Made by a program: the position numbers and the translations under genes
In this document: one piece after another, positions 1 to 64,000 of the stretch
Numbering within the stretch: the stretch's first letter is position 1
Layout: each line of letters begins with the position of its first letter
Assembly: GCF_000337195.1 (NCBI RefSeq)
Contig: NZ_AOID01000019.1
Coordinates: forward strand, 1 to 64,000
Direction: 5' to 3'
DNA: 64,000 nt
From: Natrinema versiforme JCM 10478
Lineage (GTDB): Archaea; Halobacteriota; Halobacteria; Halobacteriales; Natrialbaceae
Notes under the pieces: model-generated
Seen by the model: only the letters and a program-made list of their open reading frames with translations
Databases searched by the model: none
Told to the model about the DNA's origin: nothing

Positions 1-7683: not shown

Positions 7684-8643
7684 TTACGCTCGGAACGCCT
7701 GCCACGCCGACAGGCGCGTTTCAATCGTCCACTCGGTCGCTGCCGGCGGGTTCTCGCCGGCCTCGTAGACCAATGCATCGTCAAGGAGGTTCCAGACGCC
7801 AGCCTCGCTATCGGTATCGCCGTCGCCGTGTGGAATCTCGGTGTTCCCGATCGTGAGCACGGTTCGGTCGCCGTTGCTCTCTCGGACCGGTTCGACGATC
7901 GCCGGATGTGAGGAGAGCCGGACGAACGAATCGGTCTCGTACTCGCTGGCCGGTTGCTCTAACTCGCGCATATAGGTCAGCGAGGTATCCTCCGGGAGAA
8001 ACGACTTCGCCCACGCGAGTAGTTGGGCGATCCGGCCCCGCGTGTCGCGGACGTAAATCGAGACCGTGCCCGGCTCTTGGTTGAGGACCACCGATTCGCC
8101 CCCATCGGCGATTTCGCCGACGCGAGCCTCGGATTGGTCAATCAGGATTTCGGCGGTCGTCGGGAGTACCGCATCGACGGTATCCAGTACCGCCACCGAA
8201 ACCGGCGTATCGATGGGTTCAGCGATCTCGAATTCGGCGATATTCAGCGTGACCAGCTCGTCCTCGTCTTGGGCGCTGGCCGGGTCGGCGACCGCCGCCG
8301 CGGCCAGCAACGCCCCGAGGAAGGTGAGCAAGCCTCGGCGGGTGTGGGATGTGTCTGTGTCCTCGCCGCGGGTGCTCGCAACGCCAGCGCCGCCAGCGGC
8401 GGTGACTGCAAGCAGGCCATCGGAGTTGTCTTCGCCCTCGCCGGGGAGGAAGGTCATGCGCTCTAAATTGAGCAACCCACCTGCCGGAAAGCCCAGATGG
8501 ACCGGGCCGAAGGCGACGCCCGTGTTCGTCACCCGCAGCGTCTCGGGGGCGTGCAGGTCGTCGCTGTTGGACCTGAGTGTGCCGCCCTCCGGGATATCGG
8601 TTATCGCGGCGCTCTCGGGGAGTGGGATGAATGCGCGTGTCAT
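7684..8643 (-). CDS. protein with internal twin-arginine signal
   Basis: A 319-residue protein. Unusually, the Tat-like signal (HTRRGLLTFLGALLAAAAVA, then DPASAQ) begins at about residue 98, after a 95-residue hydrophilic region. A start at Met63 would give a shorter leader. The last 190 residues are acidic and unrecognised. Its ATG overlaps the stop of a 26-residue Pro-rich reading frame (ATGA), which supports the start at 8643. It may be a membrane-anchored protein with one domain on each side, or a Tat substrate with a long N-region. Confidence 0.75.
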   Translation of the reverse strand: MTRAFIPLPESAAITDIPEGGTLRSNSDDLHAPETLRVTNTGVAFGPVHLGFPAGGLLNLERMTFLPGEGEDNSDGLLAVTAAGGAGVASTRGEDTDTSHTRRGLLTFLGALLAAAAVADPASAQDEDELVTLNIAEFEIAEPIDTPVSVAVLDTVDAVLPTTAEILIDQSEARVGEIADGGESVVLNQEPGTVSIYVRDTRGRIAQLLAWAKSFLPEDTSLTYMRELEQPASEYETDSFVRLSSHPAIVEPVRESNGDRTVLTIGNTEIPHGDGDTDSEAGVWNLLDDALVYEAGENPPAATEWTIETRLSAWQAFRA

Positions 8644-8720
8644 GTGTATCGAAGAATTCGGTCAGTCGGTCTGCGAGTCGTCGGTCGGTCGTCGGGTGGG
8701 GGTTCTGGCGGTGGTGGCAT
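8640..8720 (-). CDS. 26-residue proline-rich mini-protein
   Basis: An ORF encoding MPPPPEPPPDDRPTTRRPTD plus six residues, whose stop overlaps the next start as ATGA and whose start follows the preceding stop by two bases. The tight fit suggests it is translated, perhaps only to couple its neighbours. A similar Pro-rich stretch lies in frame ahead of the surface-protein gene at 4836. Confidence 0.4.
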   Translation of the reverse strand: MPPPPEPPPDDRPTTRRPTDRILRYT

Positions 8721-8722
8721 GG

Positions 8723-8824
8723 TTAGTCCTCCGTAATCAGGTCCTCGCCGCCATCGCGCCAGTTCAAGACCACGCGGATGCGGGTCGGCGCTATGGCTCG
8801 TCGGGGTCGGTCTCTCGAGAACAT
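8723..8824 (-). pseudogene. displaced C-terminal remnant of the Tat-exported 260-residue gene
   Basis: A 33-codon frame whose end reads TRIRVVLNWRDGGEDLITED, closely matching the end of the intact gene at 9975-10757 (ARIRLLLNWRDQGHDELVGE). The two also share the 11-base stretch AACTGGCGCGA. It lies directly after the HNH gene. The simplest reading is that the HNH cassette was inserted near the end of the upstream gene, supplied a replacement 3' end, and pushed the original end here. It may still be translated (ATG at 8824). Confidence 0.6.
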
Positions 8825-8833
8825 GATTGTCTG

Positions 8834-9814
8834 TTAGTCGCTTGCCGCTTGCTCCGGCGCTTCGAACTGTACCGGGAGTCGTTCCCACGTGCTATGGCAC
8901 GATCGGCAGAGCGTGACTAAGTTCTCTGGGTCGTGAGCATCCTCTGGTTCTTCGTAGTTGCGGACAGGGTTTCTGTGGTGAACATTGAGAGATGTCCCAA
9001 ATTCCTCTTGGTGTTCATCCTCGGTTAAGCCACAAGCGAGACACTGGTAGTCGTCTCGCTCAAGGATGTCTTTGCGTATATAAATCCAGTCCGCGCCATA
9101 TTCTCGCCCACCGCCACCCTTCCAGAGAGGACTGTTCTCGCCGCTCATGAAGCCAGTTTCACGGACCCACTCGCCCTGGCATTGTGAGTCACAGAACGTG
9201 CGCTCACTCGCCCGGTGTATCCACGGCGCTCGGAGAACGGGCTCGCCGCAGTTAACGCAGTCCTTTTCGTACTTGACGTACCTCGGATTTCCTTCACCCG
9301 AATACTGCTCGGATTCCCACTTCCCCATGCACTCGCCGTCACAGAAGACGTGGTCAAGCCTCTCGAGTTGTCCCTGCGTTCGTTCAACAGGCGACCCACA
9401 ATGGTCACAAGGGACAGATTCCTTCTCACCGTGCGTCCTATTGATGTCAAGTCCCGCCTCTTGCAGTGCCGCGTTCCATGACCCGAACCGATTTTGATAG
9501 GTCGTCCGGCTTGAGTCAGAATGGTCGTCAAATTCGACCGCCGTGGGTGGCTTCCCGATCTCGTCGGCCACCTCTCGGAGTTGGTCCAGTAGCTCCTCGT
9601 CTGTATACCGAAACGAGGGCGATTTTTCGTACTCATCTGTGGATCTGCCGATCTCATTGAGTGCGCCTTCCCACGACCCGAACCGTGTTGCATACACCGT
9701 GGTGCTGTACGCACCGTCCTCGGTCATTTCGGTTGATTTGGGTGCCCGCCCCAAATCGTCGGCCAACCGGCGAAGTTCCTCGAGAAGGTCTTTCTCGGAT
9801 ATTTTCTCTGGCAT
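8834..9814 (-). CDS. HNH endonuclease with helical repeats and zinc fingers
   Basis: A 326-residue protein. Two copies of a roughly 50-residue helical repeat (DLLEELRRLADDLGRAPKST ... FGSWEGAL) are followed by two CxxC zinc fingers (CDHCG..CDGEC, CVNCG..CDSQC) and a C-terminal HNH domain (LNVHH...NLVTLCRSCH). The repeats are those seen attached to homing-type HNH nucleases and probably read DNA. The start at 9814 (MPEKISEKDLL) mirrors the other HNH protein at 19995-21020. The gene is less GC-rich than the operon around it and has its own inverted-repeat promoter, both signs of insertion. Confidence 0.88.
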   Translation of the reverse strand: MPEKISEKDLLEELRRLADDLGRAPKSTEMTEDGAYSTTVYATRFGSWEGALNEIGRSTDEYEKSPSFRYTDEELLDQLREVADEIGKPPTAVEFDDHSDSSRTTYQNRFGSWNAALQEAGLDINRTHGEKESVPCDHCGSPVERTQGQLERLDHVFCDGECMGKWESEQYSGEGNPRYVKYEKDCVNCGEPVLRAPWIHRASERTFCDSQCQGEWVRETGFMSGENSPLWKGGGGREYGADWIYIRKDILERDDYQCLACGLTEDEHQEEFGTSLNVHHRNPVRNYEEPEDAHDPENLVTLCRSCHSTWERLPVQFEAPEQAASD

Positions 9815-9825
9815 AAGACACGAAA

Positions 9826-9859
9826 CCGTACATAATCTATACGGTGTCATTCCGTATAG
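9826..9859 (-). promoter_or_regulatory. inverted-repeat operator/promoter of the HNH gene
   Basis: CTATACGG and CCGTATAG form a perfect 8-base inverted repeat with a 7-base spacer (9837-9859), and a third CCGTA half-site follows at 9826. The TATAG inside the repeat lies about 27 bases before the ATG at 9814, so a bound repressor would cover the TATA box. Confidence 0.55.
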
Positions 9860-9974
9860 TTGTTTTGCTCCGTATCGGAGGTTTTCAGGCATTTCACGGT
9901 CCGAGTCGGCGGAATTGCCGGTCCTAATCCACCACTCTTTCCAGAGGCCCCGTGGTCGGTTTTTACCTTCATTG

Positions 9975-10757
9975 TTACTCACCTACCAGTTCGTCGTGGC
10001 CTTGGTCGCGCCAGTTTAGGAGTAGTCGAATCCTCGCGAACTGGTAGTCGATCGTAGATTTGTCCCACCACGTCCCAAGCTCAGACACTGAATAGGGGTC
10101 GAAAATGGCCGTGTTATTCGAGGACTTGAACACGCCGTTTTGCTCCCACTGTGACTGCTTATCCAGAAAACTCCCGAATTCAGCGCCCGAAATCGTATGT
10201 GCGGGCACGCCGCGTGTTTCATCGCGTTGGTGGCGGTAGTGGTGGTGCGGGCTTGCGACTTCGAGCGAGGGATGGGTCGGTTGGTCGGTTTCGTCTTGGA
10301 CGAGTGTGATTTCGTCGCCGGACAGCTCGACGGCGAAATGATGGTAGCCTGAATACAGGACTGTTTGCACCTCGCCCGTATCCCTATCCGCCAGTACGAG
10401 CGCGGGCTCGTGATCCTGAAAGTGGGAGTCAGCGGCGAGTAGCGGGCCGAATACCGGGATACTGTCGGACAGTGAATCCTGCTTCGAATACTTGCACCAA
10501 TAGTAGTACGCGCGTGTGTCGTGTTCCTCGCTATCTGCGTACCAGCCGTAAATCCCGATGAGTTGGCGTTGGTCGGTCCACGCGATGTCCAGATACGGCT
10601 CGTATTTGCGTAACTCCGCGAGGTCGTCGCCGACCGATGTGATATGATCGGGCGACCAGTCCGGTGGCGTCGCGGCCGACGCCAGTCCCGGGACGGCGAT
10701 CGTCGCGGCCGTGGCCGTCGCTCCGGTGAGGAACTGGCGTCTCGAGAGTCGTGTCAT
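9975..10757 (-). CDS. Tat-exported protein, 260 residues
   Basis: The N-terminus has a clear twin-arginine signal (LSRRQFLTGATATAATIAV, then PGLASA). The mature protein is rich in Asp, His, Trp and Tyr and is not recognised. The start at 10757 is two bases after the stop of the protease gene. Its last 20 residues resemble the remnant frame at 8723-8824, which implies that the present 3' end came with the HNH cassette downstream. Confidence 0.85.
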   Translation of the reverse strand: MTRLSRRQFLTGATATAATIAVPGLASAATPPDWSPDHITSVGDDLAELRKYEPYLDIAWTDQRQLIGIYGWYADSEEHDTRAYYYWCKYSKQDSLSDSIPVFGPLLAADSHFQDHEPALVLADRDTGEVQTVLYSGYHHFAVELSGDEITLVQDETDQPTHPSLEVASPHHHYRHQRDETRGVPAHTISGAEFGSFLDKQSQWEQNGVFKSSNNTAIFDPYSVSELGTWWDKSTIDYQFARIRLLLNWRDQGHDELVGE

Positions 10758-10759
10758 GA

Positions 10760-12328
10760 TTAGGACACCTGTCGGAAGAGCCACGAGCCAGACATGGCGT
10801 CGTAAGCCCCGCCGCGGGCGGCCGCCTCGTCGGTCTCGGCCGATTCTTGGTCCTCGTCGGGTTCGGTGCCCGCGAGCAGGTTCGCGGCGTTTGGCATCCC
10901 GTGGCCGACCTCCTCGGTGGCCGCCTTCGGGATGGGTTCGGCGGTCCGCTGGAGTTCGTCGCGCACCGTCTCGAGGTCCGTTTCCCCAGAGTCGGCGACG
11001 TAGAGCCCGATCACGCCAGCCGCAACCGGTCCGGCCATCGAGGTGCCGGTTTTCGCGCCCTCACCTGCGGCCTCGAGCGTACAGCCGGGCGCGGCCACGT
11101 CAGGCATCGCGCCTTGGGTCTGGCCGCCGGAGCCGTCGGTCACGCCGTTGTGCGGGCCGATGTTGCTGTAGTAGGCGCTCAGGGCCTCGCTTGGTGGATC
11201 GACTGTCGTCGCACCGACGGCGATTGTGTGCTCGCTCGAGGCGGGGGGGCTAACCCATCGAGTTGCCTGCCTGTCGTTCCCATTTGCCGCCACGGGAATC
11301 ACACCCTCCGAGACGGCGTACTCGAGGGCGTTGGCGATCGACGTGCTGTACTGCGGGCTTCCGAGTGAGAGGTTGAGCACGTCCACGCCCGCGTCGCCAG
11401 CCGCCCGAATCGCCGCCGCGATATTGTCGAGTGACCCGCTGCCCTCGTCGTCCAGTGCCTTGAGCCCGAGGACAGACGCCGCCGGGAGAAAGCCCTCGAG
11501 TGTGGCATCACTCGGCGTGCGAGCGGCAAGACAGGCCGCACACCACGAGCCGTGGCCGTTGCCGTCCGCGACGGCATCCCGGCCGGTCGGGTCGCCGTCG
11601 GCGGTGAAATTCGTCGAGTCGGCGAGCAACCGCGAGTTGCCGTCGGCGTCGTCGAGATAGGCGGCGTTGGTGACACCGGTATCGGCGACCGCGACGGTCA
11701 CCGATGAGGTATCCGGCAGCGTGGTGTCGGCGCTGGTCGCGGCGGTCGCTTCCCGAGCGGCCTGCATCGCCGTCTGTTCCATGTCGCTGTCGAACGCGAC
11801 CCCGTCGGGTTGGGGCACGCCGCCGCCGACCGCCGAGAGGATTGTCGATTCGAGCGCGCCGAAGTCTTGCCATGCGTCGCTGCTTTCGGGCGTGAGTGGC
11901 TCGGCGAGCGTGACCGTGCGATTGATCTCGATACCGCTCGTGTCGATGTACTCCAGGGCAGCGATGCCGCGCTCGCCGAGCAACCGGTCGCGGGTTCGCG
12001 CCCCGATTGCATCGACTGGGGCAACGGCGGAAAGCGTGCCCGCGGCGTCGTGGCGGCGATCGCCGAGTATGGACGTGGTGTCGTAGCTCCCGAGTTCGTC
12101 CTCGAGTGCATCGAGATTGTCCGCGCGTGCGCTCGCGTCCTCGCCCTCGACGGGGATAATCCAGCTAAAGCGGTCGTCGCTGTGCGAGACCGCACCGTCG
12201 GGGGCCGACCAGCCGAGCAGGCCGGGGTCGGTCGTCGGCGCGAGTGACGCCAGCGTCAGCGTGCTCGCGCCCGCGCCGATACTATACAGGTGTTCGCGTC
12301 TCGTCTGTCGGGGTCTGTCGTCGGTCAT
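10760..12328 (-). CDS. Tat-exported subtilisin-family (S8) serine protease
   Basis: A 522-residue protein. A twin-arginine signal (QTRREHLYSIGAGASTLTLA) leads into a pro-region, then a complete S8 catalytic domain: Asp216 in VAVADTGV, His259 in GNGHGSWCA, Asn349 of the oxyanion hole and Ser430 in KTGTSMAGP. Haloarchaeal proteases of this kind (halolysins) are folded inside and exported by Tat. In this operon it could mature surface or virion proteins or open the host envelope; that role is inference. The ATG overlaps the stop of the propeller-protein gene (ATGA). Confidence 0.9.
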   Translation of the reverse strand: MTDDRPRQTRREHLYSIGAGASTLTLASLAPTTDPGLLGWSAPDGAVSHSDDRFSWIIPVEGEDASARADNLDALEDELGSYDTTSILGDRRHDAAGTLSAVAPVDAIGARTRDRLLGERGIAALEYIDTSGIEINRTVTLAEPLTPESSDAWQDFGALESTILSAVGGGVPQPDGVAFDSDMEQTAMQAAREATAATSADTTLPDTSSVTVAVADTGVTNAAYLDDADGNSRLLADSTNFTADGDPTGRDAVADGNGHGSWCAACLAARTPSDATLEGFLPAASVLGLKALDDEGSGSLDNIAAAIRAAGDAGVDVLNLSLGSPQYSTSIANALEYAVSEGVIPVAANGNDRQATRWVSPPASSEHTIAVGATTVDPPSEALSAYYSNIGPHNGVTDGSGGQTQGAMPDVAAPGCTLEAAGEGAKTGTSMAGPVAAGVIGLYVADSGETDLETVRDELQRTAEPIPKAATEEVGHGMPNAANLLAGTEPDEDQESAETDEAAARGGAYDAMSGSWLFRQVS

Positions 12329-15300
12329 TGTGCGTACCTCCGTCGGTGGACGGCGATGCCGGCGAGTCCAAGCACACCGACGAACTCGCCCGATGGGATT
12401 GCGGAGCCGAACGGAACGAGCGACCCGACGAACGGGACGTTGCCGACCCACTGCGAGGCTTGGTGGCTCGCGCGGTCAACGTAGCCAGCCGATTCCACAG
12501 TAGAAATCGTAACGCTGCCGTCAGGCTCGGTGTACGTTCGGATCACGTGTTTGCCCTCCGACGGTTTCTCGACCGAGCCATATCGGGTCTCACCCTCGTG
12601 CGTAATCGGTGCCCCTCCAAATCCGGGCGAGGACCGCCAGTAAAGGGCTTGAGACCGTGGCGATGTCAGGTGAACGTTCGTCGGAATATTGGACTGGACA
12701 GCAGTTTCCGAACTGCCATGCACGACCTCCACGTCGATCGTGTGGGTCGTTCCCTGCATGGCGTTGCTCGGTTTGATGTTCAGTTCGCCCGGGCCATCGG
12801 AATCGTCGGCGATCACATCAACCGAGAGTGTGCCACCGTTGGACTCGAGACGCGCACTCTCGAGTTGTTCGCCCGTGACTGCGTAGACGCCGGTCATCGA
12901 CTGTGGCGAGCCACTGGCCCGGACCGTCGCCGGATCGGAGCGGGACTGTTGTTTCGCGTCGATGCGCTCGCTGACCACGAACTGGTCGCCTTGCTGGTTT
13001 GTATAGGTCAATCGGACGCTGTGCGTGCCCTCGCCGTCAGTTTCGAACGAGGCGCGGTCACGCTCGGAATCGACGGTCGCGGTGATCGGCTCACCGTCGT
13101 CGTTCCACGCCTCGGCGCTGACGAGACTATCGTAGCCGGTATCGTCGGTCGGCGAAATCCCGACGGAGACCTGTTCGCTCGGGCCGGGTGCCAGCGTCGA
13201 GAAGTCCACCGCGTTAATCTGGGGAGTCGAACCGCCGAACGTGGGGTTGGTCGCGCTCACCCGATCGTCGAGAATGCCATCAGTCCCGCCACCGATCAGC
13301 CCGCCGTCGCTGCTCGCAGCGCGGACACGGAGTTCGACACCCGGCGTGTCCTCGGGAATCGGATAGTCAGAGACAGAGAGTGTTTGGCCGCCGAGTCCGG
13401 GGACACCACTGGAGCCGATCGACCAGTAGTCCTCGCCGATCGACTCGGAACTACCATTCGGATAGTGGGCCTCTAGTGCGATGGTGTCGCTATCGATACC
13501 ATCGGGGAGTGGGTACTCGGCGTTAAACAGTCCATCCGATATCTCTGCGGGGTTCTCGCCGCCGAGGTCGGGTGGTTCGATCTCCCCGATGCCCGCCAGC
13601 GCGACCTGCATGTGGGAAGTCTCGCGGGGCAGTTCCTCGGAGGAGAGGTCTTCGGCGGCTTGGACCTCCTCGAAGTCGCTCCGCTCGAGGTAGCGATCTT
13701 CCGCGCCCGGGACCGTTTCGGTCAGCGTCTTGTGGTCGGAATAGATCCGCTCGAGGCTCGAGCGCTCCATCTCTTCGAAGCGCTCGTCGTACTCCGAGCG
13801 GAGTTCATCGACTGTCTCGTTGAGGCGTTGTTCTTCTAAGAACGCCTGCAAGTCGGCGAAGGACTCCATGTTGGAGAACGGCACTTCCGGCGAGCGGTAG
13901 GTCGTCACGGTGACGTTTTCGGCTGGCGGCTCGACGCTCGTGCCGCTCGGATCTGGAAGATAGAACGTGCCGTTGTAGCCCCCGGATTGGATCTCGCGGA
14001 GGTCCTCGATTGACGGATCGGACAGGTCCTCGAGCGACCCATCGCCTTTCATCGCCCGGAGGTCAGTTTTGACGGCGTTTGACGGTACGTCGACGCTGAA
14101 GTGGCCGGTTTCGTTCGTCCGAACCGTGCTCCGGGCGACGTGGTCCTGCGAGAGGAGGTTCCGAATGCGCTCGGCGCGCTGGGTGAGTTGGTCTTTCTCG
14201 TTGCGGAGGTCCTCTTCCCACGCGCTCGAGATATCGCTTGGCGAGCCAACCGTGACAGTAGTCACCGCCGACGGGTTGTCTTCGGGGTAGATCCGATAGA
14301 CGCCCGTCGGGAGCGACGTGCGGACGGCCTCGTATTCCTCGCCGCCGCGGTTGAACGCGACATTCGTCTCGAATTCGACTTGGGTCTCGATCGTGCGTTT
14401 GTCGACGACCTCGCTGGTCGGCGAGAGTTGTTCGATGACGACCGTGCCCTCGGTCAGTTGGCCGGGGTCGATCGAGCTATCGACCGGGCCTTCGCTACTG
14501 ACGAGGCCAGTCGGCTCTTCGGTCGCGTCCCACAGCGAGATGATAACCTGTTCGTTCGACGGGAGCGTGATTCGCGGATCATCGACTTCGGATTTGAGAT
14601 AGCCAGTTCGGCCCTCACTCCAGTCGCTTTCCGTGTGTGCAACCGCGTAGGTGCCGTCGATCCCATCAGCGAACTTTTCGGTGTCGAGTAAGCCGTTACC
14701 AGTTTGGAACTGGTCTTCGAACGACTGCCACTCGTCGGGGAGTGGGTCGGTGAGTTCGGACTGGAGGTCCTCGGCTTGGCGTTTGAGTGATTTGGCGTCG
14801 GATTTGTCGAGTGCCGGTTCCGTTATCGAGTGAGAGACCAGTGTGGCGTTTTCAACTGGGTCGCCGTGTTGATCGGTGACTTGGCCGGTGATTGGTTCGG
14901 ACGTGCTGCCCCCTGTCGTTATAGACTGGGCGACGGTAACTGGCGAAAAGGTATCATCCACAGAACCGCTTCCAGAATCAATTTTGTATACATTTCCGTT
15001 CGCATCACCAGCAAACACAGTCGAGCCATCCGTAGATGAGGTAATTGCGTTCATCTGTACATCATTGGAGTATTGCCAGTCCTCCGTCTCCGAGTCGCGG
15101 TCGTAAGAGACTGCACTATTGATATCGTCAAATGCAATATTGAGATTGTTATCAACAGGCGACTTAGCTAAATCACGGGCTCGAGCGCCACTGTAGTCGC
15201 TAATCGATGATACTTGGCTCTGGTCATCAATGCTGATTGTTCGAACCGAATCGGAATGCCCGCCAGAAGACTCACCACCACCAACATGCAGAACGCCTAA

Positions 15301-15930
15301 TTCGCGGTCCAATTCGAGGCTTTCGACAGAGTCTACAAAGTCATATTCCCATTTTCGATCCCCAGTCTCTGGATCAACGCCATAAACAAAGGTATCTCCT
15401 GCCGAATATACAACCGTACCATCTCCTGCAACGTCTGTGTCTGTGGACTCAAATCCGATTGTGTTTTCGTGGAGGAGGGTTGTTGATCCTGTTTCAGCGT
15501 CAAGTTTAGATAGGTTCCCGTAGCGGTCGCCGACATAGATAGTTCCTGAATTGTCAGATAGCTCAAGGCTTGTCGGGCTGGCCGGAGTTGGGTCTGAGCG
15601 GTAAACTTCCTCCCCGGACACAGCATCGATTCCGACAACAGCGTTCTCGCCAGTCACGTATACGATTTCGTTCTGCGAATCAAGTGTCGTATCGTGGCTG
15701 TACGTACTAAGACTGTTGAATCGCCATATTTCCTCGCCTGTATCCTGATTTTGTGCAACGACAACACCATCTCCGCTAGTATACACTAGATCACCCACAT
15801 CGACATGGTTGGATGCGGAGACAACGCCATTCTCCCCGCTCGTAAGCAGTATTGGTGATGTGACTAGAGACAAGCAGAGGACTGCTACCAGCGAAATCGT
15901 TCGGATCTGTCCGTGGCTAATAGACGGCAT
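12325..15930 (-). CDS. giant exported beta-propeller surface protein
   Basis: A 1201-residue protein. A Sec-type signal (about residues 8-35) is followed by a PQQ-like beta-propeller (about 35-330; blades such as GDLVYTSGDGVVVAQNQDTG and VYVTGENAVVGIDAVSGEEV), then carboxypeptidase-like and immunoglobulin-like regions, a charged coiled region near 690-760, and a C-terminal membrane helix ending in HRRRYAQ. It resembles a long cell-surface or spike protein. DNA for the propeller is less GC-rich than the rest, suggesting domain exchange. An ATG at 16005 would add 25 residues and abut the upstream stop; I chose 15930 for the signal peptide. Confidence 0.82.
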   Translation of the reverse strand: MPSISHGQIRTISLVAVLCLSLVTSPILLTSGENGVVSASNHVDVGDLVYTSGDGVVVAQNQDTGEEIWRFNSLSTYSHDTTLDSQNEIVYVTGENAVVGIDAVSGEEVYRSDPTPASPTSLELSDNSGTIYVGDRYGNLSKLDAETGSTTLLHENTIGFESTDTDVAGDGTVVYSAGDTFVYGVDPETGDRKWEYDFVDSVESLELDRELGVLHVGGGESSGGHSDSVRTISIDDQSQVSSISDYSGARARDLAKSPVDNNLNIAFDDINSAVSYDRDSETEDWQYSNDVQMNAITSSTDGSTVFAGDANGNVYKIDSGSGSVDDTFSPVTVAQSITTGGSTSEPITGQVTDQHGDPVENATLVSHSITEPALDKSDAKSLKRQAEDLQSELTDPLPDEWQSFEDQFQTGNGLLDTEKFADGIDGTYAVAHTESDWSEGRTGYLKSEVDDPRITLPSNEQVIISLWDATEEPTGLVSSEGPVDSSIDPGQLTEGTVVIEQLSPTSEVVDKRTIETQVEFETNVAFNRGGEEYEAVRTSLPTGVYRIYPEDNPSAVTTVTVGSPSDISSAWEEDLRNEKDQLTQRAERIRNLLSQDHVARSTVRTNETGHFSVDVPSNAVKTDLRAMKGDGSLEDLSDPSIEDLREIQSGGYNGTFYLPDPSGTSVEPPAENVTVTTYRSPEVPFSNMESFADLQAFLEEQRLNETVDELRSEYDERFEEMERSSLERIYSDHKTLTETVPGAEDRYLERSDFEEVQAAEDLSSEELPRETSHMQVALAGIGEIEPPDLGGENPAEISDGLFNAEYPLPDGIDSDTIALEAHYPNGSSESIGEDYWSIGSSGVPGLGGQTLSVSDYPIPEDTPGVELRVRAASSDGGLIGGGTDGILDDRVSATNPTFGGSTPQINAVDFSTLAPGPSEQVSVGISPTDDTGYDSLVSAEAWNDDGEPITATVDSERDRASFETDGEGTHSVRLTYTNQQGDQFVVSERIDAKQQSRSDPATVRASGSPQSMTGVYAVTGEQLESARLESNGGTLSVDVIADDSDGPGELNIKPSNAMQGTTHTIDVEVVHGSSETAVQSNIPTNVHLTSPRSQALYWRSSPGFGGAPITHEGETRYGSVEKPSEGKHVIRTYTEPDGSVTISTVESAGYVDRASHQASQWVGNVPFVGSLVPFGSAIPSGEFVGVLGLAGIAVHRRRYAQ

Positions 15931-16014
15931 GGATACGTTGATCACACTGGTCAGCCGAGACCAGCGACTATCGGCGTCGCTCGAGGAGGGCTTTCGGGAT
16001 GGCATCGTATGTGG

Positions 16015-16656
16015 TCACTCCAATTCGTTGGTCCGAAGTTCGCGGACCAGTTGCTCCATATTCGATTCGTCCGACATGCCCTCGGATTTCCGCTCGAGGG
16101 CGCTACCGGCCAGCCGATCGCGGCGACTCAGCACCAGCTCGTCGACGGCGTCGAAAACGTAGTCCAAAATATCTCGGAAGGTCTCGGCGTCCCGATCGCC
16201 GAGTACGCCACCGAACGAAACCGCTCCGCACTCGGGACAGTGGCGGTGGCGGCGGTGGTCGTTTTTCGATATCTCGAGGGAGTGTGCGAGTGATCCGGTA
16301 TCGAAGTCGTGGTCGACTTCGACCCGCGGCACGTAGTGTTCGGCATCGGATAGAACTGATTCTGCGCCGAGTTCGTACCAACACTCCGGGCAGAAAATCG
16401 GCGGGTTGCCATAGCTCCGAAGGATCGATCCCGCGACCCACGCATCCCGGTTGACGCCCTGCACTTGGGCATGGGTATCGCCGCGGCCGAGCATGTCGTC
16501 GACCGACGGGATATCGGGCTCGTTGGTACTCTCCTCGTCGTGGGTCGGTTTCGTCTCGTCTTTCGGATCGCGGTCTGAATCGAACTCGCCGGTCTGACTG
16601 TCGAAGATGTTCACTCGCGAGCCGAGCGCGACGGTGTTGTTACTGTTGGAACTCAT
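16015..16656 (-). CDS. zinc-finger protein at the head of the surface operon
   Basis: A 213-residue acidic protein with two CxxC pairs (FCPECWY near residue 90 and HCPECGA near 138) that could bind one zinc. It has no signal peptide. It is the first gene of the leftward surface operon, so it may be a regulator or an internal assembly protein, but no family is recognised. Confidence 0.75.
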   Translation of the reverse strand: MSSNSNNTVALGSRVNIFDSQTGEFDSDRDPKDETKPTHDEESTNEPDIPSVDDMLGRGDTHAQVQGVNRDAWVAGSILRSYGNPPIFCPECWYELGAESVLSDAEHYVPRVEVDHDFDTGSLAHSLEISKNDHRRHRHCPECGAVSFGGVLGDRDAETFRDILDYVFDAVDELVLSRRDRLAGSALERKSEGMSDESNMEQLVRELRTNELE

Positions 16657-16978
16657 GGTTGTGTGGACTTATAGCGGCAGAAACGGCTGCGAGATCGAGC
16701 GCCGGGATCGGTCGGTCGCCGCGACCGTATTCCCTCGGAGACTCAGCGAGCCCGTTGGGTTGATATCTACCCCGTGGCAGATACCCCATCCCCGTTAGGG
16801 GCCGCCCCGACGCACGCAGATACTACACACAATTACACCAAACATAAAGAAGGTACCGCTTACAACTGTTTCAGACAGGCTAACCAATTCAGGAACAGGC
16901 TACAATTTGTTAGCCAAGGCTCCGCGTGACAACCACGAACGACTAGAGTTTTTGACCCGGCACTGTGAGTGGCAAGAT
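16657..16978. promoter_or_regulatory. divergent intergenic region with inverted repeat
   Basis: This 322-base gap separates the leftward surface operon from a rightward ribbon-helix-helix gene. GGCTAAC (16878-16884) and GTTAGCC (16909-16915) form a perfect inverted repeat 64-101 bases before the rightward start, a possible operator. CCCCGTTAGGGG near 16790 is a small hairpin. I see no gene in it. Confidence 0.5.
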
Positions 16979-17179
16979 ATGGGCGACGAGCCCGTCGGCG
17001 ACGAAGACGAGCCGAAGTCGGTAACGGTCAAAATGCAACAGTCCGAGTTGGACGATCTCGAGGAGCGGATTACCAGTGAATTCAATGATGCAAGCCGGGT
17101 TCGGAAAGCGGTCTGGCTTGTGAATAACGCCTCAAAGATCGAACTCGACTTCGACGCCGACGAAAACGAATCGGAGTAA
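16979..17179 (+). CDS. ribbon-helix-helix-like DNA-binding protein
   Basis: A 66-residue acidic protein containing KSVTVKMQQSELDDLEERIT followed by SRVRKAVWL, which fits the strand-helix-helix pattern of small CopG/MetJ-type regulators. It faces the surface operon across a gap with an inverted repeat, so it may control that operon and itself. The start at 16979 follows from the length of the domain. Confidence 0.65.
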   Translation: MGDEPVGDEDEPKSVTVKMQQSELDDLEERITSEFNDASRVRKAVWLVNNASKIELDFDADENESE

Positions 17180-17257
17180 GAGCCCCGAAGGCCGTGGCAG
17201 GATTCGGGGTACAGATAGTGGCTACGCCGGCAAATAGGAAAAGGATTCGGTCGGTCG

Positions 17258-17563
17258 CTATTCCGTTCGGTCGATTACCTCAGCCCCAGATAGGACCAAC
17301 TGCGAGCGTCCCGACTCGCTGTTCGCGTCGTTCGCACGACCGCGAACCAGCAGGCACGATCGCGTGGTTTCGGGCTGCAACTCGCCGCGGGCACACGACC
17401 GGCACCGAGTCGTGGCCGGCGAGATATGGGTTCCCGTAATCGTGAGTAGAACCTCGACGCGATGTCCTGGTCGGATGCACACATTACAGCAGTCGCAGTG
17501 TGCAACCTGTCCCGGGCCGATCGGGAGGCCCGTGACCAGTGCCTCCTCGATTGTGAGGTTCAT
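17258..17563 (-). CDS. small zinc-binding protein
   Basis: A 101-residue protein with HCDCCNVC near residue 22 and TRCRSCA near residue 54, a four-cysteine zinc site. The ATG overlaps the upstream stop (ATGA), so it is translated with the 168-residue gene. The function is unknown. Confidence 0.7.
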   Translation of the reverse strand: MNLTIEEALVTGLPIGPGQVAHCDCCNVCIRPGHRVEVLLTITGTHISPATTRCRSCARGELQPETTRSCLLVRGRANDANSESGRSQLVLSGAEVIDRTE

Positions 17564-18066
17564 CGGTCCTCTCCGATTCGTGGTTCGTCCGAGCGGACAG
17601 CCACGCTAGCCTTGAAATTCAGCGGCTCGCCCTCGAAGACGACCGCCGGAATGACAGTCGTGTTCGGGGCCGGCGACACCGCCGCGTATTCGATTCTGCC
17701 CCAGTCATGTGGGCCGATCTCGCCGTCGACGGCGGAGGTGTTGACCACGAGCGCGTCGGCGGTGGTCTCGACGACCGACGCCTCGTAGGTCCGTTCGACG
17801 GCCTCGGTCGTCCCCGGCTTGCGGTAGAGGACGTGCAGCCGAGTACGTTCGGCGTGGCCGCCGACCGCGGACGGGTCGCGCTCGAGGACGTATTCGTAAC
17901 AGAGTTTGGCGGCGTAGAATCGCTCGTAGCCTTCGAGGTCGTGTTCGTCGCGGCCGAGTCGCAGCCAGTCGGCCGGGACCGCGTGATAGGAGCGGTCGCG
18001 TCGCAGTGGGTTGTCGTCGGTACTGTCGTCGGTAGCCTTTTTACGGGCTGGCGATTTGGTAGACAT
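17560..18066 (-). CDS. uncharacterised 168-residue protein
   Basis: A soluble protein with a Lys/Arg-rich first 25 residues and a mixed alpha/beta remainder; no family is recognised. A TATA-like AACTATAAG lies near 18170-18178, giving a leader of about 80 bases that contains the direct repeats GTAACCTCCG (18070) and GTAACCTCGG (18133), a possible regulator site. Confidence 0.7.
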   Translation of the reverse strand: MSTKSPARKKATDDSTDDNPLRRDRSYHAVPADWLRLGRDEHDLEGYERFYAAKLCYEYVLERDPSAVGGHAERTRLHVLYRKPGTTEAVERTYEASVVETTADALVVNTSAVDGEIGPHDWGRIEYAAVSPAPNTTVIPAVVFEGEPLNFKASVAVRSDEPRIGEDR

Positions 18067-18443
18067 GGCTTCTGTAACCTCCGAAGCCGAGGTCGGGTGC
18101 TTAGGACCACCCGGCCAGATTCTCGCGCTGGCGTAACCTCGGACACTAGAGTCCTAGCTAGCCGACCACTTATAGTTAAGGGAATAGTTCCATATTCGTT
18201 ACTGTATTTGAAACAGCCACCGGGTGCCGTTTTCCGTGCCGAACTACCAGATACAGTAGGTTATTTTCAGAGCGAAATGCCGCCGACTCGAGTACGGGCG
18301 ACTGCCGGGCCAGAGCTAGCGCCAGAACAGATCGATATCGGAGTGCGTCCACGGGAACGACATTCCATGAACCGCCACACAGCGGCGTATATTCATGATA
18401 TGCTAGAGGTTTATCCGATTCCGGTGTGACGGAATAGGCATCA
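18067..18443. other. 377-base intergenic region
   Basis: It holds the leftward promoter of the 168-residue gene with its leader repeats (18070-18142), a small GGAC/GTCC hairpin near 18143, and a TTTATCC box near 18410 that would suit a leaderless start at 18444. A leftward frame covers much of it but is judged doubtful. Confidence 0.4.
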
Positions 18444-19166
18444 ATGCGCTGGGGTACACTCACCGCGGTCGTGTTAGTTGCATCACTCACAGCCGTCGCG
18501 GTCGGTGGCGGAGTCGTCGCGGGTCAACAGAATGGCATTCGGATACACGATGCGACAGTCGGCGAGCCCTCGATTGAGCAGGGCGATTCGCTTTCTGTGA
18601 CGATTGAGTTTACCAGTACAGACCCATCGACCACAACACATGAAGTATCGATCAAAGCGAACGGGGCCGAACTAGATACGACATTACTGTCGGAATCCAC
18701 AGGAGAACGGGCTACTAGAACGACAACAGTCTACGACACCGATTCGCTCGAGCCCGGCACCTACACAATCACAGTCGAAGATACGGAAGCGGGCCAGTTG
18801 CAGGTGACAGAGTCCGACAGTGTTGGGTCGGGCTCGGAAAATAGTATCATGGACGGGTTTCTCGGACCGGTCGGGAAGCTCATCGGTGTGCCGCTGTTAG
18901 GACTCGGCGTGATTTTCTTTTTCGGTGGAATTGTAATCGAGATCGCACGCACGTTCAAAGAGTACGTCGGCGACGGGAGCGATCGGGGAATGAAACCAGC
19001 GATCGTATCGGTGCTTATCGGATCGTTCGGGATGTTTAGCGGCGGGTTCCTGTTTGGTGGTACATGGGCCGTCATCGTTGGGATCGTCGGGCTTGTCTCG
19101 TTGATTGCGAATGGCGTGCTGTTCGGCGGCTTCTACGGCGTGCTGAAACTGTATCGGGAGCTATAG
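18444..19166 (+). CDS. exported membrane protein with a CARDB-like domain
   Basis: A 240-residue protein. It has a signal peptide (residues 1-28), then an Ig-like region of about 90 residues (DSLSVTIEFTSTDPST... DSLEPGTYTITVEDTEAGQL), a linker, and three or four membrane helices from about residue 140 to the end. The Ig-like part resembles the CARDB/adhesion folds on haloarchaeal surface proteins and should sit outside the cell. It is a single-gene unit with a T-tract at 19193 after it. Confidence 0.75.
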   Translation: MRWGTLTAVVLVASLTAVAVGGGVVAGQQNGIRIHDATVGEPSIEQGDSLSVTIEFTSTDPSTTTHEVSIKANGAELDTTLLSESTGERATRTTTVYDTDSLEPGTYTITVEDTEAGQLQVTESDSVGSGSENSIMDGFLGPVGKLIGVPLLGLGVIFFFGGIVIEIARTFKEYVGDGSDRGMKPAIVSVLIGSFGMFSGGFLFGGTWAVIVGIVGLVSLIANGVLFGGFYGVLKLYREL

Positions 19167-19192
19167 CCACCATATCGGTCGGATGCGAACAC

Positions 19193-19198
19193 TTTTTT
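19193..19198 (+). terminator. T6 tract after the membrane-protein gene
   Basis: Six T residues lie 27 bases after the stop at 19166. Archaeal RNA polymerase terminates at such tracts without needing a hairpin. Confidence 0.5.
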
Positions 19199-19292
19199 GA
19201 GTTGGTCCCAAACTGGTACCCGTAGGCGTATGCCACCCAACACACACTGCCTACACTCGCGATAAAACGGGACTGGCCGTCGGAGCGGCCAG

Positions 19293-19562
19293 TTAGTTAT
19301 CGCCCGGTACCTCGGTCGGTGCGGCGATCGCGACGGTGAGCAAGACGTACCCTAGTGCGTGGCCCTGTACTAGCAGGGTGACACCGCCGGTCGCGAATGC
19401 CGCTTTTACATGCGGAGTAATGTCGAACACCTCCGCGGCACTGCTTATGTCACAGACGTAGTACGCCTGTACGCCCGGTGGCAAGAAGCCACAGGACGAG
19501 GCTGTCGTGGCGGCGGCAAAAGCGCACCGGTCCGGGCGAGCGGGCGTCTGTCGGGGAAACAT
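19293..19562 (-). CDS. possible small membrane protein
   Basis: An 89-residue frame with one hydrophobic segment near the C-terminus (about residues 50-80) and three cysteines. The composition is plausible but there is no family or clear promoter, so this is a tentative gene. The frame also extends upstream into a less likely region. Confidence 0.35.
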   Translation of the reverse strand: MFPRQTPARPDRCAFAAATTASSCGFLPPGVQAYYVCDISSAAEVFDITPHVKAAFATGGVTLLVQGHALGYVLLTVAIAAPTEVPGDN

Positions 19563-19594
19563 TCTAGGATCGGTTCGTCGTAGCCTGTGATGTA

Positions 19595-19972
19595 ATGAAA
19601 CAGGCCCTCTCAGCCCCCATAGCCGCGGGTTTCGGTCTCGAGCGGCGATTCGTGACGGCGGTCCACTGGCCGACCGTCTGCTGGGCACTTGCAATCCTGA
19701 CCTACGGCATCGGTGACGCGGCAACGACAGTGTATCTCGTCGCGACGACGCCGCTGGTCGAAGGTAATCCACTGGTAGCAGCCGTCATCGGATGCCTCGG
19801 CGTGTGGGCGGTCGTCCCGTTGAAAGTCGTCGCGTTGGTCGCGTTCTACGGCCTGTCTCGCGTAGTGCCGCCGGACTGGCGGGTCGGCGTACCGATCGGG
19901 CTTGTGCTGGTCGGCGGTGTAGTCACAACCTGGAATCTGTCTGTTGGATTTCCCGGTGTACCGGCGTTCTAA
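19595..19972 (+). CDS. four-helix membrane protein, paralogue of the gene at 30775
   Basis: A 125-residue protein with four membrane segments. It shares the pattern D-x2-TT...G..E.NP..........G...LK..A with the 119-residue protein at 30775-31134, and both fit the small haloarchaeal membrane family annotated as DUF5658. The function is unknown. Two copies on one element suggest that it serves the element itself. Confidence 0.75.
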   Translation: MKQALSAPIAAGFGLERRFVTAVHWPTVCWALAILTYGIGDAATTVYLVATTPLVEGNPLVAAVIGCLGVWAVVPLKVVALVAFYGLSRVVPPDWRVGVPIGLVLVGGVVTTWNLSVGFPGVPAF

Positions 19973-19994
19973 AGAAAAAGAGTGGTTTTCGTGG

Positions 19995-21020
19995 CTAATC
20001 TGCGCTGGCCGGGGTATCGTCGGTGTTGTCGGCGTCTCGTGGGTCGGCTTTCACGCGATCCCACTTTGAATGACAGCTTTTGCACAGCGTAACCAGATTC
20101 TCGAGGTCGTCGGGGTCGCCGTCGTCGGTCGCGACGTGATGGACGTGTAGCTGTTGTCCGTACTCCGATTCGTGCTCGTCGCTGCCCATCCCACAGACCA
20201 CACACTCGTTTCCGTCACGATCGCGCACCCGATCCGCGCGGTCCAACCAGTCAGACGGATAGTCGTTGGGCCACGTTCGGTCCGGCGTATCGAGTTCGAA
20301 GCCGGCCGTCTCGAGTGCGTTTCGCAGTGTGTCGAACTCCCGGTAGTACGGCGTCGGCGAGTGGCGGCCGTATTCCTCGAGTTCTGGTTTCGTCGGCGCG
20401 CGGCCGAATATCTCACCAAGCCGCTCGAGGTCGTCCAGTAGGTCGTCCCGATCAACGCGCCGGCCGTAGGACTGTTGCGTACCGGACAGACCAGCCTGCT
20501 CTCGCGCCTCGAGCCACGACCCGAAGCGCCGGACGTAGGTCGTGTGTGCATGGCCAGTTAGTTCTGATATCTCCTCTGCCAGCGGGTCCCGCCCCAACTC
20601 GTCGGCCGCATCCCGAAGCGACTGTAACAGCTCGTCGTCGGCAATATCTTCGCGGTGGTTCGGCTCGAGATCGGCGCGTTCGACGGCGTCGTTCCATCCG
20701 TCGAACTTGTTGTAGTACGGCTGTGTCGAGAACCGACCACGGTCGTTCATATCGACTTTCGTCGGTGTGCCGTCGATTTCGGCGGCCAACTCCCGAATCG
20801 CCTCGAGTAGTTCATCGCGCGACGGCCCCTGTTGGCGCGGTTCGCGCTCGAGGTTAGCTGCGGCGAGTGCGTCGTCGAAACTGTCGAATTCGTTGCTATA
20901 CGGTTGGTAGGAATACTCCGCGTGCTCGCGCACATCGGTCGTCGTCGGCGTCTTGTCGAGATCGGCCGCAAGTCGCTCGAGTTCGGCCACCAAATCGGCG
21001 CGCGTGATCTTCGCGGGCAT
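19995..21020 (-). CDS. HNH endonuclease with four helical DNA-reading repeats
   Basis: A 341-residue protein with four copies of the helical repeat (ELLEAIRELAAEIDGTPTK ... FDGWNDAV) followed by an HNH domain (QLHVHHVATDDGD ... NLVTLCKSCH) with a CVVCG zinc knuckle. It has the same design as the HNH protein at 8834-9814 but twice the number of repeats, which suggests a longer target. The start at 21020 (MPAKITRADLV) lines up with that protein. It is probably a homing-type nuclease or an element-protection enzyme. Confidence 0.88.
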   Translation of the reverse strand: MPAKITRADLVAELERLAADLDKTPTTTDVREHAEYSYQPYSNEFDSFDDALAAANLEREPRQQGPSRDELLEAIRELAAEIDGTPTKVDMNDRGRFSTQPYYNKFDGWNDAVERADLEPNHREDIADDELLQSLRDAADELGRDPLAEEISELTGHAHTTYVRRFGSWLEAREQAGLSGTQQSYGRRVDRDDLLDDLERLGEIFGRAPTKPELEEYGRHSPTPYYREFDTLRNALETAGFELDTPDRTWPNDYPSDWLDRADRVRDRDGNECVVCGMGSDEHESEYGQQLHVHHVATDDGDPDDLENLVTLCKSCHSKWDRVKADPRDADNTDDTPASAD

Positions 21021-21142
21021 TACGCACACCCACCAGTGGTCGGCGCGTGGTCGTCGTCAGTACTAACTACGGTCGTGCCGGTGGACTTAACACCGGTTGC
21101 TGGATAACGTCGCATGGGTTCTGCGAGCCTCAATCGGGAACC

Positions 21143-21202
21143 CGACTCTGCCCGCTCCAACGGGCAGGGATTCTACCGCAACAGAACCCCTCAAGAGAGT
21201 CG
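21143..21202. repeat. nested inverted-repeat structure
   Basis: CTGCCCG/CGGGCAG (21148-21167) form a seven-pair hairpin with a six-base loop, nested inside the outer pair CGACTCT/AGAGTCG (21143-21149 and 21196-21202). It could be a mobile-element end, an RNA structure in the HNH leader or part of the origin. Confidence 0.5.
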
Positions 21203-21271
21203 TGATTCCCTATTTTGTATATGTCTGTGTAGTTACTTAGTGGTTTCGTTACCTGTTGATTTCGGGCCAGA

Positions 21272-21309
21272 GAAGCGATAACCGTCGCAAGTATGACTAT
21301 GATCGCTTC
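21272..21309. repeat. 8-base inverted repeat GAAGCGAT/ATCGCTTC
   Basis: Perfect arms at 21272-21279 and 21302-21309 with a 22-base spacer, about 130-160 bases before the Orc1/Cdc6 start. This could be an initiator or repressor binding site. Confidence 0.45.
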
Positions 21310-21407
21310 GTTTGATTTCAGATATGTTCGTCGTCATGACCCCCTGTCGGGGATAGGTTCAGTCCGTGATAGATACATCCCTCATCGGACACCCGCCCAG
21401 AGTCTCT

Positions 21408-21415
21408 TTTATACT
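21408..21415 (+). promoter_or_regulatory. TATA box of orc1/cdc6
   Basis: TTTATACT is centred about 25 bases before the ATG at 21436, the spacing of a leaderless haloarchaeal transcript. It supports 21436 rather than an upstream GTG as the start. Confidence 0.6.
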
Positions 21416-21435
21416 GGCGTGTGACACCCCACACA

Positions 21436-22485
21436 ATGGAGTACATCACGAACTACGAGGCGCTGCAAACCACGAGCCCGCCCGCGGAGATGTACGTGCG
21501 GGAAAACGAACTCACCGAACTTCGGCAGAGCCTCGAGCCGATTACGACCGGTCACCACGCCACCGGCGCGGTCCTGTACGGGCCGTCGGGCGCGGGCAAG
21601 ACTCACGCAACCAAATACATCATTTCGCAGTTGATCGCAAGCGGCGCGGGACCGGCCGGGATCGCGACGACGCATATCGACTGTTGGGATCATAGCTCCG
21701 AACACGGGATTTTACAGCGCCTGCTCGCCGGGCTCGGGCAAGGGCGAAGGCCGTCGAACACGCCGACGTACACGCTACTCGAGGACCTCCGCGACGCACT
21801 CGACGGTCCGTATCTCGTGGTTTTGGATGAAGCGGACCAGATCGCCGACGGCGGCGTGTTGAAGGCGTTACACCAAATTCCGGCGGTGACGTTGTTCTGC
21901 ATCGTCAACGAATATCGGCCGTTCCTGCGTGCGCTCGATATGAGCGTCGAATCCCGGCTCGAGGGCTATCGGGATATCGAGTTCGACGCCTACAGCGAAG
22001 CGCAGTTGCAAGCGATTCTCGAGGGGCGAATCAGCCACGGCGTCGCCGACGGCGTGGTCCCCGACGCGATCGTCGAATTACTGGCGTCGGTCTCCAAATG
22101 CGACGCGCGACGGGCGATCGACAATCTCCGAAAGAGTGTCCACAAAGCGAAGACCCGCGGGATGGATGCCGTGACGCCCGCGGTGGTCCGCGGGGTTGTC
22201 CCCGAGACCGAACAGGAATTGATCGCAAAGACGTTCTCGAAGTTGACCCGCGACCAGCGGATTCTCTACGAGATCCTGGTCGAAAACGGCGGGCCAATGT
22301 CGATCGGCGAAGTCTACGATGGGTTCCGTGAGCGCTCGCCCGACGACAATCCGGCGAGTCGGAAAACCGCGAAACGCGAGCTGAAAAAGATGAGCTACTA
22401 CCATCTCGTCGATTACGGCGGGAAGAATAGTGCGCGGCGATACGAGGCTGCGACCGACGAGTTGTACCCCGACGGGCTGGCCTGA
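21436..22485 (+). CDS. orc1/cdc6: Orc1/Cdc6 replication initiator
   Basis: A 349-residue AAA+ ATPase with Walker A GPSGAGKT (residues 49-56), Walker B VVLDEAD (128-134), a sensor-1 region near 158-160 (VNEY), the CDARRAIDNL helix typical of Cdc6, and a C-terminal winged helix (RILYEILVENGGPMSIGEVY). It binds origin repeats and loads the replicative helicase. At 349 residues it is shorter than many chromosomal copies and suits a plasmid or viral replicon. A convergent PadR-like gene follows 39 bases after its stop. Confidence 0.95.
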   Translation: MEYITNYEALQTTSPPAEMYVRENELTELRQSLEPITTGHHATGAVLYGPSGAGKTHATKYIISQLIASGAGPAGIATTHIDCWDHSSEHGILQRLLAGLGQGRRPSNTPTYTLLEDLRDALDGPYLVVLDEADQIADGGVLKALHQIPAVTLFCIVNEYRPFLRALDMSVESRLEGYRDIEFDAYSEAQLQAILEGRISHGVADGVVPDAIVELLASVSKCDARRAIDNLRKSVHKAKTRGMDAVTPAVVRGVVPETEQELIAKTFSKLTRDQRILYEILVENGGPMSIGEVYDGFRERSPDDNPASRKTAKRELKKMSYYHLVDYGGKNSARRYEAATDELYPDGLA

Positions 22486-22524
22486 GTTTGTCCGAAGTTC
22501 GGGGTTCCCCTGTCCGATGTGTCG

Positions 22525-22812
22525 CTACGCTTCGAGTAGGTCCCCGGCGTACTGATTTTCCCACTCCCGGCGGGCTTCGATCTCCCGCCGCCCGCGGGGC
22601 GTGAGCGTATAGAAGTTGGTTCGCCGGTCGGCGGTGCCTTTCTCGACTAATCCTTTGTCGACGAGCGTATCGAGATTCGGATACAGCCGCCCGTGGTGGA
22701 TCTCTTTCTCGTAGTACTGGTCGAGTTCGTCTTTGATCGCGAGGCCGTGGGGCTTGTCCTGGCCGGCGATCGTGTACAAGAGGTCGCGCTGGAAGCCTGT
22801 TAAATCGTACAT
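22525..22812 (-). CDS. PadR-like winged-helix regulator
   Basis: A 95-residue protein containing LTGFQRDLLYTIAG, then HHGRLYPNLDTLVDKGLVEK, the winged helix of PadR-family repressors. It is a paralogue of the protein at 37917-38234 (identical over TGFQRDLLYTIA). It lies tail-to-tail with orc1/cdc6. Such proteins repress their own and neighbouring promoters; the target here is unknown. Confidence 0.85.
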   Translation of the reverse strand: MYDLTGFQRDLLYTIAGQDKPHGLAIKDELDQYYEKEIHHGRLYPNLDTLVDKGLVEKGTADRRTNFYTLTPRGRREIEARREWENQYAGDLLEA

Positions 22813-22862
22813 ATCTGGTCGTTGGCCTATCACCGGATAAGAGTATCGCGGACAGCCGGGTG

Positions 22863-23258
22863 TTAGTCCTCGGACTCGTCTTCGGTTCCGAACGAGACCT
22901 GGACATCGACCGTTTCGCCCAGATCCTGGTCGTCAACTTCCCGCAGTTCGAACTCCGAACCGGTCACATCACAGCGGACCATGACAACCCCGTCGCCGTT
23001 GGTCTCGCCGTGGAACTGGCCCGAAGTCGCCTCCAGAAACGTCTGGATCGTCTCGAGGAGTTCCGGCGGCGTGATGCCGCGCCGACCCCAATCAACCCGC
23101 TCGCGCATTGCCTGTTTGATCGCCTCTTGCTCGGAATCGACGTGGTCGAATTGGGCGACGAGGTCGCGGCCGAGCTGTGGGTCACGCGCGAGCGAGATAT
23201 TCCGGCTGTCAGAGACGATATCTCTCTGGTCGGGGCCATCGCCCTCTGAGTTGCCCAT
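22863..23258 (-). CDS. uncharacterised 131-residue protein
   Basis: An acidic, soluble protein without membrane segments or cysteine motifs beyond one Cys. The central part (EQEAIKQAMRERVDWGRRGI) looks helical and the C-terminal part beta-like. No family is recognised. It lies 50 bases upstream of the PadR-like gene in the same direction and may share its transcript. Confidence 0.65.
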   Translation of the reverse strand: MGNSEGDGPDQRDIVSDSRNISLARDPQLGRDLVAQFDHVDSEQEAIKQAMRERVDWGRRGITPPELLETIQTFLEATSGQFHGETNGDGVVMVRCDVTGSEFELREVDDQDLGETVDVQVSFGTEDESED

Positions 23259-23396
23259 ACCATGGCGTTCGGCGTCGAAGTGGTTGTGGCTTTTGTTCTT
23301 GCTGTTTTCTTATTTGACAGTATCGGTATTAATAGATATACGCAAATACCGCACTCACACCGGTCATTTTTGGTGTCTGACAGAGTAGCCGATAAT

Positions 23397-23696
23397 ATGA
23401 GTGGTCAGAGTGATAATTTGACAACCGGAACTGTCCGGGAGGTTTACGAGGGCTGCTTTCAGCCGGGTGCGGAAGTTTCGTATCGGGGGCTTCGGCTCGA
23501 GAAACTCGAGTGGTCGGCCGAGCCCCAACCGTGGCGGCTCTTCCGAGACGGTGAGTGGGTCGCCTCGATTCGACCCGATAAGTACCCCTCGACGGTCGCG
23601 CTCCAGCGAGACCTGGACCGCGTCGTCGACGGTGGCGAGCCCACGCCGCAGTTTCGGTGTTCGGACTGTCCGCTGGCCTCAGCGCCAAGTGACTGA
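23397..23696 (+). CDS. uncharacterised 99-residue protein
   Basis: A soluble protein with a Trp-rich centre (LEWSAEPQPWRLFRDGEWVA) and CSDC near the end. The start at 23397 was chosen because upstream in-frame residues are hydrophobic and AT-rich. Its last 18 bases overlap the end of the leftward winged-helix gene. Confidence 0.6.
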   Translation: MSGQSDNLTTGTVREVYEGCFQPGAEVSYRGLRLEKLEWSAEPQPWRLFRDGEWVASIRPDKYPSTVALQRDLDRVVDGGEPTPQFRCSDCPLASAPSD

Positions 23697-23993
23697 GTAG
23701 TCGGTCGCAGCGTCGATCGGCTCCCGATCGCGCGGGAGAATCGAATCGGATTCGTGCTCGGCGACAAAGTCGACGCCGGCCTCGGTCAGGGTTACCGGCC
23801 CCGTCTCGCCGACCACGCGCTCAAGCAGCGGGGTCTCGAGGAGCGAGCGAGTGCGAGTCGCGATATAATCCGGGTTGCGCTCGATGGTTGCCGCGATCGC
23901 GCCCGGCATTCCTTGCCCGTTGACGTAGCAGTAATAGAGAATCAACATATCCGCGGGCAGTCGGAGGTCGGTCGGTGCGACGCGATCGGTCAC
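23679..23993 (-). CDS. winged-helix repressor-like protein
   Basis: A 104-residue protein with LPADMLILYYCYVNGQGMPG, a recognition-helix region (IAATIERNPDYIATRTRSLL) and a wing (VTLTEAGVDFV). This is the layout of small haloviral and plasmid repressors related to the phiH1 repressor. It faces the putative small RNA at 24.1 kb. Confidence 0.75.
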   Translation of the reverse strand: MTDRVAPTDLRLPADMLILYYCYVNGQGMPGAIAATIERNPDYIATRTRSLLETPLLERVVGETGPVTLTEAGVDFVAEHESDSILPRDREPIDAATDYSVTWR

Positions 23994-24070
23994 AACCGAC
24001 CGATTGTATGCTGTTCCTATAAGCGTGCGTTTTTTGCTGGTAGTGAGCCGGTACTAGGGAAACGCTAGAT

Positions 24071-24078
24071 TTTATATA
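24071..24078 (+). promoter_or_regulatory. TATA box before a putative small RNA
   Basis: TTTATATA is a strong haloarchaeal TATA match and no protein start follows it at the right distance. Transcription would begin near 24100, ahead of two hairpins. Confidence 0.5.
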
Positions 24079-24099
24079 GGCATAGTGAGACGTACCGAG

Positions 24100-24182
24100 T
24101 AGCAAGTGCGGGTCGGTGACAGGGGGTTCGATCTGGGGAGATCGACATGGTAGGTGGACAATACCGCTGTCCGAAGGGCAGC
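24100..24182 (+). ncRNA. putative two-hairpin small RNA
   Basis: Downstream of the TATA box lie TCGATCT-GGGG-AGATCGA (24128-24145; seven pairs, four-base loop) and GCTGTCC-GAA-GGGCAGC (24166-24182; seven pairs with one G-U). No convincing coding frame covers them. The transcript would run towards the 3' end of the leftward gene at 24214 and could act in antisense; its ends are guesses. Confidence 0.45.
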
Positions 24183-24213
24183 ATACGAGAGGAGAATCGT
24201 TCGCGCGGGTCAG

Positions 24214-24531
24214 TTAGGCGTCGGTTTCGTCGTCGTCGGTGTCGTCGGACTCTTGGAGATCGGCGGGATCGAGCTCACCTGCAAGAAACGCTCGCCCGCG
24301 GTCGGTTATTCGGTAGCCCGGCTCGCCCTCATGGCGTTCAACGAGGTCGTGTTCCTCGAGTTTCCGACACCGCTGTCCGAGCCAATTCCGCGTGTTCGGG
24401 AGGTTTAGCGAGAGGTTCTTGGGTGTGTGCCATCCGTCGTACTTATCCAACTCTTGAAGGAGTGGATAGTCGGATGGCTTCATCCAGTCCACCTCCCGGT
24501 ACATGTCCTCGGGATTTGGGCGGTCGCTCAT
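24214..24531 (-). CDS. winged-helix regulator
   Basis: A 105-residue protein with MKPSDYPLLQELDKYDGWHT, TRNWLGQRCRKLEEHDLVER and a YRITDRGRAFLAG wing, the winged-helix fold of phiH1-repressor-like haloarchaeal proteins, and an acidic tail. The ATG at 24531 is preferred; an upstream Met at 24570 is possible. Confidence 0.75.
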   Translation of the reverse strand: MSDRPNPEDMYREVDWMKPSDYPLLQELDKYDGWHTPKNLSLNLPNTRNWLGQRCRKLEEHDLVERHEGEPGYRITDRGRAFLAGELDPADLQESDDTDDDETDA

Positions 24532-24846
24532 AACACCCAATGTTTCCTCTGGATAGAAATTTGTTCGCATCACAATCGAAGTGCGTTCGGGTGACAAAGA
24601 CTAAGTACAGGCGGCATAATGGACTAGGATGTCACTAATGGAGTCGCTCACGGCGGATAACCTGTTCCTAAAACGAGGGGACGGGCGTGCTGAGACCACG
24701 CCGTCCGGGCGGCACCGGTGACAATCGCTATGCCAACCATGAGGAAAAACACCGCGCGCGACCAAAAGCGTACTCCCGGCAGTCACATCGGACACATCGG
24801 ACAGCCGCGCGCGGCTTTCATGGGGGCGTCCAACGAATCACCGACT
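24532..24846. other. intergenic region with strong hairpin
   Basis: These 315 bases contain GGACGGGCGTG/CACGCCGTCC (24679-24706), ten pairs with one bulge. It may end a transcript from the left or lead the 89-residue gene on the right. I see no gene; short frames here are basic and not protein-like. Confidence 0.4.
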
Positions 24847-25116
24847 ATGGCAATCACAACCGACGACACGACGACGATCGAACTCGCGACCATCGGCGCG
24901 GACGTACCCGATGGGACGACCATCGACGTGCGACCGACCCGCGGCGGGCTCGAGGTCGACCGTCGCGACGAGACGTTCATCATTGAGGGCGAGGGGAGCC
25001 GCTGTGTGCTGACCGGCGTGATCGGGCGCGACGAAATGCCCGATCGCGTGCCCGACTGGCTCGAGGCGGCACTCCGCGACGAATACGGTATCAAAGAGGT
25101 CGTGCTCGGGCGATGA
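24847..25116 (+). CDS. uncharacterised 89-residue acidic protein
   Basis: A small soluble protein, mostly beta-like in appearance (TIELATIGADVPDGTTIDVR) with a helical end (RVPDWLEAALRDEYGIKEVV). No family is recognised. The start at 24847 was chosen over one at 24820 because the intervening residues look non-coding. Confidence 0.6.
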   Translation: MAITTDDTTTIELATIGADVPDGTTIDVRPTRGGLEVDRRDETFIIEGEGSRCVLTGVIGRDEMPDRVPDWLEAALRDEYGIKEVVLGR

Positions 25117-25481
25117 ACGACGATAGTATCGATTCCTCCGAGCGAGGCCTGCTGCCACAGGCTAGCCGGTCGGAGCGCAGTAAACCCACGGCTACGAAAT
25201 CCAATGAGACAATCACAGAGCAATCCCACCCGATCGTCAGACAGTGCGCCTAGTTTTAAGGCGAACCGACAACAAGAAACCCGACATGCACGGCTAACAG
25301 ATCGTGAGGTCGAAGGGGGCCGCACCCCCCAAGGAGACGGACCTAGTACATCCATCTTGTTGGGCGGATTCGGCCTTATAGCTTTCCCCTCGAGTACTGG
25401 CGAGGCTCGCCAGTGCCGGGACAGGGAATCCGTCTTCGGTCCTCTCGATGCTAGTCGTGCGGCCATCGGAGGTGGTCGCGC
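25117..25481. other. intergenic leader of the 403-residue gene
   Basis: It holds copy A of a leader element (25150-25229) and further potential stems (CTCCGA/TCGGAG near 25136-25173). A rightward 93-codon frame (25204-25485) runs through it but is Arg/Ser-rich and not acidic, so I do not call it a gene. Confidence 0.4.
25150..25229 (+). repeat. leader element, copy A
   Basis: TGCTGCCACA (25150-25159), which forms the loop side of a GCCTG/CAGGC hairpin, is followed by AATCACAGAGCAATCCCAC (25211-25229). Both blocks recur at 29181-29246 ahead of another rightward gene group. Confidence 0.55.
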
Positions 25482-26693
25482 ATGACGAGAGATACCAAAC
25501 AGACAACGAAACTAAACGACACCGAGAAGAGCAAACTCGAGAAGCTTGCAGAGGCACACGACTGTAACCAGTCGGCGCTCATGAGGCAGTGGATCGAAGA
25601 GAGCTGGGAAGAGAACTTCGGCGACGTACACCCCGACGCGTTCGACCGCCACGACATGGACATCGGGGCGATCGTCAGCGGCGAGGTCGATCCCGGCGAA
25701 GTCGAAGACAAGTTCAAGATGGACGGCGAGCAAACGCCGAGTGTCCCCGCCGCGGATGGCGGGCTCGGCGCTGCGGTCTCGCCGGCCAGTCACACCCCAA
25801 CGCAGACGCCGACCGGGCTGGCAAAAGCCGGCCCGGCGCTGTCGTGGGACGAACTGAAAGAGGCGGTCGAGCGTCACTGGGACCCCGACGAGGGCGACGA
25901 GGACGGCGAAGAGAGCACCGTCGGTTTCGAGATCCACCCCGACCGCGTCGAACCGGAGTCCTTGAAAAACAACCACGAGGTGTGTGCGAAGATTATCACC
26001 GGCATCCTGCGCCACGAGCAGGACGTAATCGCCGGCCCCCTAATCGAACAGCGCATCGAGGATTACCTCGGTCACAAGGTCACGCGCGCGGACTACGAAA
26101 GCGGGCTCGAGTACAAGATCAACCAGTACAAGCCTCAGATTATCGGGCACCTGGAGGATCACCCGAACATCACGGTCGAGACCTACTACGCCTCGGAACA
26201 AACGCTCAAAGACCAACTCCCCAGCTACGTCGAAGACCTCATCGACGAGTTGCATTCGAATACCGCACCCGATCTCGAAACATGGCTCGAAGAGACTCGG
26301 AATCTCGAGGTCGGTCGGATGGAATTCGAGGACTACGACGACTGGCTCGAGGCGCTGCGACAGTACCGCGTCGCGATCGCGAAGCTCTCGGGAGTCCTCG
26401 CACACGGCCAGTTCGGCGACATACTCGAGGAGAAACTCGACTACCCCGAAGAGCACTACGACGACGCCGCCAGCTACCTCGTCTCGGTAATGCGCGGTGC
26501 GAAAGACGACTACACGAACGCATCCGAGCACGCCCGATACGTCGTTATCAACGAGTACGCCGACCTTGACGACGGCTACCGGCTCGATCTTGACGAAACC
26601 GAGACGGCCACGATCGACTTCGGGACACGCGAAAACGCCGACGGCCAGATGCCGCTCGGAGAACGGTTCACGGTCATTGGAGAGAATCTGTGA
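25482..26693 (+). CDS. ribbon-helix-helix protein with large C-terminal domain
   Basis: A 403-residue protein. The N-terminus (TTKLNDTEKSKLEKLAEAHD, then SALMRQWIEESW) is a ribbon-helix-helix DNA-binding unit. A linker rich in Pro/Gly/Thr follows, then about 260 mostly helical, acidic residues with no family I recognise. The design fits a partition or transcription regulator. It is the first gene of a three-gene run ending in a CoiA-like nuclease. Confidence 0.75.
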   Translation: MTRDTKQTTKLNDTEKSKLEKLAEAHDCNQSALMRQWIEESWEENFGDVHPDAFDRHDMDIGAIVSGEVDPGEVEDKFKMDGEQTPSVPAADGGLGAAVSPASHTPTQTPTGLAKAGPALSWDELKEAVERHWDPDEGDEDGEESTVGFEIHPDRVEPESLKNNHEVCAKIITGILRHEQDVIAGPLIEQRIEDYLGHKVTRADYESGLEYKINQYKPQIIGHLEDHPNITVETYYASEQTLKDQLPSYVEDLIDELHSNTAPDLETWLEETRNLEVGRMEFEDYDDWLEALRQYRVAIAKLSGVLAHGQFGDILEEKLDYPEEHYDDAASYLVSVMRGAKDDYTNASEHARYVVINEYADLDDGYRLDLDETETATIDFGTRENADGQMPLGERFTVIGENL

Positions 26694-27007
26694 CCATGAC
26701 CGAGAAAATCGATTCCGACTCGGTACTGTTTGCCGTCCCCGAAGCGGACGACGAGTCCGAAGACGAGGTCGACCTGAGCCCCTTCGAGGACTACTCGCCG
26801 ATCCACGAGCCCGACTCGTCGCTGTTCGATGTGCCCGACGGAGAGGATTCGGTCAGTGATATCGTCCGGGCCGTCGACGGCGCGGTCCCGGTTCGGGACA
26901 CCGACCCCCTCAGCAACGAGACGAAAATCGAGTTCGATGCCGAGCAAGAAGCGGAGGCGCTTGGGATCATAGACAGTACCGACGACCAGCGGGAATCCGC
27001 GGAGTGA
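26690..27007 (+). CDS. acidic 105-residue protein
   Basis: A very acidic, probably disordered protein that shares a GTGA overlap with the preceding gene (start GTG at 26690, or ATG at 26696). Two similar stretches (SVLFAVPEADDESED and SLFDVPDGEDSVSD) suggest a short internal duplication. The function is unknown; it probably partners the 403-residue protein. Confidence 0.7.
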   Translation: MTMTEKIDSDSVLFAVPEADDESEDEVDLSPFEDYSPIHEPDSSLFDVPDGEDSVSDIVRAVDGAVPVRDTDPLSNETKIEFDAEQEAEALGIIDSTDDQRESAE

Positions 27008-27063
27008 CGGCATGTCGGTGCCAGCCCACTCCGTAGCTGTTGCTATATCGATTCAAAAAATAT

Positions 27064-27083
27064 CCCCGAAAGGTACGTACGTA
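27064..27083 (+). promoter_or_regulatory. CCCCGAAAG-CGTACGTA motif, copy 1
   Basis: CCCCGAAAGGTACGTACGTA lies 35-54 bases before the ATG of the CoiA-like gene. A near-copy (two differences) is at 28756-28775, on the far side of the gene and its non-coding tail. Confidence 0.5.
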
Positions 27084-27117
27084 TCTGAATTCTTTTTCTC
27101 GAGAGGTGCGTAGCCCG

Positions 27118-28110
27118 ATGCCATTTATCGCCTCTCGAGACGGCGAGAGTGTAATTCCCGAACAGGTCGAAGACGGCGAAGATGTGTGGTGTCGGGCCTG
27201 TCTCGAGCGGATGCGAGCACGCGGCCCGTTTGAGGACGGGACGGCGCGGCACTTCTATCACGTCGAGAACGACCAGGGCGGCGCTGGCTGTCGCGACGGC
27301 AGTCCCGGGGAGTCGGCCACTCACCTGAAATGGAAATCGTGGGCCGTCTCTGCGCTTCGGCAGCGATACGACAACTATCACGTGTGCGCGCCCGAGGTGC
27401 CGATCGACGTGACCAGGACGGAAACGGAAACTGACGAACGACGAGCTGACGCGCTGCTCGAGTTCAACGAGCGAAACCGGTTCTACGGCAACGGAATTAT
27501 CGTCGAAGTGCAGCACTTGAACGTCAGTAAGGACATCCGCGGAACGACACACGACTACCTCCAAGAAGGGTACAGTGTCTACTGGGCGACCGAGGACGAC
27601 TTTGAGAACGATCGGTTCGACCTCGAGCGAATGGAAGAGGCGTTCAACGAGGGTCGCCGATCGGCGTTTTCGGTGTACCGATCCGAGCCGCCGCGTCTGG
27701 ATGCGCCCGAACCACTGTCGGTAACAGAGGGTGAAGAGAAAGCCTACACAACGGTAAACCCAGTGCCCGAGTGTTCGCATGAGTTCGTCCCGGCACCAGA
27801 GGGGAGTGTATGCCTCCGTTGTGGGTTAGAGCTACGGCTATGCATCTACGATTCATATAGAGAAGAGTTGCGCCCCTCATCGAACTATAGCCACCGTGTG
27901 CGCGCAGAGAGGGTCTTGGCCGCAAACACAGCCTCTATTGAACGTCCAATTGAGTTCGAAGAGATAGAGGAATATGGAGATCCCCCAGACGACCACTCAC
28001 ACCATTGGGGCCACTCTAAGGATTTAGTGAACGGTGAGAAACACCACTGTCGGTACTGTGACGCGACCCTTATGGAAGGCGTTGGCCGGATTGTCTTGAA
28101 CCACGAGTAG
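27118..28110 (+). CDS. CoiA-like nuclease
   Basis: A 330-residue protein. An N-terminal zinc-finger-like segment (VWCRACLERM) is followed by ATHLKWKSWAVSALRQRY, a RRADALLEFNER block and IIVEVQHLNVSKDIRGTTHD, the pattern of the CoiA-like restriction-fold nuclease domain (acidic residues plus E-x-Q). CoiA assists DNA uptake in bacteria; haloarchaeal homologues are uncharacterised. Two further Cys/His clusters follow (CSHEF...CLRCG and HHCRYCDATL). The last 80 residues are encoded by less GC-rich DNA. The start at 27118 was chosen for domain fit. Confidence 0.75.
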   Translation: MPFIASRDGESVIPEQVEDGEDVWCRACLERMRARGPFEDGTARHFYHVENDQGGAGCRDGSPGESATHLKWKSWAVSALRQRYDNYHVCAPEVPIDVTRTETETDERRADALLEFNERNRFYGNGIIVEVQHLNVSKDIRGTTHDYLQEGYSVYWATEDDFENDRFDLERMEEAFNEGRRSAFSVYRSEPPRLDAPEPLSVTEGEEKAYTTVNPVPECSHEFVPAPEGSVCLRCGLELRLCIYDSYREELRPSSNYSHRVRAERVLAANTASIERPIEFEEIEEYGDPPDDHSHHWGHSKDLVNGEKHHCRYCDATLMEGVGRIVLNHE

Positions 28111-28318
28111 TTCATCGCGATCGCCGCGGCCGACGGTGTCTTTTGTTGATCGTCTCGAGTAGACCAGCTACAGGTGGCGACTGTATCAGAACCCAGAGAG
28201 ATCCGCGAAAAAATTTCTCGGTGAGAAGCCGTACCGGCAAGGGATGCCGCGACTTTTTTCCTCGAGAAGTAGAGAGGACGGCTACCGGGTGGCGATTTTA
28301 GACTGACAAAAGATCGAA

Positions 28319-28334
28319 CGTACGGGCCCGTACG
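28319..28334. repeat. 16-base perfect palindrome
   Basis: CGTACGGGCCCGTACG is a perfect palindrome containing the CGTACG core that also occurs in the two CCCCGAAAG motifs on either side. It is likely a protein-binding site. Confidence 0.6.
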
Positions 28335-28744
28335 AAATAATTTTTTTTTGCTCCGAGACCGTCCGAGCGTGTAGGAGGGGTTCAACGAAACCAAGACCGT
28401 CGGAAGAACGTTTCTGGGACGCGAAAAGCGAAGAACTGCAAAACAGGACAGAGAGAAGCTAACGAGACCGGCTGCGGCTACGTTCCCCTTCACCTTGCCT
28501 CAAAAGGTCTACTGCGGTCTAGTAGGATACTACAGGTTAAAAGAGTTTCGGTAGAAACTCAATGTGCTACACTATGGTATATCTTTAGTTTCCGGGAGGA
28601 TCGTGGTGAGTCTGTCTCGGTCTACCCCACCGTGGAATCTATCTTTCCCTGCCGTCTCGAGGGCTGTCCTCTTTATCCTCTCCTTTCGGCCCCTCTCGCC
28701 GTCCTCTCACCCCGCCGCACACTCTCGGAGGGTCTGAGAGCAAG

Positions 28745-28750
28745 AAAAAA
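28745..28750 (-). terminator. T6 tract for the leftward winged-helix gene
   Basis: Six A residues on the given strand (T6 in the leftward RNA) lie about 50 bases after the stop at 28798. Confidence 0.4.
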
Positions 28751-28755
28751 TTATT

Positions 28756-28775
28756 CCCCGAAAGATGCGTACGTA
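28756..28775 (+). promoter_or_regulatory. CCCCGAAAG-CGTACGTA motif, copy 2
   Basis: CCCCGAAAGATGCGTACGTA, preceded like copy 1 by an A/T-rich stretch. No rightward gene starts directly after it. Confidence 0.5.
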
Positions 28776-28797
28776 CATCGAGAACTAGAGAGGTTCT

Positions 28798-29034
28798 TCA
28801 CTCGTCGGCCACGTACCAGACTCTCGCATTTGCGCTCAACGATTCAGACATCACTTCATCGTCGTCCTCGAGCTTGGTCAGCCGACGATACGCTGTACTC
28901 TGGTTACAACCGAGTCTTTCGGCGATCTCCGTTGTTGATGCGACCGGACACTCCCGGACCGCATTCAGAAAGTCGTCGTCGGTGTATTCGTCGTTGAAAC
29001 GCTGTGTCTCGTCGTCTCGAGACCGATCACTCAT
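28798..29034 (-). CDS. winged-helix DNA-binding protein
   Basis: A 78-residue protein with TDDDFLNAVRECPVASTTEI, AERLGCNQSTAYRRLTKLED and a short wing. It is a compact helix-turn-helix regulator of the kind common on haloarchaeal plasmids. The ATG at 29034 was chosen over 29070 because the upstream residues are not acidic. It may act on the CGTACG motifs beside it. Confidence 0.8.
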   Translation of the reverse strand: MSDRSRDDETQRFNDEYTDDDFLNAVRECPVASTTEIAERLGCNQSTAYRRLTKLEDDDEVMSESLSANARVWYVADE

Positions 29035-29180
29035 TATCTGTACGCACGCACTGAGGCACCAAAAACCCACGCATGACAGTCATGCATGGCAAGAACTAAG
29101 TCAATCCAGTTGAATGTAATAACTACCGAAGCATCTCGCTACGCGGCGAATCTCAGCGTAGAACCGTCGCGAAAGCAGTG

Positions 29181-29246
29181 TGCTGCCACACACTGCGACT
29201 GCACTGCGAGTGCTTCGTGCGACGACTAATCACAGAGCAATCCCAC
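29181..29246 (+). repeat. leader element, copy B
   Basis: TGCTGCCACA (29181-29190), in the loop of a CAGTGTG/CACACTG hairpin, and AATCACAGAGCAATCCCAC (29228-29246) repeat the two conserved blocks of copy A. The second block ends five bases before the ATG at 29252, the first gene of the long rightward operon. Confidence 0.55.
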
Positions 29247-29251
29247 GAAGC

Positions 29252-29437
29252 ATGCCCACGTTACAGCGTAACCGACTTAAATCTAGTCGGACCGGATCGA
29301 GTACAGAGAACAGTTCTCAAACCGCACGTCAGCCACGCGACCGACAGTCGTCCGACGGCATCGCGCTTGCGGCCGAACCATCCTACGATCGCGAGTACAA
29401 CGCACTGCTCTCGTTAGAGGAGGCCGTTCGCCAATGA
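29252..29437 (+). CDS. first small gene of the long rightward operon
   Basis: A 61-residue protein, basic at the N-terminus and acidic at the end (SYDREYNALLSLEEAVRQ). The stop overlaps the next start (ATGA). The function is unknown. It is encoded directly after leader element copy B. Confidence 0.55.
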   Translation: MPTLQRNRLKSSRTGSSTENSSQTARQPRDRQSSDGIALAAEPSYDREYNALLSLEEAVRQ

Positions 29438-29742
29438 GCACGCCCTACGCGGCCGCCGAGACCGACCGGCCGGCCTACCCCGAGGTCAAAGCCGAGTTTG
29501 GGGAAGATCCCGCTCGGTACCTCGCCGTCGACGAAAACGACGAGCACGACGACCATCCGCTCGCACTCGCCCACGCGCGTATCAAAGCGATCGACGACCG
29601 CGAGTTACTCAAACACTGGCAGCGGATCGAAGCCAAACACTGGGGCCGCACCGAGATCATGGCCCACCTCAATGCTCGCGAGCGCGAGCTGACCGCAACC
29701 GATACGAGCGCCGACCCGGCGACGGCTGGAGGTGACGTGTAG
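29434..29742 (+). CDS. uncharacterised 102-residue protein
   Basis: An acidic, mainly helical protein with an unusual IKAIDDRELLKHWQRIEAKH segment near residues 48-67. No family is recognised. It is translationally coupled to the preceding gene. Confidence 0.7.
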   Translation: MSTPYAAAETDRPAYPEVKAEFGEDPARYLAVDENDEHDDHPLALAHARIKAIDDRELLKHWQRIEAKHWGRTEIMAHLNARERELTATDTSADPATAGGDV

Positions 29743-30009
29743 ATGTCCCGCGGACGCCATGTCGCAGTCGATACGGACCAGATTCTCGAGTCGCTTGCGA
29801 CGCTGGCCGACGACGGCGAAACGATCTCCGAGGGCGGCGTCGTCCCCAAACGACTCGCGACCGAATGCGGCTATCACAGAGCGACCGTGCTGCGAGCATT
29901 GGAATCGCTCGTCGAGGAGAGCGCGGCCGAAGTGGTCTGGGGATTCACGGACACTGGCCCGAAGAAAAGTTTCCTCCCGTGCGAGCCGGCCGACGGAGGT
30001 GCCGAATAA
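29743..30009 (+). CDS. winged-helix-like protein, paralogue of the gene at 33124
   Basis: An 88-residue protein: a helical start (DQILESLATLADDGETISEG), a recognition helix (LATECGYHRATVLRALESLV) and a WGFTDTGPKKSFLP wing. It matches the 87-residue protein at 33124-33387 in length, order and wing (WGVGENGPQAAYLP). It is a likely DNA-binding regulator. It shares one base with the next start (TAATG). Confidence 0.75.
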   Translation: MSRGRHVAVDTDQILESLATLADDGETISEGGVVPKRLATECGYHRATVLRALESLVEESAAEVVWGFTDTGPKKSFLPCEPADGGAE

Positions 30010-30443
30010 TGCCGTACTGTTGGGACCACGAGGACTGCCCGCGGGAGAACTGCGAGGGCGAACTCCAACAGCAAGACCAGTACAACGTCATGTGTCTGTC
30101 CTGCGAGCGCGTCTGGACGCACGTCAGATCGGAGACGACCCACTCGCTCCAGACGGCGAACTTCGAGACCGTCGCGGAGAAACCGGTCACGATGGCCGAC
30201 GGCGGAACGAGCCCTGAGACCGACTGCGACGGAAAAGTCGAGTGGCACTACGCCATCGACCACGCGGAGAGTTTCGAGACGCGACATGAGGCCGCCGGGG
30301 AGGCTGCGATTATCAACCGCAACCGAGACGAACGCCGGCGCGACGTGACCGTCTGGGCATACCCCGAATGCGACTGCGAGGAATCGGTGGTAACTTTCGA
30401 CCATGGAGACTGCTGCGGTCGCTGCGGGGCGGTGATAGCATGA
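30009..30443 (+). CDS. cysteine-rich zinc-ribbon protein
   Basis: A 144-residue protein with Cys clusters at the start (YCWDHEDCPRENC), at residues about 36-40 (CLSC) and at the end (PECDCEES, CCGRCGAV), enough for two or three zinc sites. The middle is helical. No family is recognised; nucleic-acid binding is likely. Confidence 0.7.
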   Translation: MPYCWDHEDCPRENCEGELQQQDQYNVMCLSCERVWTHVRSETTHSLQTANFETVAEKPVTMADGGTSPETDCDGKVEWHYAIDHAESFETRHEAAGEAAIINRNRDERRRDVTVWAYPECDCEESVVTFDHGDCCGRCGAVIA

Positions 30444-30778
30444 CGGACGACGCTGAATCCAGCGCCGGCGAAGAAGACTACAAGGCTCCGGGGGATTACG
30501 AAGACCTCGATTCCCACGACCGAATTTTCGCCCGTGGGGATATTGCACACTGGAATATCGCGGTTCAGGACCTCCGCGAACTGCTACGAACTCTTGAAGA
30601 TCCAAACCTAAACGACCCGGTCGAACGACGCGAAGTTGAAGAAGCCATCTTCCACGAGTTTGGGGAGATAGAGCGAACTTTCCGTGACGCTTGGGACTCG
30701 AGGACAAAAGAACTGGATAACGCCGGCGATCACCCACCACTCACGGACACTGACGAATCGGGTGACTCGAGTCAATGA
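30440..30778 (+). CDS. acidic helical 112-residue protein
   Basis: A soluble protein with a long central helix region (WNIAVQDLRELLRTLEDPNL and VEEAIFHEFGEIERTF). ATGA overlaps occur at both ends. No family is recognised. Confidence 0.7.
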   Translation: MTDDAESSAGEEDYKAPGDYEDLDSHDRIFARGDIAHWNIAVQDLRELLRTLEDPNLNDPVERREVEEAIFHEFGEIERTFRDAWDSRTKELDNAGDHPPLTDTDESGDSSQ

Positions 30779-31134
30779 CCGAACCCCGAACCATCACCCT
30801 CGAGATCCCCATCCCACAACCAACCCTCGAGCACGCACTCTGGGCGCTGGTCGCCGTCGCGATCGCCCTCGACGCACTCACCACGCAGGTCGGCCTCGCA
30901 AACGGGCTGAGCGAATCGAACCCGTCGGGCCGGGCCGCCCTCGAGTACGGCGCGCTCGGATTCGTCGCCCTGAAAGGCGCGGCCGTCGGGGTCGGGCTGG
31001 CCGGACATGCGTTGCTCCGGTGGGTCGATCGGCCGACGTGGGGGCTTATCGCGCCCGGGCTTATCGCGGCGGTTTGGCTCGGCGCGGCGCTGTGGAATCT
31101 GCGGCTCCTCGCTGAAATCGGGGTGGTCGCGTGA
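30775..31134 (+). CDS. four-helix membrane protein, paralogue of the gene at 19595
   Basis: A 119-residue protein with four membrane segments. It shares with the 19595 protein a D-x2-TT motif, an SNPSG/EGNP turn and GFVALKGAAV, and fits the haloarchaeal DUF5658 membrane family. It is the only membrane protein in this part of the operon. Confidence 0.75.
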   Translation: MTEPRTITLEIPIPQPTLEHALWALVAVAIALDALTTQVGLANGLSESNPSGRAALEYGALGFVALKGAAVGVGLAGHALLRWVDRPTWGLIAPGLIAAVWLGAALWNLRLLAEIGVVA

Positions 31135-31997
31135 TGTGCTCGTATTGTGACCGCGACGACGGCCACACGCGCGAGCACTGTCCCGAGCGTTTAGAGGACA
31201 AGTACAGGACGGTCGACCTCCGGGACGGCGAGACGACAGACGACGACAGTCACGCCGATGTGGTGGCTTCCCAACTCGCCGAAGCCGACGACGAGACGCT
31301 CGAGGAGACCGACGGCGAGGACGACGACCGGGAAGTTCGATGTGACGGCGGTACTCCTAATTCCGACACGCACTCTGCGCTAAAAAGAGAAATCGCACAA
31401 CAGCGAGCGGTTGACAACATCGACACGCAGATCGACGCAGCGCTGGCGGACGCTCGGCTCGGTGTCCTGCACAAGCCGTTCGCCGACGCACCGGGCGCTA
31501 TCGACGCGAACCCGGCAACGTGGTGGGACTATTTCTGGGCGGAACTGTCGCCCGTCCCGACCGACGCCTACCGTGACAGCGCCGCGGAACAGGCCAGCGG
31601 ACAGGTTTCGCTGGGCGATTTCGACCGACTCGTCACGGACGGCGGCACCGTCTGGACCGAGACCGAACAGGCTCGTCTCGAGGTGGGCAACACGCGGAAG
31701 CCGATCGCCGTCAAGAACGCCCGACGAGTCACCACTGGCGACCTCGCTGCGCTCGCGATGTGCGCCCACCGCTTCGACCCGTCGGACGTTGAGGGCTGGT
31801 ACACACACGAGTTCGACGACGTGCTCCGGCAGTGGATCTGTTCGAATGTCGAGAGCGTGATCGCGCGACTCTCCCCGCACTGCGAGACCAAGGACGGCGA
31901 TCTCCCGCCGCTCCATCCCGCCGACGACCTCTGGGTCGGGGAGGTAGAGACTGGACCAACGCAGACGACGCTCGACGCAATGGAGGACACCCAATGA
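31134..31997 (+). CDS. zinc-knuckle protein, 287 residues
   Basis: The N-terminus has CSYCDRDDGHTREHC, a CCHC-type zinc knuckle used for single-strand nucleic-acid binding. A long acidic linker follows, then a helical domain of about 180 residues with conserved-looking Trp and Cys (WWDYFWAEL, EGWYTHEF). No family is recognised. A GTG at 31131 is an alternative start. Confidence 0.7.
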   Translation: MCSYCDRDDGHTREHCPERLEDKYRTVDLRDGETTDDDSHADVVASQLAEADDETLEETDGEDDDREVRCDGGTPNSDTHSALKREIAQQRAVDNIDTQIDAALADARLGVLHKPFADAPGAIDANPATWWDYFWAELSPVPTDAYRDSAAEQASGQVSLGDFDRLVTDGGTVWTETEQARLEVGNTRKPIAVKNARRVTTGDLAALAMCAHRFDPSDVEGWYTHEFDDVLRQWICSNVESVIARLSPHCETKDGDLPPLHPADDLWVGEVETGPTQTTLDAMEDTQ

Positions 31998-32092
31998 TCC
32001 GCCTCACCCGACTCCCCACGCTGTCCACTCAAGCCGCCCGCCGACTCGGCTGTGCGACCGTCGCGACGGTTCTCGGGGGCGATTTCCGATGA
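31994..32092 (+). CDS. 32-residue basic mini-protein
   Basis: MIRLTRLPTLSTQAARRLGC plus 12 residues. It fits between its neighbours with ATGA overlaps at both ends, the best evidence that it is translated. It is amphipathic and basic. It may only couple translation across the gap. Confidence 0.45.
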   Translation: MIRLTRLPTLSTQAARRLGCATVATVLGGDFR

Positions 32093-32286
32093 CCTCCGCA
32101 CGCGGCTGGAAGCCCAAGGCGGCCGACTCGAGCGCCCCACGCTGTCGGAACTGCGGCAATCAGGTCACGCGACAGTTCGCCCGCGTCTTCGGCGATAATC
32201 GCGACCGCATCCACTCGTGTCCCGACTGCGCGACCTACCGGGAGATGAAAACCGGTGCTGTTCCCAAGGAGGTCGGAGACCAATGA
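32089..32286 (+). CDS. zinc-ribbon protein (DUF7563-like)
   Basis: A 65-residue protein built around CRNCGNQVTRQFARVFGDN and CPDC, the short haloarchaeal zinc-ribbon family usually annotated DUF7563. ATGA overlaps occur on both sides. The function is unknown. Confidence 0.75.
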   Translation: MTSARGWKPKAADSSAPRCRNCGNQVTRQFARVFGDNRDRIHSCPDCATYREMKTGAVPKEVGDQ

Positions 32287-32882
32287 GCGACGAAACCACG
32301 CACTCGCCGCTCACGTCGGCGAGCATGGACCCGGAGAACAACGAGTACGCGACCCCGCCGAAGATTTGGCGACCGATCGATCGCGCCGTCGACGGCTTCG
32401 ATCTGGACCCAGCTAGCGGCGCGGAGTCGTCGCCGATCGCCGAGACGCGCTACACGAAAGCTGACGACGGACTCTCGAAAGCGTGGTTCGGCAACGTGTG
32501 GCTCAATCCACCGTGGAGCACGAATGGCAACGGGAACGCGAAACACCGCTGGCTACAAAAGGCCCGTAGCGAGGCCGCGCGAGACGCTGTTGACCGCGTG
32601 GTCGTACTCATCCCGTCGGACACTGGCGCGCACTGGTTTCACGACCACGTGCTCGAAGCCGATGCGGTCTGTTTCGTCGGCCCCGGACGCATCCCGTTCG
32701 AAGGCGTCGGCGTCGATCGGAACCCGTCGTTTGCACTCGTGATCGCGGTGTTTGGTCCCGTCGACGACGAACTCGCCGACGCACTCCATACATTCGGTGC
32801 GGTCATGCGCGGGAGAGAGATGTACGAACCGCTGCAACAGGCAACACCCCCGACCGCGACCGATGGAGGCACGGACCAATGA
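32283..32882 (+). CDS. phage-type DNA N6-adenine methyltransferase
   Basis: A 199-residue protein with EYATPPKIWRPIDRAV near the start, a DLDPASG SAM-binding segment (about 40-46), the catalytic NPPW motif (75-78) and an HWFHDHVL segment. This matches the short phage Dam-like family that methylates adenine. It may protect the element's DNA from restriction, or mark it. A second methylase gene follows 500 bases later. Confidence 0.88.
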   Translation: MSDETTHSPLTSASMDPENNEYATPPKIWRPIDRAVDGFDLDPASGAESSPIAETRYTKADDGLSKAWFGNVWLNPPWSTNGNGNAKHRWLQKARSEAARDAVDRVVVLIPSDTGAHWFHDHVLEADAVCFVGPGRIPFEGVGVDRNPSFALVIAVFGPVDDELADALHTFGAVMRGREMYEPLQQATPPTATDGGTDQ

Positions 32883-33127
32883 CCGACCACACCACGCTCG
32901 TCTGCGAGCACCACGGGTCGGCCGACTGTCTCCGATTCCAGGGCGGCGAGATCGACATCCGAGACGGCGCAGTCGCCTACGCCGAGTTGCACTACTACTG
33001 CGAGCACTACTCCCGACTCGAGGGCGTCTACCGACTCGCCGAGGACGTAACGACCACCCACGGCGCGATTCTCGAAACCGAAACGCGCGGGACGCCGCTG
33101 GATGAACAGCGAGGGATCGACCAATGA
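32879..33127 (+). CDS. uncharacterised 82-residue Cys/His protein
   Basis: A small acidic protein with VCEHHGSADCLRF and HYYCEHYSRL, possibly one zinc site. ATGA-coupled on both sides. No family is recognised. Confidence 0.65.
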   Translation: MTDHTTLVCEHHGSADCLRFQGGEIDIRDGAVAYAELHYYCEHYSRLEGVYRLAEDVTTTHGAILETETRGTPLDEQRGIDQ

Positions 33128-33387
33128 CCACTGGTCGCTACGGCAAGGCCGTCGACCACGACGCCCTCATGGAGACGGTCGCCGACCTCGCAGCCCGCGG
33201 CGAGACGCTGCTCGGCGGCGGTGTCTCGCTGGATACGATCGCCGAGCACTCAGAGTTCGAACGCTCGACGCTCGCGAAACACTGTCGCAAACTCGCCGAT
33301 CGGGGCGACCTCGAGCGACGGTGGGGCGTCGGCGAGAACGGCCCGCAGGCGGCGTATCTGCCTGCCGATGGAGGGCAAGACCGATGA
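33124..33387 (+). CDS. winged-helix-like protein, paralogue of the gene at 29743
   Basis: An 87-residue protein with DALMETVADLAARGETLLGG, AEHSEFERSTLAKHCRKLAD and a WGVGENGPQAAYLPADGG wing; the same layout as the 88-residue protein at 29743-30009. It is a likely transcription regulator directly upstream of a DNA methylase. Confidence 0.75.
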   Translation: MTTGRYGKAVDHDALMETVADLAARGETLLGGGVSLDTIAEHSEFERSTLAKHCRKLADRGDLERRWGVGENGPQAAYLPADGGQDR

Positions 33388-34538
33388 ACTCCGATATCGA
33401 CGCCTACACGAACGACATTCACGAGGGCGACGCCGCGGAGACGCTGGCGAAGATGCCCGACTCGTCGATCCACTGCGCGGTCACGAGCCCGCCGTACTGG
33501 CAACTTCGGGACTACGAAATCGACGGCCAACTCGGGCAAGAACCAACGCTCGAGGACTACGTCGCGTCGATCGTCGAGATTGGCGAGCAGGTCCGCCGTG
33601 TGCTCCGCGACGACGGGAGTTGGTGGCTCAATCTCGGCGATGGATACGGCGACGACAAGCAGAAACAACTGGTCCCCCAGCGCGTCGCGATCGCGCTCCA
33701 AGACGCCGGGTGGCTACTCCGCAACGATATCGTGTGGGAAAAGACCGGTGGCGGCGTGCCCGAACCGGTCACCGACCGCGCGACGAAAGGTCACGAAATG
33801 GTCTATCACCTCGTGCCCGCCGACGGCTACTGGTACGACACCTACGGCGTGAATCCCGACGGAACGCCCGTCGCGGACGTGTGGGACATCTTCCCGACGC
33901 CGTATGATGAGGCCCACTTCGCAACTTTCCCAAAAGCGCTCCCCGAGCGGATGGTCAAACTCTCGTGTCCGCCGACGGTTTGCGCGGCGTGTCAGACCCC
34001 ATACCGCCGCGCGACCGAGGAAATCCAGCCGTGGACGCTCTCGCCCGACGACGTTGAGCGGCCGCAACTGAAACGCGCGCTCGAGCGATACCACCGCTCC
34101 GATCTCACGCCGGAACACCTCGAAGCCTGTCGCGCACTCGGCTTCGCCGATGCCGGCCACGGGAAGAACTGTCAGACCGGCACCGGGAACAACACCGCCC
34201 GAGTCGAAGACCTCGCAGCCGAAGCGAAAGCGGTGTTGGATGGCTATTTCAGAGAGTTCGCGACGACGAAAACCGAACCTGATGGCTTCGAGCAATCCTG
34301 CGACTGCGAGACTGACGCGACCGAACCCGGCATCGTACTGGACCCGTTCGCGGGCGCTGGCACGACCTGTCTGGTCGCGAAGCGACTCGGCCGCCGATTC
34401 ATCGGAACCGAACTGAATCCCGAGTACGTGGCGCTGGCACAGAAACGAATCGGCGTCACGGTCGATGAACCCGACCGACTGCTCGAGGACGACGAGACGA
34501 GTCTCAGCGCGTTCACCGATGGAGGTACCGACCGATGA
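33384..34538 (+). CDS. beta-class DNA methyltransferase
   Basis: A 384-residue protein. The catalytic motif TSPPYW (residues 34-39) comes first and the SAM-binding LDPFAGAGTT (319-328) last, the order of beta-class N4-cytosine or N6-adenine methyltransferases. The central region carries a CAACQ/C.CET zinc-like insert (about 195-310). No partner restriction enzyme is seen beside it, so it looks like an orphan, protective methylase. The start at 33384 (MNSDIDAYTND) is set by the ATGA overlap; a longer upstream frame is spurious. Confidence 0.9.
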   Translation: MNSDIDAYTNDIHEGDAAETLAKMPDSSIHCAVTSPPYWQLRDYEIDGQLGQEPTLEDYVASIVEIGEQVRRVLRDDGSWWLNLGDGYGDDKQKQLVPQRVAIALQDAGWLLRNDIVWEKTGGGVPEPVTDRATKGHEMVYHLVPADGYWYDTYGVNPDGTPVADVWDIFPTPYDEAHFATFPKALPERMVKLSCPPTVCAACQTPYRRATEEIQPWTLSPDDVERPQLKRALERYHRSDLTPEHLEACRALGFADAGHGKNCQTGTGNNTARVEDLAAEAKAVLDGYFREFATTKTEPDGFEQSCDCETDATEPGIVLDPFAGAGTTCLVAKRLGRRFIGTELNPEYVALAQKRIGVTVDEPDRLLEDDETSLSAFTDGGTDR

Positions 34539-35062
34539 GCACCCGAAACCATCCGAAAGGACCCAAAATGGCAACCACACAAACCCCAACGACCGACGCA
34601 CCGACGCTGCCGACCAACACCCACCCGTGGCCCGCGTTCGACCGCGAGCACGACCCCGACTACCTCGCCGAGAACGACCCGACCGAGACCGAGCGCACGA
34701 CGCTGGCGGACTTCGGGGGCATCGAGCCGAGCGAGCCCGAGCGAGCCACAATCCCGATCGACGATCGCGAGACCACCCGGCAGACGAGTGTCTTCGAGTT
34801 CCCGACCGCGTGGTGGACCGACGCGGATCGACTCGAGACGCTGTTCGACGAGCGGGATCTCGCACTCGGAGAGATATCGAATCTGTTCGGCGACGACCGA
34901 TGCTACGAGGTCGTCCGATCGCAGTTGAACGAACTGGGTGTTCGGGACCCGGATACAGACGGCGCGGGCATGGCGGCGTTTCTCGAGAACGCTTCGCCCG
35001 GCGACGTGGGCGACCCGCTGCCGGATGCGTTTCAGGACGACGACGGAGGTGCGTCGGCGTGA
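34535..35062 (+). CDS. uncharacterised 175-residue protein
   Basis: An acidic protein with a Thr/Pro-rich first 40 residues and a helical second half (FEFPTAWWTDADRLETLFDE, then DRCYEVVRSQLNELGV). No family is recognised. An internal ATG at 34568 is an alternative start. Confidence 0.65.
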   Translation: MSTRNHPKGPKMATTQTPTTDAPTLPTNTHPWPAFDREHDPDYLAENDPTETERTTLADFGGIEPSEPERATIPIDDRETTRQTSVFEFPTAWWTDADRLETLFDERDLALGEISNLFGDDRCYEVVRSQLNELGVRDPDTDGAGMAAFLENASPGDVGDPLPDAFQDDDGGASA

Positions 35063-35187
35063 GTTCCCAAACGCAGTACAAGGACGAACGGCCGTGTATC
35101 GTCTGCGGCGAGCCGATTTCGGCGAGCAAGCAGGCCGAACACCTCCGAGTCGACTGCGAGGGCGAACTCGAGGGGGAGAAAGCGTGA
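35059..35187 (+). CDS. 42-residue zinc-finger mini-protein
   Basis: Starts with GTG. It contains RPCIVCGEPISASKQAEHLR and VDC, a one-zinc CxxC...H..C site. GTGA-type overlaps link it to both neighbours. Confidence 0.55.
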   Translation: MSSQTQYKDERPCIVCGEPISASKQAEHLRVDCEGELEGEKA

Positions 35188-35279
35188 CGCGACTGATTTC
35201 CGACTCCGAACAGGCGGCCCCGTCCGATGTCGAACAGGCGATCGAACAGCTCGAGAACAGCGAGAATCCAGACCAATGA
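35184..35279 (+). CDS. 31-residue acidic mini-protein
   Basis: Starts with GTG overlapping the previous stop and ends with a CAATGA overlap into the next gene. The sequence is acidic and helical (SDVEQAIEQLENSENPDQ). It is supported mainly by its exact fit in the chain. Confidence 0.4.
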   Translation: MTRLISDSEQAAPSDVEQAIEQLENSENPDQ

Positions 35280-35686
35280 CAGGCCAGACCAGCGACGACC
35301 GTACTGTCGAATCGAACGGCGACCGAATCACGGCCACGCTCAACGGCAGCGAACTCGAGGACGACTGGCAGACCATGCAGCGACTCGCCAAGGATATCCT
35401 TCGCGAAGCGGAGACGCACAAGACCGACCTCGAGAAAGCCGAGGCGATCTCCGGTGCGTGGGTTCGCGTCTCGTGTGACTGCTGTGACTACGAGGAAGAG
35501 TTCGAATACGCACGGACCGTCCGCGAGCGGAATGCGACGCCGGAGGGCCACGCTGACCACCCGGATTTCGACTGTACGGCCGACGACGTGACGGTCGAAG
35601 CGTTCTGCCCGCGTCACGGAACCATCCCCCTGGCTTACGACGAGTGTGACGGCTGTGCCGATGTTCGGAACGTGATGAACCGATGA
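35276..35686 (+). CDS. two-zinc-finger protein, 136 residues
   Basis: The middle has VSCDCCDYEEEFEYA and the end FCPRHGTIPLAYDECDGCAD, giving two probable zinc sites; the N-terminal third is helical. No family is recognised. ATGA-coupled on both sides. Confidence 0.7.
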   Translation: MTGQTSDDRTVESNGDRITATLNGSELEDDWQTMQRLAKDILREAETHKTDLEKAEAISGAWVRVSCDCCDYEEEFEYARTVRERNATPEGHADHPDFDCTADDVTVEAFCPRHGTIPLAYDECDGCADVRNVMNR

Positions 35687-36279
35687 GCCCCGATATCTCG
35701 TGGCCGCCACAGTTCCCACGAACGGACCCGCAGGACCGCACGCCGAACAACCGCTTCGAGGCCACGCTGCGCGAGTCGATCGACGACCTCGCCGATGAAC
35801 TCGAGCGCGTCGGGGCCGACGACTGGCGACTCGAGACGGGTGCCGAACACCAACAACGGAACCCGAAATATCCCTACGCGAACGCCTCGCCCGACGATCC
35901 GGGCGCGGTCGTGCGCTGGACGATGGACGGCGACCAGTACGCGGCGGCCTGTGACGCCTACACGCGCTTGCGAGACAATATCCGGTCGCTGTACCTCTAC
36001 GTCCGCGAGAAACGGAAGATGGAATCCCGGCCGGTGACGACCGGCGAGAGCGAGTTCGCGAACGCCCGGCTGCCACCCGCCGACGAGGAGATCGCCGTCG
36101 AAGCCGAGCCGCCGGCCCACGTCGTGCTCGGCGTTGATCCGAACGCGGGGCCGGAGGAAATCACGCAGGCGTTCCGGCGACAGGCGGCCGTCGCCCATCC
36201 CGACCAAGGCGGGAGCCAAGATGAGTTCCTGCGATTGAAGCGAGCGAAAGAGACGCTACTCGAAAAGGTGGCAGCATGA
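35683..36279 (+). CDS. J-domain (DnaJ-like) protein
   Basis: A 198-residue protein whose last 60 residues form a J-domain: HVVLGVDPNAGPEEITQAFR, then HPD (172-174) before QGGS. J-domains stimulate Hsp70 ATPase. The N-terminal 130 residues are unrecognised and likely choose the client. No Hsp70 is encoded nearby, so it would recruit the host's DnaK, as some viral J-proteins do for replication or assembly. Confidence 0.82.
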   Translation: MSPDISWPPQFPRTDPQDRTPNNRFEATLRESIDDLADELERVGADDWRLETGAEHQQRNPKYPYANASPDDPGAVVRWTMDGDQYAAACDAYTRLRDNIRSLYLYVREKRKMESRPVTTGESEFANARLPPADEEIAVEAEPPAHVVLGVDPNAGPEEITQAFRRQAAVAHPDQGGSQDEFLRLKRAKETLLEKVAA

Positions 36280-36491
36280 CCGACCACCGACACGCGACCG
36301 ACCGAACGGAAACGGTCGTCGTCGCGGGCTGTCCCGAGGGCTGTCAGTCGTTCGAACTCGAGAGCGAGGGCCGCGAGGAATCCGTCGAGACGCTTGTCGA
36401 GACGGTCAAAGAAGCGTTCGGCGAGTGTTCGCAGTGTGGCGAACCGATCGGATTCCTTCGGAAGGAAGAACCCAGCGAGGTACTCGAATGA
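36276..36491 (+). CDS. 71-residue zinc-ribbon protein
   Basis: Contains VAGCPEGCQSFELESEG and later ECSQCGEPIGFLRK, a four-cysteine zinc site around a helix. ATGA-coupled. The function is unknown. Confidence 0.65.
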   Translation: MTDHRHATDRTETVVVAGCPEGCQSFELESEGREESVETLVETVKEAFGECSQCGEPIGFLRKEEPSEVLE

Positions 36492-37198
36492 CGGATATCC
36501 AGACCGCGCCGAAACACATCCACCATATCGCCGTCACGAGCGACGACGACCGGCCACTCCTCCCGATTACGAGAGAGCACATCGGGCGCGACGCGGCCGT
36601 TCTCTACCCGATCGGTGACGACCAAGCCGGCGGTATCGACCGCTACCAGCGCGTGCTCGAGGACTTCCTTGGCCTTTCGGTCACGGTCACGGATGAGATT
36701 CACGACGCCGACGGACTCTACGCCGCGGCCTATCGCCGACTCCGCGACGACCTCGAGCACCACGACGCCGTGTACGTGAACCCGACCGCACTCGAGACGC
36801 GGGCCGCCCACCTATTCACGACGGCCGCCCAGACGCTTGCGCTCGAGCGCCCGGGCGACCGGTCACACCTCTCGGCCTACACTGTCGATCGCCACGACGA
36901 ACCCCGGACACTCCCGCTTGCACCGGACGGCGACCCAGACACCGAGACCGAACACCGAATCCTCGGAGCCCTCGCCGCCGGTTCGGACCCGCCGTCGGTC
37001 TCGGATCTGGCCCGGTCACTCGCGGACGGCGACTGTGACGAGTCGTTCCGCTCGAAGGTCCAGTACAACGTCCAGAAACTCGAGGAAAAGGGCTACCTCG
37101 AGCGGATCGATGCGGGCCACACGCTCCGGCCGCGACTCTCGCCGATGGGACGGCTCTGGACGCGCGCGAACAGTCTCGACATGGAGGAAACCGCATGA
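36488..37198 (+). CDS. CARF-like sensor with winged-helix domain
   Basis: A 236-residue protein. The first 140 residues (IHHIAVTSDDDRPLLPI...VTVTDEIHDADGLYAAAYRR...DDLEHHDAVYVNPTALETR) resemble the Rossmann-like N-terminal domain of haloarchaeal HFX_2341/DUF6293-type regulators, related to CARF sensors. The last 85 residues are a winged helix (SVSDLARSLADGDCDESFRS). It may sense a nucleotide signal and control the operon; this is inference from fold-like patterns. Confidence 0.6.
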   Translation: MTDIQTAPKHIHHIAVTSDDDRPLLPITREHIGRDAAVLYPIGDDQAGGIDRYQRVLEDFLGLSVTVTDEIHDADGLYAAAYRRLRDDLEHHDAVYVNPTALETRAAHLFTTAAQTLALERPGDRSHLSAYTVDRHDEPRTLPLAPDGDPDTETEHRILGALAAGSDPPSVSDLARSLADGDCDESFRSKVQYNVQKLEEKGYLERIDAGHTLRPRLSPMGRLWTRANSLDMEETA

Positions 37199-37410
37199 GC
37201 GAATCCGAATCCGACCCGTTCGACTACGTCACGCCGTCGGACCTCGAGCCGACGGACACCCACGACTACGAGATCGACTCGGTCTGCGTTGAAAACGACG
37301 ACTATCCCGACGAACTGGCGATCTTCGATGCGAACAGCGAGGGACAACTGACCGAGACGTGGATCGCAGCGACCGGCGAGTCGTTCGTGGCGCTGGCCGA
37401 CTGGCGGTAA
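37195..37410 (+). CDS. acidic 71-residue protein
   Basis: A small acidic protein (about a third Asp/Glu) ending the first transcript of the chain; a T5 tract follows 10 bases after the stop. No family is recognised. Confidence 0.6.
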   Translation: MSESESDPFDYVTPSDLEPTDTHDYEIDSVCVENDDYPDELAIFDANSEGQLTETWIAATGESFVALADWR

Positions 37411-37419
37411 CGCCGGCTC

Positions 37420-37424
37420 TTTTT
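37420..37424 (+). terminator. T5 tract ending the 29.2-37.4 kb transcript
   Basis: TTTTT after a GC-rich CGCCGGC stretch, 10 bases beyond the stop at 37410. Confidence 0.4.
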
Positions 37425-37886
37425 CTGGGACGTACTTGAGAATCAACTCTCGCTTCGCCGTCTTATCGAACCCACAATATCACGCGCTCCGATCCTGTCG
37501 CGTCCGCTTACAAGCCGCTCGGTATCGTGTCGGCGGCCGGCAGTCCTCGAGTGCGGGACATCGGTCCGAGCGACTGCGTCGCAGTCACCGGAATCCGGTC
37601 CGATAGTGGTGGCAGAGAGATAGTGCCCGTATCCGAGACGAAATCGAACACATCGATATCACCGTTCTGCGGATCGGAGACGGTCGTATTCTGAAATCGA
37701 CAATTCAACCGGCGACTGTCTCGAGCGACAGGTACGGTTGTAGAATCACCGTCTCTCCTACCCTGATACCACCCGCCCGACGCCGACTACCGGGACCACT
37801 GAACCGTAGCTAAATATATTCTCTCACCGAGAGAAATAGCAATCTCTCAGTTCTATAGAACACGAAAACCGACTGTCGGGGGAACG

Positions 37887-37892
37887 TTTATA
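37887..37892 (+). promoter_or_regulatory. TATA box of the second PadR-like gene
   Basis: TTTATA is centred 27 bases before the ATG at 37917, giving a leaderless transcript. Confidence 0.55.
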
Positions 37893-37916
37893 CCTAATAA
37901 CACAGAAATATGAAGT

Positions 37917-38234
37917 ATGGCGAAAGCTGATACGACGCCACGAGAGACGGTGCCTGAACTGACCGGATTCCAGCGCGATCTGCTGTATACGATCGCCGAC
38001 GCTGCACCGGCGAAAGGCACGAAAATCAAAGCAGCGCTCGAAGACTACTACGGCGAAGAAATCAACCACGGCCGACTGTATCCGAATCTTGACGAGTTGG
38101 TCGATAGTGGGCTCGTGTGGAAAGGCGAGCGCGACAAGCGAACCAACGAGTACGGACTGACCGGAGCCGGCGAGGCGCTGCTCGCACAGCGGTGTGAGTG
38201 GCAAGCGGGCAAACTCGAGGGGGTGAGCGCGTAA
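37917..38234 (+). CDS. PadR-like winged-helix regulator, paralogue of 22525
   Basis: A 105-residue protein with LTGFQRDLLYTIADA and NHGRLYPNLDELVDSGLVWK. It is about as long as the 22525 protein and clearly related to it. As the first gene of the 37.9-43.6 kb transcript it probably controls that transcript through the hairpin and palindrome upstream. Confidence 0.85.
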   Translation: MAKADTTPRETVPELTGFQRDLLYTIADAAPAKGTKIKAALEDYYGEEINHGRLYPNLDELVDSGLVWKGERDKRTNEYGLTGAGEALLAQRCEWQAGKLEGVSA

Positions 38235-38629
38235 TGGCTGTCTACCGGATCGACGCCGACTACAACGCAGACGGGCCGGTGTTGACCAACTCTGACGAGG
38301 ACTTCCCCGCGCGCATCAAAGTCGCGACGAAAGATTCGTTCGGCGAGCTGCGACTCTCCCGAGACGACTACGCGAGCGTTCTGGAACTCGTCGCGGGCGT
38401 TGTGAGCGACGACTTCCCCGACGAGTGCGAGATCGACGGCGGATCGGTCGCGATCAATCCCGCACCGCCGGAGACCGAGGACACGTGGGAACTCGAGATT
38501 CGAACTGACGGTCTTCATTACAAGTTCACGCTTTCGGAGGCCGAACTCGGCGGCCTCGAGAATCTGCTCCGGTCGGTCCATCCCGACCATGATCCGGCCG
38601 ACAACGCGGACGTGGAGGTGCGTGCGTGA
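38234..38629 (+). CDS. uncharacterised 131-residue protein
   Basis: An acidic, alternately beta- and alpha-like protein (TWELEIRTDGLHYKFTLSEA). It overlaps the previous stop by one base (TAATG). No family is recognised. Confidence 0.65.
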   Translation: MAVYRIDADYNADGPVLTNSDEDFPARIKVATKDSFGELRLSRDDYASVLELVAGVVSDDFPDECEIDGGSVAINPAPPETEDTWELEIRTDGLHYKFTLSEAELGGLENLLRSVHPDHDPADNADVEVRA

Positions 38630-38832
38630 TGTCCGAATCCAGTGAGATAACGCACTTCGAAGTGACGGTGAAGAAAGGCGAGCACGGCGAGACGATTGAC
38701 GTAATCGATATCGATGCAACGTCTGAGCCGGACGCCCATCGGAAGGCAAAGCAGCGAGACGACGTGTACGATGTCATGACCGGGTGTACCACTGAATACC
38801 GTCTCGATGAGAACGGGGGCAAGGTCTACTGA
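38629..38832 (+). CDS. uncharacterised 67-residue protein
   Basis: A small protein of the beta-beta-alpha type (THFEVTVKKGEHGETIDVID, then EPDAHRKAKQRDDVY). A GTG at 38626 is an alternative start. It resembles the next gene in length and layout. Confidence 0.6.
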   Translation: MSESSEITHFEVTVKKGEHGETIDVIDIDATSEPDAHRKAKQRDDVYDVMTGCTTEYRLDENGGKVY

Positions 38833-38833
38833 A

Positions 38834-39067
38834 ATGCCGACCGAAGAGGCAACCCAAGACGAGGATATCGCGTGGGAAGTCAACCTCTGCTACTCGAAGT
38901 TCAACGAGTCGCCGAGTGACGAAACGCTGACTGTCGCAGCGCCGGACCGCGAGTCGGCGATCGAAGCGGCTCGCGAAGTCTCTCGAAACAACCCGCCGAA
39001 GGTCGGCCCGGTCTACAAGTGCCGTGAGATCCCGGTCGGCCTCTGTGAGAACCGAGGTGAGGCGTAG
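38834..39067 (+). CDS. uncharacterised 77-residue protein
   Basis: A small acidic protein (WEVNLCYSKFNESPSDETLT, then RESAIEAAREVSRNNPP), with the same strand-then-helix layout as its upstream neighbour, so the pair may be distant paralogues. Confidence 0.6.
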   Translation: MPTEEATQDEDIAWEVNLCYSKFNESPSDETLTVAAPDRESAIEAAREVSRNNPPKVGPVYKCREIPVGLCENRGEA

Positions 39068-39490
39068 ATGCCGCCGGTCTATGTGCTTACCGACGGTGAC
39101 GGTGAGCGGATTCGCGGAGAGGTCTACGACGACCCGGATGCGGCGATCGACGCTCGGGCGCGGTTACTCGGACAGGACGACTACGATCGCGACGCCGAGG
39201 TTACTGTTGAAGTGCAAGACGACCGGCCCGACGAGAAGACGGACGGCTATGAGTATCGTCTCATGGGCATGGCAGAGACGGGCTGGCGATGCACCGAGTG
39301 GGAAGACTACGAGACCGTGCTCGAGAAATACCCAAAGGCTCGCGATTCATGGAGCGGAATCGCCTTAGAACGCCGCGAACCCGGCGAGGACACAACGATC
39401 GAACGGAAGCCCCGTCCAGATGTCGAACAGTGGAAACCGGTGACCGAAGACATGACTCACGTCAAAGGCGAGGAGGTCGGTTCGGCATGA
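39068..39490 (+). CDS. uncharacterised 140-residue protein
   Basis: An acidic protein with several Tyr/Trp. The first 55 residues again show the strand-helix pattern (YDDPDAAIDARARLLGQDDY). It starts directly after the previous stop. No family is recognised. Confidence 0.65.
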   Translation: MPPVYVLTDGDGERIRGEVYDDPDAAIDARARLLGQDDYDRDAEVTVEVQDDRPDEKTDGYEYRLMGMAETGWRCTEWEDYETVLEKYPKARDSWSGIALERREPGEDTTIERKPRPDVEQWKPVTEDMTHVKGEEVGSA

Positions 39491-39903
39491 GTACCGACGA
39501 CACCACACTCGAGCCGGGAACGACCTTCAAAACAGCCACGGGCGAGTTTCAGGCGGTCGACGACCCGGCACTCGGTACCGTCGTCACGGAAATTGGCGAC
39601 CGAGAGATCGGCGCTGACAGAGTCCCCGATATCGGCGACGACTGTCCACGGCCCGACTGCGAGGGCCACGTCGAATCAGTAAACGACCGGCGCTCGTGTA
39701 GCGAGGGCTGTCTCGAGTGGTTCCGAACAACGCCGGCCGACGGCGACCCGTGTGACAAGTACGGCGATCGGTGTGACGGTACGCTCCGGGCCACCGGCGA
39801 GACCGAGTGGGAATGCGATACCTGCGACCGAAGCGGGTGGTCGGCCCGGGTGACGTGGCGCGAAGCGTGGCTTCCCGGCGCGGATCGTGGGGGTGAGGAA
39901 TAG
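39487..39903 (+). CDS. cysteine-rich protein with two zinc sites
   Basis: A 138-residue protein with CPRPDCEGH and CSEGC in the middle and CDKYGDRCDG and CDTCDRSGW near the end, eight cysteines in two groups. No family is recognised; nucleic-acid or protein binding is likely. ATGA-coupled to the preceding gene. Confidence 0.65.
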   Translation: MSTDDTTLEPGTTFKTATGEFQAVDDPALGTVVTEIGDREIGADRVPDIGDDCPRPDCEGHVESVNDRRSCSEGCLEWFRTTPADGDPCDKYGDRCDGTLRATGETEWECDTCDRSGWSARVTWREAWLPGADRGGEE

Positions 39904-40086
39904 ATGCCACTACACGGCCCACGCGATCCCAAAAACAAGGGCTACCCCTACGGTGTCCGCATCACGGTCGCCGGGATCGACTGTTACAGTGTCGGTGCCG
40001 AAGGCCGCCGCGAAGCCGACTCACTCAAGTCCCAACTCGAGCACGCGGAGGGCGTCACCGAGGCGGAGGTCGTTCACTATGGCTGA
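39904..40086 (+). CDS. uncharacterised 60-residue protein
   Basis: A small basic-to-neutral protein (YGVRITVAGIDCYSVGAEGR) followed by a helix. It overlaps the next gene by eight bases. No family is recognised. Confidence 0.55.
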   Translation: MPLHGPRDPKNKGYPYGVRITVAGIDCYSVGAEGRREADSLKSQLEHAEGVTEAEVVHYG

Positions 40087-40273
40087 GACCGACGACCGCT
40101 ACGCCTACTCCCGACTCACGGACACGTGGTACCGCGTGTTCGACTACGACCACGTCGAAGGCGACAAGATTATCGCCAACTCGAAAGAGGAGGTCGCCCG
40201 CGAGGACGTGCCCCAAGAATGGCTCGAGCGTATCGATGAACGACCGCTTCAAGCGGAGACCGATTCACAATGA
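40079..40273 (+). CDS. uncharacterised 64-residue protein
   Basis: An acidic protein with WYRVFDYDHVEGDKII and a helical end (AREDVPQEWLERIDER). The ATG at 40079 sets a short overlap with the gene before it. The function is unknown. Confidence 0.55.
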   Translation: MAETDDRYAYSRLTDTWYRVFDYDHVEGDKIIANSKEEVAREDVPQEWLERIDERPLQAETDSQ

Positions 40274-40986
40274 GCACGCACGAATCCCAACAGACCGACG
40301 AAACCGAATCGAAACGACGCACTGCGATCAACCAACTCGGCGGCCCACGCGCCACGCAGATGTATTTCGACGCCGAGCGCGAGCGCCCGGTTGTCCTCGG
40401 GCAGAAAGACGGCTGGGGCGTCAGCAAGCGCGACTACATGGAGCGGACGTGGTACGTGATCCACCCGCGGTGCTATCTCGCCGACTCTGGCTGCGAGATC
40501 GAAACGATCACCCAGCGCACCAAGCTCGATCGGATGGAGACCGATCGCTACCAGGTACTCCCCGACGAGACGGTCGACCAGATCCTCGAGACCGCGCAAG
40601 CGCGGAATCTTACGTGGTGGAAAGCCGAGAGTCCGCATATCCCCTACGACGGCGAGGGTGGCGTCAACGTCTACGTCGACGGCGAGTACCTCGAGCACCG
40701 ACGCATCGAAAACGAACACGAGGTGACGGTTCGGGACGACTGGCCCGACGACCGGGCGACCGTTGCGGTCCACGTCGAGTATGGCGACGAACCCGGTCCG
40801 ATCGTACTCGAGACCGACGGCGAGACAATCGAGTACACGCGGGCGGGCGACCCCGACCGTCTCGAGGAGGGCGTGGTGTTCGAACCCGCCGACGGCAGTG
40901 ACGGCCCGACGGTCGAACTCCGCGTCGATACGGGCTGCGAAGAGTGTGGCGAGACCGAGTACGAGCTGTCGGAGGTGGCTGTGTAG
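40270..40986 (+). CDS. uncharacterised 238-residue protein with C-terminal zinc pair
   Basis: A soluble protein. Residues 30-110 are helical and Tyr/Trp-rich (ERTWYVIHPRCYLADSG). The second half is beta-rich and acidic, ending with DTGCEECGETEYEL. No family is recognised. ATGA-coupled to the preceding gene. Confidence 0.7.
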   Translation: MSTHESQQTDETESKRRTAINQLGGPRATQMYFDAERERPVVLGQKDGWGVSKRDYMERTWYVIHPRCYLADSGCEIETITQRTKLDRMETDRYQVLPDETVDQILETAQARNLTWWKAESPHIPYDGEGGVNVYVDGEYLEHRRIENEHEVTVRDDWPDDRATVAVHVEYGDEPGPIVLETDGETIEYTRAGDPDRLEEGVVFEPADGSDGPTVELRVDTGCEECGETEYELSEVAV

Positions 40987-41097
40987 ATGCCGGTCGACAC
41001 CAAGACGGTTGACTGTCCGCACTGTCCGCGGACGGCGTCGGCGACACTCGCATCGTTCAACGGGAGTCGCTGTCCGTCGTGTGGGGGTCGGCTATGA
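40987..41097 (+). CDS. 36-residue zinc-ribbon mini-protein
   Basis: MPVDTKTVDCPHCPRTASAT followed by CPSCGG: a complete four-cysteine zinc ribbon in 36 residues. It starts right after the previous stop and shares an ATGA overlap with the next gene. Confidence 0.6.
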   Translation: MPVDTKTVDCPHCPRTASATLASFNGSRCPSCGGRL

Positions 41098-41747
41098 ATC
41101 TCGAATCCGAAAACGGCGAATGGTCGCTCACGAAAGTCGACGACGTAGATCCACACGAGTACGTCACACAACGCGAGAACGGCGCGTTCGATATCGAGGG
41201 GACGCCGATCATGGTCCTTGGCGACGGCCCAACCCGAAGCGAGAGCGACCGGCTGTGTGCGGTCCACGTCGTCGACATTGACCCGGAGGTAGACGACACT
41301 TCGACAGTCTCGCCGCACGACCTACTCCATTGTGTCTACTGGGTGCGACCGAGCAACGGCGGCACACGCCACGACTTCGGGATTGTCGACACCGAGAACA
41401 TGATCCAAGCGGTTGCGATGGAACTCAACGAGGACCCGGACATGAACATCCTCTGGAAGAACGACCACGACGAGAAATTCGCCGGCCACGTACTCTCGGC
41501 GCTGCGGACAAAGTTCGGCGACGACCGAATCCAACCCGACGGCGAAACGCGCGAGGACGCACTCGAGCGTGCACAGAACGACGGCGCGGACGAGTCGGAC
41601 GACCCCGACGGGTGGCCCTACTACGATCAACTACCCGACGATGTGGGCCGTTGCTCGGTCGCTGGCCGCCAGCACAAAGCGACGGATGTCTACAAGACCG
41701 ACGACGGCGCGCTCGAGTGTTCGCTCTGCAACGGGGTGATTCGATGA
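41094..41747 (+). CDS. uncharacterised 217-residue protein
   Basis: An acidic protein ending with a Cys pair (LECSLCNGVIR). The central part (DTENMIQAVAMELNEDPDMN) is helical. No family is recognised. The start at 41094 follows from the ATGA overlap. Confidence 0.65.
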   Translation: MNLESENGEWSLTKVDDVDPHEYVTQRENGAFDIEGTPIMVLGDGPTRSESDRLCAVHVVDIDPEVDDTSTVSPHDLLHCVYWVRPSNGGTRHDFGIVDTENMIQAVAMELNEDPDMNILWKNDHDEKFAGHVLSALRTKFGDDRIQPDGETREDALERAQNDGADESDDPDGWPYYDQLPDDVGRCSVAGRQHKATDVYKTDDGALECSLCNGVIR

Positions 41748-42238
41748 CCGACGCTGGCGACACGCTCGCGGCGATCGCCGCCGACGCGAACGTGCTCGGA
41801 TTCAAACCCCACGTCGATGCGCTGGTACTCCAGCCGGGCGGCACCACGTTCGTCTACTACACGCGCGACGACGAGATTCGGTGTGTCTACCGAACCGCTC
41901 ACGGCCCGGATGCATGGACTGGCGGGAACGCGAAAGAGGCCGACCGAGTGCGCGAGCACGTCCGGGCGGTCGGCATCGAACACGTCGAGACGACCGACCA
42001 GCGGCCGTTCAATCGACTCAGTAGTGGCCCGTTCCGCGACACCTCGCAGTTCTCGGACGCTCGGCTGTGGGCGCTGGCCGACACCTTCGGGGACTTCGAG
42101 TCCATCGCGACCGCGCGCTCGGATCTGCTCGAGACCGCGCCCGGAATCGGAGAGACGCTGGCCCGCAAAGCTGCGCGTGAACTGGCACAGTACCCGCTTA
42201 CGGACGCTGACGAACAGGAGGTGAGCGACAGTGAGTGA
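41744..42238 (+). CDS. helix-hairpin-helix DNA-binding protein
   Basis: A 164-residue protein whose last 60 residues contain LLETAPGIGETLARKAAREL, a helix-hairpin-helix motif that grips DNA backbone in many repair and replication proteins. The N-terminal part (FKPHVDALVLQPGGTTFVYY) is beta-like and unrecognised. ATGA-coupled. Confidence 0.7.
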   Translation: MTDAGDTLAAIAADANVLGFKPHVDALVLQPGGTTFVYYTRDDEIRCVYRTAHGPDAWTGGNAKEADRVREHVRAVGIEHVETTDQRPFNRLSSGPFRDTSQFSDARLWALADTFGDFESIATARSDLLETAPGIGETLARKAARELAQYPLTDADEQEVSDSE

Positions 42239-42473
42239 ATCCGACCCATCCAGAGAACTAGTCGAATCGCTACACGAACAGGCGTTCGAAGCACAGTCAT
42301 TCGCCCGCACGGTACTCGCCGGAACGCTGGCCTACGAGGACGGCGTACTGGAGAAATCGCAACTCAACGACCTCATCGAGAGTACCAGCGACGACGGAAT
42401 GATCCCATCGGAGTGCTACCCTGGCGACGAGTATTTCGACCGGGCACAGACGAAACTCGAGAATCGATACTGA
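42231..42473 (+). CDS. acidic helical 80-residue protein
   Basis: Starts with GTG eight bases inside the previous gene. It is mostly helical (ELVESLHEQAFEAQSFARTV). No family is recognised. Confidence 0.6.
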   Translation: MSESDPSRELVESLHEQAFEAQSFARTVLAGTLAYEDGVLEKSQLNDLIESTSDDGMIPSECYPGDEYFDRAQTKLENRY

Positions 42474-42475
42474 CC

Positions 42476-43003
42476 ATGACTCAAACTCCCGACCGAATCA
42501 CCGAATCGAACGACCAGACCATCGTGGGCGGCGGCCACGTCGCCTACGAGATAGACGCGACGGAACGGCGCGCACAGTCCCTCTCGTCGAAACTCGAGAC
42601 GGCGATCGAGGCGTTCAACGCCCGCCAATTCCACCACGCGCCGAAAGAGAGTGTCGGCCCGAAACGCGCCCATACCGAGTACAAACTCCGGGCGATCACA
42701 GACGCGATCGCCGAGGCGAACGAGCGGCCGTCGTTCACCAAGCATATCGACGGCGAGTTGTCCTACGTCGTCACGGAGGGGTACTATCCCGACGAGTACA
42801 CGCATTTCGTGGACCTGACCGATATCCCGGCCGACCAGCGCCACCGGGCGCTTTCGACGGTCCAAAACACGCTCTGTCGGCACGGCTATATCGTCAACTC
42901 GCTTCGGAGCGGCGACGACGGGACCCTCGAGAAACTGCATATCGTCTCGCTGGCGTGGGTGTACGACGCACGGTCCCACGGGAGGACGGCGGCCGATGAG
43001 TAG
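42476..43003 (+). CDS. uncharacterised 175-residue protein
   Basis: A soluble, mixed alpha/beta protein with AQSLSSKLETAIEAFNARQF and a later HFVDLTDIPADQRHRALSTV segment. It starts two bases after the previous stop. No family is recognised. Confidence 0.65.
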   Translation: MTQTPDRITESNDQTIVGGGHVAYEIDATERRAQSLSSKLETAIEAFNARQFHHAPKESVGPKRAHTEYKLRAITDAIAEANERPSFTKHIDGELSYVVTEGYYPDEYTHFVDLTDIPADQRHRALSTVQNTLCRHGYIVNSLRSGDDGTLEKLHIVSLAWVYDARSHGRTAADE

Positions 43004-43277
43004 CGCCGAACACCGCCCGATCCCCGACGGCGAGACCCACGTCGCACGCATTTGGTGTCCCGACTGCGGGTGGGAAAAGGTAATCGAGAAAGACGGCCCG
43101 GCCAACGCCGAGCACGCGCCGGATCTCCCGGCGGCCCGGTATTTCGCTCGCAACGATATCGCCCGGCACGTCTCCGAGCGCGAGTTCTTTCTCGACGAGT
43201 CGTGTACGCCGTTTCTGTTCCGCTCGGACGGCTCGATTCGGCGCTTCGAACCGGAGGTGTGCGAGTTTGTCGAGTGA
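42996..43277 (+). CDS. uncharacterised 93-residue protein with CPDCGW motif
   Basis: Contains RIWCPDCGWEKVIEKDGP near the start and ends CEFVE; perhaps one zinc site. It overlaps the next gene by 11 bases. No family is recognised. Confidence 0.6.
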   Translation: MSSAEHRPIPDGETHVARIWCPDCGWEKVIEKDGPANAEHAPDLPAARYFARNDIARHVSEREFFLDESCTPFLFRSDGSIRRFEPEVCEFVE

Positions 43278-43575
43278 CGAATCCGAGTCTGACACGGGAG
43301 ACTATCGCTGCCCCGATCACGGCCAGGTCTCACCGAACGATCGCCAACACGAGGGCCGAGCCCACGCCTTTGTCTGTCCGAGAGACAGATGCGGGCAGAC
43401 GGTAAAGAATACAACAGTTGATTGGGACGCATACTGGGACGCCAAAGAGAACGGCGAGAATCCGCCATGTCCCAACTGCGGGAGCGACAACATCGGTTCG
43501 GTCCCGGCGAGCCCACCGTTTCGCTGCCGGGACTGCGGGAACGACTATGGGTGGGCGGGAGCCTACCGACCATGA
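43267..43575 (+). CDS. double zinc-ribbon protein, 102 residues
   Basis: Starts with TTG. It has YRCPDHGQ...CPRDRCG and PPCPNCGSDNIG...FRCRDCGND, two four-ligand zinc ribbons of the transcription-factor type. It is probably a nucleic-acid binder. It is the last sizeable gene of the rightward chain. Confidence 0.65.
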   Translation: MSSDESESDTGDYRCPDHGQVSPNDRQHEGRAHAFVCPRDRCGQTVKNTTVDWDAYWDAKENGENPPCPNCGSDNIGSVPASPPFRCRDCGNDYGWAGAYRP

Positions 43576-43625
43576 GGCTCGACGAATTCGCTGAACGTAT
43601 TTTCCGCAGTTGGCAGCTAATCTAA
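43572..43625 (+). CDS. possible 17-residue peptide
   Basis: ATG overlaps the previous stop (CCATGA) and encodes MRLDEFAERIFRSWQLI. It may be only the tail of the transcript; the overlap is its sole support. Confidence 0.2.
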   Translation: MRLDEFAERIFRSWQLI

Positions 43626-43793
43626 GTCGTGCTCATCAATAGCGTCTCGAGCCGATCGTAGGTCCCGAATTAGCTTCTCTACACCGTCGCGATCGGTAGT
43701 AGCAACAACACTCTTTGAATCTTGAATCATTTCAATCTCCACGATCCCGTCTTCTCGAGTTCTGACTTCGTAATCAATCTCGTTATCTGACAT
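43617..43793 (-). CDS. uncharacterised 58-residue acidic protein
   Basis: A small protein (EIDYEVRTREDGIVEIEMIQ, then GVEKLIRDLRSARDAIDEHD) of the strand-helix type. The DNA is less GC-rich than its neighbours. It is convergent with the long operon. The start at 43793 is preferred over 43811. Confidence 0.6.
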   Translation of the reverse strand: MSDNEIDYEVRTREDGIVEIEMIQDSKSVVATTDRDGVEKLIRDLRSARDAIDEHDLD

Positions 43794-44354
43794 CGTGATA
43801 ATCTTATCCACCGTTCATTTAGAGCTTCTCTTTGACTGATAGCCCGGACAGATAGAACACTCACAACCGAGGAAACGACGCCCGGCGCAGCGTGGGCAAC
43901 GACCGACGCCGGACATGATCTGAGACGATGATCGGATGCCGCGCACGGGAGCGCGACGTGAGATCGTATCACACGGGGCGTTATCAACTTCATGGCTCGC
44001 TGAGTTTCACTCGAAATGAGGTGTGTCGAAACGCCACGAACGGCGCGGGGGAGTGTTAAACGCCCGCTCGCGGTGTTCTGGGGAGTGTCGCGCATGTGGA
44101 ACGCGACAGGCAAACGGATGCGTGCTGGCCTGTTGAGTTCCGTGCCTACACGTGTTGGTCACGTCGCCTGCCACCATAACGGCTATATCTCGCTAGTCGA
44201 AAGTCGGGTGTGGCCGTCGCGTCTGCCGGTTGCGGACGGTCTGACAACGTTGATCGGTCGGCGTTCTGCCTGCCTCCGCAACCGTCACGGCGGCGGCCGT
44301 TTCCTATCTACGAGAACCATCACGAATTAGATGTTTCAGTGAGAGGCCGGCTCT
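43794..44354. other. 561-base region without a convincing gene
   Basis: It contains a TGTCGCG/CGCGACA hairpin (44086-44108; nine-base loop) and GC-rich inverted segments near 43880. Two open frames here (one each way) encode basic proteins unlike haloarchaeal ones and are rejected. An unannotated RNA is possible. Confidence 0.35.
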
Positions 44355-44495
44355 ATGGGTGAAGAAATGATCTTCCCGTTGATCGCCGCGATAGTCGTTG
44401 CTCTCTTTGCGATTGTCCTCTGGGAATACTGGCTCTCTGGAGTGGTGTTCGACTTTATTTGCGGTATCAATGAGAACGCGATCGGCTGTTCGTAA
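44355..44495 (+). CDS. 46-residue single-helix membrane protein
   Basis: MGEEMIFPLIAAIVVALFAI continues into WEYWLSGVVF and a short tail with two Cys. One clear membrane helix and a good ATG make it a likely small gene. It lies 132 bases before parA. The function is unknown. Confidence 0.55.
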   Translation: MGEEMIFPLIAAIVVALFAIVLWEYWLSGVVFDFICGINENAIGCS

Positions 44496-44604
44496 CTCGG
44501 CGTCTATTGCCGGATTACTGGCGTCTGAACTATTTTACCCGTGAGTAATCCTGTATTCGAACACTACACCCGAATCAGTTGTCTGGATAAGCTATATGTA
44601 TCTC

Positions 44605-44630
44605 GTATCTGTATTCAGTATCTGTATATG
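44605..44630 (+). repeat. partition-type repeat array 1, upstream of parA
   Basis: GTATCTGTATTCA is followed by GTATCTGTATATG at 13-base spacing, directly before the parA ATG at 44628. Its CAGTATCTGTATA stretch matches the complementary strand of array 2 exactly over 13 bases. It is probably the autoregulatory site of the partition system. Confidence 0.65.
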
Positions 44631-45473
44631 GCTGATTCCATCAAACGAGCCTGTGCCTACGTCCCTAAGGGGGGCGTTGGCAAGACGACCAGCACGGCAC
44701 ACATCGCCGTTTCGGCGGCACAAGGCCATGGACTCGATGTTCTGTTGATCGATCTTGCGGGGACACAGAACGACCTCGCGACCCAGTTCGGGCTCGCCGA
44801 TGAGGTCACTGATACCGACGCGCCGGTTTCGGCGGTGTTCGGTGACCAGTGGGAGTTCATTCAGGAAAACATCGATAACGTCGTCGAGCGCATGGTCTAC
44901 GAAACCGACGAGGGGCCAGACCTAATCCCGGCCGACGACGGCCTCGGCGGGGCCGACAACAATCTCGCGAATGTTCCGCGGGAAGATCGGTACGGCCGAC
45001 TCGAGGCGTTCATCAATGAGCAGATCGCGCCCGAATACGACCTCGTCTTGCTAGATCTGCCCGGAAAGGAGGACAATATCACGATCAACGGCCTGTTCGC
45101 TGCCGAAAACGTAGTTGCCCCGCTCCGACCGGGAGAGTTCGAACGGAAACAACTCGAGAATCTCGAGCGCGAGCTGACCCTAATCCGTGACGACGAGGAC
45201 CACGACGCCGACCCCCAACTCCGACTCGTCTTTGCAACGATGGTCAACCAGACCACGAATCTTGCCGAGAAGTTTGCGAACTCGCTCGAGACCGAATATC
45301 CAGAGATCGCAGGCACGCCAGTTTCGCAGACGGCGAATATCGGCAACCAACAAGGCGAAGGCCGAACGCTGTTTGCACTCCCTGACGACGAGTTGTACAA
45401 CACGGGCGAACGCGCCCGCGACTCGTACCGCGAACTAACGACCGACCTACTTGACCGACTGGAGGAACGATAA
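44628..45473 (+). CDS. parA: ParA-type partition ATPase
   Basis: A 281-residue protein with the deviant Walker A motif PKGGVGKTT (residues 13-21), LLIDLAGTQND as the A'-box and DLVLLDLPGKEDN as Walker B. ParA proteins move plasmid copies apart by cycling on the nucleoid with a centromere-binding partner. The 139-residue gene directly downstream is the natural partner. The start at 44628 overlaps the repeat array, consistent with a leaderless, self-repressed gene. Confidence 0.92.
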   Translation: MADSIKRACAYVPKGGVGKTTSTAHIAVSAAQGHGLDVLLIDLAGTQNDLATQFGLADEVTDTDAPVSAVFGDQWEFIQENIDNVVERMVYETDEGPDLIPADDGLGGADNNLANVPREDRYGRLEAFINEQIAPEYDLVLLDLPGKEDNITINGLFAAENVVAPLRPGEFERKQLENLERELTLIRDDEDHDADPQLRLVFATMVNQTTNLAEKFANSLETEYPEIAGTPVSQTANIGNQQGEGRTLFALPDDELYNTGERARDSYRELTTDLLDRLEER

Positions 45474-45475
45474 TC

Positions 45476-45895
45476 ATGTCCGAAGAGGAAGCCGAAAATG
45501 CGTGGGAACAGTCGAAAGAACAGAAACGAAAGGACACGCCGGCCAAGGCCGAGGCCGACGACGCCGACGACGAGCCACAGTCGCTCGAGGATGCCGTAGC
45601 CGAGGCATACGAGAAAATCGACAATAATGACCTCTCCTCGAATCTCACGCTTCGCGACGAGAATCTGGCGGCGCTGTTCCACGGACTCGAGGGCGCGAAC
45701 CAACTCGAGGACGTAGGCGTTGCGGCAGCTGACGAGATCAACTGGGACCAAGAGGATACGGACACACGAGCCGGTGTCCTTCGAGCGTTGGTTCGGATCG
45801 GGCTCAATGAGGTAGACAGCGACGAGGACGACGACGGAATTATCCAAGCGGGCAAGGACGGCCGCCGACAGTACTACGATTCAGACGATTTCTGA
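45476..45895 (+). CDS. putative centromere-binding partner of ParA
   Basis: A 139-residue acidic protein starting two bases after the parA stop. A long charged N-terminus is followed by a helical region (ENLAALFHGLEGANQLEDVG, then TRAGVLRALVRIGLNEVD) that could hold a ribbon-helix-helix or helix-turn-helix fold. No family is recognised; position and size suggest the ParB/ParG role. Confidence 0.6.
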   Translation: MSEEEAENAWEQSKEQKRKDTPAKAEADDADDEPQSLEDAVAEAYEKIDNNDLSSNLTLRDENLAALFHGLEGANQLEDVGVAAADEINWDQEDTDTRAGVLRALVRIGLNEVDSDEDDDGIIQAGKDGRRQYYDSDDF

Positions 45896-45917
45896 TTAGT
45901 CGCTCCCGGAAGAATAT

Positions 45918-45950
45918 TGTATCTGGATACTGTATACAGATACTGGATAC
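45918..45950. repeat. partition-type repeat array 2
   Basis: TGTATCTGGATACTG (45918-45932) is followed by the inverted unit GTATACAGATACTGGATAC. CTGTATACAG is a perfect palindrome at its centre. The array ends two bases before the ATG of the HNH gene and would cover that gene's promoter. Candidate centromere or operator. Confidence 0.65.
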
Positions 45951-45951
45951 A

Positions 45952-46404
45952 ATGGCGATGAACAAGTCCGACTATCGGGAACGCTGTCTCGAGGCGAAAG
46001 GCGAGCAGTGTACGATCTGCGACGCGACGGAGAGCATAATCGTCCATCACATTGACGGCGACCGAGAGAACAACGACCTCGACAACCTCACACCCGTTTG
46101 CCGATCCTGCCACAACCGAATCCATGGAAATCACCCAGACTACCGGGAGTGGTACGAGAAATTAGAGGGCGAAGCGGGTCCTGCATTCGCGCAGGCCGAA
46201 GCTCTTCAGAAACCGATCTACATCCGAGAGGAAGCGTGGAACGAATACGACGACTCCCTCGCTCTTGACGTTCGGAAGAAGCTGTACGACATGGATTTTC
46301 GAGATTACGATCGCCGAGAACTGCACGAAGCGACGCTACTGGTAGCAGCGGAACACCCAGAGCTAATCGTCGAGAAGTTCCTCAAAATCCGAGGCGAACT
46401 GTAG
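45952..46404 (+). CDS. HNH endonuclease between two repeat arrays
   Basis: A 150-residue protein with an N-terminal HNH domain (CTICDATESIIVHHIDGD ... LTPVCRSCHNRIHG) and a helical C-terminal half. Repeat array 2 precedes its start and array 3 follows its stop. It may be a homing-type gene inserted into the partition locus, or one adopted into its regulation. Confidence 0.85.
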   Translation: MAMNKSDYRERCLEAKGEQCTICDATESIIVHHIDGDRENNDLDNLTPVCRSCHNRIHGNHPDYREWYEKLEGEAGPAFAQAEALQKPIYIREEAWNEYDDSLALDVRKKLYDMDFRDYDRRELHEATLLVAAEHPELIVEKFLKIRGEL

Positions 46405-46413
46405 CCGCCATAC

Positions 46414-46446
46414 TGTATCTGGATACTGGATACGGATATTGGATAC
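46414..46446. repeat. partition-type repeat array 3
   Basis: TGTATCTGGATACTG (46414-46428) is identical to the first 15 bases of array 2, and the direct units GGATACGGATATTGGATAC follow. It lies 59 bases before the pilin start, with CTATTATAG as a possible TATA box at its end. Confidence 0.65.
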
Positions 46447-46504
46447 TATTATAGTCTTGCAGTGTGACGTATTCAGTGAGCGGGGAAACCCGCCAGATAC
46501 CAAA

Positions 46505-46894
46505 ATGGCAGAACGCAATTCGCGGGGCGTCAGCCCCGTCGTTGGCACAGTTGCATTACTCGCGCTCACGATCGTCATGGCGGCCACGACCGCCGCGTTC
46601 GTCATGGACATCCACCCGCCCACCGAGCCCGATCTCCGACAGTCCCTGGAGTCCGACGACCAACCTGAGACGCCCAACGCGACCTTCCAATTCACCCAGA
46701 GCCGCGGCCTCACCACTGTTACCCATTCCGGCGGCGACACGCTCGCAGCCGACCGCGTGACACTCGCAACCGACGACGGCTCGCAGCAGTGGGCCGACAG
46801 CGGCGAGGTGACAGAGGGCGACTCGCGGACCGTTTCGGGGAGCGGGGTTCGGGTTCTCTGGAACGGGGAGGTGATCGGTGAATCTGGTACGTAG
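46505..46894 (+). CDS. archaeal type IV pilin
   Basis: A 129-residue protein starting MAERNSRGVSPVVGTVALLA, the class III signal and hydrophobic helix of archaeal pilins; the prepilin peptidase would cut after the Gly preceding VSPVVG. The remaining 90 residues form a small acidic beta-like head. Pilins give adhesion fibres. A copy on a mobile element, directly after a partition repeat, could change host attachment. The start at 46505 is set by the signal. Confidence 0.9.
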   Translation: MAERNSRGVSPVVGTVALLALTIVMAATTAAFVMDIHPPTEPDLRQSLESDDQPETPNATFQFTQSRGLTTVTHSGGDTLAADRVTLATDDGSQQWADSGEVTEGDSRTVSGSGVRVLWNGEVIGESGT

Positions 46895-46943
46895 GGCGGC
46901 TGTCGGGGAAACAACTAGTACGAACGAAATTGAAATTTTAGAT

Positions 46944-47144
46944 ATGACAGAGACAACAGAGACCGACGAGACGGACCAAGAATGGGCAGAGGAGATGCTG
47001 TTAGACGCGGTAGACAACATCGCCGACGTGCAAAACCACTACGACGAACTCACCGACGAGCAAGAGGATATGCTCGCGGACGCGAAATCAGGAATCGCAG
47101 CCGTCTATACGAACCTTGACGGTGAGGTGGTATTCGATCTATGA
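46944..47144 (+). CDS. acidic 66-residue protein
   Basis: A very acidic helical protein (DQEWAEEMLLDAVDNIADVQ). It is ATGA-coupled to the next gene; the start at 46944 follows the composition change. No family is recognised. Confidence 0.6.
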   Translation: MTETTETDETDQEWAEEMLLDAVDNIADVQNHYDELTDEQEDMLADAKSGIAAVYTNLDGEVVFDL

Positions 47145-47341
47145 CCGACGATACTGAGCGGATAGTGAACGGACATCGGCTTGAAGACCTCGGACAGCCG
47201 AACCCCTACGTCCCCGATAGAGATGCTCGTTGTATCGATTGTGGACTGACGACACGCGGGACCATTGACCCGTTCCGAGAGGAACCGTGTAACGGAGACA
47301 CGGGAACAGAGCAAGCCGAGAGCAAGAACGCGGACCAATGA
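47141..47341 (+). CDS. 66-residue protein with CIDCG motif
   Basis: Contains DRDARCIDCGLTTRGT and a later Cys, possibly one zinc site. It resembles short haloarchaeal plasmid proteins. ATGA-coupled on both sides. Confidence 0.6.
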   Translation: MTDDTERIVNGHRLEDLGQPNPYVPDRDARCIDCGLTTRGTIDPFREEPCNGDTGTEQAESKNADQ

Positions 47342-47481
47342 TAGACGACTGTCCCAAGTGCGGCGGCGAAGCGCGCTTTTACGACGGTAGGGGGCCTGTG
47401 TGCCGGGATTGCGGCTGGCATCCCCACCAAGGCAAAGGCGGGAAACCAATGTCCGATACCGAAGTGAGGCCAGACCAATGA
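47338..47481 (+). CDS. 47-residue zinc-ribbon protein
   Basis: MIDDCPKCGGEARFYDGRGP and CRDCGWHPHQGKGG form a complete zinc ribbon. ATGA overlaps occur on both sides. Confidence 0.65.
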   Translation: MIDDCPKCGGEARFYDGRGPVCRDCGWHPHQGKGGKPMSDTEVRPDQ

Positions 47482-47696
47482 CCGAGACTGATTCATCGAT
47501 CCCCGACATGGCCGAGATCGACTGGGGACCGACCCGACGGCCACTCGAGGCCGGCGACCCGTGTCCCGAATGCGGGCACCCGTTCAATTCCGACGCGTGG
47601 GACGTGCGCCACGTCCACGGCGGCCCCAGTGCCGGCGAGTCGTGGCTCTACGAGTGTCCGGGCTGTGAGCAAGAAACCTGCGTGATCGGCACATGA
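47478..47696 (+). CDS. 72-residue zinc-ribbon protein
   Basis: Contains DPCPECGHPFNSDAWDVRHV and later YECPGCEQETCVIGT, a four-cysteine site. ATGA-coupled to both neighbours. The function is unknown. Confidence 0.65.
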   Translation: MTETDSSIPDMAEIDWGPTRRPLEAGDPCPECGHPFNSDAWDVRHVHGGPSAGESWLYECPGCEQETCVIGT

Positions 47697-47968
47697 GCGG
47701 GACAGATTCGCCCTCGAGCACGTCGGAATCGGGACCAGAGCACGTCGGCGGCTTAGATACCACCTCGGAGTTGAACGCGGCGTTCGGGTGGCGTTTGGCG
47801 TTCATCCCGTTTGCCTATGTCCTAATCGGCCTCATGTACTCCGCCGGATACATGTCATTCAACGTGTGGCATGAATGGCTGTTCGTGGCGCTCATCGGAC
47901 TGTATACGATCATTGGCCCTGCGGAGTATCTCTACCACCGACGACGGATCGCTAGCACCGACTCGTAG
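47693..47968 (+). CDS. small two-helix membrane protein
   Basis: A 91-residue protein with membrane segments at about residues 33-52 and 59-80 after a Ser-rich soluble start. It is the last gene of the pilin transcript. No family is recognised. Confidence 0.65.
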   Translation: MSGTDSPSSTSESGPEHVGGLDTTSELNAAFGWRLAFIPFAYVLIGLMYSAGYMSFNVWHEWLFVALIGLYTIIGPAEYLYHRRRIASTDS

Positions 47969-48488
47969 AAACCCCCGACCACACTGCTTTTCTTAAAAGT
48001 CGGTTTGGTAGCCGACCGTGACGCGGCCTCTCGCAATACCTGTTGGGATTCGGCCGTTCCAACCACTGGATCGACCAAACCTATTTTGGCCCTCTCTCCT
48101 ATAGCGGCTATCGTGGTGCCGCTACCGTTGCACAGAGGCCCACACCCCAGAACCGAAGTCCACAGGACTTCGGGGAAGGGGAACCGGTATTGGGGCACTT
48201 GCTCGCTTGGACGCTCCTTACGGCACGTCTTCATTGCGATGAGAGTTCCCGCACCGTATTAGGTGCTGGAAAAGGCCTTGACCCCCCCGTTCACGTTTTA
48301 GGTGCTTACTTGGGTGGCTGGCGGCCCCTTAGGGGCTGTGCGAGCGCAGCCCGTACCACCTGCCCGACATGGACTTTTGCGGCCGTTGACCGGGTGATAC
48401 TGTAGCCGACCGTTTCCGATCGGCATCATGCACCGCATTCGATACAACAGCCGCAACGATTATAAATATTGCGACAGTGATTGTGAGT
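47969..48488. other. 520-base structured non-coding region
   Basis: It has a nine-pair hairpin CCGAAGTCC-ACA-GGACTTCGG (48153-48173), a multi-arm fold closed by GGTGG/CCACC (48313-48360) with GCCCC/GGGGC inside, and a 12-base direct repeat GTAGCCGACCGT at 48008-48019 and 48402-48413. The frames over it are not protein-like. It ends at the TATA box of the TnpB unit. It may be a structured RNA or an element end. Confidence 0.5.
48460..48467 (+). promoter_or_regulatory. TATA box of the RHH-TnpB unit
   Basis: TTATAAAT lies about 25 bases before the ATG at 48489. Confidence 0.55.
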
Positions 48489-48617
48489 ATGGGCAAGACG
48501 ATAACGGTGTCCGACCACGTCTACGAAATGCTATCTGAGTTAAAAGACGAGAAAGACCACCAGACATTCGACTCTGCAATCAGGGAGGTGCTACGCGATG
48601 CCGACCACGAAATCTGA
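48489..48617 (+). CDS. 42-residue ribbon-helix-helix protein
   Basis: MGKTITVSDHVYEMLSELKD then FDSAIREVLRD, the VapB-like antitoxin fold common in haloarchaea. It overlaps the tnpB start by 20 bases, so the two are translated together; it may repress the unit. Confidence 0.7.
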   Translation: MGKTITVSDHVYEMLSELKDEKDHQTFDSAIREVLRDADHEI

Positions 48618-49878
48618 ATCTGACACCTACATACGGACTGTCACGGTCCCAATTGAAACACCAACTTCCCGAAAGACTGGGATGCTCAACCGACAGATCA
48701 AAAACTACCTCCTGGCACGCCAGTATGCCGCTAAACACTTCCAGAGCGACGGCGTGGTGGCCAGCGATCTAACGTACTCCAAACGCAACGAGCTTCGGAA
48801 GTCTATCCGCACAAAGCCCGATGTCGATTTGAATGCACGGTCGATTGAAGTGGCCATAACCAGGATGGCGAAAGACTACAGCAAATACGAAACAGATCCG
48901 CGGGCGAGTGAACCGTGGCCTGAGGGTGTCAACATCATTGCTTACTCTGCACAGACGGCATATCTGTTCCACGATACTGGTCGGTACTATCTTTGTGTCC
49001 CTGGGAAGAACGACCACCTGATCCTTCCGTTAGTTGTGTCTGACGATCAATACCACCAAGAAGCTCTGCCTAATCCCGAGGCCGCGAAGGACAGTGGACG
49101 CCGGCCGGGAACAGCGTTGGAAGATTTCGGACCAAGCGATTTCCAAGGGACGGCTGTCGGACTTGGACAGTGTTCGGTAGTGAAACGCGGTCCTCGAGAG
49201 TTCGAACTCCACCTTTCGGTGAAACGCGAGCAGAAGGCGTCACGCAATGTTACTACGCCGCGGTACATTGTCGGTGTCGATCGCGGCCGCAACCAACTCA
49301 TCTACGCAGCGCTTTATGATCGAAAGGAGGATCATGTGAAACAGTGGGTGAATGTTTCCGGGGACGAGGTCGAGAACATGATGGATCAAGTCGCCGATCG
49401 AATCGCTGAATGCCAACAGGCTGGCGTGCTCGAGGAGATGGACAAACTCCGAAGACGGCGACGCCGGTTCAAGCGACAAAAGGACTACGAGGCCGCAAAT
49501 GAGATTGTTGACTTGGCACATGAAGGTCTGCGCGGACAGTCCACACTCGAGTCATATGGCGTTGTAATCGTGCTCGAGTATTTATCTGGTATGAGTCGGC
49601 TAGGTGGGTACTCGGCAGAGCGAAGGCGGTTCGCTGAATGGTCGTACTACCGGCAGTATCTGGCAATCAAAAACAAAGCCGAACCATACGATATTAGTAT
49701 TGAATCGGTCGAATCAGCCTACACTAGCCGAAAGTGCGCGCGGTGCGGTGTCGATGGTGATGAAACACACCGTTCGGGCATACACTTCGAGTGCGAATCG
49801 TGTGGGTACGAGATCCACGCCGACGCGAATGCGGCCGTAAATATCGCAAAGCGGTATGCAGAATCGCTTGAAGCGTAA
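48598..49878 (+). CDS. tnpB: TnpB, RNA-guided nuclease of the IS200/IS605 group
   Basis: A 426-residue protein with an intact RuvC-like site: Asp228 in VGVDRGRNQ, Glu327 in IVLEYLSG and Asp409 in EIHADANAA, with a four-Cys zinc finger between them (CARCG...CESCG). TnpB cuts DNA guided by an RNA from the element's right end and helps the element persist. No tnpA is present, so the unit cannot move alone. A CG-rich hairpin follows the stop. Confidence 0.92.
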   Translation: MPTTKSESDTYIRTVTVPIETPTSRKTGMLNRQIKNYLLARQYAAKHFQSDGVVASDLTYSKRNELRKSIRTKPDVDLNARSIEVAITRMAKDYSKYETDPRASEPWPEGVNIIAYSAQTAYLFHDTGRYYLCVPGKNDHLILPLVVSDDQYHQEALPNPEAAKDSGRRPGTALEDFGPSDFQGTAVGLGQCSVVKRGPREFELHLSVKREQKASRNVTTPRYIVGVDRGRNQLIYAALYDRKEDHVKQWVNVSGDEVENMMDQVADRIAECQQAGVLEEMDKLRRRRRRFKRQKDYEAANEIVDLAHEGLRGQSTLESYGVVIVLEYLSGMSRLGGYSAERRRFAEWSYYRQYLAIKNKAEPYDISIESVESAYTSRKCARCGVDGDETHRSGIHFECESCGYEIHADANAAVNIAKRYAESLEA

Positions 49879-49906
49879 CTATTGAGACTGGGACTGTGGA
49901 AAGATG

Positions 49907-49928
49907 CGGCGCGGCCTCGAGCGCGCCG
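49907..49928 (+). repeat. hairpin at the putative right end of the TnpB unit
   Basis: CGGCGCG and CGCGCCG form a seven-pair stem with an eight-base loop, 29 bases after the tnpB stop. Right-end hairpins and the guide-RNA scaffold of such elements lie in this position, so the guide would be encoded just beyond. Confidence 0.5.
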
Positions 49929-49985
49929 TGATCGTGTAGACAGACGGACAGCAAAATTCTATCGGAAATGGCGGCCAGCTATCGG

Positions 49986-50213
49986 TCACTCGCCGTCGGC
50001 CCACCGATCGAACTGCGCGACGGGCCGGTGACTGATTCCGTTGTAATTCTTCGGCGGTTCCTTTTCGCCCGTATGAAACGCTTTCCACCACTTGCCCATC
50101 GCGTCCTCGAGTTCGTCACTGTCGACGACGGCGAGGAAATGACCTGGCTTCAGATCCTCGTCGAGCGTGTAGACGACGTAGGTCGGTCGCTCCACCGTCT
50201 CGTCGTCACCCAT
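49986..50213 (-). CDS. uncharacterised 75-residue protein
   Basis: A small acidic protein with YVVYTLDEDLKPGHFLAVVD and an FHTGEKEPPKNYNG segment. It is the last gene of the leftward 53.8-50.0 kb operon. The ATG at 50213 overlaps the upstream gene by eight bases. Confidence 0.6.
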   Translation of the reverse strand: MGDDETVERPTYVVYTLDEDLKPGHFLAVVDSDELEDAMGKWWKAFHTGEKEPPKNYNGISHRPVAQFDRWADGE

Positions 50214-50544
50214 CGTCAACACCCTTCCCGAGTACCAGCGCCCCCGGCGTCTCGCCACAGAGCGGACAGGAAAGCACACCTTCGCCGGGCTTCGAGACAC
50301 CACGCACGGGCTCCTCGCAGTCGGGACAGTGGTAGTTCGCGCCGGTATCGGCGGGCCGACACCGCACGTCGAAGCTCAGCCGGTCGGTTTCGTAGCCGAG
50401 TGCGCCGACCGACATGGCGTGTTGCTTGTGGAAGGCCAGCAAGGAGAGGGCCAGTTCCGTGTCGCCGTAGCCCCGATACGGATCGACCTGTTCGGCCAGC
50501 GGCGGCGGTTCGAAGTCGTCGAGTGGGTCCGATCGGTCTGTCAT
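50206..50544 (-). CDS. zinc-ribbon protein, 112 residues
   Basis: The second half has YHCPDCEEPVRGVSKPGEG and CPLCGETPG, a zinc ribbon; the first half is helical. ATGA-coupled to the upstream gene. The function is unknown. Confidence 0.65.
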   Translation of the reverse strand: MTDRSDPLDDFEPPPLAEQVDPYRGYGDTELALSLLAFHKQHAMSVGALGYETDRLSFDVRCRPADTGANYHCPDCEEPVRGVSKPGEGVLSCPLCGETPGALVLGKGVDDG

Positions 50545-50792
50545 TCGGAATCCTCCAGTGCCGCCTGCATTCGGTCCCGAACCGATAGCTCCCGCACACG
50601 GTCGGCGGGCGTCGTCTCGAGGATTTCACTCACACACGACTCACAGACCGGCACATCGACCATGCGCTCGTAGTTCTCGAGTAACCGGGCGATATGGGTC
50701 GCGTCGCCACGGCAGCCGTCGTAGTATTCGCAGTCGGGCATTTCGAGGTCTAACTCCCGGCCGTCGAGTGTTTGCTGGGTAGGTTCACACAT
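50541..50792 (-). CDS. uncharacterised 83-residue Cys-containing protein
   Basis: Contains MPDCEYYDGCRGDATHIARL and VPVCESCVSEIL, probably one zinc site, then a helical end. The start at 50792 is taken over the longer frame because upstream residues are Arg-rich and unlike haloarchaeal coding. Confidence 0.6.
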   Translation of the reverse strand: MCEPTQQTLDGRELDLEMPDCEYYDGCRGDATHIARLLENYERMVDVPVCESCVSEILETTPADRVRELSVRDRMQAALEDSE

Positions 50793-50994
50793 CCGAATCA
50801 CGCTCCGCTGGCACGACCTCGAGTGTCCCGCGAATCCGAACCGACTCGGGGAAGGCCCCCGTCTTCGGTTCGCCGACCGCATCGGCCACGGCCTCGGCAA
50901 GCGTCTGGTAGGAGAGCACCGACAAGTCCTGTGCATCACCGACTGTCATGTCGATCTCGACGGTTTCGGACTCGTCGTTACTCACGGCCGTCAC
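50785..50994 (-). CDS. uncharacterised 69-residue protein
   Basis: An acidic protein (SETVEIDMTVGDAQDLSVLS, then AEAVADAVGEPKTGAFPE). It overlaps its neighbours by eight and 17 bases. No family is recognised. Confidence 0.55.
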   Translation of the reverse strand: MTAVSNDESETVEIDMTVGDAQDLSVLSYQTLAEAVADAVGEPKTGAFPESVRIRGTLEVVPAERDSDV

Positions 50995-51133
50995 CTCGCC
51001 CGAGTCGGTCCCGAAGCTCCCGTTTGGAAAGCGGCGAGCGATAAACTGTCTGCCGGTGGCGGTGCCAGTAGGCCGTCAGCCCCACGGTAATGACGGCGAC
51101 TATCCCACACGCGAAAACGAATTGGTTACTCAT
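50978..51133 (-). CDS. 51-residue single-helix membrane protein
   Basis: MSNQFVFACGIVAVITVGLT forms one membrane helix, followed by a basic tail (HRHRQTVYRSPLSKRELRDR). It overlaps the RHH gene upstream by eight bases. Confidence 0.6.
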   Translation of the reverse strand: MSNQFVFACGIVAVITVGLTAYWHRHRQTVYRSPLSKRELRDRLGRGDGRE

Positions 51134-51335
51134 CGGTATGTCCTCGCAGGTCTGTTTCGTCGGCCACGAGCTGTCGAACCGCCGCGCGGATCGCTGCACT
51201 CCGATTCGGGAACAGGCCAGCATCGACCAACTCCCCGAGCGCGCCGAGTTGGGCCTCGGTCGCCCGGAACGTGACTCGTTCCATGCTGCCGGTCGTCTGT
51301 CGGTCGTGGTCGCCGGTTTCGTACTGGGTGGCCAT
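51126..51335 (-). CDS. ribbon-helix-helix protein, 69 residues
   Basis: Contains MERVTFRATEAQLGALGELV and FPNRSAAIRAAVRQLVADET, a clear strand-helix-helix DNA-binding unit. It is a likely regulator of this leftward operon. Confidence 0.75.
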   Translation of the reverse strand: MATQYETGDHDRQTTGSMERVTFRATEAQLGALGELVDAGLFPNRSAAIRAAVRQLVADETDLRGHTDE

Positions 51336-51336
51336 C

Positions 51337-51759
51337 TTAGGTTCCACCTCCGTAGAAGCCGACCGCTTCGCGGAACGCTTCGACCGTTGCCTCGTAATCG
51401 CAGGTGTCCATTTCGAGGTAGCAGTGCCACTCGCCGGGCTCACCAACGAACTCGTAGAAGCGCCACCCCTCCCGATCGACGCGGACCCACACTTCGGGAC
51501 AGACCGACTCGTCGAATTTGTCGGCAGTCGCGGCGTACTCGAGTTGCTGTTTCGGTGGGAACCGATTCGTTTTCACCTGCACGAATCGCACCGGCCACGG
51601 ATCTTTCGCAGCGAGCACGTCGATGAACCCGAGCGGGTCGGTATTCGAGTAGGCATCGACCTTATCGACGTTGCCTTTCCCGTAGACGCGACCGAGGATA
51701 TTCGCGGCTTCCCGTTCGTTCCGTTCGCCCTTTTCGTTCGTGGATTCACCCGAGGACAT
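51337..51759 (-). CDS. restriction-fold nuclease resembling Holliday-junction resolvases
   Basis: A 140-residue protein with KGERNEREAANILGRVYG, then GFIDVLAAKDPWPVRFVQVK, i.e. the spacing E...D...(E/Q)xK of the PD-(D/E)XK fold used by archaeal Hjc-type resolvases and other nucleases. Gln stands where the second acid is usual, a known variation. It could resolve replication or recombination intermediates of the element. Confidence 0.65.
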   Translation of the reverse strand: MSSGESTNEKGERNEREAANILGRVYGKGNVDKVDAYSNTDPLGFIDVLAAKDPWPVRFVQVKTNRFPPKQQLEYAATADKFDESVCPEVWVRVDREGWRFYEFVGEPGEWHCYLEMDTCDYEATVEAFREAVGFYGGGT

Positions 51760-51972
51760 CTACGTGTCACCTCCCGGAATCTCCGATTCGACGGTCGCCG
51801 TCTGGCCCCACTCGTCGCCGGTCGAGTCACACTTATACGCGTGCGAGCGAACGACGCGCTCGGCGATCTCGCGGTTCGTATCTTCCGAGAGTCCGGCCGC
51901 GTCGAGTGGGCGCTCGAGGGACCAGTCGCAGTCCTCGCAGTGGGCGCGGGCGACGCCGGTCTGTGTGCTCAT
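51760..51972 (-). CDS. uncharacterised 70-residue Cys protein
   Basis: Contains AHCEDCDWSLERPLDAAG and SHAYKCDSTG, perhaps one zinc site. ATGA-coupled to the upstream gene. No family is recognised. Confidence 0.6.
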   Translation of the reverse strand: MSTQTGVARAHCEDCDWSLERPLDAAGLSEDTNREIAERVVRSHAYKCDSTGDEWGQTATVESEIPGGDT

Positions 51973-52409
51973 TCGGAATCACCGTCGCGTTCGATCGGCT
52001 CATGCTCGAGCGTAGAGTCGAATCCCGCTTCGACCGCGTCGAGGACCTGGCCTAACTCGTCGGCCGACGGGACGTAGTCGTCGTGTGGAAAGAGCCGAAC
52101 GACGCTTCCGCGGCCGACCCACACTCGGAGTCTTTCGTAGGTCTCTGTCGAACAGATTTCACCGTCGTAGTACGGCGTGTTCCCACCCCCGCATCGGCCA
52201 CCGATCGTCTGATCCGGGCGGTGGTCCAGCGGGGAATAGCCTCGTTCCTCGAGCGCGTTGTGGAACCGGTCGGTATCTTGGTCAACGTCGCCCGTGAATC
52301 GGAGTTGGGCCGGAATCGACGCTGGTACCTTCCGGTCCCTGAATTGGCTCTCGGTGTAGGTGTAGTACATTTCCTCGAGTGCGCGACGGACAGTCTCGCT
52401 GTCGGTCAT
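51969..52409 (-). CDS. uncharacterised 146-residue protein
   Basis: An acidic protein with RRALEEMYYTYTESQFRDRK and a Gly/Cys loop (TIGGRCGGGNTPYYDGEICS). The start at 52409 follows from the ATGA overlap; the longer upstream frame is Arg-rich and spurious. Confidence 0.65.
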   Translation of the reverse strand: MTDSETVRRALEEMYYTYTESQFRDRKVPASIPAQLRFTGDVDQDTDRFHNALEERGYSPLDHRPDQTIGGRCGGGNTPYYDGEICSTETYERLRVWVGRGSVVRLFPHDDYVPSADELGQVLDAVEAGFDSTLEHEPIERDGDSE

Positions 52410-52813
52410 GCCGAACCACTCTCCTCGCTCGCGTCGAAGTAATCGGCCAGCGTCACGCGCGGATCGTCCGGTACGTCCGCATCGTCCTCGCGGACCGGAT
52501 TCACTACGTCCTTGATGGGGCCGTACTCCGAGCCGTACTCGAGTAAGGCCCGTTCCACGTAGGCAGGGATCTCCTCGAGCGGGCCGACCCGTTCGGCGTA
52601 TTTCTGAATCTCGCCGTCGCTGTCTTTCCAGAGGACGGTCCGACAGACGACGACGGCGGTCTCGGGCTCGGTCACTTCGGCCGCCCACTCTTCCCGCGTC
52701 GGATTCGGCCATACCTGGAGCACTGGATTCTCGAGTTGCGTGCGCGGGTGCATCCAGTGAACTTCGATTTGATCCTGTTCGACGGTCTCGGGGTGGTCGT
52801 AGTCGTCGCTCAT
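52406..52813 (-). CDS. uncharacterised 135-residue protein
   Basis: A very acidic protein with several Trp (VHWMHPRTQLENPVLQVWPN). ATGA overlaps at both ends. No family is recognised. Confidence 0.65.
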   Translation of the reverse strand: MSDDYDHPETVEQDQIEVHWMHPRTQLENPVLQVWPNPTREEWAAEVTEPETAVVVCRTVLWKDSDGEIQKYAERVGPLEEIPAYVERALLEYGSEYGPIKDVVNPVREDDADVPDDPRVTLADYFDASEESGSA

Positions 52814-53214
52814 GCCGACTCACCGCCCTCGATGTACCGCTCGAGATCCGCCCGCCGGAGCACGGCGTCGGGCACGTCTGCCGGCGACGAATAGGCGAGC
52901 GAACTGTGAATCGCACTCCGGTAGTTACTCAGCCGGTAGCTGTTCTCGATGCACTTCCCGCAGGGCTCGAGATCGTATTTCAACACGGCTTCTTCGACGG
53001 TCTCGGCATCGACACGCGACCACAGCGACCCGGCGGGCAACCGCTGGCCGCATTTCGGGTGGTACTCGTAGTCGTAGCCCTCGGCGTCGCTTTCGGCCCG
53101 TTCGTGGACCGTGCCCGACGACGAGGAGACGAATCGAACGTCGCCGGCTTCCCGAATCGTATCGCCGTTCGGGGCCGTCTTGGTTCGGCGCTCCGGGCGG
53201 TCGTTGCTACTCAT
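52810..53214 (-). CDS. uncharacterised 134-residue protein
   Basis: Contains HPKCGQRLPAGSLWSRV and LEPCGKCIENSYRL, so a possible zinc site, and a helical end. An alternative start lies at 53226. No family is recognised. Confidence 0.6.
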   Translation of the reverse strand: MSSNDRPERRTKTAPNGDTIREAGDVRFVSSSSGTVHERAESDAEGYDYEYHPKCGQRLPAGSLWSRVDAETVEEAVLKYDLEPCGKCIENSYRLSNYRSAIHSSLAYSSPADVPDAVLRRADLERYIEGGESA

Positions 53215-53491
53215 CGTCGCCCCCACGCACGCCGATCTCCGAGAGTTTCACGAGCACGTTCTGGTAAGCCAATTTCCGACCCAGATAGTCCGCGTCGTCG
53301 GTCTCTTTGTACCGCTGTGCGGCCTCGTCGCGTTGCTCGCGAAGCCACTGGCGGAAGAGGCCAAACTCATCGGCCTCTTTCGCTGCCGTCTCGAAACCGT
53401 CCAAGAACGCCCGCCGTTGGGCTTGCACGTACTCCTCGGCGGCGCGTTCTTTCCACTCTCGGTAGGCGGTTTCGTGCAGGTCTCGGCTCAT
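53207..53491 (-). CDS. helical, charged 94-residue protein
   Basis: Almost wholly helical and coiled-coil-like (HETAYREWKERAAEEYVQAQ, then FRQWLREQRDEAAQRYKETD). No family is recognised. Confidence 0.65.
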   Translation of the reverse strand: MSRDLHETAYREWKERAAEEYVQAQRRAFLDGFETAAKEADEFGLFRQWLREQRDEAAQRYKETDDADYLGRKLAYQNVLVKLSEIGVRGGDDE

Positions 53492-53778
53492 CGCGTCTCA
53501 CCCCGCCAGACCTCGAGATACGTCCGACTCACCGAGTACCAGCGGACATTCTCGAGCGCCAGTGTCTCGGCGATAATCGTCTCGGGGACCGCCACGCCGT
53601 CGTAGTCGTCGACCTCGTGGTAGCGTCGGGGTTCCCCCTCGCACACGTCGTAGAACCACTGCCAGCCGGTCGTGCGGTCGTGACACCGAAGCACCGTGTC
53701 GCCACTGACCAACGCCAGCGGCCCCGGTCGATCGCTCACTCGCTGCCCACTCGCCTGTTGCGTTCGTGCTTGACTCAT
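53488..53778 (-). CDS. first gene of the leftward 50-53.8 kb operon
   Basis: A 96-residue protein with a beta-like, Trp/Tyr-rich core (TTGWQWFYDVCEGEPRRYHE). The start at 53778 is preferred because the upstream part of the frame is AT-rich and lies in the promoter region. No family is recognised. Confidence 0.6.
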   Translation of the reverse strand: MSQARTQQASGQRVSDRPGPLALVSGDTVLRCHDRTTGWQWFYDVCEGEPRRYHEVDDYDGVAVPETIIAETLALENVRWYSVSRTYLEVWRGETR

Positions 53779-53934
53779 AGCAACCTCTGATTCCGGCGGG
53801 CTCGTATGCTCGAGTCGCCTGAATCCTATGTGTATGCTACACGAAACATATGTAAAAGTGTTCTCCCGACAGACGGGTGTCTTGGGTAGGTAAGACTCAC
53901 GAAAACAGCGGAAACGGTGGTGTGGACATAACAC

Positions 53935-53940
53935 CTATAT
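53935..53940 (+). promoter_or_regulatory. TATA box of the rightward gene at 53964
   Basis: CTATAT is centred about 26 bases before the ATG at 53964 in the 185-base gap between divergent genes. ACATATGT near 53848 and TGTGTA-TGC-TACACG near 53830 are possible operators. Confidence 0.5.
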
Positions 53941-53963
53941 CGTCGCCGTGCACACGGCTCGAT

Positions 53964-54326
53964 ATGCCCACCGACGCCATCGATATCATGGAGCGACTCG
54001 AGGACGACTACGCCGACGCACACACTGCCGACGCCCAACCCGAGTGGACCGACGACCTTCGAGACGCCCACGATGCGATTGAATCCGCGTTCGTTCGGGT
54101 CTGCGGCCCGGTGCCGTTCCCACGGATCGAACTCGAGGTGTACAATCAGGCCGCCGATGAAACTGGCTGGCACCGCATCGAACTGTCGGACGGTAACTGG
54201 GGATACGCCTACGACAACCCGCCGGCCGGTGTCGTCGCAGCACAGGAGTTTCTCGAAGAGTGTGTCAATGCCGATGCATTCGAGGCGTGGTGGCGCGAGC
54301 ACGTTGGGTTTGGTGGCGACGAGTAG
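53964..54326 (+). CDS. uncharacterised 120-residue acidic protein
   Basis: A soluble protein with DDYADAHTADAQPEWTDDLR and a WGYAYDNPPAGVVAAQEFLE helix. The leaderless promoter supports the start. No family is recognised. Confidence 0.65.
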   Translation: MPTDAIDIMERLEDDYADAHTADAQPEWTDDLRDAHDAIESAFVRVCGPVPFPRIELEVYNQAADETGWHRIELSDGNWGYAYDNPPAGVVAAQEFLEECVNADAFEAWWREHVGFGGDE

Positions 54327-54371
54327 TCTGTCGGCGGGTTCTTTATCCGACCGTTCGCCGAACACGCTTCT

Positions 54372-54572
54372 ATGGACGACATCACCGAGTTCGAAGCCGT
54401 TGAAGAGGACAGGCTCGAAATGACTGTCTCGGACGGGACGACCTACGAGTTTCCTGTCTCGCACGCCCCGGAACTGAAAGCGATGTTCGGCGACCTCGAG
54501 ATCGACGGCGCGGAGGTGCCGGATATCGAGTGGTCCGGCGAGAACTTTCGGGAACGGGCTGCGGACGAATAG
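54372..54572 (+). CDS. uncharacterised 66-residue acidic protein
   Basis: A small acidic protein (LEMTVSDGTTYEFPVSHAPE) of beta-like character. No family is recognised; a TTTATCC box lies near 54342. Confidence 0.6.
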   Translation: MDDITEFEAVEEDRLEMTVSDGTTYEFPVSHAPELKAMFGDLEIDGAEVPDIEWSGENFRERAADE

Positions 54573-54726
54573 CACTCTCACCCACTGCAACCGTCCCGAA
54601 GCCCTATCTCTCCAGTCGGTGAGCGACCGCATGGCCGGCGAGGTGGTCCGGCCGGACAACAGCCGTCTCGCGTACCACCACCTTTCGTGCGATGGATTCA
54701 CGACGTTACAGTCCCGACTCTCTCCT

Positions 54727-55002
54727 ATGCCCGAGTCCCGAACCCAACGCTTCCGTGGCCGCTCGCCACCCGATCGCGACGACGAGTGGGCCGTCTCGAC
54801 TGTTGCCCGCCGGACGACCAACCGCGACGGCGCGGCCGTCTGTGCGGCGACCGGCGAGACTGTGTCGCTGTCCGAGCCCCATTTCTACGTGACGCTGGTC
54901 TGCGAGAGTGAGTATCGCTTCGATCCCGCGGAGTACGATCACCTGGTCGTCGCCAAGGGCGCGCTCGGTGAGCTGGACGACTGGCTTGAGGGCGGGGAGT
55001 AG
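54727..55002 (+). CDS. uncharacterised 91-residue protein
   Basis: Contains STVARRTTNRDGAAVCAATG, then HFYVTLVCESEYRFDPAEYD, a pattern seen in small haloarchaeal proteins with paired Cys. The start at 54727 was chosen over 54619 because the upstream residues do not look coding. Confidence 0.6.
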   Translation: MPESRTQRFRGRSPPDRDDEWAVSTVARRTTNRDGAAVCAATGETVSLSEPHFYVTLVCESEYRFDPAEYDHLVVAKGALGELDDWLEGGE

Positions 55003-55062
55003 TTTCACTTTCGCCGCGGTACGGGAACCCTTATTCATCCCGGCAAACATATCTATATCTGT

Positions 55063-55410
55063 ATGAGTGACGAATCCAGCGGCAACGTTTCGTTTAGCAT
55101 CGATGAGCAGGCCCGACTCTTTGCGTTCGATATCGACCGAAAGGGGCACAATGCCTTGCTTCCATTATTCAAAGATATCTCGAGCGTACTCGAGGTCATC
55201 AATGAAACCAGGCCGACCGGCGGGAGTGATGGACTCCAAGAAAATGAGATATATAATGAAGTGCACAACGATCTCAAAACCAATCTGGGGGCGGATATCT
55301 CCCCGATGCTGGAGTTTCTGGCAGAAATAGACTATCTTGAACAGACGCCATCTGGGAATTGGAAACTCAAGTCATCCGAAAGCAGTGGTCCTAGCATATA
55401 CACGGCATAG
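55063..55410 (+). CDS. winged-helix-like regulator, 115 residues
   Basis: The middle and end (LPLFKDISSVLEVINETRPT, then LGADISPMLEFLAEIDYLEQ and GNWKLK) suggest a helix-turn-helix with wing. The DNA is less GC-rich than its surroundings, suggesting transfer. A T5 tract at 55420 follows. Confidence 0.55.
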   Translation: MSDESSGNVSFSIDEQARLFAFDIDRKGHNALLPLFKDISSVLEVINETRPTGGSDGLQENEIYNEVHNDLKTNLGADISPMLEFLAEIDYLEQTPSGNWKLKSSESSGPSIYTA

Positions 55411-55419
55411 ACCCAACTC

Positions 55420-55424
55420 TTTTT
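55420..55424 (+). terminator. T5 tract
   Basis: TTTTT 10 bases after the stop at 55410. Confidence 0.4.
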
Positions 55425-55450
55425 AGCGGAAGCCGAGCCCAACCCCGTCG

Positions 55451-55624
55451 ATGCGAACCTCACAAGAAGACCTCCTCGTCGTCGAGGCGCTCGTCGAATA
55501 TCACGCCGACCGAATGGATGTCCAGCCCGCTCGAGCGAGCAGAGCGTGGGTGCTCGCAAAGGAGATCGCCGCGAGCCACGGGCTCGAGATTGAGGATGCG
55601 CTTCGGCAGCGGGATAGCGTGTGA
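55451..55624 (+). CDS. 57-residue helical protein
   Basis: MRTSQEDLLVVEALVEYHAD then ARASRAWVLAKEIAASHGLE: acidic, helical, with haloarchaeal codon use. It ends 15 bases before the convergent gene at 55639. No family is recognised. Confidence 0.55.
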   Translation: MRTSQEDLLVVEALVEYHADRMDVQPARASRAWVLAKEIAASHGLEIEDALRQRDSV

Positions 55625-55638
55625 AAATCAGCCGTGAA

Positions 55639-56079
55639 CTACCGGCGAGCGAGCGCCTTGTTCGCCCGGCGCTTGTGCTTGAACTCCCGAACCCGCCGTG
55701 CGAGCCGCGCCGTCCACCCGCGATAGTCTACGTCGATATCCACGGTCTCGAGATCGCCAGCGCGGTCGTGGGTATCGATCGACAGTTGGGCGGCGTTCTC
55801 GAGGGCCGGTGCGGACACCCAACACTCGCTGCGAGGCTCGCCGTCGACGGTGGTCGTGGTTGCGAGGTCGCTATCGAAGCCCTCGAGACCGTCACTCTCT
55901 GGCGGCAGGACGTGGATGAAGGTCACGTCGGGGTCGGTTCGGAGCACGACCACGTGGTCGCCGGCCGACGGGGCCGGGAGTGTCACGGTTTGCGGGACGA
56001 CCCGCGGGATGCCGTCGCCGGTCTTGGTTTCGACCGCTTCGACGTTGCCGTACAGCTCGAGTTCGATTGTTTCGGTCAT
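55639..56079 (-). CDS. uncharacterised 146-residue protein
   Basis: A beta-rich, acidic protein (VTLPAPSAGDHVVVLRTDPD) with a basic C-terminal helix (ARLARRVREFKHKRRANKAL). It is the last gene of the leftward operon from 57.8 kb. No family is recognised. Confidence 0.65.
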   Translation of the reverse strand: MTETIELELYGNVEAVETKTGDGIPRVVPQTVTLPAPSAGDHVVVLRTDPDVTFIHVLPPESDGLEGFDSDLATTTTVDGEPRSECWVSAPALENAAQLSIDTHDRAGDLETVDIDVDYRGWTARLARRVREFKHKRRANKALARR

Positions 56080-56228
56080 TCGCTCTCACGCTCGAGGTCG
56101 TCCGGGTTCCAGTATCGCGCACAATCGTCACACAGCCACCGATCGCCGGTTCGCATTTCTCTCACTGTGCCCGAACAGACGGGACAGGTGGACGTCGCTC
56201 GCTGGTAGTGGGTGCCGGGTTCGCTCAT
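56076..56228 (-). CDS. 50-residue zinc-ribbon protein
   Basis: STCPVCSGTVREMRTGDRWL followed by CDDCARYWN: a complete zinc ribbon. ATGA overlaps on both sides. Confidence 0.65.
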   Translation of the reverse strand: MSEPGTHYQRATSTCPVCSGTVREMRTGDRWLCDDCARYWNPDDLERESE

Positions 56229-56491
56229 TCGGTCTCACCCGTCGCCCCTGCGTGCAGTGAGCGATTGTCGCCGCGATCGTGGGTTCCGAGCGCGGTATGC
56301 CCACACGGCTGGAAGGTGTACTCGACGAGTGTCACCGCCCACGCCGAGACGATTTCGCCGCCGTTCGCGACAGTGAAATCGACGCCCGGATCGTCTCTGG
56401 TCTCGGACTCGACTTCGGCCACGTCGTTGCCACACGTCGGGCAGACGATTCCCGCGCCGTCCTCGCTCTTGGATTGTTCGTTTTCTGTCAT
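56225..56491 (-). CDS. 88-residue zinc-binding protein
   Basis: Contains GIVCPTCGNDVAEVESETRD and FQPCGHTALGTHDRG, a Cys/His zinc site in a beta-like fold. ATGA-coupled to both neighbours. The function is unknown. Confidence 0.65.
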   Translation of the reverse strand: MTENEQSKSEDGAGIVCPTCGNDVAEVESETRDDPGVDFTVANGGEIVSAWAVTLVEYTFQPCGHTALGTHDRGDNRSLHAGATGETE

Positions 56492-56760
56492 TCGGAATCA
56501 CCGTCCTCGAAGGCCGTTTCGGCGGGCTTGAAATGCAACTCGGCGCTTTTCGCTGCCGCGTGCCCCTCGAACGCGACCAGCCCGTAGCGCACGGCCGCCC
56601 GGAAGACCGGCCGGAGATCGACGCGCGATTTGTCCTCGTCGCCGACGACCGAGACTGCGGCCGAGGTCTCGAAGTCCGTGGCTTCGACGCCCTCGAGACT
56701 GTTCGCTTCGGCGACAAACCCCCCGAGTCGATCGGCCGGCGGGCGGGGATCGGGCTTCAT
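56488..56760 (-). CDS. uncharacterised 90-residue protein
   Basis: A small acidic alpha/beta protein (LEGVEATDFETSAAVSVVGD, then FRAAVRYGLVAFEGHAA). ATGA-coupled. No family is recognised. Confidence 0.6.
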   Translation of the reverse strand: MKPDPRPPADRLGGFVAEANSLEGVEATDFETSAAVSVVGDEDKSRVDLRPVFRAAVRYGLVAFEGHAAAKSAELHFKPAETAFEDGDSE

Positions 56761-57131
56761 TCAGTCTCACCGTCCTGTTGGGCCTCATACTCGGAGCGCC
56801 ACATGAGCGTGTTGTGACTCTCACACCACGGACACCGGAGGCTGTCGCCGGGTTCGTGGTCGCGCCACTCGCCGTTGCCACAGTTCGAACAGACCACGGG
56901 GTCGTACTCGGTCTCGCCGCCGGCTGGGCCGTCGCCCGTGGGGTGTGGTCTACCCTCGCCGCCTGCCGGCCGCTCGAGGTCGGTCCAATGGACTTCGATG
57001 TATCTCCCGTCGCCGGCCGCGAAGTCGTCGGTGCCTTGCTGAATCTCGGTGACGCGAATGTCGTCGGGAACCTCGGCCGTCTGGCCGTTCAGGTAGACGC
57101 GGAACGGGTTTGAGAGGCCAACGTCACCCAT
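56757..57131 (-). CDS. zinc-ribbon protein, 124 residues
   Basis: The end carries VVCSNCGNGEWRDHEPGDSL and RCPWCESHN, a zinc ribbon; the first half is beta-like (FRVYLNGQTAEVPDDIRVTE). The start at 57131 overlaps the HNH gene by eight bases. Confidence 0.65.
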   Translation of the reverse strand: MGDVGLSNPFRVYLNGQTAEVPDDIRVTEIQQGTDDFAAGDGRYIEVHWTDLERPAGGEGRPHPTGDGPAGGETEYDPVVCSNCGNGEWRDHEPGDSLRCPWCESHNTLMWRSEYEAQQDGETE

Positions 57132-57570
57132 TGGAATCACCACAGACGGCCTCGCGCAACTCGTCAAGCAACTCCGGGTGATGTTCCTTGAGTAGTTCGG
57201 CGTCTTTCTCCAGTTCCTCTATACGCGAACGGACGCGAGAAACGGACTCGTATTTCTTCTTGTCCGGGTCGCCACTCTCACCGGAGATCCGTTCCCGGTC
57301 CGTCGTCGTCATGACGGCACGATATTTTCCTGTCCCGGTCTGACTCTGGTGTTTCTCCTTGTGACAACCTTTGCACAACGTAACCAGATTGTCGGGCTCG
57401 TTCGTTCCACCCTCCGAAACTGGCTCTTTGTGGTGGACATTCGCTGTTTCCACGTGTGGGTTATGCTTCCCACCGACAGGCTCGTCGCATTCTTGACACT
57501 CGTACCCGTCACGCTCGAGGACCGCTCGGCGCGTACTCTGGGCTAACTTTTGTCGCCCTGAACCACTCAT
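57124..57570 (-). CDS. HNH endonuclease with a shared C-terminal module
   Basis: A 148-residue protein: an HNH domain (CQECDEPVGG ... ANVHHKEPVSEGG ... LVTLCKGCHKEKH) and a C-terminal helical module (YESVSRVRSRIEELEKDAEL ... LLDELREAVCG). The same module makes up the 78-residue protein encoded just upstream, so the two probably bind the same partner or each other. ATGA-coupled to that gene. Confidence 0.88.
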   Translation of the reverse strand: MSGSGRQKLAQSTRRAVLERDGYECQECDEPVGGKHNPHVETANVHHKEPVSEGGTNEPDNLVTLCKGCHKEKHQSQTGTGKYRAVMTTTDRERISGESGDPDKKKYESVSRVRSRIEELEKDAELLKEHHPELLDELREAVCGDSNG

Positions 57571-57803
57571 TCGTTCTCACCACAGATTCCGTCGCGCAGC
57601 TCGTCGGCGAGCGAATCGTGCTCCTCGAGTGCGCCTAGATCCTCGTTAGTGAGTTTCTGAATCTTCGAGCGCACACGCGAAACAACGACGTAGTAGTAGC
57701 TGTCCGATACGTCCTTTTCACCGTGTAGGATCGCTTTCTCGTCGTCGGTAAGCAACGCCCGACGATCGTCTTCGGCCATACTGTTGGCTGTCATCGAAGC
57801 CAT
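57567..57803 (-). CDS. small regulator-like protein sharing the HNH tail module
   Basis: A 78-residue protein (LLTDDEKAILHGEKDVSDSY, then VVVSRVRSKIQKLTNEDLGA and DELRDGICG). It matches the last 60 residues of the HNH protein downstream and the short helical modules widespread in haloarchaea. It is the first leftward gene from the four-operator switch and a candidate for the protein that binds it. The start at 57803 suits the leaderless TATA at 57825-57834. Confidence 0.7.
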   Translation of the reverse strand: MASMTANSMAEDDRRALLTDDEKAILHGEKDVSDSYYYVVVSRVRSKIQKLTNEDLGALEEHDSLADELRDGICGENE

Positions 57804-57824
57804 GTTACCAGTTTCGGTAGCCCA

Positions 57825-57834
57825 CCTTATCAAA
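57825..57834 (-). promoter_or_regulatory. leftward TATA-like box of the switch
   Basis: In the leftward direction TTTGATAAGG is centred about 27 bases before the ATG at 57803, between operators 1 and 2. Confidence 0.55.
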
Positions 57835-57869
57835 TTACCGTATATGGTAGCGTTACCACAAGCGGTAAC

Positions 57870-57877
57870 TATATAAT
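57870..57877 (+). promoter_or_regulatory. rightward TATA box of the switch
   Basis: TATATAAT is centred about 26 bases before the ATG at 57900, between operators 3 and 4. Confidence 0.7.
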
Positions 57878-57899
57878 GGTAGCTACCACATGTGGTAAT

Positions 57900-58877
57900 A
57901 TGGCAGCGAAGAACTCTACCGCGGACGACGAACCACTCACCGAAACCGAACAGCAAGCCGTCGACGTGATCGAAACGGCCGGCGAGGGCGACCAGGTCCT
58001 ATTCAACGATCGTGTGCAGCCGCTGACAGTCAAACGCGACAACGGCAGCCCTGTCGGACTCGGAAAAGACAACTCCCTCGTGCTCGAGGGGCCACGCGGC
58101 GGCCGATACACGCTTTCGCACAACACCCGCTACGGAAACTCGGTTTCACTCCAGCGACACACCGGCTACAACGACGATGGATTCCGAACCTACGACGACC
58201 TCACGCTCGAGTCGGTCGAACTCGTCAACCACCACGAGTTCCGAATCGGGCAGGTACTCGAGGTCACGGACCCACTCTGCGAGGAATACTACGAGGTCGT
58301 GACCGATCTTTCCGATGGCGGATGCTACGACGTGGAGACGGTCGGCATCCGAATCCGCGACGGAGAGATCGCTGGCACGAAAGAGACAGGCCTGTTCTAC
58401 AGCCACGACAAAGAGCGCCTGTTCAACGGCCAACTCGAGGTTGTCGACGACCTTGGACTCTGGAACGGGTCGCGGGCTGAGTATTACGACACCGAGGCCG
58501 ACGAGACGGTCTACCTCTCCGACCCGCACATCCGCGGCGTTGACTGTCGCCCCGTTGACGGCACCGGACTCGAGGTCGTGGACTGGGATACGATTCTGTT
58601 CGGTGACCGGTTCGAACTCGCCGACAAGGACGACGAGAAAGAGGTCATGACCGACGGCGGGACGGTGGCCGCGAGCGGCACGGAACGATACTGCGGGACG
58701 TGTGGCTCCGAGTTCGACGAGTGGTCCGTTCGCGATGGTTACGGGCCAGTTTTCGAGACGATCGAATACACGTGCCCGAACGGCCACCGGGCCAAGGAAC
58801 ACTACGACCGTCGGGGATATGTCACGCAGAGTCTCGGCGTGAAGCGGCGTTCGCGGGGTACGGAGGGCGGCCAATGA
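57900..58877 (+). CDS. uncharacterised 325-residue protein with C-terminal zinc ribbon
   Basis: The first 60 residues include LTETEQQAVDVIETAGEGDQ. The centre is beta-rich, with repeated YDT/YDDG strands. The last 65 residues carry YCGTCGSEFDEWSVRD and YTCPNGHRAKEH, a zinc ribbon. No family is recognised. It is the first rightward gene of the four-operator switch and is followed by an ATGA-coupled zinc mini-protein. Confidence 0.7.
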   Translation: MAAKNSTADDEPLTETEQQAVDVIETAGEGDQVLFNDRVQPLTVKRDNGSPVGLGKDNSLVLEGPRGGRYTLSHNTRYGNSVSLQRHTGYNDDGFRTYDDLTLESVELVNHHEFRIGQVLEVTDPLCEEYYEVVTDLSDGGCYDVETVGIRIRDGEIAGTKETGLFYSHDKERLFNGQLEVVDDLGLWNGSRAEYYDTEADETVYLSDPHIRGVDCRPVDGTGLEVVDWDTILFGDRFELADKDDEKEVMTDGGTVAASGTERYCGTCGSEFDEWSVRDGYGPVFETIEYTCPNGHRAKEHYDRRGYVTQSLGVKRRSRGTEGGQ

Positions 58878-59023
58878 CGGTCTCTTACTGCCCTGTCTGT
58901 GACGACCGCACGGTTCACGTTCCCGTTCGGCCGACCGGCGGCGTCGGCGTCCGCGAACGCTGTTACGAACACACCGACATTGACGAGCAGATCGACGCTG
59001 GCGAGTACGAACTCGCACACTAA
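58874..59023 (+). CDS. 49-residue zinc-binding mini-protein
   Basis: MTVSYCPVCDDRTVHVPVRP then RERCYEHTD: a three-Cys plus His site. ATGA-coupled to the gene before it. Its stop codon is directly followed by a tRNA-like element. Confidence 0.6.
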   Translation: MTVSYCPVCDDRTVHVPVRPTGGVGVRERCYEHTDIDEQIDAGEYELAH

Positions 59024-59063
59024 CCCGCGCTGGTGCTTGTCGGGGTTCGATTCCTCGAGCGGG
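59024..59063 (+). ncRNA. tRNA-like element 3 (short acceptor plus T-arm)
   Basis: CCCGC pairs with GCGGG (five pairs) around an 11-12 base linker and a T-arm CGGGG/CCTCG (one G-U) closing the loop TTCGATT, which matches the TTCRANY T-loop; a further U-A pair extends the T-stem. It starts at the base after the stop of the 49-residue gene and ends 26 bases before the next ATG. The acceptor is shorter than in elements 1 and 2, and an alternative TCGGGGTT/AACCCCCGA stem competes, so this copy is less certain. Confidence 0.4.
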
Positions 59064-59089
59064 CGTCGGGCAACCCCCGAAACGCAACC

Positions 59090-59641
59090 ATGTCCGAGAA
59101 CGACGACTCAGACGACGATTCCGAGAACAAACACACCGGCAACCCGGAGGGCGACCGATTCACGAAACTCCGCGGTGCCGAGTACGACCGCGTGAACGAT
59201 CTGCTCCGCGACCAGACCACACTCACCGCCCGCGAGTGGGCGATCGCCCGCGTGTGCAACGATTTCCGAACCGGAACGGGAATCAAGTACACGGCAGCCG
59301 GCGAGGCACTTCCCGATATCGTCCCGTTCATGGCCGACGAGTACTCTGCCGGCGCGGTCAGTAGCGCGAAGCACCGCTTCGACACGAAAGTCCAAGAAGC
59401 GGCCGGGACGCTGTTGTACGGCGCGCTGTGTGGCGTCTACACGACCGACGAACTAGACGAGATTCTACACGACGCGACCGAAGTGGCGAAGTTCCTGATT
59501 GAACTCGAGGGCGGGGAAATCGACCACGAGCACGAACTCGAGGCCGAACAACAGCTCGCCGACGCCATGCGTGAGGTTCGCGAGAAAAGCGTCGAAGTGC
59601 GCGACCGGCTCGAATCGGAGGACGACGATGGGGGAGAATAA
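59090..59641 (+). CDS. DUF5806-like haloarchaeal protein
   Basis: A 183-residue acidic protein with LLRDQTTLTAREWAIARVCN, then PDIVPFMADEYSAGAVSSAK and EILHDATEVAKFLIELEGGE. From memory this follows the conserved haloarchaeal family annotated DUF5806 throughout, including its length. The function is unknown. The start at 59090 follows the tRNA-like element. It overlaps the HNH gene by 14 bases. Confidence 0.7.
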   Translation: MSENDDSDDDSENKHTGNPEGDRFTKLRGAEYDRVNDLLRDQTTLTAREWAIARVCNDFRTGTGIKYTAAGEALPDIVPFMADEYSAGAVSSAKHRFDTKVQEAAGTLLYGALCGVYTTDELDEILHDATEVAKFLIELEGGEIDHEHELEAEQQLADAMREVREKSVEVRDRLESEDDDGGE

Positions 59642-60260
59642 CGTCTCCTCGAGTGCGGGCTATCCGACGCCTCACGACAACACCTGCGACGAGTGCGGGT
59701 TCGAATGGCGCTCGCGGGGAACGCCCGCCGCGTGCCCGGAGTGTTCGGCCGACATGCCAGCACACGGGACGTGTATCGATCTCTTCGACCGCGCCCGTGG
59801 CGTCGACGAGACGCCGGTCGGCGAGGATGCGGTTGCTGACCTTGACCGAGAAATGGATCGGCGACTCGTCGGCGACCGTGAGACAGGGCTGTTCGACGGC
59901 CTAACCGACGCCGAAGATGACTACTACAAGGAACGCCGGAGTTACCAGCACTCTGGCGAGCGCGATGGCCCGGAGTTTCGCGGCCGGTTCTGGCAGGTTC
60001 AACGGGAAAAGGCACTCGAGCGCGATCGGCGCTGTCAGTCCTGTGGGATCGACCGGCGGCACTATCAGGAATTTCGCGGCTATGATCTCGACGTACACCA
60101 CATCGTCCCTGAGAAAGAGTTCGAATCGGCCGTCGATGCACACGCCCTCGAGAACCTAATCACGCTCTGCAAGGACTGTCACGGCCATCTCGAGGGCGTT
60201 CCGCGGAAGAAACTCGTCTCGTACACAGAGTACCACGACTGGTTGGATAACGACGAGTAA
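59628..60260 (+). CDS. HNH endonuclease with N-terminal zinc ribbon
   Basis: A 210-residue protein. Residues about 18-45 form a zinc ribbon (NTCDECGFEWRSRG...ACPECSAD), followed by a helical region and an HNH domain (CQSCGIDRRHYQEFRG ... LDVHHIVPEKEFESA ... LITLCKDCHGHLEG). It ends the rightward operon of the four-operator switch and mirrors the HNH gene in the leftward one. Confidence 0.85.
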   Translation: MGENNVSSSAGYPTPHDNTCDECGFEWRSRGTPAACPECSADMPAHGTCIDLFDRARGVDETPVGEDAVADLDREMDRRLVGDRETGLFDGLTDAEDDYYKERRSYQHSGERDGPEFRGRFWQVQREKALERDRRCQSCGIDRRHYQEFRGYDLDVHHIVPEKEFESAVDAHALENLITLCKDCHGHLEGVPRKKLVSYTEYHDWLDNDE

Positions 60261-60351
60261 TCATTTTGGCGTAGCCGGGTGGCTCAAGTTCGTATCTCAC
60301 CCTCTGGTTTAACACGGTTCTACACGCATACGGTCGCGTCGTTACTAAACT

Positions 60352-60375
60352 CGTGTGTCCTACGTGCGACACACG
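60352..60375. repeat. 8+8+8 inverted repeat, candidate recombination core
   Basis: CGTGTGTC and GACACACG flank the 8-base spacer CTACGTGC, 110-133 bases before the integrase start. Two short inverted arms around a 6-8 base spacer is the layout of a tyrosine-recombinase core site, although the arms are a little short. It could also be a repressor site. Confidence 0.5.
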
Positions 60376-60483
60376 GACAAGCAGTAGTTTTACGTGACTG
60401 TCAGTTGTACTCAGATACGTGAAAATGAGAGTCTTAGAATGCACCCAACCCGGAGGAAACGGGGTTCTCGAGCGGGTGGGCGC

Positions 60484-61716
60484 ATGAATAGCCAACAGGA
60501 AACGATCAACTGGTCCCAAAAATCGCTCGAGGAACTCCGCGAGTTCTGGTATGCCGAAATCGAAACGGCGCTGCGACGCGCCGGCCACGATCTCGAGTCT
60601 CGACCGACCTACCAGGACATCGTCGACGCCGGCTTTTCGGGCATCGCCTACACGCTGCGCGAACACCACGAGATGACGCTGACCGACTTTCTCGAGTCGG
60701 TTGGCTACGAGGGACCCGATACAGACGACTCCTACCAGTGGGGGATCGGCGACGAAACGACCATCGACGCGCTCGAGGAACTCCTGCGGCGGATCGATAA
60801 CAAACGGGCCGACTCGACGACGCGCTCGAAGCGCTATCGGCTCGCAACCTACGTGCGGCTGTACGAGACGGTCCACGGCACGGCGGCGATCGTCGACCGT
60901 GTGCTGGACGAGGAACACGAGTACGACGAACTCCGGCGCATCGAAGCCGTCCTATACGAACTTGACGACGAACTCGACAGTCCCGAATCGAAGCTCCGGT
61001 ATCTGAGCGACATTCGAGAGTTCTACACCCATCTCGAGACGCGCCACGGTGCGCCGTTCAATCCGGCGGACAACGTCGACCACGGGGAAATCTGGGACGG
61101 ACGGGTCGACGACGAAAAGGACAATCCGGCGCTCTCGAGCGGCCAGGTGCGGACGCTGTACGACGCCGCCGACGGCCCCGACGAGGGGCTTCTCGTACTC
61201 GCGCTGTGTGCGTGGGGGCTTCGCCGAAGCGAGGTCGCACGGTTGCACGTCTCGCAGCTCGTACTCGACGGCGACGACCCGCATATCGCGTTTGACGACC
61301 GAAAGAACGGGCCGGGGACGGTCGCGTTGATCTACGGGGTGCCCGAACTCACCGACCGACTCGATACCCTCGGCAGCCGCGATCGGGAGTGGAACGGCTA
61401 TCTGTTTCCTTCGACCGAGTCCTCGAGCGGCCACGTGACCGGCGAGACGATACAGGCTCGGTTCAAGCGGCTGGCACAGCGAGCGGAGGTTCGCGTTCGC
61501 GGCGAGTGGCCGACCTCGAAAACAGGTCGTCGATTCTGGTATACGACCTACAATCAGGCCATGACTGACCTACTGGACAATCTCGACGTGATCGCTGGTG
61601 AACAGGGGAGCAGTGATCCATCGGTGGTACTGAAAAACTACCTCTCGGAAGCCGAACGGCGGAAGTACCGACGCGAATTCATGCGCGAACGGCTTGCTGA
61701 GGCGTTTGAGAGGTAA
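60484..61716 (+). CDS. tyrosine recombinase / integrase
   Basis: A 410-residue protein. An N-terminal helical domain (residues 1-210) precedes a catalytic domain with Arg247/248 in CAWGLRRSEVARL, Lys274, an Arg349/350 box (KTGRRFWYTTYNQAM) in which the usual His is absent, and the nucleophile Tyr386 in KNYLSEAERR. It would integrate or excise the element, or resolve multimers. The start at 60484 (MNSQQETINW) is preferred; 60439 is possible. Confidence 0.85.
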   Translation: MNSQQETINWSQKSLEELREFWYAEIETALRRAGHDLESRPTYQDIVDAGFSGIAYTLREHHEMTLTDFLESVGYEGPDTDDSYQWGIGDETTIDALEELLRRIDNKRADSTTRSKRYRLATYVRLYETVHGTAAIVDRVLDEEHEYDELRRIEAVLYELDDELDSPESKLRYLSDIREFYTHLETRHGAPFNPADNVDHGEIWDGRVDDEKDNPALSSGQVRTLYDAADGPDEGLLVLALCAWGLRRSEVARLHVSQLVLDGDDPHIAFDDRKNGPGTVALIYGVPELTDRLDTLGSRDREWNGYLFPSTESSSGHVTGETIQARFKRLAQRAEVRVRGEWPTSKTGRRFWYTTYNQAMTDLLDNLDVIAGEQGSSDPSVVLKNYLSEAERRKYRREFMRERLAEAFER

Positions 61717-61868
61717 TCGTGGGCTCGAGAGTCACCTGTGCCCTCGGCGTACAGGCGGCGGGCTTTTTCGATCGCGGTTTCGTCACTCGAGAGGCGGTCG
61801 CGAGCGTAGTAGACGAGTGTGCCGACCGCAAGGACGGCGTAGAAGATGGTTTCGAGGGTCTCGAGCAT
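61638..61868 (-). CDS. small membrane protein overlapping the integrase tail
   Basis: A 76-residue protein starting MLETLETIFYAVLAVGTLVY, one membrane helix, then an Arg/Ser-rich tail. Its last 79 bases run antisense to the end of the integrase gene, so the two would be transcribed towards each other. It is the last gene of a leftward membrane cluster. Confidence 0.6.
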   Translation of the reverse strand: MLETLETIFYAVLAVGTLVYYARDRLSSDETAIEKARRLYAEGTGDSRAHDYLSNASASRSRMNSRRYFRRSASER

Positions 61869-61872
61869 GGGG

Positions 61873-63129
61873 TTAGGCGTCCGAAGGCACGCCCGTCCGC
61901 TCGAGTTCCACGACGTAGCGGTGAATCTCCCCGTCCTCGGTGGTCACGTCCATATAGACGTACATCGACTCGATTTCCTCCATATCGACGTAGTAGCCGC
62001 TCTCGATATCGGCATACTCACCGGCCGCAATCAGCGAATAGGCGTCTTCGGGGCCGGTCTGACCGTAGGAGTATGACGACGGATAGTCGAGTCCCGCACT
62101 CGTGGTGGTATCGACGCCGTCGATGGAGAGGTGATACCGGGCCTTCGGCACGACACTCCCGTTTTGAATCTCAAACTCGATATTCGACGCCGAGACCGCG
62201 TCCCCGTCGGTGTGGACCGCCGCGATCGGCCGGTCGTCATCCGTGGCGTTCGCTGGCGGCAGTTCGCTCTCGGAGACGCCCGAGACAGTGACGTTCGGGC
62301 TGTCGCCGTCGAGCGCGGTGGCGTTTCGGATCCGCGGCGAGTACTTGCCGTCGTCGTAGGTCTCTGGGTCCGTCGCGCCCCGGCCGTCGAGTAGCCGCTC
62401 GAGGCTGGATTCGTCGTCACTGTCGTTCTCGTCTGTCTCGTCATCGGTGGACCCGGCGGTATCGTCGAGTCCGTCGCCGTGACTCGAGTCGACCGCCGAC
62501 TCGTCTGTGGTACTCGCGCTGTCCATTGGGAACGCCGCGCCGACGCCGATCGGCACCGCGACGAGGACAACGATCGCCACAACGAGCGCGCGCTTTTGAG
62601 ACCGCGAGAGTGAGATCGACCGGGTCGAGAGTGCGTAGGCTCCGCCGATGAACGCGACCAACAGCGTTGTGTGAGCGGCCCACATGAACGCCCACTCGGC
62701 GACGACCCACGGGTAACCGTCGAACAATGCTCGCGCAATCTGGGCGTCGCCGTTGAACATCACGAGCCCAAGAAACGCGACAAGTCCGACCGGGCAGGCG
62801 AGTATCCACGGGACGACTGTCTGGGCGTACACCCGCCGGACCGGGAGAACCCGCGTGAGTACGGCGAACACGGCGAACAACACTGGAGCGACGACCGCCC
62901 CGACTGCAAGGCCTTGGACTGCTGCATCAAGGGCGCTCTCGAGTCCGAGATCGACGGTGAACGTGTCGGAACTATCCCCACCGTGTGCGAGGAGTTCGAT
63001 GTAGACCGACGACAGTGCCGTCGCAAGGTAGACGGCGAGGTAGACGGTCGCGAGTCGGGACCACGCGACGCTGAGAGCGCGGTCGGTGAGCGAGCGATAC
63101 TGTCGGCTAACGGCTGTTGTGAGTGTCAT
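61873..63129 (-). CDS. multi-helix membrane protein with external domain
   Basis: A 418-residue protein. Five or six membrane segments lie within residues 25-205, followed by a Ser/Asp-rich linker (about 210-250) and a 165-residue acidic, beta-like domain that should lie outside the cell. No family is recognised. It starts 22 bases after the stop of the HExxH gene. Confidence 0.75.
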   Translation of the reverse strand: MTLTTAVSRQYRSLTDRALSVAWSRLATVYLAVYLATALSSVYIELLAHGGDSSDTFTVDLGLESALDAAVQGLAVGAVVAPVLFAVFAVLTRVLPVRRVYAQTVVPWILACPVGLVAFLGLVMFNGDAQIARALFDGYPWVVAEWAFMWAAHTTLLVAFIGGAYALSTRSISLSRSQKRALVVAIVVLVAVPIGVGAAFPMDSASTTDESAVDSSHGDGLDDTAGSTDDETDENDSDDESSLERLLDGRGATDPETYDDGKYSPRIRNATALDGDSPNVTVSGVSESELPPANATDDDRPIAAVHTDGDAVSASNIEFEIQNGSVVPKARYHLSIDGVDTTTSAGLDYPSSYSYGQTGPEDAYSLIAAGEYADIESGYYVDMEEIESMYVYMDVTTEDGEIHRYVVELERTGVPSDA

Positions 63130-63150
63130 TGTGGTGAATCAGTGAATCGG

Positions 63151-63810
63151 TTAGTCGTAGCTCTTGAGCGTCGCCTGTTCGGTCTCGTGTCCGTCGTCGT
63201 ACTCGCGGCCTCGATAGACCCCGACGGGCGTCCGCACGACGCCGTTTTGTTCCTCGGCGTACCAGAGATCGGTGTCTTCGGGCCGCAACCACTCGCAGTC
63301 GTCCTCGGAAACGTAGTCGATCGCGTCGGCGAGCACGCGATTCCACGACTGCCAGTGGTCGATATCGTCCATCCCGGGTTGGTCGCCGTCGTCGCCGATC
63401 GCCCAGTGACACAGCTCGTGTAACTCGAGCAACGCCATACAGGCCCCAAAGGGCGGGAGTCGATCAAACGGTACGTCGCCGTCAGTCCACGCCGTCGGCG
63501 AGTAGCTATCCCCGAGTGCGGATGCTTCCATCTGCTCGAGGTAATAGAAGATCACGTCCCCCGACTCGGCGGGATACCAAAAGGCGTTGAGGCCCGCCAT
63601 ATCGTGGCCGTCGTCGAACGATGCGGGCGGGCGGACCCACTCGTCGGTGCCGGCGAACTCGATTTCTCGGGCGTCGAAACAGTAGACCTTCCGCGGATCG
63701 CCGTCGACGTGAACCGCGTACCGGGCCAGGATCTCGATATCGCCGAAGGTGTAGCGCCGGAGTGGCGACGGCGGCGGGAGTGTGTTCTCTGAGCGGTCGT
63801 CGGTGCTCAT
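63151..63810 (-). CDS. HExxH-containing putative metalloprotease
   Basis: A 219-residue protein with HELCH at residues 131-135 inside LLELHELCHWAIGD, the zinc-metalloprotease signature (two His and Glu). No signal peptide is visible, so it would act in the cytoplasm. The rest is unrecognised. With the membrane protein downstream it may form an anti-host or maturation unit; this is inference. Confidence 0.6.
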   Translation of the reverse strand: MSTDDRSENTLPPPSPLRRYTFGDIEILARYAVHVDGDPRKVYCFDAREIEFAGTDEWVRPPASFDDGHDMAGLNAFWYPAESGDVIFYYLEQMEASALGDSYSPTAWTDGDVPFDRLPPFGACMALLELHELCHWAIGDDGDQPGMDDIDHWQSWNRVLADAIDYVSEDDCEWLRPEDTDLWYAEEQNGVVRTPVGVYRGREYDDGHETEQATLKSYD

Positions 63811-63816
63811 GGTCAG

Positions 63817-64000
63817 TCAGTCGCCAAACTCCCCCAGAGCCGTCTCGTCGGGATGGTCGCCCCGATCGTGGTCTTTCGTACTCGGATCGGCAGCCTTGAA
63901 CGCCCGCGAGTCGGTCTGCGTGAAATGGGACCGCGCTTTCGAGACGAGATCCCACGCTTCCGACGGCATCGAACGGCCGTCGGCGTCGGGGCGGCGACTC
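63817..64000 (-). CDS. C-terminal part of a small hydrophilic protein (cut by window end)
   Basis: The frame runs from the window edge to a stop at 63817 and encodes an acidic tail (RGDHPDETALGEFGD). A Met at 63967 could be its start, or the gene may begin outside. Too little is seen to name it. Confidence 0.45.
   Translation of the reverse strand, partial: SRRPDADGRSMPSEAWDLVSKARSHFTQTDSRAFKAADPSTKDHDRGDHPDETALGEFGD

Follow-up and report, generated by a model that had tools for sequence, protein, structure and literature searches.

A nuclease gene on a plasmid of Natrinema versiforme JCM 10478 appears to have replaced the 3' end of the gene upstream of it, ORF8, and to have left the old end behind. 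The element is most probably (at a probability of roughly 0.83) a free-standing, end-replacing homing element, the mobile unit of which comprises an HNH nuclease gene and a homologous, diverged 3' end of the target gene. The replacement had been proposed in the preliminary description of this region, and it was supported here by relatives lacking the HNH gene, by the synteny with Natrinema DC36 and by an RPA-like locus of Halopiger xanaduensis.

Gene order around ORF8 and the nuclease gene

The window, i.e., the whole stretch of 64,000 nucleotides that was analyzed, is part of a 73-kb haloarchaeal contig (G000:C19) belonging to a pR1SE-like plasmid. On the minus strand, the genes follow each other in the order ORF6 (beta-propeller gene, 12325-16005), ORF7 (subtilase, 10760-12352), ORF8 (9975-10757), the HNH gene (8834-9814), an ORF of 33 codons (8723-8824), a proline-rich ORF of 26 codons (MPPPPEPPPDDRPTTRRPTDRILRYT, 8640-8720) and a gene encoding a hypothetical protein (7684-8643). 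Adjacent homologues of ORF6, ORF7 and ORF8, in an order common to pR1SE and some 20 relatives, identify the window as a pR1SE-like plasmid (apHPV). The accessible part of the survey of pR1SE-like plasmids of haloarchaeal plasmid vesicles (apHPVs; PMC10818511) describes the same host element, with the ORF6 beta-propeller, the ORF7 subtilase and ORF8. According to this survey, the products of ORF6 and ORF8 were found by mass spectrometry in pR1SE plasmid vesicles and were suggested to be structural proteins; in the same part, HNH is mentioned solely as a gene close to the core with a possible link to replication, rather than as a homing element within ORF8.

The target gene was recognized as ORF8 by its Tat signal and by the conserved ORF6-ORF7-ORF8 order, and it matches pR1SE's own ORF8 at 33%. 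It now carries the putative replacement 3' end, terminating in FARIRLLLNWRDQGHDELVGE before the stop codon at 9975, with ARIRLLLNWRDQGHDELVGE as the final residues. The search of genome contigs yielded only five relatives, and no relatives of ORF8 were found in IMG/VR and phage records. Near a Tat-signal gene of the plasmid, a TatA-like protein of 55 amino acids is encoded at 5743-5910 (Pfam TatA_B_E, 5.6e-16); another TatA-like match adjoins the counterpart of the window's downstream hypothetical gene in the relative L090.

The HNH gene encodes a free-standing nuclease in which two DNA-binding repeats (HNH_repeat) are followed by a middle part rich in cysteine and, at the C-terminus, by an HNH domain. 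Both domains were above the Pfam cut-offs (HNH_repeat PF18780, 1.4e-44 and 150.6 bits against 26; HNH PF01844, 8e-8 and 32.7 bits against 21.4), and the catalytic HH...N...H region was intact by eye. The gene had been described as visibly less GC-rich, which was confirmed, its GC content being 0.52-0.58 across the gene compared with 0.68-0.71 in the protease gene. The inverted repeat noticed upstream of it, a putative promoter, is also real (CTATACGG and CCGTATAG separated by 7 nt, at 9837-9859); it occurs once in the window and lies in the low-GC stretch that separates ORF8 from the HNH gene (9815-9974, minus strand). A second HNH gene of the plasmid, at 19995-21029, contains four copies of HNH_repeat, and no end duplication was found around it.

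The displaced end and its counterparts in relatives

The resemblance between the end of ORF8 (RIRLLLNWRDQGHDELVGE) and that of the short frame following the HNH gene (RIRVVLNWRDGGEDLITED), reported earlier together with a common AACTGGCGCGA, was found again. At the protein level, the match of the two ends scored 58, compared with a maximum of 36 among 69 other downstream regions taken from other HNH loci. As DNA, the shared AACTGGCGCGA amounts to an exact match of only 11 nt (E 8). In a looser scan of all frames the window locus ranked below the top 25, since the null was inflated by antisense composition matches. The 11-mer alone would be a chance finding; therefore, the case rests mainly on the relatives.

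The preliminary description had stated beforehand that ORF8 should end with the sequence of the remnant in relatives without the HNH gene, and this was the case in two of them. N. thermotolerans A29 (CP031299, L089) and N. pallidum BOL6-1 (CP040639) have no HNH gene at this site, and their ORF8 genes end in RIRILLNWRDGGEDLITES and RIRILLNLRDGGETLITED (...GGETLITED), respectively. The remnant (8715-8784, minus strand), delimited by its DNA match to these HNH-free relatives, shows an identity of 81% over 70 nt with the end of ORF8 in N. thermotolerans (E 6e-14) and of 75% over 56 nt with that in N. pallidum. Over the last 51 nt, identity was 78% to N. thermotolerans, compared with 57% to the window's own upstream gene. 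No relative carrying both gene ends in the absence of the HNH gene was found among those examined. The N. thermotolerans sequence is of uncertain quality because ORF6 and ORF7 are split into several frames there (1527-6729), through sequencing indels or real decay; the last 230 codons of its ORF8 are open, and L088 agrees with them. Additionally, an isolated C-terminal fragment of ORF8 with 52% identity to residues 180-255 was detected at 8706-8933 of L045 (G078:C2), which belongs to a large Natrinema zhouii replicon and has no gene listed there.

The remnant includes the stop codon and, in addition, a GGAGG that resembles a Shine-Dalgarno sequence and would serve the next ORF. The right junction of the insert corresponds to the segment from the stop codon of the HNH gene to the start of the homology with uninterrupted ORF8 (8785-8833, minus strand); this segment has no DNA match to the relatives' ORF8, and the match starts at about 8784. 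In Natrinema DC36 (CP084476, L034), the proline-rich ORF and the hypothetical gene follow directly behind an uninterrupted ORF8. The DNA of the proline-rich ORF is 83.5% identical to that of DC36 over 79 nt (E 1e-17), and the hypothetical gene, matched in L034, L089, L090 and L091, is syntenic with relatives having no HNH gene at the ORF8 site. Since the DNA following the remnant is that found behind the uninterrupted ORF8 of DC36, the remnant stands exactly where an ORF8 end belongs. These matches identify the remnant within the 33-codon ORF as the old end of ORF8. A tiny proline-rich ORF (MPPPPEPPPDDR...) directly before the hypothetical gene recurs in L034 and L089, its stop codon overlapping the start of the hypothetical gene in both the window and L089, and short proline-rich ORFs are also present after ORF8 in other pR1SE-like plasmids.

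The 33-codon ORF (MFSRDRPRRAIAPTRIRVVLNWRDGGEDLITED before the stop codon) might instead function by itself, as a small gene or a leader, since it has an open frame, an ATG and the Shine-Dalgarno-like GGAGG of the next ORF. This is very unlikely, as its first ten codons have no match in the relatives and the remainder equals, in frame, the ends of their ORF8 genes. The ORF may have been kept for the ribosome-binding site of the next gene. It is still harder to credit that the remnant is what survives of a second ORF8 paralogue in tandem with the first. Two ORF8-like genes do exist in L036, L037, L041, L043 and L044, but the second of them terminates in another sequence (GWYGADETDDLRG, SDDEDDDTESNGE), and this origin was rejected on these paralogue ends; moreover, ORF8 occurs only once in the relatives that come closest to the remnant.

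The resident end of ORF8 was also analyzed. The 3' tract that would have been imported comprises about the last 54 codons (9975-10139, minus strand; its left boundary is uncertain) and was delimited by a shift in amino-acid matches and by rare codons. Near codon 207 of 260, the amino-acid matches change from L089-like to L031-like (p 0.005, one of four comparisons); at the nucleotide level, the breakpoint between L031 and L089 gave p 0.06, and the remaining comparisons were not significant. With the closest relatives only 67-73% identical in ORF8, this breakpoint is suggestive only, and so is the chimerism of the window's ORF8. The last 22 codons of ORF8 include four of the rare class (AGG, CTA, CTA and GTA; background 1.8%, post hoc p 6e-4), and the same stretch contains none in four relatives, which would fit an imported or recoded end. 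The resident terminus HDELVGE resembles HDELIRE of Natrialba aegyptia and HDDLIQE of Halomontanus rarus, and it is of another allelic type (HDEL/HDDL) than the remnant. No second HNH-linked ORF8 was found as a possible donor.

The RPA-like locus and the survey of HNH genes

Matches to HNH_repeat were detected in 258 of 391 Halobacteria genomes. A scan of about 197 HNH genes looked for gene ends that recur on the far side of the nuclease gene, and most of these genes gave no detectable end duplication. The anatomy of the window was nevertheless found at other loci, most clearly at an RPA-like gene of H. xanaduensis (L117, on G010:C4), a target matching the NCBIfam family replication factor A, partial. 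At this locus the RPA-like gene is followed by an HNH gene and then by 41 codons of an RPA-like end with trailing sequence.

In its DNA, the 5' part of the L117 gene shares 90.7% identity with the HNH-free L266. Its last 43 codons are 91.5% identical to those of the HNH-linked L116, while the 5' parts of L117 and L116 share only 75%. The L117 remnant, in turn, shows 90.2% identity with L266 and L274, compared with 67.5% with its own gene. The switch in identity is sharp and lies near codon 230 of 286. AU tests rejected L117 and L116 as sisters in the 5' part (p 0.003) and, in the 3' part, rejected the grouping of L117 either with L266 and L274 (p 5e-7) or with its own remnant (p 1e-4). L116 has a switch of its own near codon 205 and, 2.8 kb past its HNH gene, a decayed remnant that matches HNH-free gene ends. 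Judged by these identities and tests, the RPA-like gene of L117 is a proven chimera, accompanied by a nuclease related to that of the window. Candidates for both the sensitive and the resistant allele of this element are thereby available.

In two pR1SE-like plasmids, those of Natrinema DC36 (L034) and L245 (G312:C27), HNH genes occupy the junction between ORF6 and ORF7, and short putative remnants of the ORF6 end (RRYLP and LALLGGGVAAARRVEP, each before a stop codon) are retained downstream together with the ribosome-binding site of ORF7. Moreover, L220 (G379:C10, 313-3028) and L215 (G148:C2) look like a mirror image of this arrangement, with the 5' end of a gene repeated: a truncated start (MKDPE..FAGLDGRTDTELPEWY) precedes the HNH gene and a full gene of roughly 400 codons comes after it, with a small zinc-finger ORF between the copies.

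These loci bear on two further explanations. The first is passive, namely that plasmid recombination joined an ORF8 and its own HNH gene in front of the ORF8 end of another plasmid, the nuclease being a passenger that cut nothing. These plasmids are indeed mosaic, the gene order behind ORF8 varies among L031, L034, L088 and L089, and cleavage by the HNH nuclease is presumed. Passive joining is nonetheless unlikely: the arrangement recurs at two other places, the RPA-like gene and the ORF6/ORF7 junction, in both cases with a nuclease from this repeat family, and the HNH-linked 3' ends of RPA-like genes group according to whether HNH is present rather than with their own 5' parts. The second is a target-site or tandem duplication, in which insertion would have doubled the final 50-70 bp of ORF8, with later divergence of the two copies. 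It would account for the two similar ends that flank the HNH gene, but the remnant of the window is closer to the ORF8 ends of other plasmids (78-81%) than to its neighbor (57%), and the two copies at L117 differ by a third, yet the remnant there is 90% identical to an HNH-free relative. A duplication is thus extremely improbable, and target-site duplication was rejected on the unequal identities of both remnants.

Known end-replacing elements and the proposed mode of homing

The end-replacing reading has precedents in fungi. WHO elements were described in the yeasts Torulaspora and Lachancea (Coughlan et al., 2020, eLife 9:e55336, PMC7282813). As in the arrangement proposed for the window, the nuclease gene lies just downstream of the target gene, homing swaps the target's 3' end and the old end persists as a downstream fragment. 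The WHO unit consists of the nuclease and a 3' end conferring resistance, and 5' and 3' phylogenies are discordant (PMC7282813). Both the 3' fragment of the target downstream of the nuclease gene (the remnant at 8715-8784) and, at L117, the chimeric target gene were found in the archaeal loci. WHO nucleases, by contrast, are intein-like with zinc fingers, target the nuclear gene FBA1 and have been demonstrated to cleave (PMC7282813), whereas the archaeal elements have HNH nucleases with HNH_repeat, reside on archaeal plasmids, occupy several target genes and are presumed to cleave. The window has no intein-like nuclease fused to a zinc finger; in the Pfam search its nuclease contained no intein-type domain, only HNH_repeat and HNH. 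No sequence relation to WHO elements is expected.

A second precedent is provided by the mobile ORFs (mORFs) of fungal mitochondria with carboxy-terminal duplication, known from atp6 of Allomyces and from atp6, atp9, cox2 and nad3 of Glomus (PMC3630166). In these, a foreign C-terminal end and an endonuclease ORF have been inserted and the native C-terminal end lies downstream, and the window likewise has a putative foreign end, a nuclease ORF and a retained native end. The native mORF end is 91% identical to a relative and the inserted end 64%, much as in the window (PMC3630166). The mORFs differ in being mitochondrial, in encoding LAGLIDADG or GIY-YIG nucleases and in that hybrid transcripts have been shown (PMC3630166), whereas the window is a haloarchaeal plasmid with an HNH nuclease. 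Free-standing homing endonucleases of phages (intronless homing, such as T4 SegF; HEG islands) are also located between genes, and they probably spread by repair of the cut in an uninterrupted relative; in the accessible part of that source, a replacement gene end and a stranded old end are not noted (PMC10448857).

The window element would work like WHO elements and fungal mORFs and is a member of neither, because the nuclease family, the host domain and the target genes differ. The mode is thus already known from yeasts and fungal mitochondria; what would be new is the archaeal host, the HNH nucleases and the target genes. In the open-access papers searched, no archaeal or bacterial report of end-replacing homing was found.

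In the proposed mode of homing, the nuclease would cleave uninterrupted ORF8 genes close to the 3' end, and repair from the element's copy would join the 5' part of the recipient to the 3' part of the donor, importing the nuclease gene, with the far side of the insert joined just before the old end of the recipient. The hybrid gene would remain functional and its protein whole, and the nuclease should be unable to cut the new end because it has diverged. The old 3' end of the recipient would stay downstream, still carrying the ribosome-binding site of the next gene, and the position of this site may be the reason why part of the old end survives in pR1SE-like plasmids. We infer a homing function because the target genes are chimeric; cleavage, the resistance of the new end and double-strand-break repair would be its putative steps. 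The homing step is directly testable since haloarchaea are genetically tractable.

Introns and inteins let homing nucleases occupy conserved genes harmlessly because they are spliced out. End replacement would be a second, splicing-free route into conserved genes, in which the element itself supplies a working, diverged gene end. The version with HNH nucleases in archaea suggests that the end-replacing mode arose more than once. It is somewhat more probable than not that haloarchaea host widespread, independently evolved homing elements with a replacement gene end, usually 3' and possibly, in mirror image, 5', employing many HNH_repeat nucleases against different targets on plasmids and chromosomes and constantly reshuffling the ends of conserved genes, among them those for RPA-like and vesicle proteins. 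Such elements would explain why haloarchaeal genomes contain stray 3' fragments and genes with chimeric ends.

Follow-up and report, generated by a model that had tools for sequence, protein, structure and literature searches.

In a 64,000-nucleotide stretch of the Natrinema versiforme genome (the window), four palindromes of the form TACC-N6-GGTA surround two opposed promoters, and the 78-residue protein encoded by the first leftward gene, P0001, is proposed to be an autoregulatory repressor of both operons in an immunity-type switch. We give this reading a probability of about 0.8. The four sites are very probably the docking sites of P0001, as judged from comparison with its relatives. What is proposed as new is a regulatory role and operator arrays for phrog_26393, a family to which no function had been attached; in the literature searched, no function was found for this family, and its regulators and operators are undescribed there.

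Operators and promoters in the window

The four palindromes are exact matches with different N6 cores, and their centers lie 30, 18, and 30 bp apart, just as the first-pass annotation had described them (Table 1). When one base is added per side, all four sites read [T/C]TACC-N6-GGTA[A/G]. Each 30-bp interval encloses one TATA-like stretch, and the claim that sites stand on either side of both opposed TATA boxes holds in the window sequence. The outer sites, said to almost reach the start codons, indeed stop 2 bp short of the leftward ATG at 57803 and of the rightward ATG at 57900. From the TATA-ATG distance of 27–28 bp, both transcripts are expected to be leaderless. One HNH gene had been predicted for each operon, and one is found in each. 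Two other leftward genes that were tested (56757-57167 and 55639-56079) gave no match above the cut-off to curated families. The integrase gene in the rightward direction may have its own promoter, given the 224-bp gap before it.

Table 1. Features of the divergent region and of the two operons.
Feature	Position	Strand	Basis
Further small genes of the leftward operon, start/stop codons overlapping	55639..57143	-	open reading frames
P0003, HNH nuclease fused to C-terminal P0001-family domain	57124..57570	-	PF01844 E 1.5e-12; phrog_26393 residues 79-147, E 1.6e-24
P0001, 78 aa, first leftward gene, proposed autoregulatory repressor	57567..57803	-	phrog_26393 match and comparative genomics
Operator 1 TACCAGTTTCGGTA	57806..57819 (16-bp frame 57805-57820)	.	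exact match; between leftward TATA and leftward ATG
Leftward TATA-like box ATTTGATAA	57828..57836	-	read from sequence; ~28 bp from ATG
Operator 2 TACCGTATATGGTA	57836..57849	.	exact match; directly upstream of leftward TATA (BRE region)
Operator 3 TACCACAAGCGGTA	57854..57867	.	exact match; directly upstream of rightward TATA (BRE region)
Rightward TATA box TATATAA	57870..57876	+	read from sequence; ~27 bp from ATG
Operator 4 TACCACATGTGGTA	57884..57897	.	exact match; between rightward TATA and rightward ATG
P0002 (325 aa), first gene of the rightward operon	57900..58877	+	matches no known family
DUF5806 protein, rightward operon	59090..59641	+	PF19122 E 2.1e-52
Second HNH protein, rightward operon	59628..60260 (start approximate)	+	PF01844 E 7.8e-10
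Tyrosine integrase, downstream in rightward direction	60484..61716	+	phrog_1 E 1.9e-16

Proposed mechanism

In the proposed mechanism, a dimer of P0001 would sit on each TACC-N6-GGTA palindrome. At each promoter, the inner dimer would cover the BRE side of the TATA box, which is needed for TFB recognition, and the outer dimer would cover the stretch from TATA to ATG, where the polymerase lands and starts. With inner and outer sites occupied, both leaderless promoters would therefore be blocked, including that of P0001. The central spacing of 18 bp would place the inner dimers side by side, so that they might cooperate. P0001 would thus repress its own operon and the opposite one, which leads towards the integrase, and the whole would be a lysogeny- or immunity-type switch of a plasmid- or virus-like mobile element with ParA and Orc1/Cdc6-like genes. 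As in divergent-promoter immunity switches, the regulator gene is divergent from an operon, and several operators overlap both promoters. We infer dimer binding, repression, cooperativity, and immunity by P0001; repression instead of activation is suggested by analogy.

It is possible, though less likely, that P0001 binds the array as an activator, or as an alternating switch in which outer and inner sites are filled at different concentrations. From the sites upstream of TATA, TBP/TFB might be recruited, the strength of the four sites may differ with their cores, and AvtR of an Acidianus virus activates and also represses (PMC5569661). However, several relatives have their start codon within or next to the last site, and in one type of array (TTTGC, see below) the last site, TTTGCAATGGCGCAAA, contains it; this position suits blocking better.

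The P0001 family and its arrays

P0001 matches the phrog_26393 profile with its whole length (residues 2-78, E 8.6e-14), and all of the 82 aligned relatives match it as well. No Pfam or NCBIfam match was obtained for P0001, and a profile search of the PDB gave non-significant hits only; no DNA-binding fold emerged from these searches. Ribbon-helix-helix models are absent among the Pfam matches of P0001 or any relative. Models of the AbrB/MazE type are likewise not matched by P0001 in Pfam; the immunity proteins of the SNJ1 ORF4 type presumably belong to this MazE/AbrB superfamily. When genome contigs were searched with P0001 alone, no match was found. Relatives amount to about 90 copies across 56 of the 125 genomes of the host family. 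They are carried by plasmids and also by viruses, in which HJTV-4 gp36, Humcor1 HrrHm1_155, and HRTV-DL1 ORFS25A, all annotated as hypothetical protein, each sit at the junction of opposed genes.

The literal motif TACC-N6-GGTA is found in none of the upstream regions of the first 29 relatives (0/29), and these regions, when read, contain arrays of other palindromes. The upstream regions of P0001 relatives were scanned without bias for any 5-mer half-site with gaps of 2–8, and an array with a score of at least 7 was found in 40 of 104 regions (more than half of the relatives being without one at this threshold), whereas dinucleotide shuffling gave such a score in 0 of 1040 cases and windows of matched composition, taken from the same loci, in 3 of 312. 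The arrays fall, unforced, into a common register, in which the half-site TT[A/T][C/G]N at positions -8 to -4 is followed by six spacer bases and the mirror half. The half-site types include TTACT, TTAGC, TTTGC, TTTCC, CTACA, and TTACG/C, and that of the window is TTACC. Center distances in the relatives are mostly 18–19 bp, followed by 24, 27, 30, 32–34, and 44 bp. Within one array, the letters change together in all sites. Thus, the architecture of the array is conserved but the letters of the half-site are not. At a new locus, L316, no array was seen.

These arrays in front of the genes of the relatives support the suggestion of the first-pass annotation that a shared regulator acts on both promoters. 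Across haloarchaeal viruses and plasmids, the family would have kept the geometry as changes in the protein went along with changes in the half-site, and each element is therefore probably insensitive to repressors from other elements.

Which protein probably binds the array

The 78-residue protein had been put forward as a candidate binder, and comparative genomics favors it, since the array geometry travels with P0001 relatives. In the array loci, the first divergent genes belong to 45 families and the downstream genes to 63. The common element is therefore the P0001 relative, as it is bound to be given how the loci were collected. When 16 clusters at <70% identity are compared, similar proteins go with similar half-sites (Mantel r 0.54; p 0.0001). 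The best association between a residue and a base, at half-site position -5, has p 0.002 and loses significance once corrected for 228 tests. Both the Mantel and the column associations could be due in part to gene and promoter being inherited together. In a held-out test, six new loci with the helix NYRYRVVSR were obtained by a scan of genome contigs, and the predicted half-site TTACT came first of 1024 in all six, tied in one. For one helix subtype, the half-site is hence predictable from the protein.

The scan for paired TACC-N6-GGTA sites that had been recommended failed in its literal form in the sampled haloarchaeal genomes, because the half-site diverges among relatives, but it did succeed at two loci whose proteins are about 50% identical to P0001. 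L315 of Halorubrum californiense (50% identity) has ACC-N6-GGT sites with spacings of 18 and 29 bp, and its helix is nearly identical to that of the window (YYYSVVSRVRRK versus YYYVVVSRVRSK). L249 on a Halolamina plasmid (49% identity) has the sites TTACCACATGTGGTCA and TTACCGCATGTGGTCA, 24 bp apart. The letters of the window therefore recur with close relatives of P0001.

It is improbable that the sites are bound by some other protein encoded on the element and that P0001 is a mere neighbor. The candidates would be a ribbon-helix-helix (CopG-type) protein at 51126-51281 (RHH_1, PF01402, E 8e-6), whose fold is frequent in repressors of archaeal viruses; P0002, which heads the controlled operon; and the protein at 55063, which had been annotated as a winged helix and for which no family match was found. 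However, a search of the other array loci gave no relative of any of the three, the genes divergent from P0001 relatives are diverse, and in unseen loci the half-sites track P0001-type sequence.

Other content of the element

The contig also encodes ParA (44541) and an Orc1/Cdc6-like protein (21421), and in view of these genes the sites might be replication iterons or a partition or origin site. This is very improbable, as the repeats of the window are inverted and not direct and frame two TATA boxes, the adjacent genes are P0001 and P0002 with no initiator gene next door, and arrays of the same kind stand beside P0001 relatives in tailed viruses and diverse plasmids. In addition, the window has a gene for a TnpB-like protein at 48598-49878 (Cas12f1-like TNB domain, PF07282) and one for an HNH protein with four homing-endonuclease-associated repeats at 19995-21029 (PF18780, E 6e-69). 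At another locus, a CRISPR-DR24 repeat-like match (L018:2101-2131) reached 34.8 bits against a gathering score of 35.

Occurrence of the literal motif

TACC-N6-GGTA has five exact matches in the window against an expectation of 0.32, a count not attained in any of 100 shuffles. The fifth site, at 46141, is near chance level, and so are sites with one mismatch (20 found, 11.4 expected). In the whole genome of 4.19 Mb, the motif occurs at 27 places, fewer than the 43 of a reversed control pattern; four of the 27 are packed into 92 bp, and the genome-wide scan gave no second cluster. No other of 391 genomes of the host class has a comparable arrangement (at most 32 bp between sites); the other matches there come as lone pairs, many of them containing repeated units, plus one tandem repeat. 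In viral contigs, the scan for paired sites gave matches too numerous for specificity. Palindromes are commoner in A+T-rich promoter DNA, but the dinucleotide shuffles and the composition-matched control windows refute an origin of the array by chance or sequence composition, whose probability is negligible.

The HNH fusion protein

The second domain of P0003 is 39% identical to P0001 and 85% identical to a lone regulator at locus L205, whose array is of the TTAGC type (TTAGC-N6-GCTAA) and not TTACC. Among the 125 genomes of the host family, no other intact fusion of HNH and P0001 domains was found, and one candidate has an internal stop. Sites of the TTAGC type occur in the window and its own genome at chance level only, so that P0003 might target other elements. 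A doubtful but possible reading is that P0003 is a nuclease directed against the immunity regions of competing elements, the operators of its own element being of another type, and that the repressor family doubles as a targeting module in the competition among haloarchaeal elements.

A leader RNA possibly shared with PhiH1-like switches

A leader RNA of about 80 nt, folded as a three-way junction and matching no Rfam entry, was observed in the interval that separates the array from the divergent gene. Examples are L008:1826-1908, L025:1823-1910, and L246:5799-5881, with about 70 further loci, and one in the window's own genome (G000:C60:38940-39023). The leader is found in 81 of 125 host-family genomes, and its covariation is strong (score 0.609, versus 0.228 in shuffles). 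The 3′ strand of P1 can alternatively pair with bases just ahead of the ATG, and by this predicted pairing the leader would resemble a translational switch. It lies on the opposite transcript in 47 loci with a P0001 relative, the locus of the window not being among them. Elsewhere in the window, at 18064-18153 (-), there is a weak match to the leader model (23.3 bits, E 0.006).

The same leader is also present at loci where no P0001 relative lies within 1.5 kb; of these, 14 were examined. The gene opposite the leader in those loci mostly encodes a small winged-helix or similar protein, and PhiCh1 Rep, reported to be a winged-helix repressor (PMC4284463), matches two of them. The early lytic transcript T4 of PhiH1 has its mapped start on the first base of a similar three-stem leader (L320:2157-2240), opposite repR, and in PhiCh1 a similar arrangement lies between ORF48 and ORF49 (L321). 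The leader model (R1) does not score at the PhiH1 leader, and the likeness was judged by eye. As either a P0001 relative or a winged-helix-like gene stands opposite the same leader, P0001 relatives seem to stand where PhiH-like switches have their repressor, having replaced it as an unrelated protein. The genes of PhiH1 RepR and PhiCh1 Rep (ORF48) are small and divergent from an early lytic operon, with the operator region in between, and P0001 is likewise encoded by a small gene divergent from an operon, with putative operators in between. Unlike in those switches, the P0001 profile matches neither protein, and queries of the P0001 family gave no match to PhiH1 or PhiCh1 in a searched collection that included both records.

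Comparison with other switches

In bacteriophage lambda, several similar palindromes at OR and OL control divergent promoters through CI and Cro. The window likewise has several similar palindromes at divergent promoters. However, the host machinery is unrelated, the promoters of the window being archaeal TATA/TFB promoters, and its four sites at 30-18-30 serve both promoters symmetrically, unlike those of lambda. Among regulators of archaeal viruses, SSV1 F55, AvtR, and SvtR are ribbon-helix-helix proteins (PMC5569661). P0001 resembles them as a very small protein with several sites, predicted to be bound, at its own and the opposing promoters, and differs from them in having no ribbon-helix-helix match.

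Implications

Few repressors of haloarchaeal viruses have been studied, chiefly Rep of PhiH and PhiCh1 (PMC4284463). The present analysis suggests what phrog_26393, a PHROG of unknown function, may do, and points to a widespread, uncharacterized family of proteins with some 70 residues, whose operators can be read in dozens of elements. Because the operators are readable, DNA specificity would be predictable and swappable, elements could be sorted into immunity groups by their sequence, and haloarchaeal genetics may gain small repressors that are orthogonal to one another.
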